From Mediterranea sp. (in: CFB group bacteria) (GTDB taxonomy: Bacteria > Bacteroidota > Bacteroidia > Bacteroidales > Bacteroidaceae), in assembly GCA_031261805.1 (NCBI GenBank), contig JAISIX010000133.1, positions 1 through 39,044 on the forward strand: DNA of 39,044 nt, given 5' to 3'. The position numbers were made by a program, and so were the translations under genes. This document shows, piece by piece, positions 1-39,044 of the stretch. Every line of letters starts with the position of its first letter. The stretch's first letter is position 1. The notes below the pieces were generated by a model that was given only the letters and a program-made list of their open reading frames with translations, was not told the DNA's origin and did no database searches.

Positions 1-2
1 CG

Positions 3-410
3 AAGCAGATAGACCAGTTAGAGGAACTATATCCGAGTGAACAAGTTCCCGAGGAGCTATTCACATACTATCTTGAATATTGCATGTCTAAAGGCAAATT
101 TGACGTGTTGCGCAAGATAATGGGCGATGAATACGGTTATATTGAACAAATTTTAAACCACATAGGATATGAAGAAGCTAACGAAGTCGCAAATCGACAA
201 GGACGCAACGGAGTTCGGCAAGTATCTGACCGAACGTCTGAAAGAGAACAAGGGGGAAGCGGAGTTCAGGCATCGCCTCAAGCAAGCCGCCGAGGAGGCG
301 AAACTCCGCAAACAATCCAAGAGGGGCTGAACGCTCCACTCTTCTCTTTATATTCTCACTCCATGACTTTAAGGAACGAGAAAGACCTCTCTACTTTGGA
401 GACCCCATAG
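3..410 (+). CDS. 3' part of an unidentified gene, possibly frameshifted
   Basis: An open frame runs in from the left edge and reaches a stop at 408-410. The first part, up to about base 158, reads like a normal acidic, helical protein (LEELYPSEQVPEELFTYYLE, then a segment ending in QILN). The later part is rich in Arg, Gly, Ser and Gln and does not look natural. It also overlaps a more convincing small frame at 169-330. At 152-158 the frame contains TTTAAAC in the T-TTA-AAC phase. Moving to the -1 frame there reaches a TGA at 170-172, which forms an ATGA overlap with the next start. The true gene may therefore end at 172, through a slip or a one-base indel. I do not recognise the family. Confidence 0.3.
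   Translation, partial: KQIDQLEELYPSEQVPEELFTYYLEYCMSKGKFDVLRKIMGDEYGYIEQILNHIGYEEANEVANRQGRNGVRQVSDRTSEREQGGSGVQASPQASRRGGETPQTIQEGLNAPLFSLYSHSMTLRNEKDLSTLETP
169..330 (+). CDS. small charged helical protein, 53 residues, hypothetical
   Basis: The frame starts at ATG 169 and ends at TGA 328-330. It begins MKKLTKSQIDKDATEFGKYL and continues with a Lys/Glu/Arg-rich stretch ending in KQSKRG. The composition is that of a soluble, strongly helical small protein and is far more natural than the overlapping frame. The start overlaps a TGA in another frame (ATGA), the usual arrangement of translationally coupled genes. No family is recognised. Small proteins of this kind are common at the ends of mobile or prophage-like segments in Bacteroides, but nothing here proves that origin. 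Confidence 0.45.
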   Translation: MKKLTKSQIDKDATEFGKYLTERLKENKGEAEFRHRLKQAAEEAKLRKQSKRG

Positions 411-1004
411 CCTCAACACTGATGCAGTTCCCTAAAGTTATGGAGCTGCACCCCTACCCATAGCAGGAGAGTTATCTCAGTCATATCAAACTGATACAAA
501 TAAGTGTATGAGAATTTGATAACTAAGAACGGGTGCAAGAACCGCAAATTTAACATAAATGTGAAGCACTTTTTCCGCCCTCTTCGTTGATACCCTGCCG
601 GCATTGAGGCTTAACGATAAGGGTGCAAGGTGGTGGAGGAGACACGCCCGAGAGGTGGAGGGTGGCACAGCGGACAAGCAAATGGCCTCCACGGGTGTTT
701 GTTGGGTCGGCCTGCTTCCTGACCGCCCAGTATCCCACATGCGTTTTTGATAAGGTTATCAATTGAGAATAGATAGGGTGTTAACTTCTTCACACCCTCC
801 AAGTGAATCTGTGAATCAGGTGTGGGGTAGTAGGGGCTACGTAGAAAGGTTTGGGTTCTCCTTATCGGGGTGGGCTTTTACCCCAGCGGCTTCTTCTCAA
901 AAAAATAATCTTCTCATCACAGTACTGGAGAGGGCAATTCTTCATTGATAACCCCTATCCTCTCTGTGAGTTGTGCAAATGTTGTGCAAATACTCCTATA
1001 AGGA
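411..1004. other. gene-free AT-rich stretch beside a tRNA gene
   Basis: No frame here has convincing protein-like composition. The short open frames are on opposing strands and rich in Pro, Arg, Cys and Ser. A 10-bp direct repeat, TTGTGCAAAT, occurs at 971-980 and 982-991. No copy of the tRNA-Leu 3' end was seen in this stretch, so an attachment site cannot be claimed. Confidence 0.5.
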
Positions 1005-1041
1005 AAGTGCTAACATCCTATTTTGCAAGGAGTTAGCACTT
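1005..1041 (-). terminator. long hairpin after the tRNA-Leu gene
   Basis: AAGTGCTAAC at 1005-1014 pairs perfectly with GTTAGCACTT at 1032-1041. The stem continues inward as TCCT/AGGA past a single bulged A. It lies 9 bases beyond the 3' end of tRNA-Leu on the minus strand, so it probably terminates the tRNA transcript. The T tract after it is weak. Confidence 0.5.
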
Positions 1042-1049
1042 AACCTATG

Positions 1050-1133
1050 TACTCGAAGCGGGACTTGAACCCGCACAGCCGCAATGGCCAAAGGATTTTA
1101 AGTCCTTCGTGTCTACCATTCCACCATTCGAGC
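1050..1133 (-). tRNA. tRNA-Leu (anticodon TAA)
   Basis: Read on the minus strand, the gene begins GCTCGAATGGTGGAATGG. It has an anticodon stem of AAGGA/TCCTT around a loop with TAA, a long class II variable arm and the T-loop GGTTCAAGTCC. The 3' acceptor strand TTCGAGT pairs with the 5' end. A length of about 84 bases suits a leucine tRNA. CCA is not encoded. It lies downstream of tRNA-Gly and shares its promoter. Confidence 0.93.
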
Positions 1134-1167
1134 ATCCTTTATTCCTTTTCGAAGGAAAGGGCGGGAG

Positions 1168-1240
1168 AGCGGAAAACGAGACTCGAACTCGCGACCCCAA
1201 CCTTGGCAAGGTTGTGCTCTACCAACTGAGCTATTTCCGC
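1168..1240 (-). tRNA. tRNA-Gly (anticodon GCC)
   Basis: On the minus strand the gene reads GCGGAAATAGCTCAGTTGG, then an anticodon stem and loop CCTTGCCAAGG with GCC, then T-loop GAGTTCGAGTCTC and acceptor TTTCCGC with discriminator T. The 73-base length and all stems are normal. It is the first gene of a two-tRNA unit, 34 bases ahead of tRNA-Leu. Confidence 0.94.
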
Positions 1241-1253
1241 TTGGTAGTGGGTG

Positions 1254-1285
1254 CAAAGATAAGGAGTTTGCCTTTCTCTGCCAAA
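1254..1285 (-). promoter_or_regulatory. Bacteroides-type promoter of the tRNA-Gly/Leu unit
   Basis: On the minus strand, TTTG at 1285-1282 is followed after 20 bases by TATCTTTG at 1261-1254. This matches the Bacteroides housekeeping sigma consensus TTTG-N19..21-TAnnTTTG. It lies 13 bases upstream of the tRNA-Gly gene and is the clearest complete promoter in the window. Confidence 0.8.
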
Positions 1286-1313
1286 TAAACGGTTACTTTT
1301 TATAAGGATAAAA

Positions 1314-1340
1314 GGACGGTCATGACGTTGGTCAGCGTCC
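1314..1340 (-). terminator. argH: terminator overlapping the end of argH
   Basis: On the minus strand GGACG and CGTCC form the outer stem and TGAC/GTCA an inner stem, followed by TTTTATCC. The hairpin includes the argH stop codon and separates the pyrE-argH operon from the tRNA promoter just beyond it. Confidence 0.5.
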
Positions 1341-2672
1341 TAACAGGGCCTGCTCGGCTTCCTCCATCGTACTGAAGTTGAAGCCCTCTACCACGTGTTG
1401 CATCAAAGCCTCTATCTCGGTGTTGCAGAGGTTTCCGATGCTGCCTTCGTGGGTGTGGTGCACCTCCTTGGCGGGGGTGAAGTGCCCGGCTTCGATGTCG
1501 AGGCCCACCTTCTTGTAAGCATCGCGGAAGGGCATGCCTTGGAGCGTGAGCCGGTTCACCTCCTCTACGCTGAAGATGAGCTGGTACTTGTCGTCGTCGA
1601 GGATATGCTCGTTTACCTTAATCTCGTTCATGATGTAGGTTGTCATCTGCAGGCAGTCCTTCAACTCGTCGAAGGCGGGGAGGAACATCTCCTTGATAAT
1701 CTGCAGGTCGCGGAAGTATCCGGAGGGTAGATTGTTGGCTATCATCATGATTTGCTGGGGCAGCGACTGTATCTTGTTACACTTGGCGCGTGTCAGTTCA
1801 AACACGTCTGGGTTCTTCTTGTGAGGCATGATGCTGGAGCCGGTTGTGCAGTCGTCGGGCAACTTCACGAAGCCGAAGTTCTGGCTGCTGAAGAGACAGG
1901 CATCGTAGGCCAGTTTGGAAAGTGTCCCGGCAATGGTGGCTAAGGCAAAAGCAACGTTGCGCTCCATCTTGCCACGTCCCATCTGGGCATACACCACGTT
2001 GTAGTTGAGCGAGTCGAAGCCCAGGAGACGGGTGGTGAGGGTGCGGTTGAGCGGGAAAGAGGAGCCGTAGCCCGCGGCAGAGCCGAGAGGGTTGCGGTTG
2101 CACATCTTGAAGGCAGCCTGTAGGAAGAGCATGTCGTCCACCAAACTTTCGGCATACGCGCCAAACCATAGTCCAAAGGAAGAGGGCATAGCTATCTGAA
2201 GGTGTGTATAGCCGGGCATCAGGACATCTTTGTATCGCTCGCTTTGGACGATGAGTACGTGGAAGAGTTGTTCCACGGCTTCGGCTACCTCCTTGATTTG
2301 GGTACGGGTAAATAGCTTGAGGTCGAGCAGCACCTGGTCATTGCGCGAGCGGCCGCTGTGTATCTTCTTCCCCACGTCGCCCAAGCTACGGGTGAGCATC
2401 TGTTCTACTTGGGAGTGCACATCCTCCACGCCCTCCTCGATGACGAACTCGCCACGCTCGGCGGAGGCGTAGATTTTTTTTAGTTCGGCCAGTAGCAGGG
2501 TCAGCTCCTCTTTTGTAAGCAGACCGATGCTCTCAAGCATGGTGATGTGAGCCATAGAGCCGAGCACGTCGTGCTTAGCCAAGTAGAGGTCCATCTCGCG
2601 GTCGCGCCCTACGGTGAAGCGGTCGATGTCCTTGTTCACCTCTACGGATTTCTCCCAAAGTTTCTTTGCCAT
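1332..2672 (-). CDS. argH: argininosuccinate lyase
   Basis: This cytosolic enzyme cleaves argininosuccinate to arginine and fumarate, the last step of arginine synthesis. The 446-residue protein is full length for the family. It opens MAKKLWEKSVEVNKDIDRFT, has the early DVHSQVEQ and HSGRSRNDQV blocks, the PGYTHLQIAMP block, and the fumarase/aspartase superfamily signature GSSIMPHKKNPD at about residues 278-289 with its catalytic serine loop. It is the last gene of a minus-strand operon. The SRPBCC gene ends 13 bases upstream of its ATG, and pyrE comes first. Putting an arginine gene with pyrE joins two pathways that both consume carbamoyl phosphate, although neither enzyme makes it. A hairpin at its 3' end probably terminates the operon. 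No unusual substitutions were seen. Confidence 0.96.
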   Translation of the reverse strand: MAKKLWEKSVEVNKDIDRFTVGRDREMDLYLAKHDVLGSMAHITMLESIGLLTKEELTLLLAELKKIYASAERGEFVIEEGVEDVHSQVEQMLTRSLGDVGKKIHSGRSRNDQVLLDLKLFTRTQIKEVAEAVEQLFHVLIVQSERYKDVLMPGYTHLQIAMPSSFGLWFGAYAESLVDDMLFLQAAFKMCNRNPLGSAAGYGSSFPLNRTLTTRLLGFDSLNYNVVYAQMGRGKMERNVAFALATIAGTLSKLAYDACLFSSQNFGFVKLPDDCTTGSSIMPHKKNPDVFELTRAKCNKIQSLPQQIMMIANNLPSGYFRDLQIIKEMFLPAFDELKDCLQMTTYIMNEIKVNEHILDDDKYQLIFSVEEVNRLTLQGMPFRDAYKKVGLDIEAGHFTPAKEVHHTHEGSIGNLCNTEIEALMQHVVEGFNFSTMEEAEQALLGR

Positions 2673-2685
2673 TCTTCTATCTATA

Positions 2686-3096
2686 TTAATAATGTATAGC
2701 GGCCAGTGTCTCCGCCATCTTCTCCAGCCCTTCCTTGAGGGGTTTCTGCACCATGGCTTTCATCATGGGGTTGATGTCCATGCCGATGGTGATGCGCATC
2801 TTGCATGTCTCCTCGCCGGTTGCTATCAGCTGGATCCAGAGGTTGAAGGGTAGGGGCGACTGGACGGTGGCAAACTTGATACACTCTACGGGTGTGCGTT
2901 CGATGATTTGTAGGGTCATCTTGCCTGCCGGAGGTACGGAGAAGCTCAGCGTATCGGCATCGAACTCCAAGTTGTTCACCTTGTCTTGGGGCAGATGCTC
3001 TTTCAGACCTTCAAGGTTACTGAGGTCGGAAAGTTTGGCGTATACTCGTTCCCGGCTGTAAGGGATGACCTTGACGGGACTTTCAAATGTTGTCAT
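2686..3096 (-). CDS. SRPBCC-fold protein, function unknown
   Basis: This 136-residue soluble protein has the layout of the START/Bet v1-like SRPBCC superfamily. It opens FESPVKVIPYSRERVYAKLSDLSNLEGL, typical of the first strand and helix. A run of beta strands follows (LSFSVPPAGKMTLQIIER, then ECIKFATV), and it ends in a long C-terminal helix (MVQKPLKEGLEKMAETLAAI). Such domains bind hydrophobic ligands or act as co-chaperones, but no specific ligand can be read from the sequence. It has no signal peptide. It sits between pyrE (54 bases upstream) and argH (13 bases downstream), so it is co-expressed with nucleotide and amino-acid synthesis. That position suggests a housekeeping role but does not define it. 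Confidence 0.8.
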   Translation of the reverse strand: MTTFESPVKVIPYSRERVYAKLSDLSNLEGLKEHLPQDKVNNLEFDADTLSFSVPPAGKMTLQIIERTPVECIKFATVQSPLPFNLWIQLIATGEETCKMRITIGMDINPMMKAMVQKPLKEGLEKMAETLAAIHY

Positions 3097-3150
3097 AAAA
3101 GGGTTATATGAGTAGGTTATGTCGGTGGTGATGCCGGTCGCGGATGGCGC

Positions 3151-3789
3151 TTAGTTGCCTGCCTCCCAGTGGGCGGGGTCTTTGCGCCATTCGTCGAGCG
3201 TCTCGATGTCGGTCTCTTCAATATAACCGGTCCGGAGGGCTACATCGAGCACCGCTTCGTAGTTGGTCAGCGTCACCAAGGACACCTTGGCATTTCTGAA
3301 CGCCTCTTCGGCCACGGGGAATCCGTAGGTAAAGGCCGCTACCATGCCAATGACATCGCATCCGTCTCGGCGGATAGCCTCAACGGCTTTCAAACTGCTG
3401 CCTCCGGTGGAGATGAGGTCTTCTACCACTACCACCTTCATGCCCGGGCGGAGTTCTCCTTCGATGAGGTTCTCCAATCCATGGTCTTTCGGGGTGGAGC
3501 GTACATAAACGAATGGCAGGTTCAACGCGTCGGCCACCAATGCCCCTTGCGGGATGGCACCGGTAGCTACACCGGCAATGGCATCTACTTGTCCGAAGCG
3601 TTCCATGATGAGGCGTGTGATTTCAATCTTCACGAAGTTACGTAGCGAAGGATAGGAAAGAGTTTTGCGGTTGTCGCAATAGAATGGTGACTTCCATCCC
3701 GAGGCCCACGTGAAGGGGTTTGCCGGCTGGAGTTTGATGGCTTTGATCTTCAACAACTTTTCCGCAAATTGTCTCTCTAAGTTTTTCAT
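3151..3789 (-). CDS. pyrE: orotate phosphoribosyltransferase
   Basis: It converts orotate and PRPP to orotidine 5'-phosphate, the fifth step of pyrimidine synthesis. At 212 residues it has the usual length. The PRPP-binding motif appears as VVVVEDLISTGGSS, with the adjacent acidic pair typical of type I phosphoribosyltransferases. The flexible-loop region is RSTPKDHGLENLIEG, and the N-terminal segment includes FTWASGWKSPFYCDNRKTLS, which contacts orotate in this family. It is the first gene of the pyrE - SRPBCC - argH operon. A TATTTTTG -7 element lies 30 bases upstream of the ATG. No leader or attenuator is evident between promoter and start. Confidence 0.95.
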   Translation of the reverse strand: MKNLERQFAEKLLKIKAIKLQPANPFTWASGWKSPFYCDNRKTLSYPSLRNFVKIEITRLIMERFGQVDAIAGVATGAIPQGALVADALNLPFVYVRSTPKDHGLENLIEGELRPGMKVVVVEDLISTGGSSLKAVEAIRRDGCDVIGMVAAFTYGFPVAEEAFRNAKVSLVTLTNYEAVLDVALRTGYIEETDIETLDEWRKDPAHWEAGN

Positions 3790-3818
3790 AACTAAACTGT
3801 CTTATTAATTATTCGGCA

Positions 3819-3826
3819 CAAAAATA
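3819..3826 (-). promoter_or_regulatory. -7 element of the pyrE operon
   Basis: TATTTTTG on the minus strand fits the TAnnTTTG -7 box, 30 bases before the pyrE start codon. No good TTTG -33 box is seen at the expected distance, so it is a partial match. Confidence 0.45.
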
Positions 3827-3935
3827 GGGAAATTGAATGGAAGAAAGAAAGAAGCCACGGTTTATTTACTCTATTTTTGCAATTGCCAAGCCGAATATCG
3901 GCATACAGATGACAGTGGTTTGACAGAATCGGACA

Positions 3936-4646
3936 TCAGTAGGAAGTGTGGTATGCCTTTAGTTTCTCGCGAAGTTCCAAGGCTCGTCCGCCGGTATGCT
4001 GGTTGAGCAGCGCCCAGAAACGCTCGCTGTGATTCATTTCCACCGTGTGGCATAGCTCGTGTAGCAGCACGTAGTCGATGAGGGGTTGGGGCAACAGCAG
4101 GAGGTAGAAGCTCAGGTTGATGGCCTTGCGTGTGGAACAGCTTCCCCACCGCCCATGGCTGGCATTGATTTTCAGGGAGGAGTAGCGTAGACCGCTTTGG
4201 TGCGACAGTTCGGTGAGGCGTTGGAGCAGGATGACCTTGGCGTTTCGTCGCAACGACTCGTCAATGACTTTCCGCATCCACGCTTGAAGCTGCTCATCGC
4301 CAAAGTTGGCGTCGGGAGGACAGATGATTTCCATCTTTCCCAGTTCGGAGCGAGCCAGGAAACGATGAGTCGTGCCCTGCTTCAAGGAGAGGTGGAAATG
4401 CTCCGTATCAATGGTGAAAGCGAGGTCGATGGGGCGCCGTTTGGGTAACAGCGTTCGGTGGGCAAGAAGCTTGGGGCGTAGCTGCTCAAGGGCATCGAGT
4501 ACTTCCTTGCGGGTAGTACCGGGAGGAACCGACACAGAGATGTTGTCGCTCTTTGTCTTAAACACGTATCGTTTGGCGCGAGGGTTGACCTGCACCACGA
4601 TACGGCCCAACTCTTCGTCTTCTATATCTTCCATAACGTGGTTCAT
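3936..4646 (-). CDS. YgjP/DUF45-type zinc metalloprotease
   Basis: This is a soluble protein of the YgjP-like, SprT-related family of zinc peptidases. The zinc motif is HELCH (H196, E197 and H200, counting from the ATG at 4646), followed by the family's downstream NHSERFW, whose histidine or glutamate probably supplies the third ligand. The block SHGRWGSCSTRKAINLSFYL just before it is diagnostic of DUF45 proteins. A TTG at 4667 extends the frame by seven codons, but I chose ATG 4646. AGGAGAA sits at a sensible distance upstream of it, and the -7 box at 4682-4675 predicts a transcript start almost on the TTG. Substrates are unknown for most of the family. It is transcribed away from the DUF2807 gene. 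Confidence 0.87.
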   Translation of the reverse strand: MNHVMEDIEDEELGRIVVQVNPRAKRYVFKTKSDNISVSVPPGTTRKEVLDALEQLRPKLLAHRTLLPKRRPIDLAFTIDTEHFHLSLKQGTTHRFLARSELGKMEIICPPDANFGDEQLQAWMRKVIDESLRRNAKVILLQRLTELSHQSGLRYSSLKINASHGRWGSCSTRKAINLSFYLLLLPQPLIDYVLLHELCHTVEMNHSERFWALLNQHTGGRALELREKLKAYHTSY

Positions 4647-4674
4647 TGCTTGCTCTTCTCCTATCAATATTGCG

Positions 4675-4682
4675 CAAAAGTA
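4675..4682 (-). promoter_or_regulatory. -7 element of the metalloprotease gene
   Basis: TACTTTTG on the minus strand matches TAnnTTTG. A transcript starting about 7 bases on would begin near 4668, leaving a leader of about 20 bases with AGGAGAA before ATG 4646. This supports the shorter start for that gene. Confidence 0.5.
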
Positions 4683-4782
4683 GCGAAAAAGAAGGGGCGG
4701 GCATAAAAAATGGGGGAGAAACGCAACTTTGTCTGCACGAATAGCGTCTTATGAACAAAGAAACCAAAAAACAATAGCAATT

Positions 4783-5694
4783 ATGAAAGTGACAACCTTG
4801 AGCAAAACACTGGCCGTCTTCCTGCTGACGGCCACGTCCCTTTCGGCCTGTGCCGGGAGCGAGTACATCAAAGCAAGCAAAAACTACGTGACGAAAGAGG
4901 TGAAGGTAGACAACTTCCACGGCATCAACCTTTCGGGTATTGGAAAGGTTGAATTCCGGCAAGACAAGGATACATACGTCGAGATGTATGGCTCCGATAA
5001 CGTATTGGCTCTGTTGGACGTGCGGGTGAAGGACGGCACGTTGGTCATCAAGTACAAGAAGAACAATGTGAACGTCCGCGGCAACAGCAAGCTGTCGTTT
5101 CGCATCTCCTCGCCGAACTTGGATAAGCTGTCCGTTGATGGCGCATGCAAGTTCTTGTTTGCCAATGATTTTCAGACGGAAGGCGACTTGAAGATTTCTG
5201 TCGACGGAGCAGGGGAACTACAGAGCGGAACATTGCGGTGCCAGGACTTGAAACTCTCTGTCGATGGCGCGGGAAAGCTGCGGGGAGAAACAGTGCAGTG
5301 TCGCGACTTGAAACTCTCGGCCGACGGGGCTGGGCAGCTACGGGAAGGAGCGGTGCAGTGTCGCGCGCTATCCTTTTCTGTCGACGGCGCAGCTTCAGCC
5401 CAGTTCAAGACTCTTGATGCCCAAGGCTGTAAGGGTGTTGTCGACGGTGCGGGCAAGTTTGGCCTTGCAGGCGGAAAAGCCGTGCGTGTTAGCGCGGATG
5501 TGTCCGGATCGGGTAATCTGAATGCGGAGAATCTACAAGTTGCCACCGTATCGGCCAATGTCTCCGGCGCTGGAAACGTCAGGTGTTATGCCACCGACAC
5601 GCTCAAGGTGCGGACGAATGGAGCGGGGCATGTGAGCTACAAGGGTGCCCCCACCATAGTGAATCGTTCTACAGAAGGCATCTCAAGGCTATAA
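4783..5694 (+). CDS. DUF2807 (head GIN domain) secreted beta-helix protein
   Basis: The protein is about 303 residues from ATG 4783; an upstream in-frame ATG at 4729 would add 18 residues that do not look like a signal. It begins MKVTTLSKTLAVFLLTATSL and continues SACAG, a lipoprotein-type signal with Cys after LSA. The family hallmark follows: VKVDNFHGINLSGIGKVEFR, then VYGSDNVL-like and LSFRISSPNLDKLSVDGA segments. DUF2807 proteins are right-handed beta-solenoids of unknown function that are widespread in Bacteroidetes envelopes. The middle carries exact 20-residue repeats built on S(V/A)DGAG followed by CQDLKL or CRDLKL. Its stop is four bases before the start of the arginase-like gene, so the two are probably co-transcribed. 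Confidence 0.85.
   Translation: MKVTTLSKTLAVFLLTATSLSACAGSEYIKASKNYVTKEVKVDNFHGINLSGIGKVEFRQDKDTYVEMYGSDNVLALLDVRVKDGTLVIKYKKNNVNVRGNSKLSFRISSPNLDKLSVDGACKFLFANDFQTEGDLKISVDGAGELQSGTLRCQDLKLSVDGAGKLRGETVQCRDLKLSADGAGQLREGAVQCRALSFSVDGAASAQFKTLDAQGCKGVVDGAGKFGLAGGKAVRVSADVSGSGNLNAENLQVATVSANVSGAGNVRCYATDTLKVRTNGAGHVSYKGAPTIVNRSTEGISRL
5197..5436 (+). repeat. 60-bp tandem coding repeats, four units
   Basis: TCTGTCGACGGAGCAGG-like starts recur at exactly 60-base spacing, at 5197, 5257, 5317 (TCGGCCGACGGGGCTGG) and 5377 (TCTGTCGACGGCGCAGC). The first three encode near-identical 20-residue rungs ending in CxxLKL or CxxLSF, and the fourth is degenerate. Similarity at the DNA level suggests recent duplication rather than only structural constraint. 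Confidence 0.75.
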
Positions 5695-5698
5695 GCGG

Positions 5699-6442
5699 AT
5701 GAAGGCGCCTATCGTGGTGATGAACTTTACCCATGTCTACGAGGAGGAGCGGTTCGGACGGGACCGCTCCTTCGAGTGGATAGACTGCACGGACCTACGA
5801 GGTACCGACTGCTACTGCGACGAGGAGGCGCTCCAGACGTTGCGGCGGCGCATGGCACCTTACCCGGCGGAGGGGATACACTTCATCGACTCGGGCAACT
5901 ACCATTACCTCACCAAGCTATGGACGGACAAGATACGGGAGCCGTTCTCACTCATTGTCTTCGATCACCATCCCGACATGCAGCCTACTTTGTTTGGTGG
6001 TATGCTCTCCTGTGGCTCATGGGTGAAGGTGATGCTCGACGAGAATCCCTTTCTGCGTAAAGTCTGTGTCGTGGGAGTGGCCGACAAGCTTGTCAAGGCC
6101 GTCCCGGCAACTTACCGGGAGCGGGTTAGGTTTTACGCCGAAACGTCGCTCTCGCACGAAGAGAGCTGGCAGCGCTTCTCGCACGATCATGTGGACGAAC
6201 CCATCTATATTTCTATCGACAAGGACGTGCTGGACACCGCCTCCGCCTCCACCAACTGGGACCAAGGTTCTCTTTCGCTGGCCGACTTGGAGAAGCTGCT
6301 TGAAATCATCCTGCAGAAAGAGAAAGTAATCGGCGTAGACGTTTGCGGCGAATGTACCCTTTCGCCCAATCTCCTTGAAGACGAGCGTGACCTCGCCATG
6401 GACAGGCTGGCCAACAAAGCGTTGCTGGCGCAGTTCCTTTAG
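5699..6442 (+). CDS. arginase/ureohydrolase-fold protein
   Basis: The 247-residue soluble protein keeps the metal-binding signature of the arginase superfamily. H69 lies in GNYHYL, in place of the usual GGDH. D89-x-H91-x-D93 lies in VFDHHPDMQ, and D174-x-D176 in SIDKDVLD. All ligands for a two-metal centre therefore appear to be present. The substrate-binding loops of true arginase, agmatinase or formimidoylglutamase are not recognisable, and the protein is shorter than the usual 300 or so residues. Substrate is therefore open; a guanidino- or amidino-compound hydrolase is the family expectation. The ATG lies four bases after the DUF2807 stop, suggesting an operon. It may be the uncharacterised arginase-family protein common in Bacteroides. 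Confidence 0.8.
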   Translation: MKAPIVVMNFTHVYEEERFGRDRSFEWIDCTDLRGTDCYCDEEALQTLRRRMAPYPAEGIHFIDSGNYHYLTKLWTDKIREPFSLIVFDHHPDMQPTLFGGMLSCGSWVKVMLDENPFLRKVCVVGVADKLVKAVPATYRERVRFYAETSLSHEESWQRFSHDHVDEPIYISIDKDVLDTASASTNWDQGSLSLADLEKLLEIILQKEKVIGVDVCGECTLSPNLLEDERDLAMDRLANKALLAQFL

Positions 6443-6486
6443 TGCGCCAAAATCCATCGCCTACACAGTATGTTGCATTTATAGCC

Positions 6487-6565
6487 TTCACCGGTTTCAC
6501 CATCTCACGAAACGCCTTGCAGGAGGGGGATAGCCGGTGAAAACAGGAAGACACAACTTTTGTGT
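6487..6565 (+). other. inverted repeats between the arginase-like gene and ribD
   Basis: TTCACCGG (6487-6494) pairs with CCGGTGAA (6534-6541), enclosing a small GTTTC/GAAAC stem. A second hairpin ACACAA-CTT-TTGTGT spans 6551-6565. Both lie upstream of the likely ribD promoter, so they belong to the 3' end of the preceding transcript or to a regulatory site. No T tract follows, so a simple terminator is not clear. Confidence 0.35.
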
Positions 6566-6634
6566 AAGGAGCGATTTTGATGCGGTTGTTCCTGTTTAGC
6601 ACGGTTGCCTTGGGCGTTGTATCGGATAAAACTA

Positions 6635-6642
6635 TATCTTTG
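6635..6642 (+). promoter_or_regulatory. -7 element of ribD
   Basis: TATCTTTG is a perfect TAnnTTTG box, 20 bases before the ribD ATG. A TTG at 6610-6612 lies 22 bases upstream, slightly wide for the -33 box. The predicted leader is short and leaves no room for an FMN riboswitch. Confidence 0.55.
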
Positions 6643-6662
6643 TCGGTGCAAAGGACAAAGAT

Positions 6663-7736
6663 ATGAGGAACCAAGAGATAAATCCTGAAGATGAGAAGTA
6701 TATGAGGCGTTGCATTGAGCTGGCCTTGAATGGCCGCTGCAACGTGTCGCCCAACCCGATGGTGGGGGCAGTCATCGTATGCGACGGGCATATCATAGGC
6801 GAAGGCTATCATGTACGCTGCGGACAGCCGCATGCCGAGGTGAACGCCATCCGTTCGGTGCGCGACGTCTCCTTGCTGAAGCGCTCTACCATCTATGTCA
6901 GCCTGGAGCCTTGCTCGCATTACGGCAAGACACCGCCTTGTGCCGACCTGCTCATCGAAAAGGGGATTCCCCGCATCGTAGTGGGTTGCCAAGACCCTTT
7001 CCCGCAGGTGGCCGGACGGGGCATCCGCAAGCTGCGTGAAGCGGGTAGGGAGGTCGTGGTAGGTGTGCTCGAAGAAGAGTGCCGGGCGCTGAACCGCCGC
7101 TTTATCACCTTCCACACCCAGAGGCGCCCCTACATCACCTTGAAATGGGCAGAGTCCGCCGATGGCTTTATCGACCGTGGACGTACAGGCGGACAGCCGG
7201 TCGTGCTCTCCACTCCCCTCACTGCCATGCTCACCCATAAGAGGCGGACCGAGAACGACGCTATCATGGTAGGTACACGGACAGCCTTGCTCGACAATCC
7301 GTCGCTAACCGTACGTCATTGGTATGGCCACCAGCCATTGCGGGTGGTGACGGACAGAAACCTCCTCCTCCCGCCACAGCTGCAACTGTTCGACGGGAGC
7401 GCCCCTACCTTGGTCTTCACGGAGCGCGAACGCCCTTCGTCCGAGAACCTCACCTACTTGCCCCTTGACTACAGTCGCCAGCCACTGCCGCAGATGATGG
7501 AGGCGCTGTACGAACGCAAAGTGCAGTCGCTACTCGTAGAGGGTGGTAGTCGGTTGCTACAGTCGTTTATCGACAGTGGGCTGTGGGACGAAATATATGT
7601 GGAGCAATCGCCGCTTAGGCTCTGGGCGGGGGTGGCAGCGCCAACGGTGAACGTGGCTTTCGCTTGGCAGGTAGAGAAATACTTCGGGAGGACATACAAG
7701 AAATGGCTGCGGGAGAAGGTGGGGCGGAATAGTTAA
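6663..7736 (+). CDS. ribD: bifunctional riboflavin pathway deaminase/reductase
   Basis: RibD deaminates the pyrimidine intermediate formed from GTP and then reduces its ribosyl group with NADPH, steps two and three of riboflavin synthesis. The N-terminal cytidine-deaminase-like domain (about 1-150) has the zinc site H57-A-E59 in PHAEVNAI and C84/C93 in LEPCSHYGKTPPC, with E59 the proton shuttle. The C-terminal reductase domain begins near RPYITLKWAESADGFID and ends with the LLVEGGSRLLQSFI motif. At 357 residues it is full length. It stands alone with its own promoter, and no other rib genes are nearby. The run of ring-forming residues is intact, so both activities are expected. Confidence 0.95.
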   Translation: MRNQEINPEDEKYMRRCIELALNGRCNVSPNPMVGAVIVCDGHIIGEGYHVRCGQPHAEVNAIRSVRDVSLLKRSTIYVSLEPCSHYGKTPPCADLLIEKGIPRIVVGCQDPFPQVAGRGIRKLREAGREVVVGVLEEECRALNRRFITFHTQRRPYITLKWAESADGFIDRGRTGGQPVVLSTPLTAMLTHKRRTENDAIMVGTRTALLDNPSLTVRHWYGHQPLRVVTDRNLLLPPQLQLFDGSAPTLVFTERERPSSENLTYLPLDYSRQPLPQMMEALYERKVQSLLVEGGSRLLQSFIDSGLWDEIYVEQSPLRLWAGVAAPTVNVAFAWQVEKYFGRTYKKWLREKVGRNS

Positions 7737-7821
7737 AACCATCCTGCACAGAGGCTTCTGCGAGAACAAAAACAGCATTATTATCTATAATTTTATATAA
7801 AACTTGCCCTTGATGCTACGT

Positions 7822-7846
7822 ATAGGAAAAATTGTTCCTATTTTTG
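7822..7846 (+). promoter_or_regulatory. -7 element with an overlapping palindrome, upstream of the envelope operon
   Basis: TATTTTTG at 7839-7846 fits the -7 box. A perfect inverted repeat ATAGGAA-N6-TTCCTAT (7822-7841) overlaps its first bases. The position suits an operator for a dimeric regulator, but no regulator is known for it. A convincing -33 box was not found. Confidence 0.4.
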
Positions 7847-7876
7847 CAACTTGTAAATAAATACAGTACTTACAAA

Positions 7877-9430
7877 ATGAGAATAAAGCTTTTATCATTT
7901 ATCGCAAGCCTCCTGTTAGCGTCGGTCTTCGCCGCTTCATGCTTGGATAATGACAGTGACGTCGAATATAGTAAAGATGCTACTATCCATGCGTTTGCGA
8001 TTGATACGATTGGCTATGGAACCACCTATAAGTTTACCATTGATCAGATAGGACTACGGGATACGGCTCTCATCTATAATGCCGACTCGCTACCTGTGCA
8101 CGCCGATACCATCATAGACCGAATCTTGGTGAAGACGTTCACTACCGCCTCGGGCGTGGTGACGATGAAAACGCAGGATGGCAAGAACGACTCTCTCATT
8201 AGTATGGCTGACTCTATGGACTTGCGCAAGCCGCTGAAAGTCACCGTGTGGTCGACCGAAGCGTATGCGGGCATCTCCAACATTAAGAAGAACTATCGCA
8301 TTGAGGTGCGGGTGCATAAGCACGACCCCGACTCGCTGCGCTGGAACAACCTGAACGCTGGCATCGACAACAGCATGGACGGTAACCAGCAATCCGTACT
8401 GTATCATAACAACATTCTCACATACGGCTTGGCCGGCGGGAACTTAAAGGTTTATACGGCCTCCGTCAACGCCCCCGCCACATGGACCGGCAACGGCATA
8501 GTGATGGCCGGCGGCAACATCGTGACGACCAAGGTGACCTCTCTCGTGGTCTTCAAAGATGTACTGTATGCCACCTTCGAAGGCAACAACCAAGGATATA
8601 CCAGCACCGACGGACTGACTTGGACGCCCTCCTCGCTGACGGGCGCAGTCCGCTTCCTTGCCCCTATCCCGAACGCGGACGGAACGGCCGACGCAAAACT
8701 AAGCTACCTGAAAGCCGGAGCGGCCAACGGAGGCTATACGTTCGAGACCAGTGAGAATGGGACTTCTGAAGACTACGCAGGAGCAGAGAAGGAAGGACTG
8801 AGCGCCGAAGAGTTCCAGCAGTTCCCCGGATCCATCACCTCCTATACCAACTTCAAGCGCCCCAATGGCACGAAGGGTACGATGCTCATAGGCGACGACG
8901 CCCCAATGCCTACCCTTGTGGGCGACTCGCTCGTCTCTTTGCCGTGGGCCTACGACGAGGACAAGAACGACCAAGGTCAAGCCATCACCCGTTGGGTGCC
9001 TTTGCAACCCGGTTCCACCCTCTCTTATTGCCCGCAGATGAATCATCCCACCCTTATCTATTACAATGATAAGTTCTATCTCTTCGGCAGTGGGTTCGAA
9101 GGAGCCTATATCTCCACATCGGGAAGAGACTGGAAGAAGGATCCCAAATTCGGCTTCCCCCAGTATGCTTGGGGAGACCAAACCGTGGCTTCCACTCCCG
9201 TACCCGAGTTCCGCGGACGCCATTACTACTCTATGGTGCAGAACCCCGCCAACGGGTACCTCATCTTTATGTTCGGCAAGGAAGACGTATCTTTCAAGGA
9301 AACCGTGACCGACCCGGAGGACAAGACACGGAGTATCGTAGTGCGTGAGTATAAGCACGACTCCGAAGTGTGGACGGCCCGTCTCAACCAAATATGGTTC
9401 AATGTAGCCAAGGGAATCCCTGTGAATTAA
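7877..9430 (+). CDS. DUF6242-type lipoprotein, probable beta-propeller
   Basis: The start at ATG 7877 gives about 517 residues and begins [20 protein letters not shown], then SCLDND, a lipoprotein signal with an acidic stretch after the Cys. A further ATG upstream in frame would put 15 residues before the signal. The N-terminal third is a beta-sandwich-like region ([13 protein letters not shown]). The rest has Asp-box-like turns (YTSTDGLTW and [11 protein letters not shown]) and repeats such as [13 protein letters not shown] and [11 protein letters not shown], suggesting a beta-propeller. I recall this family as DUF6242 in Bacteroides, with no known function. It is the first gene of an operon with uppS, whose ATG follows after 17 bases, then bamA and two skp genes. 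That points to a role at the outer membrane. Confidence 0.75.
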
Positions 9431-9447
9431 CCAGTCCCCATATAGAG

Positions 9448-10182
9448 ATGTCGTACAAAGAACAAATAGATAAAGACCGAATCCCTCAACACGTGGCCAT
9501 CATCATGGATGGCAACGGACGGTGGGCCAAGCAGCGGGGCGAAGAACGCACGCAAGGACATCGTGCGGGCGCTAAGCGGGTAGAGGAAATCACCGAAACG
9601 GCGGCACGCTTGGGCGTGAAGTACCTGACGCTCTACACCTTCTCTACCGAGAACTGGAATCGTCCGCCCGAAGAGGTGAACGCCCTGATGGCCCTCCTCA
9701 TGGAGTCCATCCAGGAAGATAAGTTTATGGAGAACAACCTCCGCTTCGAGGTGATTGGCGACCTCGCCAAACTGCCCGATGACATACGGGAAGCGCTGAA
9801 GCAGTGTACCCTGCACTGTTCCCAGAACACCGGCCTCTGCTTGGTGTTGGCCCTCAGCTACTCCTCGCATTGGGAAATCACCGAGGCAGCGAGGCAAATA
9901 GCCGTGCAAGTGAAAGAGGGACAGCTCTCCCCCGAACAGATTACCGACGAGTGCGTGGCCAACCACCTGGCCACACGTTTCATGCCCAACCCCGACCTGC
10001 TGATACGCACCGGAGGCGAAGTACGGCTGAGCAACTACCTGCTGTGGCAGTGCGCCTATTCCGAACTTTACTTCTGCGATACCTTTTGGCCCGACTTCCA
10101 CAGCGAGGAGTTCTTCAAGGCCGTCTACGAATACCAACAACGGGAACGCCGATTCGGCAAGACCAGTGAACAGATAAGCTAA
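9448..10182 (+). CDS. uppS: isoprenyl (undecaprenyl diphosphate) synthase
   Basis: This cytosolic cis-prenyltransferase extends farnesyl diphosphate with isopentenyl diphosphate to make the C55 lipid carrier used for peptidoglycan and surface glycans. The start is ATG 9448, giving 244 residues, the normal size; the frame is open further upstream but that part overlaps the preceding gene. The catalytic Asp is D21 in [10 protein letters not shown]. Other conserved blocks are [24 protein letters not shown] and [19 protein letters not shown], followed by AYSELYF and WPDF. The family usually has Gly-Gly-Arg in ALSYGGR, and here it reads SYSSHWEI, a small departure. It lies between the DUF6242-type gene and bamA. 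Confidence 0.95.
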
Positions 10183-10211
10183 TATTAATCGAAACATCTA
10201 ACTACAAGATA

Positions 10212-12857
10212 ATGTATAACCGCATCTCCTTTATCGTCCTAACGTTTGTCTGCCTGTGCTGCTTTACCACAACAGGCCTTGCGCAGAATGCCGGCACCCA
10301 AGACAACGAAAAGCCTGTCATCCTCTACTCCGGCATACCCCGGAAGTACGAGATAGCAGACATCAAGGTCGAAGGCGTGAAGAATTATGAAGATTACGTG
10401 CTCATCGGACTGTCGGGGCTGTCAGTCGGACAAACCATCAGCGTGCCCGGCGACGAGATTACAGGAGCCATCAAGCGCTACTGGAAGCATGGGCTGTTCT
10501 CCAATGTCAGCATCTCCGCCGACAAGATAGAGGGCAATAAAATATGGTTGCGCATCACCCTCACGCAACGTCCCCGTATCTCCGACATCCACTACTACGG
10601 CGTGAAGAAGTCCGAACGTACCGACCTGGAGAACAAGCTGGGCATGGTAAAGGGCATGCAAATCACCCCCAACACCGTGGACCGTGCCAAAACCCTCATC
10701 AAGCGTTACTTCGACGATAAAGGCTTCAAGAACGCGGAGGTCAACATCGTGCAGAACGACGACCCCAAGAACGAGAACCAGGTGTTCGTTGACGTCAACA
10801 TCGACAAGAAGGAGAAAATCAAGGTACACGCCATCTATATTACCGGCAACCACGCCATCAAGACTTCCAAACTGAAACGGGTGATGAAGAAGACCAACGA
10901 GAAGGGCAAGCTCCTCAACCTCTTCCGCACCAAGAAGTTCGTGCCCGAGCACTACGAGGCCGATAAGCAACTCATCATCGACAAGTACAACGAGCTGGGC
11001 TACCGCGACGCCACCATCACCTCCGACAGCGTGAAAACGTACGACAACCGCACGGTAGATGTCTTCATCAACATCGACGAAGGACAGAAGTACTACCTGC
11101 GCAACGTGACGTGGGTGGGCAACACCCTCTACCCTTCCGAGCAGCTCAACTACATGCTGCGCATGAAGAAGGGCGACGTGTACAACCAAAAGCTGCTCAA
11201 CGAGCGCCTCACCACCGACGACGACGCCATTGGCAACCTATACTACAACAACGGTTACCTCTTCTATAACCTCGACCCTGTGGAGGTGAATATCGTGGGC
11301 GACTCCATCGACCTGGAGATGCGCATCTCCGAAGGAAGACAGGCCACCATCAGCAAAATCAAGATTAGCGGCAACGACCGGGTGTACGAGAACGTCATCC
11401 GTCGCGAGCTGCGCATCCGCCCCGGACAGCTCTTCAGCAAAGAGGACCTGATGCGTTCGCTCCGTGAGATACAGCAGATGGGACACTTCGACCCCGAGAA
11501 GCTGCAGCCCGACATCCAGCCCGACCAAGCCAACGGAACGGTAGACATCGGCCTGCCTTTGACCTCCAAGGCCAACGACCAGGTAGAGTTCTCTGCCGGA
11601 TGGGGACAGACGGGTATCATCGGTAAGCTCAGCCTGAAGTTCACCAACTTCTCCGTAGCCAACCTCCTGCACCCGGGCAAAAACTACCGGGGCATCCTGC
11701 CGCAGGGCGACGGGCAGACGCTGACCATCAGCGGACAGACCAACGCCAAGTATTACCAGTCGTATAGCATCTCCTTTTTCGACCCCTGGTTTGGCGGCAA
11801 GCGACCCAACTCGTTCTCCGTGTCGGCCTTCTTCTCCGTGCAGACCGACATCAGTAGCCAATACTACAACTCCAGCCTCATGAACAGCTACTACAACAAC
11901 TACTACGGTTATGGTGGCTATGGCATGTACAACTACAACAATTACAATAATTACGAGAACTATTACGACCCCGACAAGTCCATCAAGATGTGGGGACTCT
12001 CCGTGGGTTGGGGTAAGCGCCTCAACTGGCCCGACGACTACTTCACCCTCTCGGCCGAGCTGGCCTACCAACGTTACAACCTGCGCGACTGGCAGTACTT
12101 CCCCGTGACCAATGGTAAGTGCAACGACCTCAGCCTCTCCCTCACGTTGGCACGTGCCTCGTACGACAACCCCATCTACCCCCGCACCGGTTCGGACTTC
12201 TCGCTTTCCGTACAGTTCACTCCGCCCTACTCCCTGTTCGACGGCAAGAACTACAAAAGCTACTACAACGCCGACGGAAGCATCACACAGGACAACATGA
12301 ACCAGCTCCACAAGTGGATAGAGTACCACAAGTGGAAGTTCAAACTCAAGACCTATACGGCGCTGATGGACTACCAAGCCCATCCCAAGAGCCTCGTGCT
12401 CATGACCCGTACCGAGTTTGGACTGCTGGGACATTACAATAAGTACAAGAAGTCGCCCTTCGGCACCTTCGACGTGGGTGGCGACGGCATGACCGGCTAC
12501 TCCACCTACGCTACCGAGAGCATCGCCCTGCGTGGATACGAGAATAGCTCGCTCACCCCCTACGGCCAAGAAGGCTATGCCTACGAACGTATCGGCATCG
12601 AGTTGCGTTACCCGCTCATGCTCGAGACCAGCACCAACATCTATGTGCTGGGCTTCCTTGAGGCCGGCAACGCTTGGCACGACATCAGCAAGATCAACCC
12701 GTTCGACCTCAAGCGCTCGGCCGGTGTCGGTGTCCGCATCTTCCTGCCGATGATTGGTATGATGGGTATCGACTGGGGCTACGGCTTCGACAAGATAAAC
12801 GGTTCTAAGCAATACAGCGGAAGCCAGTTCCACTTTATCTTAGGACAGGAGTTCTAA
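10212..12857 (+). CDS. bamA: outer-membrane protein assembly factor BamA
   Basis: BamA folds and inserts beta-barrel proteins into the outer membrane. The 881-residue protein starts with a signal peptide (MYNRISFIVLTFVCLCCFTT, cleaved near GLAQNA). POTRA domains cover roughly residues 50-440, with typical turns such as YWKHGLFSNVSI, KRYFDDKGFKNAEVNI and YYNNGYLFYNLD. The C-terminal Omp85 barrel follows, with the loop-6 motif seen as LRGYENSSL in place of the VRGF/Y consensus. It ends in FHFILGQEF, with the terminal Phe expected of an outer-membrane protein. A Tyr/Asn-rich stretch at residues 551-585 is probably an extended surface loop. It is preceded by uppS (29 bases) and followed by two skp genes, as in other Bacteroides. 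Confidence 0.95.
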   Translation: MYNRISFIVLTFVCLCCFTTTGLAQNAGTQDNEKPVILYSGIPRKYEIADIKVEGVKNYEDYVLIGLSGLSVGQTISVPGDEITGAIKRYWKHGLFSNVSISADKIEGNKIWLRITLTQRPRISDIHYYGVKKSERTDLENKLGMVKGMQITPNTVDRAKTLIKRYFDDKGFKNAEVNIVQNDDPKNENQVFVDVNIDKKEKIKVHAIYITGNHAIKTSKLKRVMKKTNEKGKLLNLFRTKKFVPEHYEADKQLIIDKYNELGYRDATITSDSVKTYDNRTVDVFINIDEGQKYYLRNVTWVGNTLYPSEQLNYMLRMKKGDVYNQKLLNERLTTDDDAIGNLYYNNGYLFYNLDPVEVNIVGDSIDLEMRISEGRQATISKIKISGNDRVYENVIRRELRIRPGQLFSKEDLMRSLREIQQMGHFDPEKLQPDIQPDQANGTVDIGLPLTSKANDQVEFSAGWGQTGIIGKLSLKFTNFSVANLLHPGKNYRGILPQGDGQTLTISGQTNAKYYQSYSISFFDPWFGGKRPNSFSVSAFFSVQTDISSQYYNSSLMNSYYNNYYGYGGYGMYNYNNYNNYENYYDPDKSIKMWGLSVGWGKRLNWPDDYFTLSAELAYQRYNLRDWQYFPVTNGKCNDLSLSLTLARASYDNPIYPRTGSDFSLSVQFTPPYSLFDGKNYKSYYNADGSITQDNMNQLHKWIEYHKWKFKLKTYTALMDYQAHPKSLVLMTRTEFGLLGHYNKYKKSPFGTFDVGGDGMTGYSTYATESIALRGYENSSLTPYGQEGYAYERIGIELRYPLMLETSTNIYVLGFLEAGNAWHDISKINPFDLKRSAGVGVRIFLPMIGMMGIDWGYGFDKINGSKQYSGSQFHFILGQEF

Positions 12858-12893
12858 ACAAACAAGATTGTGTCACATTAAAAGAATTGACGT

Positions 12894-13409
12894 ATGAAGA
12901 AATCCGTTCTACTAATGATGTTGATGCTGGCTGTCGCCACGGTAGCCAGCGCACAGAAGTTCGCGCTGATCGACACGGAGTACATCATGAAGAATATTCC
13001 CGCTGCGCAGAGCGCAAATGATCAGATGCAGCAAGCCACCAAGAAGTACCAAGGCGAGGTGGAAGCCAAGACCAAGGAGGTACAAGCCCTCTACCAAGAC
13101 TATCAGGCTAAGTTGCACAGCCTCTCTACAGTACAGAAGACGCAGAAGGAAGATGCCATCGTTGCCAAGGAGAAAGAAGCCGCTGACCTGCGGAAGAAAT
13201 ACTTCGGCCCCGACGGTGAGCTGGCTAAGCTGAACGATAAGCTGATGGGCCCCATCAAGGACGAGGTGTACGAGGCCGTGAAAGAGCTGGCCGAACGGCA
13301 TGGCTACGACCTGATACTGGACCGCGCCACCGCCTCCGAGGTGATTTTCGCCAACCCGCGCATCGATATAAGCGATGAAGTACTGCAAAAATTAGGATAT
13401 TCAAATTAA
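12894..13409 (+). CDS. OmpH/Skp family periplasmic chaperone (first copy)
   Basis: Skp holds unfolded outer-membrane proteins in the periplasm and hands them to the Bam machine. The 171-residue protein has a signal peptide (MKKSVLLMMLMLAVATVASA, cut before QKFALID). An N-terminal strand, FALIDTEYIMKNIP, is followed by a long charged coiled coil (residues about 40-120) and a closing segment with YDLILDRATASEVIFANP. This is the normal plan: trimerisation strands plus tentacle helices. It starts 36 bases after bamA and belongs to the same operon. The copy at 13477 is a diverged paralogue of equal length with a Gln-rich coil instead of the Lys/Glu-rich coil here. Confidence 0.92.
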   Translation: MKKSVLLMMLMLAVATVASAQKFALIDTEYIMKNIPAAQSANDQMQQATKKYQGEVEAKTKEVQALYQDYQAKLHSLSTVQKTQKEDAIVAKEKEAADLRKKYFGPDGELAKLNDKLMGPIKDEVYEAVKELAERHGYDLILDRATASEVIFANPRIDISDEVLQKLGYSN

Positions 13410-13476
13410 TTGCCTACATTTGCTGCGCAATTGAACGAACAGTCAGAAGAACAATCAAATAATTAATTATAAAACT

Positions 13477-13992
13477 ATGCTAAAGAGAATTGCACTTGTC
13501 ATGCTGCTCGCACTCCCCATGGGCGTGTTTGCACAGAATCTGAAATTTGGCCATATCAACGCCCAGGAAATCATCACGGCCATGCCGGAGTTTACCAAGG
13601 CGCAGGCCGACATCCAAGCGTTGGATAAGCAACTTACTACCGAACTGCAACGTACGCAGGAAGAGTTTAACCGGAAATACCAAGAGTTCCAGCAGGCCGT
13701 AGCCAAAGACTCCCTGCCGGCCAACATCGCCGAACGTCGCCAAAAAGAGCTGCAAGACATGATGCAGAACCAAGAGGCGTTCCAGCAGAGCGCCCAGCAA
13801 CAGATGCAGGAGGCCCAGCAGAAAGCCATGGCTCCCATCTACAAGAAGCTTGACGATGCCATTAAGACCGTAGGCCAAGCCGAAGGAGTCATCTACGTGT
13901 TCGACCTCGCCCGTACGCCCATCCCTTACATCAACGAATCGCAGAGCATCAACCTCACCGCCAAGGTGAAGGCGCAACTCGGCATCAAGTAA
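13477..13992 (+). CDS. OmpH/Skp family periplasmic chaperone (second copy)
   Basis: This 171-residue Skp paralogue starts with signal peptide MLKRIALVMLLALPMGVFA, cut before QNLKFGHIN. The coiled coil, about residues 40-115, is unusually rich in Gln and Ala (MQNQEAFQQSAQQQMQEAQQ), and the C-terminal strand reads VIYVFDLARTPIPYIN. It follows the first copy by 67 bases and is the last gene of the envelope operon, which ends at the terminator at 14063-14104. Two adjacent copies are typical of Bacteroides. Whether they differ in clients or form mixed trimers is not known from the sequence. Confidence 0.92.
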   Translation: MLKRIALVMLLALPMGVFAQNLKFGHINAQEIITAMPEFTKAQADIQALDKQLTTELQRTQEEFNRKYQEFQQAVAKDSLPANIAERRQKELQDMMQNQEAFQQSAQQQMQEAQQKAMAPIYKKLDDAIKTVGQAEGVIYVFDLARTPIPYINESQSINLTAKVKAQLGIK

Positions 13993-14062
13993 GGACGCGC
14001 CACCGTATAGGCGAGCGTATCTTACGCCCCGCACAATACACCCCTTACGCATCGCTACACCA

Positions 14063-14104
14063 CCCCTTATGTTGGTAGTAGCGTGCGCGAGGGGACTTTT
14101 TTTT
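14063..14104 (+). terminator. intrinsic terminator of the uppS-bamA-skp operon
   Basis: CCCCTT (14063-14068) pairs with GAGGGG (14089-14094), closing a GC-rich 20-base loop. Eight Ts follow almost at once (14097-14104). It lies about 70 bases after the second skp stop codon. Confidence 0.6.
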
Positions 14105-14138
14105 GCCCCAAGTGCATCCATCATGCGTAGAAAGGCAC

Positions 14139-14146
14139 TATCTTTG
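14139..14146 (+). promoter_or_regulatory. -7 element of mutS
   Basis: TATCTTTG matches TAnnTTTG and lies 52 bases before the chosen GTG start. No good -33 box is visible. With the terminator just upstream it indicates separate transcription of mutS and its partner. Confidence 0.5.
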
Positions 14147-14198
14147 CTCCTACGAATCGTATATTACATTAACCAAAAGAAGAAAAGAGGAAACAGTT

Positions 14199-16817
14199 GT
14201 GAAAGATGAAGCAATAGTGTTGACCCCGATGATGAAGCAGTTCTTGGACCTGAAGGCCAAGCACCCCGATGCCGTGATGCTATTTCGTTGCGGCGACTTC
14301 TATGAGACGTACTCCACCGATGCCATCATAGCATCCGAGATATTGGGCATCACGCTTACCAAACGAAATAACGGGAAAGACAAGGCCATCGAGATGGCCG
14401 GCTTTCCCCACCACGCACTCGACACCTACCTACCCAAACTCATACGCGCCGGCAAGCGTGTGGCCATCTGCGACCAGCTGGAAGACCCCAAGCTGACCAA
14501 GAAACTGGTGAAGCGAGGCATCACTGAGCTGGTGACTCCCGGCGTCTCCATCGACGACAACGTGCTCAACTATAAGGAGAACAACTTCCTGGCCGCCGTG
14601 CACTTCGGCAAGTCGGCCTGCGGCGTAGCCTTCCTCGACATCTCCACCGGCGAGTTTCTCACCGCCGAGGGACCGTTCGACTACGTAGATAAGCTGCTGA
14701 ACAACTTCGGTCCCAAAGAGGTGCTTTTCGAGCGGGGCAAACGGCCGATGTTCGAGGGAAACTTCGGCAGCAAGTTCTTCACCTTCGAGCTGGACGACTG
14801 GGTGTTCACCGAAACCACCGCCCGCGAGAAGCTGCTCAAGCACTTCGAGACGAAGAACCTCAAAGGCTTTGGCGTGGAGCACCTCAAGAACGGTATCATC
14901 GCCTCCGGAGCCATCCTGCAATACCTCACCCTGACCCAGCACACGCACATCAGCCACATCACCTCGTTGGCACGCATCGAGGAGGACAAGTACGTGCGGC
15001 TCGATAAGTTTACCGTGCGCAGCCTTGAGTTGCTGGGCAGCATGAACGATGGCGGGGGCAGCCTGCTGGGGGTCATCGACCGCACCATCAGCCCCATGGG
15101 GGCACGCCTGCTGAAACGCTGGATGGTGTTCCCCCTCAAAGACGTGAAACCCATCAACGAACGGCTCAACGTGGTAGAGTACTTCTTCCGGCAACCCGAC
15201 TTCAAGGAGCTGATAGAGGAGCAACTGCACCTCATCGGCGACCTCGAACGTATCCTCTCCAAGGTAGCCGTAGGACGGGTGTCACCCCGTGAGGTAGTGC
15301 AGCTCAAGGTGGCGCTACAAGCCATACAGCCCATCAAGGAGGCTTGCCTTGAGGCCGACAACGCCAGCCTCAACAACATCGGCGAGCAGCTCAACCTATG
15401 CGCCTCCATCCGCGACCGCATCGCCCGCGAAGTGAACAACGACGCGCCCCTGCTCGTCAACAAGGGTGGCGTGATACAGAGCGGCGTCAACGCCGAGCTG
15501 GACGAGCTGCGGCTCATCTCGCACTCGGGCAAGGACTACCTGCTCAAGCTGCAGCAGCGGGAAAGCGAGCAGACAGGCATCCCCAGCCTGAAGGTGGCCT
15601 ACAACAACGTCTTCGGCTACTACATAGAGGTGCGCAACGTGCACAAGGAGAAGGTGCCCAAAGAGTGGATCAGGAAGCAGACGCTGGTCAACGCCGAACG
15701 CTACATCACCCAAGAGCTGAAGGAGTACGAGGAGAAGATACTGGGAGCCGAAGACAAGATAGTGGCTCTTGAGACCCGCCTCTATACCGAATTGGTACAA
15801 GCCATCACGGAGTTCATCCCCCAGATACAGATCAACGCCAACCAAGTGGCACGCATCGACTGCCTCCTCTCCTTCGCCAACGTGGCCCGGGAGAACAACT
15901 ACATCCGCCCCGTGGTGGAGGACGACGACGTGCTCGACATCCGCCAGGGACGCCATCCTGTCATCGAGAAGCAGCTCCCCATCGGCGACAGGTACATCCC
16001 CAACGACGTGATGCTCGACACCCACACTCAGCAAATCATCATCATCACCGGCCCGAACATGGCCGGTAAGTCGGCCTTGTTGCGCCAAACGGCACTCATC
16101 ACCCTGATGGCGCAGATAGGCTCGTTCGTCCCCGCCGAGAGCGCCCACATCGGGCTGGTCGACAAGATATTCACCCGCGTGGGAGCCAGCGACAACATCT
16201 CCGTGGGCGAGTCTACCTTTATGGTAGAGATGAACGAGGCGGCCAACATCCTCAACAACCTCTCGCCCCGTAGTCTCGTACTCTTCGACGAGCTGGGACG
16301 CGGTACCTCCACCTACGATGGCATCTCCATCGCCTGGGCCATCGTGGAGTATATCCACGAGCATCCCAAGGCGCGGGCACGCACCCTCTTCGCTACCCAC
16401 TACCACGAGTTGAACGAGATGGAGAAGTCCTTCGCCCGCATCAAGAACTACAACGTGTCGGTGAAGGAAATCGACAACAAGGTCATCTTCCTGCGCAAGC
16501 TGGAGCGGGGCGGCAGCGAGCACTCCTTCGGTATCCACGTGGCCAAGATGGCAGGTATGCCCAAGAGCATCGTCAAGCGGGCCGACGACATCCTCAAGCA
16601 ACTGGAGACCGACAACCGCCAGCAAGGCATCGCCGGCAAGCCGCTGACCGAGGTGAGCGAGCATCGCGATGGCCTGCAACTCAGCTTCTTCCAGCTCGAC
16701 GACCCCGTGCTCTGCCAGATACGCGACGAGATACTCAACCTCGACGTGAACAATCTCACCCCCCTTGAGGCCCTCAACAAACTGAACGATATAAAGAAGA
16801 TAGTGAAGGGACGATGA
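14199..16817 (+). CDS. mutS: DNA mismatch repair protein MutS
   Basis: MutS finds mismatches and small loops after replication and recruits MutL using its ATPase. The GTG at 14199 is chosen because it follows a GAGGAAA ribosome-binding site and gives the usual N-terminus ([20 protein letters not shown]), for 872 residues. The open frame continues upstream into the promoter. The mismatch-reading Phe and Glu are F34 and E36 in CGDFYETY. Next come the connector, the lever domain ([12 protein letters not shown]), and the clamp. The ATPase follows with Walker [14 protein letters not shown] near residue 620, the [10 protein letters not shown] signature, Walker [17 protein letters not shown] and the [12 protein letters not shown]-loop. 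It is a complete MutS1. Its stop overlaps the ATG of the next gene by four bases. Confidence 0.97.
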
Positions 16818-17995
16818 CACTGCCCAACGATGCTACCCTGCGCTTTGCCCTCGCCCACCGCCACGACGACCCACGTACGCTGGCCTTGCAGGCTGCCCGC
16901 TACCCTGACGTGGATATGCCCGCCGCCCTGACGCAGATAGCCGGCCGGCAGGCGGCCGCCTCGAAACTCCCTTCGTGGGCCGAACGGGACGACGTGCTCT
17001 ACCCGCGCCACCTCTCGCTAGAACAATGCTCCTCGGAGGCTACCGCCCGCTACAAAGCCAGCCTGCTTGAGGGCGACTGCCTGGTCGACCTCACCGGTGG
17101 CTTTGGTATCGACTGCTATTTCCTTTCACAACGTTTTCGCCGCGCCACCTACGTGGAGCGACAGGCGGAGCTTTGCGAGCTGGCGGCCCACAACTTCGCC
17201 GCGCTGGGCCAGCCCCATATCCAGGTGTGCTACGCAGACGGCGTGGAGTACTTGGAGCGGATGGAGTCGGTAGATGCCCTTTTCCTCGACCCCGCCCGCC
17301 GCGACGGGCAGGGTGGCAAGGTAGTAGCCATCGGCGACTGTGAACCCGACGTGGCGGCACTGGAGCCGCTGCTCCTCACCAAAGCCCGGCGGGTATTGGT
17401 TAAGCTCTCGCCCATGCTCGACCTCTCGCTCGCCCTTCGTACCTTGCGCCATACCGCCGAAGCGCACATCGTATCGGTGCAGAACGAGTGCAAGGAGTTG
17501 CTCCTCCTCACCTCCGACGAGCTGCCGCCCGATGACGTGCCTATCCACTTAGTCAACCTCACACCCGGAGGAACCGTCGCCTTCAGCTTCACCCGCCGGC
17601 AAGAGCAACAAGCCGAGTGCCATTACACAGCCACCTTGGGTAGCTACCTCTACGAGCCCAATGCCTCCCTGCTGAAAGGCGGCGCTTTCCACAGCCTTGC
17701 TGTTACTTTTGGCTTGGCGAAGCTCCATCCCAACAGTCACCTCTACACCTCCGAGCACCAAGTCAAAGGCTTTCCCGGCCGCACCTTCCGCATCGTGGGC
17801 GAGTGTAGCCTCCATAAGAAAGAGGTCAAAGCCTGCCTTGGTCACCTGAAGCAAGCCAATCTCACCGTGCGAAACTTTCCCGCCTCCGTAGCCGAGCTGC
17901 GCAAGCGCTTGAAGCTGGCCGACGGAGGCGGGATTTACCTCTTCGCCACGACGATGAACGACGGGCGGCGGATACTTATTGAGTGCGAACCGTAA
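16814..17995 (+). CDS. class I SAM methyltransferase with THUMP-like C-terminal domain
   Basis: The 393-residue protein has an N-terminal helical domain with [20 protein letters not shown]. The Rossmann SAM motif I is [10 protein letters not shown] at residues 91-100, an acidic ribose-binding position follows at YVERQ, and the DPARR motif occurs in [15 protein letters not shown]. The C-terminal third (about 300-393) contains [11 protein letters not shown] and ends in the THUMP-like domain common in this Bacteroidetes family. Related proteins methylate RNA, but no substrate is known for this one. The ATG overlaps the mutS stop (ATGA), so translation is probably coupled, although the two jobs are not obviously linked. 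Its own stop lies 21 bases from the convergent GH2 stop. Confidence 0.85.
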
Positions 17996-18016
17996 CGTTT
18001 CCTTCGCTGAGGCGCT

Positions 18017-19846
18017 CTACCGTAGCGACTCGCAAATCTTTCGGTTGATGGTTCTCACGGCGGCTTCGTCGACCTTGATCATCTTCCGGTCGTAGGTCAT
18101 CAGGCCATTCACCTCGCCTTCCACGTCGGTGGTTTGCGTGTACACGCCGGCGGAGAAGCCTCGGGGAATGAGTTGGAGCAGCTGGTTGGCGTACTTCACG
18201 TACTCATCCGTCACCTCTTTGGAGGTGTTGAACTTCACGTATCCCCAGTTGCGGTCGGCAAACCAAAGGTGTTCTTTCACAGCCATGCCGATGCCGCCAT
18301 ACTCACCCAGCACGGTGGCGCGGGTGGGGTCGAAGAGGTAAAGGCTGGGGTTGGGGTAGTTGTGCAGGTCGAGGATGTCGCCGCAGGTGTAATGGTTGCC
18401 ACCGCTGGCGGGGTTCACCAAGCGGGAGGGGTCGTACTGCTTGGTCCACGCCACAATCTCGGGTGTCTTGAACTGTCCCCAAGCCTCATTGAACGGCACC
18501 CACACGCCGATGCAGGGGTTGGAGTACAGGCAGTCGATAATCTCTTTCCACTCCTTGCGATAGTTGGCTTCCGAAGCGGCCGAACGTACGGCCTCGGCTC
18601 CGTTGAAGTACTGGTGGCTCTGCCATTGCAGTCCATGTCCGCCACTGGGCATGTCCTGCCAAACGATAAGGCCGAGGCGGTCGCAATGTGTGTACCACAC
18701 GGCCGGCTCCACCTTGACATGCTTGCGCACCATGTTGAAACCGAAGTCTTTGGTCTTCTGCAGGTCGTATGCCAGTGCCTCGTCGGATGGGGCGGTGTAG
18801 AGTCCGTCGGGCCACCACCCTTGGTCGAGGGGGCCGAATTGGAAGTAATCCTTATTGTTGAGTTGCAAGCGTGTGATGCCTTCTTTGTCTTTGCCGATAG
18901 AGAACTTACGGAGCGCCGTATAGCTCTTTACCCGGTCGGCGACCTTGCCGTCGCGGTAAAGCGTCACCTCCATGTCGTACAGGAAAGGCGACTCGGGCGA
19001 CCACAGCTTGGCGTCGGCGGGCATCGTCAGTTCCACGGGCACGCCTCCCAAAGCGGCGCCTCGGGCCACGGTCTTTTTCCCATCAAGGAGGGTCACCTCC
19101 ACCCGTTCCGAGGCGGAGGCGGGTTCATCGCCGGTCAGCGCCTCGACGGTGACGGTATGTTGGTCTATGTCGGGCGTGGTCTTTAGGCGGGCGATGTAAT
19201 CCTTTCCCACCGGCTCCAGCCATACCGTCTGCCAGATGCCGCTCACGGCGGTGTACCAGATGCCTTCGGGCTTGCTCACCTGCTTGCCTCGCGGATGTTC
19301 GCTATGGTCGGTGGGGTCCCAAACCCTTACCACCAATTGGTTGGTGCCTTTCGTAGCCAGTGCGCCGGTGATGTTCAGGCTGAAAGGCGTGTAGCCTCCC
19401 GTGTGCCCGCCTACCTTCACGTCGTTCACCCATACGTCGGCTTTCCAGTCCACCGCGCCAAAGTGCAGCAACACCTGGCGGCCTTTCCAGCCCGAGGGGA
19501 GGGTGAAGGTACGCTGGTACCACAGTTCTTCTTGCTCGCCCACGTGCTTGCCCACGCCCGACAGGGCCGACTCGATGGCAAATGGTACCAATATCTGCCC
19601 TTGGTAGGTAGCTGGGGCCGACGAGCCTTTGGGGGCGATGGCATACTGCCACAGCCCGTTGAGGTTCTGCCAGTCGGGACGTTCCAGCAAGGGACGCGGG
19701 TATTCGGCCCACACGTTGTTCGGGTTGAGTTGTTCGCCCCATCGGGTCATGATCTTGCCGCCGGCGGGTTTCCACTGGGCGAACGTCGGGCTACAGGCCG
19801 CTAAGGCGAATAGCGCTGTCAGCAGTTGCTTTCTCATACGTGTCAT
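18017..19846 (-). CDS. glycoside hydrolase family 2 enzyme, exo-beta-glycosidase
   Basis: The 609-residue protein has the GH2 layout. After a signal (MTRMRKQLLTALFALAACSP; either a lipobox at LAAC or cleavage after FAQ) comes a jelly-roll sugar-binding domain with RPDWQNLNGLWQYAI, VPFAIESALSGVGK and VDWKADVWVNDVKVGGHTGG. An Ig-like middle domain and a TIM barrel follow. The acid/base is probably E454 in FNEAWG and the nucleophile E515 in LGEYGG. It is short for GH2 because the extra C-terminal domains of LacZ-like members are absent. Beta-galactosidase, mannosidase or glucuronidase activity cannot be told apart here. It is the last gene of PUL 1, 21 bases after GH31, and an ATG three codons in is an alternative start. 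Confidence 0.88.
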   Translation of the reverse strand: MTRMRKQLLTALFALAACSPTFAQWKPAGGKIMTRWGEQLNPNNVWAEYPRPLLERPDWQNLNGLWQYAIAPKGSSAPATYQGQILVPFAIESALSGVGKHVGEQEELWYQRTFTLPSGWKGRQVLLHFGAVDWKADVWVNDVKVGGHTGGYTPFSLNITGALATKGTNQLVVRVWDPTDHSEHPRGKQVSKPEGIWYTAVSGIWQTVWLEPVGKDYIARLKTTPDIDQHTVTVEALTGDEPASASERVEVTLLDGKKTVARGAALGGVPVELTMPADAKLWSPESPFLYDMEVTLYRDGKVADRVKSYTALRKFSIGKDKEGITRLQLNNKDYFQFGPLDQGWWPDGLYTAPSDEALAYDLQKTKDFGFNMVRKHVKVEPAVWYTHCDRLGLIVWQDMPSGGHGLQWQSHQYFNGAEAVRSAASEANYRKEWKEIIDCLYSNPCIGVWVPFNEAWGQFKTPEIVAWTKQYDPSRLVNPASGGNHYTCGDILDLHNYPNPSLYLFDPTRATVLGEYGGIGMAVKEHLWFADRNWGYVKFNTSKEVTDEYVKYANQLLQLIPRGFSAGVYTQTTDVEGEVNGLMTYDRKMIKVDEAAVRTINRKICESLR

Positions 19847-19867
19847 TCGTTTTATAATTATCTATTG

Positions 19868-22429
19868 TTATTTCTGCCAGTTCACGGTCTGTAGGAATGC
19901 CTTCGTGTTCGCCTCGTTCAGTCCTTGCTCTTTCAGCAGGTCGGGCAGGCGGTGGTAGCTTGTCCAGAAGGCGGCCGCCAGTGCCGGGAGTTGTTGGGGC
20001 GCATAGCCTATCGCCTCGCAGAGGCTGCCCATCTGTCCCAGTTCTTCCTTGAAGCAGATTCCTGCGTCGTGATACTTCAGCTGCTCCATCGCCTTGGCTA
20101 CCCGACGGGCGGCGGCAGGTAGACCATCTACCTCGGCTTTCTGCCCGGATGGATAGGTTATCTTGACTACCTTTTCGTGGCTGCAGTCGGCATCGGGTAG
20201 GTCGACAAGGAGTGCCAACCCCTCGCCGTCGTATTGATACTTGGCCGGTGCGCCATCTACGGTGACCGACTGTGGCATGAGTGCCGACAGCACCTTGACT
20301 TGGAACGTGCGGCGCTCCGTCATGCCTTGGTAGTGACCTGTGCGTGCGCCGATGACGATAGTTTGCACGTTGCCCTCGCGCGAGGTGGTGATGGGCGTGG
20401 TGGCATACTGGCTCATGTATTGCTTGTCGTTGCCGTTGTCCTCGTACAGACTGAAGGAGGAACCCTTGGCGTCGCTGGTGGGAAAGAGTGTCACTACCAT
20501 CTCCTCGTCGTTGCCGTTGAGGTTCATCACCCGGTCGTTGTACATCGGGAGCACGGCGCCCGCCTTCACATAGATGGGGTATTCGTCGATGGCAAAGTTG
20601 CGCTCTATCGTCCGTCCGCCTTGGAGGAGCGTCCCCGTGGACCATTCGTACCACTCTCCGGCGGGCAGCCAGAGGCGACGGGTAGCATAGCCGTTTTGTG
20701 CGGGAGCGGTGATGGGGGCCACGAGGATGTGATCGCCAAACATATACTCGTTGCGGAAGTCATAAGCCTCTTTGGCCTCGGGATAGTCGTAGTAGAGCGG
20801 GCGGCAGAGTGATACGCCGGTATCGGTCGCCTCGCGTGCCATGGTATATATATAAGGTGCCAGCTCGTAGCGTAGGCGGATGGTCTGTCGGATGATGCCG
20901 CAATACTCCTTGCCGAATACCCACGGCTCCTTGTTCATCTGGGCATTCTTCTGCGAGTGGGTGCGCATGATGGGGCTAAGGGCGCCGAACTGCAGCCAGC
21001 GCACGTACATCTCCGGGTCTATGTGGTTGCCGATATGCCCGCCGAGGTCGTGCCCCCAGTATCCATAAAGCACGTTGGAGGCGGTGGCGTTGAAGTAGGG
21101 CTGGTAGTCGAGCGACTTCCACGAAGAGACGGCATCGCCCGAGAAGCCTATCTGGTAGCGGTGGTTGCCCAGTCCGCCCCAGCGGTGGAAAATCATGGGA
21201 CGTGTGTCGCGTTTCTTCTCCATCTCGCTGAAGAAGACGTAGTTGAGCCACCACGTATTGCTAAGGCCTTTCACCTTGGCATCGTTGGGGTTCTGTTGCC
21301 AGTCGAGCCACCAGAAGTCAACGCCCTCTTTCTGCATGGGGGTGAGAATCTCCTTGAACATGCTCTTGATGAACCGTTTGTCGGAGCTGACCCACGGGAC
21401 AGTCTGCTTGCTTTGCGGGTCGATGTCCATATCGCGTGCCACCTCGGGATACTTCTCCTCGTAGGCGGCCACGCCGTCGGCGGGGTGCAGGTTAAGGGTT
21501 ACCTTCAGGTCGTTCTGTTTCAGGTAGCCGATGAAGCGGGCGGGGTTGGGGAAGAGGTCCTTGTTCCAGGTCCATCCGGTCCATCCGCCTTTGCCCGGTT
21601 CGGTGTAGTGCCAGTCCATGTCCACCACCATCACGTCGAGCGGGATTTGGTAAGTGTGGAAGTTGTCCACCAATTGCCGGAACTCCTTGTCGGAGTAGAG
21701 CCAGTAGCGCGACCACCAATAGCCAAAGGCGTAGCGGGGCGGCAGGGGCACACGTCCGGCGAAGCGGGTGAAGTCCTTGAGTGCTGCCTTGTAGTCGTGC
21801 CCGTAGGCCAGGAAGTACCAGTCTTGCCGGTCGCCACCCTCCTCGGGCCGCTGCTTCACCCAGCCCCAGTCGGGGTCGTTGTCGAAGAGGAAGTTTTTCG
21901 AGTCGTCGATGAGTGTCCAGCCATCGGTGGCCAGCAGGCCGTCTTCCAGCTTCATCTTGGAGTTTTGGGGCGAGTCGCGCACGTAGCCATGTGTCTGTGT
22001 GTCACCGTCGAACCCGTCGAGGGTGCGGGAGGTCCCTTTCAGGTTGCCTTTCTGCACGGTGCCGGGCTTCCAGCTAAAGGGGAGCATCCCCTTGGCGGAG
22101 GTGATGGAGAGGTTCTTCTCCGTGAAGGATCCGCTTCCTTTGCGGTAGCGCACCTTCATCTTCGAGGTGCTGATTTCTACCCAGCTGCCGCTGCTCTTCA
22201 CTTTATACTCTACCGCCGAATAGGTACGTTGTACGGCCACAAACGAGGGGTTGTCGGTAAACTTCCCGTCGGGGGCGTACTCCAGACGGAGCGCCCCGTC
22301 GGCGATGACGGTGAAGCGCGTCTGACCGTCGGTGTAGGCGATGTTCTTTTGCATCCCGCCTTGCGCCTGCAAGATCAGTAGCGTGCTTTGCAGGAGGCAG
22401 AGCAGGAGGAGGATTCTTTTTTTAATCAT
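19868..22429 (-). CDS. glycoside hydrolase family 31 enzyme, alpha-glycosidase
   Basis: The 853-residue protein starts with signal peptide MIKKRILLLLCLLQSTLLIL, cut near QAQG. The in-frame ATG at 22462 would put 11 residues before it, so 22429 is preferred. An N-terminal galactose-mutarotase-like domain leads into the GH31 barrel. There VVDMDWHY, the nucleophile D376 in WWLDWQQ and the acid/base D432 in GFSGDAVSSW are visible, along with HDLGGHIG and PIMRTHS. A DUF5110-type beta domain follows, and an extra helical tail of about 85 residues closes the protein. The WLDWQQ form differs from the DxxE-type sequence of classical alpha-glucosidases, so the specificity (glucose, galactose, xylose, N-acetylgalactosamine) is open. 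It lies between susD and GH2 in PUL 1. Confidence 0.9.
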   Translation of the reverse strand: MIKKRILLLLCLLQSTLLILQAQGGMQKNIAYTDGQTRFTVIADGALRLEYAPDGKFTDNPSFVAVQRTYSAVEYKVKSSGSWVEISTSKMKVRYRKGSGSFTEKNLSITSAKGMLPFSWKPGTVQKGNLKGTSRTLDGFDGDTQTHGYVRDSPQNSKMKLEDGLLATDGWTLIDDSKNFLFDNDPDWGWVKQRPEEGGDRQDWYFLAYGHDYKAALKDFTRFAGRVPLPPRYAFGYWWSRYWLYSDKEFRQLVDNFHTYQIPLDVMVVDMDWHYTEPGKGGWTGWTWNKDLFPNPARFIGYLKQNDLKVTLNLHPADGVAAYEEKYPEVARDMDIDPQSKQTVPWVSSDKRFIKSMFKEILTPMQKEGVDFWWLDWQQNPNDAKVKGLSNTWWLNYVFFSEMEKKRDTRPMIFHRWGGLGNHRYQIGFSGDAVSSWKSLDYQPYFNATASNVLYGYWGHDLGGHIGNHIDPEMYVRWLQFGALSPIMRTHSQKNAQMNKEPWVFGKEYCGIIRQTIRLRYELAPYIYTMAREATDTGVSLCRPLYYDYPEAKEAYDFRNEYMFGDHILVAPITAPAQNGYATRRLWLPAGEWYEWSTGTLLQGGRTIERNFAIDEYPIYVKAGAVLPMYNDRVMNLNGNDEEMVVTLFPTSDAKGSSFSLYEDNGNDKQYMSQYATTPITTSREGNVQTIVIGARTGHYQGMTERRTFQVKVLSALMPQSVTVDGAPAKYQYDGEGLALLVDLPDADCSHEKVVKITYPSGQKAEVDGLPAAARRVAKAMEQLKYHDAGICFKEELGQMGSLCEAIGYAPQQLPALAAAFWTSYHRLPDLLKEQGLNEANTKAFLQTVNWQK

Positions 22430-22540
22430 AATTATATGGGTAGTTAATGGTCTGGTTAGCACGTAGCAACGTACAAATATAGCTATTTCTGTAAACTTAT
22501 GGCGCAGATAACCAGCAATCTACGCCATAAGTCTACAGAA

Positions 22541-24292
22541 TTATCTCGGATCTTCGTACCCCGGGTTCTGCTTGAGGTTGAGGTCTGCTTGGAGCGTTTT
22601 CTTGGAAAGAGGTAATATCTCGGTGTGTGTATCAGCATCAGGTTGCTTGTCCCACCACGTACCTTGGCTGAACCTATTCCAACGGATAAGGTCGGTGCGG
22701 CGACGTCCTTCGGCGCAGAATTCACGCATCCATTCGTCGAGCAACTCGTCTTCGGTCAATATTACGTTCCCATCGGGCTGATAGAGGTACTCTTGCCATT
22801 TATCCTCAGGATAGTAGCGCTTACGCACGGTGTTCAATAGTGTGCCTGCGCTTTGCACGTCACCAGCCCGGAATTTGCATTCTGCTAATGAGTAGTAAAT
22901 CTCGGCTAAACGAATTTCTGTATAATCGGCCTCAATGGCACCTGGGTCGCCATCCCTATAGAAGGGGTATTTCACTACATGCCAACCCGAATTGTGGTCG
23001 GCATGGTCTATATTCGAGACCTTATCATCGATGATAGCATCGGGAGCCGCACCCAAGAATTTGCCAACTTGGTCGCGTATATAAAGCGTATAACCATCGC
23101 CAGGCTTCTTTACTCGCTTGATATTTCCTTGGTCATCTTTATATTCCAAATAGCCATATAGGAACATACCTTCACGTGTGCTGGGAGCGTCTAAGTTCTT
23201 ATAAAGTTTTAGGCGTACATCCTCTGGATATTTCTTAAACTTGGCAACTGGCCGTCCTAAAGTAAACGTATAAGGATTACCATCTACATCTAAGCTGGGT
23301 TGCAATGCAAACTTAGGATTCGAGTTACCCCAGCTCTTAAACCCTAAGTAGTTGCCTACAAGTCCAGGCATACTCCACCAATACATATCGTTACCATAAT
23401 GCCAGTGGGCACGAGAGTATGCACCCGTAAAGGCATAGATTACCTCGTCACTATTGACGTTATCCCAATCATAAGGGGCATCCCATCGGGTATCTATCTT
23501 GTAAGGGCCATATTTGCCGCTGATGATATCTTCGGCATATTGGGCACATTCAGTGTACATGGGCTTGCCTATCCATTTTTCGGCATTTAGGTATAAGCGT
23601 ACTAATAGCGAGGCTGCTCCTGCCTTATTCCATAACCCTTGGTCCAACTGATTGCCGCCTAAAGCTGCTTTTTGGGGCAACAATTCCAGACACTCTTTCA
23701 ACTCCTTCTCTATAAAGTTGAACATATCCTGTGGAGATACTTGTCCTACCGAATTCTTTGAAGCGTCAAGGCTGACAGCTAATGGGATATTCCGGTATAA
23801 ATCCAGTGCGCGTATGTAGAACCAAGCACGTAAGGTCCTTAGCCCTGCCGAGAAACCATCAAAATCGGCTTGAGTAAAACCGAACTGCTCAGGGTTGAGC
23901 TTGGACAGGTCCTCTATCGAGGAGTTACAGAACATGACCCCTTCAAATAGGGCATCCCAACAAGCCTTGGACGGTTCGTCGTCTTCTATATTCCAAGTGT
24001 GATAATGCACCCTTTCAAATATGCCTTCATTATACCAGTCCTGCTCCCTATTGTATGTAGCCATCTCATCGCTGGAGTTTTCCTGCACTTCGTAGGTCGC
24101 TCCTACGGACCAGAAGGCATGTTCGTAAGGACGGAATGCACCACGTATCACATCATCGTGTGTCTGGTAGAAATTCTCTGAACCTATGGTGTCATAAAGC
24201 TTTTCGGACAGATCCGTGCAAGAGGTCATGAGCATCAAACCTAAGGATGCAACGCCTCCATATATGTATTTTACACAATTATTCATATTCAT
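22541..24292 (-). CDS. SusD/RagB family nutrient-binding lipoprotein (PUL 1)
   Basis: SusD-like proteins sit on the cell surface and close like a lid over the SusC channel to hold glycans. The 583-residue protein has a lipoprotein signal (LGLMLMTSCTDLSE) and typical helical tetratricopeptide-like regions, for example LRTLRAWFYIRALDLYRNIP. The C-terminal half carries the family motifs EIRLAEIYYSLAECKFRAGD, LLNTVRKRYY and LDEWMREFCAEGRRRTDLIRW. It starts 13 bases after the susC stop. The DNA is near 40-45% GC, well below GH31 and GH2 downstream, which suggests that it came with the AT-rich part of susC. A gap of 111 bases separates it from GH31. The ligand cannot be deduced. Confidence 0.94.
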   Translation of the reverse strand: MNMNNCVKYIYGGVASLGLMLMTSCTDLSEKLYDTIGSENFYQTHDDVIRGAFRPYEHAFWSVGATYEVQENSSDEMATYNREQDWYNEGIFERVHYHTWNIEDDEPSKACWDALFEGVMFCNSSIEDLSKLNPEQFGFTQADFDGFSAGLRTLRAWFYIRALDLYRNIPLAVSLDASKNSVGQVSPQDMFNFIEKELKECLELLPQKAALGGNQLDQGLWNKAGAASLLVRLYLNAEKWIGKPMYTECAQYAEDIISGKYGPYKIDTRWDAPYDWDNVNSDEVIYAFTGAYSRAHWHYGNDMYWWSMPGLVGNYLGFKSWGNSNPKFALQPSLDVDGNPYTFTLGRPVAKFKKYPEDVRLKLYKNLDAPSTREGMFLYGYLEYKDDQGNIKRVKKPGDGYTLYIRDQVGKFLGAAPDAIIDDKVSNIDHADHNSGWHVVKYPFYRDGDPGAIEADYTEIRLAEIYYSLAECKFRAGDVQSAGTLLNTVRKRYYPEDKWQEYLYQPDGNVILTEDELLDEWMREFCAEGRRRTDLIRWNRFSQGTWWDKQPDADTHTEILPLSKKTLQADLNLKQNPGYEDPR

Positions 24293-24305
24293 ATTTTTAT
24301 ATAGG

Positions 24306-27300
24306 TTAAAAACTTATCTGTGCGCCCAACATAAACTGACGAGTAGAAGGATAATACTTGTTGCTTCCGTTAAATGTGCTGGGAGTCAGTCCGTTGACAG
24401 GGTATTGCGCAGGGTCTATTCCACTAAATCCAGTAATGGTAAATAAGTTGCGAGCTGTGGCATATACTCTAACTCTGTCCAGCCATTTATTCTTTGGAAG
24501 ATTCAACGTGTAACCCAAACTGCACATATCCAGTTTCACGTAGTCTCCTTTTTCTATAAAATAATCGATATTACAATTATCCGCATTTGTCAATGCGGCA
24601 TTTTTCGTGTACGATTTCATCATCGTATTATAACTGGCATTGACCCGCTGCAAAGCAAAATACATATCATGTATATTGTATATGTCGAAGCCAAAAGCTC
24701 CAGTAAAGAACAAAGTAAGGTCGAAGTTCTTATAAGTGAACACGTTGTTCCATGAGGCTGTTACCCAAGGGAGACCATTGCCTGTTACGGCCTTGTCAGA
24801 TGTTGTTGCATTGCTTATTGGAATCACCTCATTATCTTTGTTATATACAAGCCAATTGCCGGTGTCGTCTACTCCAGCGTATCTATAAGTAAAGAAGTTA
24901 CCAACCCTCTGCCCCTCTTGAATACGTACCAATTGCCCCGGAGAGCCTGGGTTGGACATGGAACACAAGTCGTAATAGCTTTGTCCATGAAATATCTGGT
25001 TAGAGAAGTGGAGAAATTTGTTATTGTCAGTAGCCCCTACTAAGGTGGTAGTCCAACTGAAGTCTTTGGTGCGTATGGCATCATAGGTCAGTTGAAACTC
25101 GAAGCCTGTATTGCGCATCGTTCCTACATTGGCATAGATGGTGCCCCAAAGATATGGAGGTGTCGATACGTCATAGTCACCTAACAAATCTTGTTGTTTG
25201 CGACTGTAATAGTTGAAACTGCCGGATAGCTTTCCAAACAAAGCGAAATCAATGCCTATGTTCCAGTTAACCCCCTTCTCCCATTTCAAATTGGGGTTTG
25301 GGTTGATGTTTGGTCCCCATCCAGTGTACCATTTACCTTTGTAATAAATGCCACTATAACTCCCATAGGTAGGAAGCGATTTGTAAGGAGAAAAATCTTG
25401 ATTGCCTGTCATACCAAAGTCTGCACGAATCTTCAAGTCGTTAATCCATTTAACCCCTTTCAGAAAAGGTTCGTCACTGATGCGCCACCCTGCGGATATA
25501 GCAGGGAAATAGCCCCATTTGTGATTGGCTCCAAATTTGGATGACCCTTCATAACGCAAAGATGCTGTCATCAGATAACGTTTTTGATAATCGTATGTTA
25601 CACGTCCAAAGAATGCGATTAATTTGGAACTATTACGCCATGACCCCATTTCGTTCATGCCTTCTTCTTTGGCATATTCTCCGGAGTTTAAGTTGTCCCA
25701 AGTCAAGGCATCCGACGCAAAGTCCTTATTATTGGCATTGAATCCGTAGTTCATAAACTGCTGATAGGAATACCCTCCCAAGAACCCAAAGTTATGCCCA
25801 TTCTTTTCTAATCCATAATTAACCGTCCATTCTAAGGATTCATCCCGCTCTTTAGTCAACTTCTGCGAGGCTTCCCCGTCTTTGTCTGAACCTTGTGCGA
25901 TTTCTTCCGTGTTCCACGATGGCTTGAACGTATAGTAATGGTCGTTATTGAGTTTTTGCCCAATGGTGACTTGAGTGCTTAACCGATGCCCCTCAAGCCT
26001 GCCTTTCGAGAGGAGTGGCAACAGGTTTAACTTTGCTGTAAAGTCCCAATCCACATTCAAGTATTCATGATAATCCTTGGCGGTTTTCAATCGTTCAACA
26101 GGATTGAACATGTCATCGCCGGAGAACCAAGTATATTTCTGTCCCATGGGGTCAGAGGCATCTTTTATAGGCATCGTTGGGTTGGCTCTCAGCGCTTGTT
26201 TGAAAGCATCCACATCTGTAGAATTGGCCTTGATGACACGTGGTGTGACATTCCCCGAGAACTTAAACAGTCCACTGCGCGTGGTATGGTCGAAGCCGAT
26301 GCGAGTCCCATAATCCAAACGAGTAGAACGCAAATCAATTCCTTTCGCATCACGGATATCCGTGGTTACGCGGTAGCTACTGTTTTCATTGCCTCCCGCC
26401 ACGCTAATGCTATGCGTTTGGGTATATCCCACGCGGGTTATTTCTTTGAACCAATCCGTATTGGATCCATAATCGGTGCTCAAGCCAGTATCTACCCTAT
26501 ATTTGCGAAATTCATCGGCATTGAGAACTTCCAATTCGCGTTCAGGCAAATTAATGGCGATGGTACCATTGTATTCTGTATGTACTTTGCCATCTTTGGT
26601 GCCACGTTTGGTCGTTACAAGCACTACGCCGTTACTACCACGAGTGCCATAGATTGCAGAGGCTGCACCGTCCTTCAACACGTCGATGGAGGCGATGTCG
26701 TTGGGATTAACGCTGTCAAGATTGCCGCCCGGTACGCCATCAATTACAATCAAAGGGCCTAAGCCGGCGTTACGAGAGGAGATTCCTCGGATTTGGATAC
26801 TGGCGTTGTTGTTGGGGTCACCCATCTGCGTGTTGTTGATGGATACGCCCGGAATCTTGCCCTGTATCTGCATGGCGGGGTCGTGTGAGTTGGACTGCAG
26901 GAAGTCTTTCTCCCCCACGTGTCCGATGGCGGAGGTCAGCTCTTTCTTGTCCATCGTGCCGTAGCCGATGACGACTACCTCGTTGAGCTTCTGCACATCC
27001 TCTCGCAGGGAGATGTTGAGCGTTTGTCGCCCGTTAACGGCTACCTCCTGCGTGGTGTAGCCGATGTACGACACCACTAAGGTGCCTTTGGTGTTGGTCA
27101 GGATGCTGAAGTTGCCATCAATGTCGGTGATGACTCCTTGGTCGGTGCCTTTGGCGGCGATGCTGGCGCCGATGACAGGCTCGCCCGAAGAGGCGTCCTT
27201 GACTGTACCTTTCACCGTGGCTTGTTGCGCCGTGGCCGTCGGTATTCCTACCGTAAAAAGAAAAACTGCTGTGAGCAAAAGAAATACTTTTCTTTTCGTC

Positions 27301-27320
27301 GTTTTGAAGAGTGAATTCAT
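24306..27320 (-). CDS. SusC/RagA family TonB-dependent glycan transporter (PUL 1)
   Basis: The 1004-residue outer-membrane protein imports glycan fragments using energy from TonB. It has a signal peptide (KVFLLLTAVFLFTVGIPTAT, cut near AQQ) and a carboxypeptidase-regulatory-like domain (VKGTVKDASSGEPVIGASIA). A TonB-box region follows in the stretch around LNEVVVIGYG, then a plug with PGVSINNTQ, GLGPLIVIDGVPGG and the SusC signature GAASAIYGTRGSNGVVLVTT. The barrel ends in MLGAQISF with the terminal Phe. The first 230 or so codons have the GC content of the neighbourhood and the rest drop to about 43%. It is the first gene of PUL 1, with susD 13 bases downstream. No sigma/anti-sigma or hybrid sensor gene is in view. 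Confidence 0.95.
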   Translation of the reverse strand: MNSLFKTTKRKVFLLLTAVFLFTVGIPTATAQQATVKGTVKDASSGEPVIGASIAAKGTDQGVITDIDGNFSILTNTKGTLVVSYIGYTTQEVAVNGRQTLNISLREDVQKLNEVVVIGYGTMDKKELTSAIGHVGEKDFLQSNSHDPAMQIQGKIPGVSINNTQMGDPNNNASIQIRGISSRNAGLGPLIVIDGVPGGNLDSVNPNDIASIDVLKDGAASAIYGTRGSNGVVLVTTKRGTKDGKVHTEYNGTIAINLPERELEVLNADEFRKYRVDTGLSTDYGSNTDWFKEITRVGYTQTHSISVAGGNENSSYRVTTDIRDAKGIDLRSTRLDYGTRIGFDHTTRSGLFKFSGNVTPRVIKANSTDVDAFKQALRANPTMPIKDASDPMGQKYTWFSGDDMFNPVERLKTAKDYHEYLNVDWDFTAKLNLLPLLSKGRLEGHRLSTQVTIGQKLNNDHYYTFKPSWNTEEIAQGSDKDGEASQKLTKERDESLEWTVNYGLEKNGHNFGFLGGYSYQQFMNYGFNANNKDFASDALTWDNLNSGEYAKEEGMNEMGSWRNSSKLIAFFGRVTYDYQKRYLMTASLRYEGSSKFGANHKWGYFPAISAGWRISDEPFLKGVKWINDLKIRADFGMTGNQDFSPYKSLPTYGSYSGIYYKGKWYTGWGPNINPNPNLKWEKGVNWNIGIDFALFGKLSGSFNYYSRKQQDLLGDYDVSTPPYLWGTIYANVGTMRNTGFEFQLTYDAIRTKDFSWTTTLVGATDNNKFLHFSNQIFHGQSYYDLCSMSNPGSPGQLVRIQEGQRVGNFFTYRYAGVDDTGNWLVYNKDNEVIPISNATTSDKAVTGNGLPWVTASWNNVFTYKNFDLTLFFTGAFGFDIYNIHDMYFALQRVNASYNTMMKSYTKNAALTNADNCNIDYFIEKGDYVKLDMCSLGYTLNLPKNKWLDRVRVYATARNLFTITGFSGIDPAQYPVNGLTPSTFNGSNKYYPSTRQFMLGAQISF

Positions 27321-27409
27321 AAGTTAGACTACTTTTGAATGAACCGTTTAATTTCTCATAGTGCGCCGACGGTCGATACTACGTCTTTTCTCTCCTGTCG
27401 TCGCAGAGG

Positions 27410-27417
27410 CAAAGGTA
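27410..27417 (-). promoter_or_regulatory. -7 element of PUL 1
   Basis: TACCTTTG on the minus strand matches TAnnTTTG and lies about 90 bases upstream of the susC ATG. The nearest TTTG on that strand is about 30 bases upstream, too far for a classical -33 box, as often seen for regulated susC promoters. Confidence 0.4.
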
Positions 27418-27518
27418 GGGCTTAACACACGATTGGGGTATTAGAAACAAACCAACTATTAACAATAACCGGTCAAAATGGGGTTTCTTTATTCGGCGAG
27501 TCTGACTTATGCAAAGCT

Positions 27519-27555
27519 ATCCCGAGCAACGTATGAAATATACTGTACTCGGGAT
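27519..27555. repeat. hairpin next to the giant palindrome
   Basis: ATCCCGAG (27519-27526) and CTCGGGAT (27548-27555) are perfect 8-bp inverted repeats separated by 21 bases. It lies between the PUL 1 promoter and the large palindrome, and its right half belongs to the outermost symmetric block of that palindrome. Confidence 0.6.
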
Positions 27556-28303
27556 GGTTTTGTGCAATCTGGTTCGCTGATAAATTGGAGGTTATGTTAG
27601 TGATTAGCGGTGAGGGATGAGTGATTAGCGGTTAGTGATTAGCCGCCGCAGTCAGCACCCCGTTAGGGGTGACCGTTTCATAGCCCGGCAGCTTGCTGCC
27701 GGGTTCCATGGGGTGTGTACGGTGCGCCTCCGTAGGTTGCGCACAACCGGTGTGTGCATTGGGCGGTGGCCTGAAAGGCCCAAGGTGGCTGAAAGCCTTT
27801 GTCCGAAGGACTCTTATCCCAGCCCAACGCAAAGTGAGGAACGAACGACGCGTTGGGTTAACGTCATATTGTCCCTGCGTAGTCGCCCTTTTAAGGGCAG
27901 CTTAACTACCTGACATTAAGCTGCCCTTAAAAGGGCGATTTGGCACATACCCCAACCAAAACCCAACGCGTCGTTCGTTCCTCACTTTGCGTTGGGCTGG
28001 GATAAGAGTCCTTCGGACAAAGGCTTTCAGCCACCTTGGGCCTTTCAGGCCACCACCCAATGCACACACTGGTTGTGCGCAACCTACGGAGGCGCACCGT
28101 ACACACCCCATGGAACCCAGCAGCAAGCTGCCGGGCTATGAAACTGTCACCCCTAACGGGGTGCTGATTACGGAGGCTAATCGCTCATCACTAACGTAAT
28201 CTCCAATTTGTTGCACTTCCTCGCCCCCCATTCTTCATTCCTAATTCTTCATTTCCCCTAACCGCTAATTTATCAGCAAACCTAACCAGCACAAAACCAT
28301 CCC
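27551..28303. repeat. giant imperfect inverted repeat, non-coding
   Basis: The core is two 223-bp arms (27637-27859 and 27960-28182) that are reverse complements at 216 of 223 positions without indels. Between them sits a 23-bp perfect stem (27883-27905 with 27916-27938) around a 10-base loop. Outside the arms the symmetry continues in pieces: AAATTGGAG (27582-27590) with CTCCAATTT (28201-28209), GCTGATAAATT (27576-27586) with its complement at 28267-28277, and GGGATGGTTTTGTGC (27551-27565) with 28289-28303. Each arm contains smaller hairpins, such as CACCCC-GTTA-GGGGTG and CCCGGCAGC-TT-GCTGCCGGG. The left flank also has repeats of TGATTAGCGG. Short open frames in both arms encode the same peptide because the arms are copies. 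I take them as non-coding. It resembles a REP- or MITE-like element and carries no transposase. Confidence 0.9.
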
Positions 28304-28306
28304 AAT

Positions 28307-28366
28307 TACCCCCTTGCGCACGCAAAGCCCGATGAGTACAGGGTTGTAGAGGTGCGTAAGGGGGTA
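28307..28366. repeat. hairpin with 15-bp stem
   Basis: TACCCCCTTGCGCAC (28307-28321) pairs with GTGCGTAAGGGGGTA (28352-28366) at 14 of 15 positions, the exception being a G-T wobble. The loop is 30 bases. It lies directly outside the symmetric region of the giant palindrome. Confidence 0.6.
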
Positions 28367-28431
28367 TTGCACAAACTCCCAGGTAAGTCTCTTAGCTTGG
28401 GGCAAGATAGATTCTTTCTGTCGATATAGCA

Positions 28432-28466
28432 CAAGAGCATGCCGGCTTGTTGCCTGCACGCTCTTG
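28432..28466 (-). terminator. hairpin downstream of the yjdJ-yjdI pair
   Basis: On the minus strand CAAGAGCGTGC and GCATGCTCTTG form an 11-bp stem (one G-U) with an inner GGC/GCC pair, about 80 bases after the yjdI-like stop codon. There is no strong T tract after it, so the terminator role is tentative. An (AG)n and (TA)n run at 28501-28519 lies between. Confidence 0.4.
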
Positions 28467-28543
28467 CCTGGTTCGTTTTGACGCGCCTAATGCTTTTTTA
28501 AGAGAGAGAGAGTATATATAAATAGTATGGTATGTAATATCCT

Positions 28544-28765
28544 TTATGGCTTCTTGTTGAGCCGGTAGCTTAGGGCACCCGACGGGCATTGGTCTATTTG
28601 CGCCATCAGTTGCTTGGTGGTGGCGTTCTCCATTTGGACCCATGGCCTTTCCTTGGGGTGGTACACGGCGGGGAGGGTCTTGACGCAGATTCCTGCGTGG
28701 ATGCAGATGTCGGGCCGCCATACGATGGTCAGTTCGCCATTGGTGTATTCTATCTTTCTTTCCAT
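28544..28765 (-). CDS. YjdI-type divergent 4Fe-4S mono-cluster protein
   Basis: The 73-residue protein belongs to the small Fer4_19 (YjdI) family. The cluster-binding residues are C21 and C27 in CIHAGIC and C60 in QCPSGAL, with H23 or another residue as a likely fourth ligand. The block RPWVQMENATTKQLMAQID is characteristic. Its role is unknown; a single iron-sulfur cluster in an otherwise featureless small protein suggests electron transfer or sensing. It follows the YjdJ-like acetyltransferase gene by 56 bases, the same pairing as yjdI/yjdJ in Escherichia coli, which supports the assignment and a shared function. Confidence 0.88.
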   Translation of the reverse strand: MERKIEYTNGELTIVWRPDICIHAGICVKTLPAVYHPKERPWVQMENATTKQLMAQIDQCPSGALSYRLNKKP

Positions 28766-28821
28766 GATGGTAAATATAGGGGTTTAGATGTTGATTCTTT
28801 ATTGGGGGTGAGAAGGGTGGG

Positions 28822-29121
28822 TCATCCGACGTGGAATCCGGGTAATACGATGCCTTTCCATTCGGGGTGCTTCTTGATATATCCGGCTACGAAAGGGCAG
28901 AGTGGCACTAATTTCAACCCTTTCAGCTCGATGTCTTCCAACGCTTTCTGCACCAGCTGGCTGGCGATGCCTTGGCCGCCCAAGGAGATGGGGACCTCTG
29001 TATGCACAAGGAAAATCTGGTTGTGCTGGGACTTGATATAGTCTATTTGGGCAACCTTTCCGTCTATCTGGAACTCATAGCGGCGCTTGTCCACATTGTC
29101 TATTAAAGTGTATTCAGCCAT
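28822..29121 (-). CDS. YjdJ-type GNAT acetyltransferase
   Basis: At 99 residues this is a minimal GNAT fold of the NATD1/YjdJ type. The acetyl-CoA loop reads LGGQGIASQLVQKALEDI, preceded by strand IFLVHTEVP. The end of the domain has LVPLCPFVAGYIKKHPEW, with the Cys and Tyr typical of this subfamily. The substrate is unknown. It is transcribed ahead of the YjdI-like ferredoxin gene, and the pair is also found in gamma-proteobacteria. It has no visible promoter match close by, so transcription may start in the 29122-29228 gap. Confidence 0.9.
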   Translation of the reverse strand: MAEYTLIDNVDKRRYEFQIDGKVAQIDYIKSQHNQIFLVHTEVPISLGGQGIASQLVQKALEDIELKGLKLVPLCPFVAGYIKKHPEWKGIVLPGFHVG

Positions 29122-29228
29122 ATATTTAACTCTTTTAAAGGTGGTTTATTCTCTTATATAACAAGGTGATTGCCATATTGTTCGGCCGGGGCAGAGATTC
29201 TTTTGTTTCTCTTGTGTGTGACCTTTTT

Positions 29229-29933
29229 TTAGATCCATCCGAGGCTGCTCACTCCGGCATAGATGGCTATGCAACCGATGGTGAGCGTGCCTACGTAGAC
29301 AGGGGCCAACTGATGTTTCATCTCTGGCCTGCGAAGGTGCTTGACGTGTGGCTCGAGATAGCGTACCAATAGCTTATGGACGATGTAGGTGAAGAGCCAG
29401 CCGAAGAAAGCGCCAATGAGCAAACCCACGAGGAGGTCGCCCGGATAGTGTACGCCCAAGTAGATGCGGGTATAGCAATTGACAAGCGCCCAGAAGAAGA
29501 TGAAAAACACCAGTAGATGCTTGCGGAAAAGGTAGGCTACGAAGAGGGCCAAGCCGAAGGAGTTGCCCGCGTGGCTGGAGGGGAAACCGTAAGCGCCGCC
29601 TCGATAGCCGCCTACGATGTGCACTAAGTGGGCTATGGGACAATTCGTGTTGCTGGGACGCAGGCGCATCACCAAGGGGCGGATGACGTGTGCGCACAGT
29701 TGGTCGGCGAAGGTGATGATGAGGGCGATGGCTATGACGTAGCAAATCACTGCCTTCCAGTGGAAGTTGAGCAGCAATACGTATAAGATAGCGGCATACA
29801 TGGGAATCCAGATGAACTTCTGGGTGAAGGCACTCATGAAATAGTCCCAAAAGGAGGCATGCACGCCATTGAGGGCGAGCAACATATTGGTGTCGATGCC
29901 CGATAGGGTATCGACAAAGTCGGGCGTTATCAT
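29229..29933 (-). CDS. PAP2 superfamily membrane phosphatase
   Basis: The 234-residue integral membrane protein has the three PAP2 motifs. R85-x6-R92-P93 has Arg in place of the usual first Lys. P118-S-S-H121 follows, then R156-x5-H162-x3-D166 in TRIYLGVHYPGD, with H162 as the phosphate-accepting residue. About six membrane segments are apparent, including IWIPMYAAILYVLLL and VFFIFFWALVN. Family members remove phosphate from lipid phosphates such as undecaprenyl diphosphate, phosphatidate or lipid A, and the sequence does not decide between these. It has a TATCTTTG box 59 bases upstream. Confidence 0.9.
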   Translation of the reverse strand: MITPDFVDTLSGIDTNMLLALNGVHASFWDYFMSAFTQKFIWIPMYAAILYVLLLNFHWKAVICYVIAIALIITFADQLCAHVIRPLVMRLRPSNTNCPIAHLVHIVGGYRGGAYGFPSSHAGNSFGLALFVAYLFRKHLLVFFIFFWALVNCYTRIYLGVHYPGDLLVGLLIGAFFGWLFTYIVHKLLVRYLEPHVKHLRRPEMKHQLAPVYVGTLTIGCIAIYAGVSSLGWI

Positions 29934-29992
29934 ATTATCATATACTACTAATTATCACTGCCTTTCCAGATGCTTGAAGCTATCTCACGGTA

Positions 29993-30000
29993 CAAAGATA
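29993..30000 (-). promoter_or_regulatory. -7 element of the PAP2 gene
   Basis: TATCTTTG on the minus strand is a perfect -7 box 59 bases before the ATG. No -33 box is evident. Confidence 0.45.
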
Positions 30001-30033
30001 GGTAAAGTGTAGATAGGATGTACCATCATACAG

Positions 30034-30067
30034 TAAAAAAAGTAAGAGAGGGCGCGCCGTACCTTAC
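30034..30067 (-). terminator. terminator after the LtaS-like gene
   Basis: On the minus strand GTAAG and CTTAC, overlapping the stop codon, close a loop containing GGCGCGCC and are followed by seven Ts. The stem is short, about 5-6 bp. Confidence 0.4.
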
Positions 30068-31896
30068 CTTTTGGCCAAGTCGTCGTATAGTTTTTGCAGG
30101 AATGCCTTCCCCCGTTCGGCGTTGGCACCTTTCTCCGGACCCTCGTCTACCCATACCTTGTGGGCGTCGAGGTCGTACACCCATTGGTTCTCGGGGGTCA
30201 CTATGCCGAAGTAGCCGGGACGGGCGAAGTAGGCGAAGTGTGGTGATGAGGGGTTGAGGAGGTTCTTGCTGAAGGTGAACTCCGTGTGTGGGATGCCGAG
30301 CTGGTAGAGCAGCGTGGCGGCGATGTCTATCTGTGAGGCGTAGGTGCTGATGACTTGTGGCTCCTTCACCGCCCCGCCGAGGAGGATGAGGGGGATGGTC
30401 TGGCCTGACAAAGGGTCGGGTATCGGGTTGGGGTAAGCCCCTTGGTGGTCGGGCACGAGGATGAAGAGGGTATTCTTCCATACAGGCAGCTTCTCGTATC
30501 GGCGCACGAAGTCGCCCAGGCAGCTGTCGGCGTAGGCGAAGGCATTGAGCACCTTGTTGTCCAGCCGGTGGAAGGGCACGTCGTAAGGCTCGTGGCTGCT
30601 CGAGGTCTGTACTATTTTAAGGAACGGTTTTTCGTCCTTGTACGCTTCTACATCCTTCAGTACGCGGCGGAAGAGGAACTCGTCGGCCGCGCCCCATTTC
30701 TCGGTCCGTTCTGCGCGGGGGAAGTCTTTGTCGGACACGATATGCTCTATACCTGCCGAGATGAGGTAGGAGCGCATGTTGGTGAAGTCGGCGTCTCCTC
30801 CGTAGTAGTAGGAGGTGGCATAGCCTTCCTCTTTCAGCGTACGGGGGATGGAGGGCAGGTGGTCGGTCTTCTCGGAGTACTTCATGATGCTGGTGCTGGG
30901 CTGTGCCGGGTAGCCGCTGATGATGGACACCAGTCCGCGGTCGGTGCGGAAGCTGTTGCCGTAGAAGTGGTCGAAGAGGATGCCCTCCTTGGCGAATCGG
31001 TCCATATTGATGGCTACGTTGGGTTGTCCTCCGAAGGTGGTCATCAGGTGTGTGGAGAAGCTCTCGAGCACCACGAGCACGATGTTGGGCCGTCGGGTGT
31101 TGAGGAGTTGCGGCACGCTGTCGGTGGAGGCCACGGGCTTGTCCAGCATCTCGGCGAAAAGGCTGTCGGCTTTCTCCGGCTTCATAAAGCGGTACTGCTT
31201 GTCGAAATTGTTCTGGTGCAGGAGGGAGTACATGAAGCTGAAGGCCGGGTTGATGGCGGCGTGGTTTAGCCCTTGGTTTTGGCTGAAGTACACCTTGCTC
31301 AGGTTCATGGTAGAGGTGCTGAACCCACCCCGGATGGGGATGAAGAGTGCCGCTGTGAGCAGCAGGAGCACCAGCGATACGTTGAGCCGGCGGAAGGGAA
31401 TCTTTATGGCTTTGGGCTTGATAGCCACTTGGTAGAATAGGGCGTATAGCAGCGCTGCGTATGCCAGGAATACAACGACACCCAGTGCGACGAACCATCC
31501 GCTGACGCTGGCTACGGCATCCTTGGGCGAGGAGAAGAAGTAGAAGAGAGGGGTGGCGTCGAGGCGGAAGCCCCAGAACCCGTACAGCCCGAGGTCGATG
31601 GTGAAGAGGAGGCTCATCAGCGCGGCTATGAAGCCGAAGTAGAACTTGCGGATGTGGGTGAGCGTGGGGGAGGTGGTCCATGCCGAGGCAACGAGCAGAA
31701 AGCCGGGGATGGCGGTGAGGTAGCCAGCCAACGCACAGTCCAATGGCAGGCCATGCCAAAGGACTAAGAGCCAGTCCGAAAGGGTGGCACTCGCGTACAG
31801 CTTATGATAGTACCCCATGAAGAGAGGCTTCTGTAGGGCGAATAGGATAACAAATAAGAAATATGTCGTTAGGAAACGGGTAACTCTCTTCTTCAT
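30064..31896 (-). CDS. LtaS-like membrane sulfatase-fold transferase
   Basis: The 610-residue protein has about five N-terminal membrane segments (residues 1-200, for example FLTTYFLFVILFALQKPLFM and LALFIPI-type helices). A periplasmic alkaline-phosphatase/sulfatase-fold domain follows from RPNIVLVVLESFSTHL. The likely nucleophile is T318 in SFRTDRGL, with metal-binding candidates E in VLESFS and D/H in LVPDHQGAYP. This is the plan of lipoteichoic acid synthase and phosphoglycerol or phosphoethanolamine transferases. In a Gram-negative Bacteroides it may move phosphoglycerol or phosphoethanolamine from a phospholipid to a glycan or lipid A. The family does not decide the acceptor. It stands alone between two terminators. 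Confidence 0.9.
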   Translation of the reverse strand: MKKRVTRFLTTYFLFVILFALQKPLFMGYYHKLYASATLSDWLLVLWHGLPLDCALAGYLTAIPGFLLVASAWTTSPTLTHIRKFYFGFIAALMSLLFTIDLGLYGFWGFRLDATPLFYFFSSPKDAVASVSGWFVALGVVVFLAYAALLYALFYQVAIKPKAIKIPFRRLNVSLVLLLLTAALFIPIRGGFSTSTMNLSKVYFSQNQGLNHAAINPAFSFMYSLLHQNNFDKQYRFMKPEKADSLFAEMLDKPVASTDSVPQLLNTRRPNIVLVVLESFSTHLMTTFGGQPNVAINMDRFAKEGILFDHFYGNSFRTDRGLVSIISGYPAQPSTSIMKYSEKTDHLPSIPRTLKEEGYATSYYYGGDADFTNMRSYLISAGIEHIVSDKDFPRAERTEKWGAADEFLFRRVLKDVEAYKDEKPFLKIVQTSSSHEPYDVPFHRLDNKVLNAFAYADSCLGDFVRRYEKLPVWKNTLFILVPDHQGAYPNPIPDPLSGQTIPLILLGGAVKEPQVISTYASQIDIAATLLYQLGIPHTEFTFSKNLLNPSSPHFAYFARPGYFGIVTPENQWVYDLDAHKVWVDEGPEKGANAERGKAFLQKLYDDLAKR

Positions 31897-31937
31897 CTTT
31901 AGGTGATTGTCTGGTATATCAATAATGTTTCAGCGGG

Positions 31938-31945
31938 CAAAGATA
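31938..31945 (-). promoter_or_regulatory. -7 element of the LtaS-like gene
   Basis: TATCTTTG on the minus strand lies 41 bases upstream of the ATG. The -33 region is not a good match. Confidence 0.45.
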
Positions 31946-32029
31946 AGATGTCTTTCCCGTTTTCCTGCTTTCTTCCGTAAACATTTAGCAGTTTTTTAAC
32001 CTAAAGAGGGCTATGTGGTTGTAAAAGGA

Positions 32030-32068
32030 AGCAGGCAGGAAAGTGCTTCGTGCGCCTTCCTGCCTGCT
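32030..32068 (-). terminator. strong terminator of PUL 2
   Basis: AGCAGGCAGGAA and TTCCTGCCTGCT form a perfect 12-bp stem around a 15-base loop, followed on the minus strand by TTCCTTTTAC. It lies 26 bases beyond the last PUL 2 gene. Confidence 0.75.
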
Positions 32069-32094
32069 ATTCTTTATAAAGAGAGAAGATGTCT

Positions 32095-33225
32095 CTACTC
32101 TTTAGGACCGTTGCCCAACTCAAACTCAGCGCATTGTACGGTGTTGTTGTTGACTGTATCCCACTTGGTGTAGTCCACCTTCACATAGCGGTAGGTAGTT
32201 GTGGGGAGCTGGATTTCGATGAGGTCGGTGTAGTTGGCTGTTGGGAGCGTGATGTTTTCCTGAATCACCGTATAGTTCGTCCCGTCGTTACTACCCGAAA
32301 GTGTAATAGCCTTCGCACGCAGTCCTTCGCTGGAGTTGTTATAGCGATGTTTCCAGCGCAGGACGTTGAACGCTTTGCTCTCCTTCATGTCTACCACGAA
32401 GTAGAACGGGTCGTCCTTTGCTGCCGTACATCCGGCGTAGGTCCTGCCCGGCTTTATCAACGAGAGGAAGGTGGATTGGTCACCGTCGAGGATGTCTTCC
32501 GGTTTGCCGGTGTCATTGTCCACTACATAATTGTTGCCGGTGGCGTAGCGAGCTGATGTGTCTACCGTCCATCCGGTGCGGTCGAACCACGAGGTGACTT
32601 TCACGGTACATTCCTTGCTGATGTTGGAGCCATCGGTGGTGCTTACCATGATGGTGGTCTGTCCGCCCTTCAAGGCTTTTACGACCCCTCTCTCGTTGAC
32701 CGTTGCCACCGTTTCGTCCGACGAGGCATACTTCAACGTCTGGTAAGTGGCATTAGCTGGAATGATGGTGGTGGAGAGCGACAAGTCGTACTTCTCTTTC
32801 TCATTCAGCTTCACCTCGGTGGTCGATAGCTGCAGGTCTGTGATATAGAACAGTACTACTACCTTGTAGGTTTTCTTTAGCTGAGTGTTGTTGACCGGCG
32901 TAACTGTAAGTACAGCTTCGCCCGGGCCAACGGTGGTCAGTGTGCCATCTTCGGTTACGGTGAAGACCTTCTCGTCACTTGAGGCGTACTCGAAGTAGTA
33001 ACGGTCGGCATCGCCACCGTTGGCAGGTGAGGCAGTGGCTGCTACCTGCTGTGTCTGGCCGATACTTTCGAAGCGGAGTACACCATCTTCGGGTACGTTG
33101 GGCACCGTGATGTCCGTCACCGGATTGGTAATCGTTTCCGGCTTGTACTCGTCTTTCTTGTCGTCGCTACACGCCGCTGTGAGAGCGGCGGTAGCGAGCA
33201 GGATGTATATGAATTGTTTTTTCAT
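32095..33225 (-). CDS. surface lipoprotein with Ig-like (BIG2) repeats and F5/8C domain
   Basis: The 376-residue protein begins MKKQFIYILLATAALTAACS, with DDKKDE after the Cys, a likely surface-export signal. Two bacterial Ig-like BIG2 domains follow (about 45-130 and 130-215), recognisable by YYFEYASSDEKVFTVTEDGT and TLKYASSDETVATVNERGVV. A discoidin/F5-8 type C domain (about 230-376) has WKHRYNNSSEGLRAKAI and YRYVKVDYTKWD. No catalytic domain is present, so it probably binds glycan or glycoprotein at the cell surface. It is the last gene of PUL 2, 12 bases after the GH18 gene. Confidence 0.86.
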   Translation of the reverse strand: MKKQFIYILLATAALTAACSDDKKDEYKPETITNPVTDITVPNVPEDGVLRFESIGQTQQVAATASPANGGDADRYYFEYASSDEKVFTVTEDGTLTTVGPGEAVLTVTPVNNTQLKKTYKVVVLFYITDLQLSTTEVKLNEKEKYDLSLSTTIIPANATYQTLKYASSDETVATVNERGVVKALKGGQTTIMVSTTDGSNISKECTVKVTSWFDRTGWTVDTSARYATGNNYVVDNDTGKPEDILDGDQSTFLSLIKPGRTYAGCTAAKDDPFYFVVDMKESKAFNVLRWKHRYNNSSEGLRAKAITLSGSNDGTNYTVIQENITLPTANYTDLIEIQLPTTTYRYVKVDYTKWDTVNNNTVQCAEFELGNGPKE

Positions 33226-33237
33226 ATCTGCTGCAGG

Positions 33238-34776
33238 TTAATTGCTGGGTGAATAATCGTTTTTGATAGGATCTCCGTCGCGGAACACCGTGTCGCTGTT
33301 GAACAGCACCTTGGCATACTCCGTGAAGTAGTCGGAATAGTTGTATGCGAGGGTGGCCTGGTCTAAGCCGTTGGAACCAAGACCTTTGATAGCATTGGCT
33401 ATATAGGTGGCATTGTTGGGGCAGAAAGCGGCAAGGTCGTAGAAGAAGACAACGCCATACTCATCCTTTACCCTTTTTATTTGCGCTTGGTAGCTATCGG
33501 TTTGCAGTTGACTCAAGTAGGGATGGGCACCCCCGTAATTCTTGTCATCGAAATCGTCGTAGATGATGGCCGACCATGGTCCCCAGTGGCGTTTGTCCAT
33601 GCCGTTGAACGATTGATACCCGGTGGAATTGAAAGAGTTGCTGGAGGACTGCACGGCATAGTCTACGAAGTTGCCCGTGGGCTGTCCCATGGTGGTGCCT
33701 TTGAAGTCATTATTGATGTCGTAGTTGTAAACTGTCACCAGCTTGTCGGGCATCAGCTGCTTGAGGTAGTAGCAGAGGTAACCCCACGAGGTGGAGTTTG
33801 TCGGAGGCAGGTTGTTGGCACCGTAGTTCATATATTCCTCGTCCATGAATACGCCATCCAATCCATACCCATCAACTACTGCTTTGATTTCTTTGGCAAA
33901 GTCGAGTGCACCTTGCTGCGTGTAGTTGCGGAAGCATACACCGTCGCGGTTGCCCAGCAGTCCGAGCGTCACCTTGATGCCTTTGTCCTGCAGAGGTTTG
34001 ATGTACTTGTTGCGGTTCTCCATCAAGGGGGTTAAGTTCTCGTTGAAGGTGACGATGGCTTTCTTCTGTTGTGCATCCCAGTTGATGTTGGCCGAGAAGA
34101 GAACTACTTGGGAGAAGAAAGGCTCTCCGCTATTCTTTAATGTGTAGAGTCCGGCGTTGAGCGGATTGGTACCATTGATTTGCACACAAGCAATAGGTTG
34201 CACGTCTCTGGCTTTCAATGTAATCCGTTCCTTGCCTACGCTTACCCGGAACCACAGTAGTTGCTTGCCGGGGAGCATGTCAGGTTCTTCACCCTTGACT
34301 CGGACGGGTAGCAGATAGTCGCCCAGCGGTGTCTTGCTGTCTCTCTCGTCGAAGGTGACGGTGATTGGTTCGGACACGGTGCGCCAGGGTTCTACGGTGA
34401 GGTTACCCTCGTTGCCCAAAGTCACGTTCTCGATAGGGAACTGCTTTAAGTTGGTAGCATTGGCCATGTTGTAGCTGGTCACCAGGTCTTCGTCGGATAC
34501 CAGTTCTACTTGCAGGCTCCGGCCTACGGCAGTGGCTTTCGTCAGGTTGAGGCAGATGAAGCGGCTGAGGCTATCGGCTCGTACTTCCACATCGGCTTCC
34601 ACGTTGGGCAATCCTTTGTGCGATAGGAAAGCGAGAGACTCTGTTGCCCCTTCGTTGGGGTTCTTGTCGAACACGTCTACCTGGATGTCGTCCGAGCAGG
34701 CTGAGAGTGCCAGCGCTGCCACAAACCCGCATATCCCAGTGTAGCGGTATATCTTGTTTTTCAGTTTCATATTCAT
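33238..34776 (-). CDS. DUF1735-GH18 endo-beta-N-acetylglucosaminidase
   Basis: This surface lipoprotein (LALSACSDDIQVD) of 512 residues has an N-terminal BT_3987-like DUF1735 domain (about 40-165), a beta linker, then a GH18 barrel from near PIACVQINGTNPLNAGLYTL. The catalytic motif is D307-G-V-F-M-D312-E-E314 in YGLDGVFMDEEY. E314 would be the acid and D312 would orient the substrate acetamido group. These numbers are the same as those I recall for B. thetaiotaomicron BT_3987. GH18 ENGases of this type cut the chitobiose core of N-glycans, leaving GlcNAc on the protein. Both neighbours and order match the high-mannose locus of that species, so high-mannose N-glycan release is the best guess. 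Confidence 0.9.
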   Translation of the reverse strand: MNMKLKNKIYRYTGICGFVAALALSACSDDIQVDVFDKNPNEGATESLAFLSHKGLPNVEADVEVRADSLSRFICLNLTKATAVGRSLQVELVSDEDLVTSYNMANATNLKQFPIENVTLGNEGNLTVEPWRTVSEPITVTFDERDSKTPLGDYLLPVRVKGEEPDMLPGKQLLWFRVSVGKERITLKARDVQPIACVQINGTNPLNAGLYTLKNSGEPFFSQVVLFSANINWDAQQKKAIVTFNENLTPLMENRNKYIKPLQDKGIKVTLGLLGNRDGVCFRNYTQQGALDFAKEIKAVVDGYGLDGVFMDEEYMNYGANNLPPTNSTSWGYLCYYLKQLMPDKLVTVYNYDINNDFKGTTMGQPTGNFVDYAVQSSSNSFNSTGYQSFNGMDKRHWGPWSAIIYDDFDDKNYGGAHPYLSQLQTDSYQAQIKRVKDEYGVVFFYDLAAFCPNNATYIANAIKGLGSNGLDQATLAYNYSDYFTEYAKVLFNSDTVFRDGDPIKNDYSPSN

Positions 34777-34791
34777 AATCTTGTTTGGGGG

Positions 34792-36003
34792 TTATTCGTC
34801 TTCGCCGCCCAGCTCCACGTTAATCCACGTAATGTTGGGATAGGGTGTGCCATTCTTTACGAAGAGTTTTAGGTTGTTGTTCACGGAGGCATCCTCGTGC
34901 TTGGCATTGTCCTTGATGTCGTTTCCGGCACCCTCGTCGAATTTCCAATAAGCTTCCAGCCCGGGAGCGTCCTCGGCCACTTGGTAGATGCTTGCTTGGA
35001 TTTCCTTCTGCGTGCGTACTTTGCTCCAGATGCGCATCTCGCATACGTCGCCGTCGAAAGGACGGCCATCCTCAAACGACTTCCCAATACCGAATTTTTC
35101 AGTAGCAAGCGTTAGGCTTTCTGTGCCGCCTTTGTCTTTCTGTATCAGTTCGCCGTTGATATAGAGTTTCTCCTCACCGGTAGTGAAATCCTGCGTGATG
35201 GCTACGTGTTGCCAAATGCCCAGCTCAAGCGTGCCTCCTACGGGTGCCCAGTTTCCACCCAGTCCGCCCGAGCGGGCCAGCTGAATTTGGTTGTTGGGGA
35301 TACCGGCATCGCTGATACGCCACAGATAAGTACCCTCGATTCCCATGATAGATGAAATCTGTGAATCGCTCACCGGCCATGATTGTGGCCGCATCAGGGT
35401 CTCCATCGTGATTTGTTTCATATCCTTCAGGCTCGACTTCGAGTAGTCGCTCAATACCAAAGCTGTTCCCTTGATGTTGGCGGCTCTTACCACGGGCGGT
35501 CCTTCGCGCACTACAAAGAACATCGTCTGCGAGCTGGACAAGATGGACAAAGCGCTTGTGGTAGCCAGTGTTATCGGCAGCACATACGTCTTCTGCTCCA
35601 TGCGGGGAAACTGGTCGAGTGCCTTGAAGTCTATTTCAATCTTCTTGGTAGAGGTTACCTTGCCCGCATAGATGGTGTCGTGCACGTCGGGAAGCTCGTA
35701 AAACTCCTCCGGTAGCATTTCGGCCTTCTTCTTGTATAGCTCGTTGTAGCGAGCCACCAGCGTGGGGTCGACCTTGTAGGTCACCGTGATGTTCTTATCT
35801 TCGCGTGTGGCGATGGCCGTTTGCAGATAAGAGGTGAGATTCACGTCGTAGGGCTTCAGCAGTATCTTGCTGACGTTCTGGATACGGGCTTCGTTGATAA
35901 ACACTTGGTTGTCGAAGTTCGTATCTTTTTCGTCTACCCGGTCGCAACCCGTCACGAGGGCGAGTAGGGCGAGTAGCGTAAATAGTATATTCTTCTGTTT
36001 CAT
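34792..36003 (-). CDS. DUF1735-LamG surface glycan-binding lipoprotein
   Basis: The 403-residue lipoprotein begins LALLALVTGCDRVDEKD. An N-terminal DUF1735 domain (about 35-165) is seen in VTYKVDPTLVARYNELYKKK and QKTYVLPITL. A concanavalin-like LamG_3 domain follows (about 185-390), with WQHVAITQDFTTGEEKLYIN, GRPFDGDVCEMRIWSKVRTQ and GLEAYWKFDEGAGN. No catalytic residues of a glycosidase are seen, so it is expected to hold substrate on the cell surface for the ENGase or the SusCD pair. It sits 15 bases upstream of the GH18 gene. It resembles the BT_3986 type protein by position and domains. Confidence 0.87.
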   Translation of the reverse strand: MKQKNILFTLLALLALVTGCDRVDEKDTNFDNQVFINEARIQNVSKILLKPYDVNLTSYLQTAIATREDKNITVTYKVDPTLVARYNELYKKKAEMLPEEFYELPDVHDTIYAGKVTSTKKIEIDFKALDQFPRMEQKTYVLPITLATTSALSILSSSQTMFFVVREGPPVVRAANIKGTALVLSDYSKSSLKDMKQITMETLMRPQSWPVSDSQISSIMGIEGTYLWRISDAGIPNNQIQLARSGGLGGNWAPVGGTLELGIWQHVAITQDFTTGEEKLYINGELIQKDKGGTESLTLATEKFGIGKSFEDGRPFDGDVCEMRIWSKVRTQKEIQASIYQVAEDAPGLEAYWKFDEGAGNDIKDNAKHEDASVNNNLKLFVKNGTPYPNITWINVELGGEDE

Positions 36004-36022
36004 TGTATTCCTCCTTTGGGGG

Positions 36023-37084
36023 TTAGTTGGCGGGGTTCATGATGTTGATGCCCTCTTTTACGGCCGCATAGCTGTTGTCGGGGACATAGTAGTCCTTGTT
36101 CATCATCCATACGCCCATGCCGGCCTTCTTGAATGCCTGCGTATCGTCGGTCTTCACCCATTCGGCTACGCTCTTGATGGCGTTAGAGGGCTTTCCGGCC
36201 AGGTTCGTCATACTGCCGTAAGCGGTTCCACTTTGGCTGAACTGCGGAGCGGCGGATACGATGATACGGTCGGAGGGTACTCCTTCCTCTTGGGTGGCGG
36301 CTATCACGTCGCGGCCGATAGCCAAGGCGCTTGTCTCCGTATAGGTGTGGACCACCAGGTAGTCGAATTTCGTCAGTACCGACTTATCAATCCGCAGGTA
36401 TTGGGGCAGGCCTTCGTAGATAAAGGTCTTGCCGGCATGGCTGTCGATGGTAGCGGCGGTCTTTTCGAAGATAATCTTCTGCACGGCATCCATCTCTTCC
36501 ACGTCGTCATTGGGGGTCATGCCGGTGGCTTGCCCGTTGTAGAGCACGGTCAGTCCGTCGTACGGATACTTGTCGAGCAGAGCCAGTTGCAGGTCCATGT
36601 ACTTGGCCAGCGTGTCGGTGAAGACGATGAGCGGCATAGGCTCTTTGCCTTCGCTCACCAGCTCCTCGTTCTCCGTCTCTATGTCGTTGTTCATCGACGT
36701 AATCTTATCGCGGAACGTCTGGCAATTGATGGTGTAGAGCACACGCGTGCCTTTGGCACTTTGCAGGCGGTTCATCTCTTGCAGCTCCGTGTCGGTGAGG
36801 TTGTCGGGAGTCATCAGTGAGAGGATGTCTACCTTGTCGGGCACTTGGCCTATGTGCTCGCCCATGCTGGCGTAGTTCTTGCTGCTGTTGTCGAACCAGC
36901 CTATCATAAGTGGGTGCAGTGTCTTCTTGTAGGCACGCAGGGCTTCCAAGTATTCGGGCGTCTCGTAGCCATCGGCGTTCGGGGCATTCACGTGGATGGA
37001 GTCTGTGTCCGTCCAGTCGTCACAGGAAGCCAGGCAGAGGCTTCCCAAGGCAAACAGTGATATAAATAGTCTTTTTACTTTCAT
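36023..37084 (-). CDS. GH18-like lipoprotein, probably a non-catalytic glycan binder
   Basis: The 353-residue lipoprotein (LGSLCLASCDDWTDTD) has a GH18-type TIM barrel: LHPLMIGWFDNSSKNYASMG at the first strand, VDILSLMTPDN, and TRVLYTINCQTFRDKI. At the fourth strand, where active members have DGxDxDxE, it reads YDGLTVLYNG. The acid and both Asp residues are missing. The later strands FDYLVVHTYTETSAL and KKAGMGVWMMN are kept. It therefore probably binds but does not cut N-glycan. It lies between susD and the LamG gene, which is the place of the GH18-like binding protein in the B. thetaiotaomicron high-mannose locus. Confidence 0.86.
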   Translation of the reverse strand: MKVKRLFISLFALGSLCLASCDDWTDTDSIHVNAPNADGYETPEYLEALRAYKKTLHPLMIGWFDNSSKNYASMGEHIGQVPDKVDILSLMTPDNLTDTELQEMNRLQSAKGTRVLYTINCQTFRDKITSMNNDIETENEELVSEGKEPMPLIVFTDTLAKYMDLQLALLDKYPYDGLTVLYNGQATGMTPNDDVEEMDAVQKIIFEKTAATIDSHAGKTFIYEGLPQYLRIDKSVLTKFDYLVVHTYTETSALAIGRDVIAATQEEGVPSDRIIVSAAPQFSQSGTAYGSMTNLAGKPSNAIKSVAEWVKTDDTQAFKKAGMGVWMMNKDYYVPDNSYAAVKEGINIMNPAN

Positions 37085-37104
37085 TGTTCTAACGTGAGGG
37101 TTGG

Positions 37105-38718
37105 TTAGTTATTCTTAGCATCCCACCAGAGTTTGGTGTTCTGCGTGTCGGGTCCGCCCAGCAGCCCGATGGCTTTCTCCACGTTCTGGGTGTTGTTTTG
37201 GTACTCCGTGGTAGAGAAAAGGATGCGCTTGGGGAACTCTCCTTGCGGCACCATGCCACCGCTGCGGTTGTCTACGATGGGTGCCAGCTTGGGGTATCCC
37301 GTCCGGCGGAACTCAGCCCATGCCTCGTTGCTCAGCGGGTAGATGGCAATCCACTTCTGTGTGATGATACGTTCCAGCTTTTTCTCGTCCGTATCTTTAT
37401 CGTTCCACTTGATGGTGATGTCCGATTGTGGTGCGAAGCCCAATGCGGCATATCCGGGTATGCTGGTGTTCCAGCAGTTGTAGGCAGCAGGCTTCAGCGT
37501 TTCGTTGTTCAGGTAGTCGGTGGCTCCCGACAGGCCATCCTGCTCAAAGGAGAGTGTGATACCTTTATTATATAGTTCACCGGCTGTGCTGCCTCCCATG
37601 CTCCAGCCGCGCAGTACACCTTCGGCCTTGAGGAAAGCCACCTCGGAGGCCGTGAACCACGGCATGGGTGTGGTCTTGGTGAAGGTCGGGTCGGAAGTCT
37701 CCGGATATTTGATGCTGATGGCGATGCCGTTGCGGATGCCTGCATACTCTGTCTCGTGTTCTTTGTAGGTACAGGGGGTGAAGTAGATGGGCAGTCGCGG
37801 GTCGTTGTACCCACTCATGTATGAGATGAGGTCGGCGCCGGCTTTCATCTGCTTCCAGCTGCCGATAGCCATGGTGTACATCGGGTTGGTGTCTACTTGG
37901 CGTATGGCGTTTTGGCTGTTGGCCGTAATCACGCCAATGGGCTGGCTCACTGCCTCTTCGGCCGTCTGCCGGGCCAGTTCGGGCGCTACGTAGCTCATGC
38001 GTATGGCCATGCGTAGTTTCAGCGAGTTGGCAAAACGAATCCAGTTCTCCACGTCGCCGTTGTACACCTTGTCGTACTTGGCAAACCAAGCCGTCTCGGC
38101 CAATCGGTTCTTCATCAGCTGGTCGATGGCCGCGTTGAGGTCGGTGAGGAGGGCTTTGTACACATCCTCCTGTGAGTCGTAGGGGGCGGCGAACATCGTG
38201 CCTTTGAACTGTCCGTCGGAGTTCACTTCATTGTCGCCATTGGCGTTCGAGCGCATCTGCGTATAGGGGATGGGACCTATCATGTCGGTCACCCGTTGCA
38301 TGGAAGCTACGCGACATATATCGCCTATGGCCAGCACCACGGGGTCGTTGGTGACGGTCTTCAGCAGATCGTAGCTGGGGTAGAAGCCGCCTATCACGTC
38401 GTTGAACGGCGAGAGGTTCCAGTCGGGTGGTGCGTTGTAGGTCGAGAACTTGCCTCCCCACTCTTGGTCGGCTCCCCAATATCCGGAGTATGCTCCTCCA
38501 CAGAGCCATTCTACAAACTGATTCAGGTACAGGCCTACCGGCACTACATAGCTTTCGATGCTCATCAAGGCCGATCCTACGTTGTAGCCACCCCGCTCCA
38601 GCTCGTCACCGGTCACTTGGTTCTTGTCGGTGTTGTAGTCGAGGAAGTTGCCTGTGCACGATTGCGTCATGCAGGCGGCGGCTATTGCTATGATGGATAA
38701 TCTCTTACTTTTCTTCAT
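37105..38718 (-). CDS. SusD/RagB-like nutrient-binding lipoprotein (PUL 2)
   Basis: The 537-residue lipoprotein (IIAIAAACMTQSCTGNFLDY) belongs to the SusD-like-2 branch. Recognisable parts are LDYNTDKNQVTGDELERGGY at the start, RVASMQRVTDMIGPIPY, then ENWIRFANSLKLRMAIRMSY and the C-terminal ITQKWIAIYPLSNEAWAEFR. It would work with the SusC whose 3' end lies 12 bases upstream. It is followed 20 bases on by the GH18-like gene. The family is normally tied to glycan uptake, and the downstream genes point to N-glycans. Confidence 0.94.
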   Translation of the reverse strand: MKKSKRLSIIAIAAACMTQSCTGNFLDYNTDKNQVTGDELERGGYNVGSALMSIESYVVPVGLYLNQFVEWLCGGAYSGYWGADQEWGGKFSTYNAPPDWNLSPFNDVIGGFYPSYDLLKTVTNDPVVLAIGDICRVASMQRVTDMIGPIPYTQMRSNANGDNEVNSDGQFKGTMFAAPYDSQEDVYKALLTDLNAAIDQLMKNRLAETAWFAKYDKVYNGDVENWIRFANSLKLRMAIRMSYVAPELARQTAEEAVSQPIGVITANSQNAIRQVDTNPMYTMAIGSWKQMKAGADLISYMSGYNDPRLPIYFTPCTYKEHETEYAGIRNGIAISIKYPETSDPTFTKTTPMPWFTASEVAFLKAEGVLRGWSMGGSTAGELYNKGITLSFEQDGLSGATDYLNNETLKPAAYNCWNTSIPGYAALGFAPQSDITIKWNDKDTDEKKLERIITQKWIAIYPLSNEAWAEFRRTGYPKLAPIVDNRSGGMVPQGEFPKRILFSTTEYQNNTQNVEKAIGLLGGPDTQNTKLWWDAKNN

Positions 38719-38730
38719 GTCTCTTGCGTA

Positions 38731-39044
38731 TTAAAATTTGAGTTTCAGGCTGACACCGATGTTGCGCAGGGCGGGCATCATGAAGTAGTCGATGCCTTGG
38801 TAGTACGAGTCGGTGGTGTTGGCTGTTGTCTCGGGGTCGAACGGTGCCTTGTTGTATATCATCCACAGGTTGCGTCCGTAGGCCGAGATGCTGATGTCGG
38901 CCACGTTGCCTACCCACTTGCGGGGGATGGTGTAGCCCAGTGTCACCTCTTGCAGGCGCACGTTGGTGGCGCTGTACACGTAGTTCTGCGGCAGGGCGTT
39001 GCCCACTATCGCGGTGGCTTTGTAGAACTTCTCGGCATCCACCC
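38731..39044 (-). CDS. SusC/RagA family TonB-dependent transporter, C-terminal part only
   Basis: The last 103 or so residues of a SusC-like barrel are present, and the rest lies beyond the right edge. The visible part has LQEVTLGYTIPRKWV, then ADISISAYGRNLWMIYNKAP and FDPETTANTTDSYYQGIDYF, and ends LRNIGVSLKLKF with the terminal Phe. These are the standard closing strands of a SusC. It is the partner of the SusD at 37105-38718. Confidence 0.92.
   Translation of the reverse strand, partial: VDAEKFYKATAIVGNALPQNYVYSATNVRLQEVTLGYTIPRKWVGNVADISISAYGRNLWMIYNKAPFDPETTANTTDSYYQGIDYFMMPALRNIGVSLKLKF

Follow-up and report, generated by a model that had tools for sequence, protein, structure and literature searches.

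The window, a 39,044-nucleotide stretch of DNA from Mediterranea sp., carries a minus-strand SusC-like gene (24306-27320), beyond which lies a SusD gene. A palindromic element (approximately 27541-28304) begins some 220 bp before the start codon of susC, on its upstream side, and lies downstream of small genes, one of them an acetyltransferase gene. Two 223-bp arms (27637-27859; 27960-28182) are complementary at 216 of 223 positions with no indel, five of the seven differences being C/T or G/A transitions, and enclose a perfect 23-bp stem (27883-27905 / 27916-27938) with a loop of 10 bases (27906-27915). The palindrome described in the first-pass annotation is therefore real and its coordinates were correct, but they were too narrow. 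Arm pairing lengthens to 235 nt at 95% (27625-28194), outer blocks also pair (27582-27614/28177-28209, 27571-27594/28259-28282 and 27545-27565/28289-28309), and with small indels included the outward pairing reaches 27545-28309, the terminal repeat of the shell starting at 27541. In shuffled versions of the region (n = 20), adjacent 223-bp arms paired at 36% at most. Folding of the core (27766-28053) as single-stranded DNA gave -164 kcal/mol, compared with -40 (sd 4) in shuffled sequence (n = 200; z = -31). The parts of the element are as follows, where R1 is the arm model described below.

27539-27540, no strand: TA dinucleotide at the left end of shell A; TA precedes 25 of the 29 shell-A ends in the fetched stretches.
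27541-27642, plus strand: left part of shell A, comprising the terminal repeat TACTGTACTCGGGATGGTTTTGTGC and an inner part up to GATTAG; a repeat of this genome, its ends compared.
27643-27767, plus strand: layer 2, left, common to other shell-A copies, with hairpins CACCCCGTTAGGGGTG (27656-27671) and CCCGGCAGCTTGCTGCCGGG (27684-27703).
27768-27815, plus strand: P3 region of the left core arm, partly within the R1 match 27783-27906, with hairpins GGCCTGAAAGGCC (27768-27780) and GGCTGAAAGCC (27787-27797) and a third small hairpin.
27821-27857, plus strand: P2 hairpin of the left arm (R1 match).
27858-27883, plus strand: junction stretch of type T1, from junction comparison among copies.
27884-27905, plus strand: P1, the REP-like half-site CGCCCTTTTAAGGGCAGCTTAA, with 54 sites in the genome.
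27906-27915, no strand: 10-base centre, where other copies hold a transposase gene (compare contigs C203 and, in genome G005, C73).
27916-27937, minus strand: inverted copy of P1, from the half-site search.
27938-27961, minus strand: junction stretch of type T2, from junction comparison among copies.
27962-27998, minus strand: P2 hairpin of the right arm (R1 match 27915-28036, minus strand).
28004-28051, minus strand: P3 region of the right core arm.
28052-28176, minus strand: layer 2, right, complementary to 27643-27767.
28177-28304, minus strand: right part of shell A, its outermost bases missing or replaced (CCATCCCA at 28297-28304, without the TACAGTA end).
28305-28382, no strand: separate hairpin repeat adjoining the damaged right end, with an identical junction in C14, L229 and L236.

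The hairpin repeat at 28305-28382 (ACCCCCTTGCGCACG ... GTGCGTAAGGGGGT), directly beside the damaged right end of shell A, was without a match in the plasmid collection.

The site upstream of susC and the very stable fold would suit a source of long structured RNA acting on the susC operon. Rfam detected only two tRNAs in the window and nothing within the element, the family extends over many contigs, and its hairpins co-occur with their reverse complements, all of which makes a role as RNA very improbable.

The element belongs to a dispersed family. Within its own genome (268 contigs, 83.5% complete) the left arm gave at least 65 matches (40 of the 83 candidates scored), and the 22-base central half-site P1 was found at 54 sites with up to three mismatches, 27 on each strand, against none for the reversed-pattern control. 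P1 sites in the fetched stretches form 23 gene-less inverted pairs and eight singles, one of which lies beside a transposase gene. The copy count proposed in the first-pass annotation thus returned a high-copy family, with 54 half-sites and 23 gene-less centres. The palindrome had no match in plasmid and phage collections. Many copies, spread over many contigs, run to contig ends, and the family accounts for contig breaks of this assembly. Such copies, those with two T1 or two T2 junctions included, are also what an assembly artefact would leave behind; as palindromes of the same build occur in independent assemblies, one of which (G021) is a single contig, an artefact has almost no likelihood. 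Absence of SbcD was considered as the cause of palindrome stability and rejected, since an SbcD gene without stops is present (G000:C174:14705-15487) in this genome full of long palindromes; a match to SbcD over the cut-off was obtained in 30 of 60 same-genus genomes. This genome, with its SbcD homologue, offers naturally occurring palindromes several hundred bases long.

The stretch between P2 and P1 comes in two kinds, T1 and T2. Where both junctions could be read (21 copies, by eye), 19 copies have one T1 and one T2, and the two exceptions (C199a and C123, T1/T1 or T2/T2) both run off contig ends. Both gene flanks thus seem to have been retained in the copies; duplicating and inverting a single flank would not give this result, and the inverted duplication offered earlier as an explanation is a poor fit. 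Inverted duplication at this site, or hairpin-primed repair acting repeatedly, would account for the close likeness of the window's arms (216/223) by making the palindrome in place, but at least 23 dispersed pairs, the preservation of one T1 and one T2, and the detection of the arms by R1, a model built from other taxa, render it exceedingly improbable. Nor is gene conversion, one of the options raised earlier, needed in general to keep the arms alike: sister arms were 92.8% alike against 91.4% after re-pairing (11 loci), and a value equally high was reached in 1942 of 20000 permutations, so that general conversion between sisters is not supported, although the window's own sister arms share an identical 91-bp core arm. 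The outer modules are not strictly paired, B standing opposite C in eight loci, B on both sides in C181 (at a contig end) and A with B in C247, and the centre is oriented one way relative to B and C in five cases and the other way in three, which may be due to inversion or misassembly. No empty site for the core was found; locus L120 was considered as such and rejected, as part of an arm remains and it is read as a deletion.

The earlier statement that there is no transposase holds within the window, but elsewhere in the genome one PF01797 (Y1/HUH) gene, with an in-frame stop, was found on contig C203 at the centre of a copy, which answers the search proposed earlier for a paired IS200/Y1-type transposase. 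On its 3' side the gene joins an arm P2 - T2 - P1 precisely at the centre position of the palindromes, and on its 5' side the contig stops after the first ten letters of the inverted P1. In another species of the genus (G005), an intact gene on C73 is located between inverted arms of 115 nt that are 93% complementary.

The transposases are of about 150 aa and contain [DN]HxH, WQ and Y...Q..HH motifs. A profile of 38 relatives matched the IS608 and ISDra2 TnpA chains in the PDB, while phmmer with a single Y1 protein retrieved no PDB chain. The predicted fold (mean pLDDT 89) matched the IS608 and ISDra2 TnpA structures, with a weaker match to REP-bound TnpA (4er8). By profile and fold, these IS200/IS605 enzymes are the closest solved relatives, and the present elements differ from IS200/IS605 in the long inverted arms that flank the gene on each side. 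Against the NCBIfam IS200 model (cut-off 55), used as a mark of IS200/IS605 subclass 1.1, the G005 protein scored 44.9 bits, the piece from the window's genome 39.8 and the G031 protein 64.8, the cut-off being missed by four of the five Y...Q..HH proteins or pieces scanned. Genes with Y...Q..HH are of low copy number, one in the window's genome and one to three in six relatives. The transposases are assigned, by motif only, to TnpA_Y1 subclass 1.2, which they resemble in DH[IV]H, WQ, Y...Q..HH, length (about 150 aa), low copy number and occurrence in Bacteroidetes (PMC6006769). That 2018 paper describes subclass 1.2 as low-copy, generally without IS200-like end structures, and enters 'no' in the REP column; here, in contrast, a conserved arm and gene-less copies were found. 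Its automatic REP search demanded a GTAG or GTGG foot, which may be why the hairpins went unreported.

At least 567 stretches encode relatives of the transposase, from which the 80 best loci were selected. These loci have the same order of hairpins on either side of the gene, pointing inward, namely P3, P2, about 22 nt and P1. Within 250 bp of the gene, the exact hairpin GCCCTGAAAGGGC is present upstream in 35 of 78 flanks (controls 1.25 kb away, 1 of 71) and downstream in 40 of 76 (controls, 0 of 66), and the median folding z values of the flanks were -2.4 and -2.2 compared with -0.4 and 0.0 in controls. In a simple flank alignment of 79 of the 80 loci (the remaining one was short of upstream DNA), 21 beat 99% of a cross-paired control; as hairpins common to different loci inflate this control, the P1-hairpin counts and R1 were used instead. 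R1 is a covariance model built from 22 arms, from 16 loci, picked by eye among the 53 arms that hold the exact P1, and includes nothing from the window's genome. Compensatory changes were seen in 10 of its 16 pairs, all in P2 and P3, P1 being invariant by selection of the 22 arms.

In the 39-kb window, R1 found the two arms of the palindrome, both over the full length of the model: its best match was 27915-28036 on the minus strand (25.4 bits, E 0.0007) and its second 27783-27906 on the plus strand (22.7 bits, E 0.003), the next match having E 2.2, with E-values that are rough owing to the calibration. Seven further copies in the same genome were matched in both arms at 15.6-26 bits. The transposase copy of this genome (L031, L062) gave no R1 match at E up to 1, the G005 gene copy was matched on one arm only, and three same-genus Y1 loci without Y...Q..HH (L105, L109, L110) gave none. 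In the 64 loci outside the training set, 180 of 207 matches lay no more than 500 bp from the gene. By their nearest matches within 200 bp, 31 loci point inward on both sides and 21 inward on one side with the other empty; nine loci were outward or mixed, and three had no match in that range. Near the genes there were also 16 gene-less inward R1 pairs, whose arms are 13-27 bp apart in L160, L168 and L187. These pairs were outnumbered by outward-facing neighbours (47), because arms also occur in tandem. In L169, L181, L187 and L193 a single Y1 gene is surrounded by several tandem R1 arms, an arrangement like that of REPIN clusters.

The genus was searched with R1 in 60 genomes under strict filters, with 65 candidates scored per genome. 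Five or more matches were found in eight genomes (G005, 9; G006, at least 65; G018, 25; G021, 10; G031, 37; G069, 12; G071, at least 65; G080, 18), and the window's own genome had none at E up to 0.01 in this strict search. A Y...Q..HH gene was present in six of the eight R1-rich genomes and in one of the 52 others, the window's own (p = 4e-6). For G021 and G080, with R1 palindromes yet no Y...Q..HH gene found, the families may be orphans, or the transposase may have been lost or missed. Among the 150 of 255 matches listed, 43 inward gene-less pairs had gaps of 3-16 bp, with no outward or same-direction pair within 60 bp; by the same measure, the gap between the window's arms is 9. Copies examined by eye in G021, G071 and G006 form palindromes some 210 bp long, flanked by more inverted sequence, and inspection by eye of the G005 palindromes for target duplications gave one doubtful case (L115) and no clear one. 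Nine named isolates, picked for carrying the gene, all had R1 matches (3 to 75), most in Marinilabilia salmonicolor (L150, 75 matches); subclass 1.2 proteins are encoded there and in Bacteroides xylanisolvens XB1A (L202). The hairpin arms of the palindrome are similar to those standing next to this little-known transposase family in many Bacteroidota.

In the window's genome the core occurs in at least two different outer contexts, here called shells. The first kind ends in GGCTGTAGTTAAAGATAGCGTTGCAAA (33 sites). Three of its eight two-ended elements are flanked by 8-bp target duplications (8/8, 7/8 and 7/8 identity), and the other five, with only 2 to 4 of 8, are not; in the window copy the damaged right end leaves no readable duplication. 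No other length from 2 to 12 equalled 8, and 56 cross pairings reached 6 of 8 at most. Shell A, the shell of the window copy, has outer 94 bases that form a separate repeat; it begins TACTGTACTCGGG after TA in 25 of 29 ends, and a query of 27520-27720 gave at least 49 matches in this genome (40 of the 124 candidates scored). In L238, shell A is inserted into a first-kind element at GACC|TA|AGAG, a site uninterrupted in L124 and L128. As it is nearly empty in L222 (159 bp) and holds other palindromic contents in L220, L221 and L228, shells and cores evidently combine. The palindromic repeat family inside shell A in these last three loci is CCGTACACGATTCTGACACGG ... TCCTCCTCTCCCGCGGAGGGGAGG. In L238 another palindromic family (GAGGCTGTATCATAAGTC ... 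GACTTATGATACAGCCTC) is inserted in the left arm of shell A.

MITEs of the TA-target and 8-bp-target kinds have terminal inverted repeats and target marks, hold no gene and occur in many copies. Terminal inverted repeats are present in both shells described here; in contrast to MITEs, two unrelated shells carry the same palindromic Y1-derived core. An ordinary DDE-type MITE, in which the terminal-repeat transposases alone move everything and the core is passive cargo derived once from a Y1 element, would be consistent with the 8-bp duplications and TA flanks, which are features of the shells, and with the other contents of shell A, or none, in L220, L221 and L222. Against it, the identical core resides in two different shells of one genome, gene-less pairs with other surroundings are plentiful in G006, G018, G021, G031, G071 and G080, and searches for DDE_3 and IS1595 revealed no DDE partner in the incomplete (83.5%) genome of the window. 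We consider this explanation unlikely, though not negligible.

It is instead probable that the palindrome is a two-level non-autonomous element, a Y1-derived REPIN-like core nested in a MITE-like shell, whose movement is inferred. The first-pass suggestion of a non-autonomous REP- or MITE-like element agrees with this reading, as core and shell are REP-like and MITE-like respectively and one copy has a Y1 gene at its centre. The core (27768-28051) would consist of the two inverted P3-P2-P1 flanks of a subclass 1.2 Y1/HUH element, with the gene between them replaced by the 10-base centre. In line with the proposal for REPINs (PMC3116915), the hairpins in single-stranded DNA would be recognised by a Y1 enzyme supplied in trans, which would then mobilise or copy the gene-less unit. 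Another transposase, of DDE type, could have spread the surrounding MITE-like shell, with its terminal inverted repeats beside TA, together with the core; the order of nesting is likewise inferred. How contents come to lie at the centre of a shell may be answered by insertion at a hairpin tip, and some IS are stated to target REP sequences (PMC1525189). The window copy may be static at present, since the right end of shell A is damaged, with a truncated terminal repeat, and the single Y1 gene detected in the incomplete genome is defective.

The core resembles the REPIN/RAYT system (TnpA_REP class 2; PMC3116915) in having inverted hairpin half-sites round a short centre, many copies, and a low-copy Y1 transposase gene accompanied by the same half-sites. 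It differs in that each arm has three hairpins and the palindrome measures 200-290 bp, where a REPIN is a REP pair, in the transposase motif (Y...Q..HH rather than the Y...NP of RAYT) and in the hairpin foot, for which there is no general GTAG or GTGG. P1 is preceded by GTAG at its T1 junction but not at its T2 junction, and the P1, P2 and P3 hairpins of other taxa have no constant GTAG foot (by eye). The element would function in the manner of a REPIN, with inverted half-site pairs, yet two marks of REPIN/RAYT membership, the GTAG foot and Y...NP, are absent. TIRtrons and their TIRYT proteins (PMC3733652) are similar in that inverted repeats flank a Y1 gene and recur elsewhere in the genome; TIRYT proteins are mostly of subclass 2.1 with GGGGWSAS repeats (PMC6006769), in contrast to the subclass 1.2 motifs and P3-P2-P1 arm found here. 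The open-access literature searched contained no paper on such repeats with subclass 1.2 enzymes, nor on REPINs in Bacteroides.

More tentatively, and as a possibility rather than an expectation, subclass 1.2 Y1 transposases could drive an undescribed REPIN-type system distributed across the Bacteroidota, in which a 200-290 bp palindrome of three-hairpin arms moves, palindromic elements nest at each other's centres, and unrelated DDE-type MITEs and an HUH element together build onion-like palindromes that persist in an SbcD-encoding genome. On the main reading, REPIN-like systems would extend to Bacteroidota with a different hairpin grammar, and an orphan transposase subclass, published without an associated repeat, gains a conserved DNA partner that can be tested in vitro.

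A 22-bp minisatellite (CGTTGGGACTTTCTTCCCAAGG) in 5-6 copies was also observed beside shell-A elements and palindromes (L225, 630-769; L077, 800-917), and we take it to resemble the BrickBuilt repeats of Porphyromonas gingivalis.
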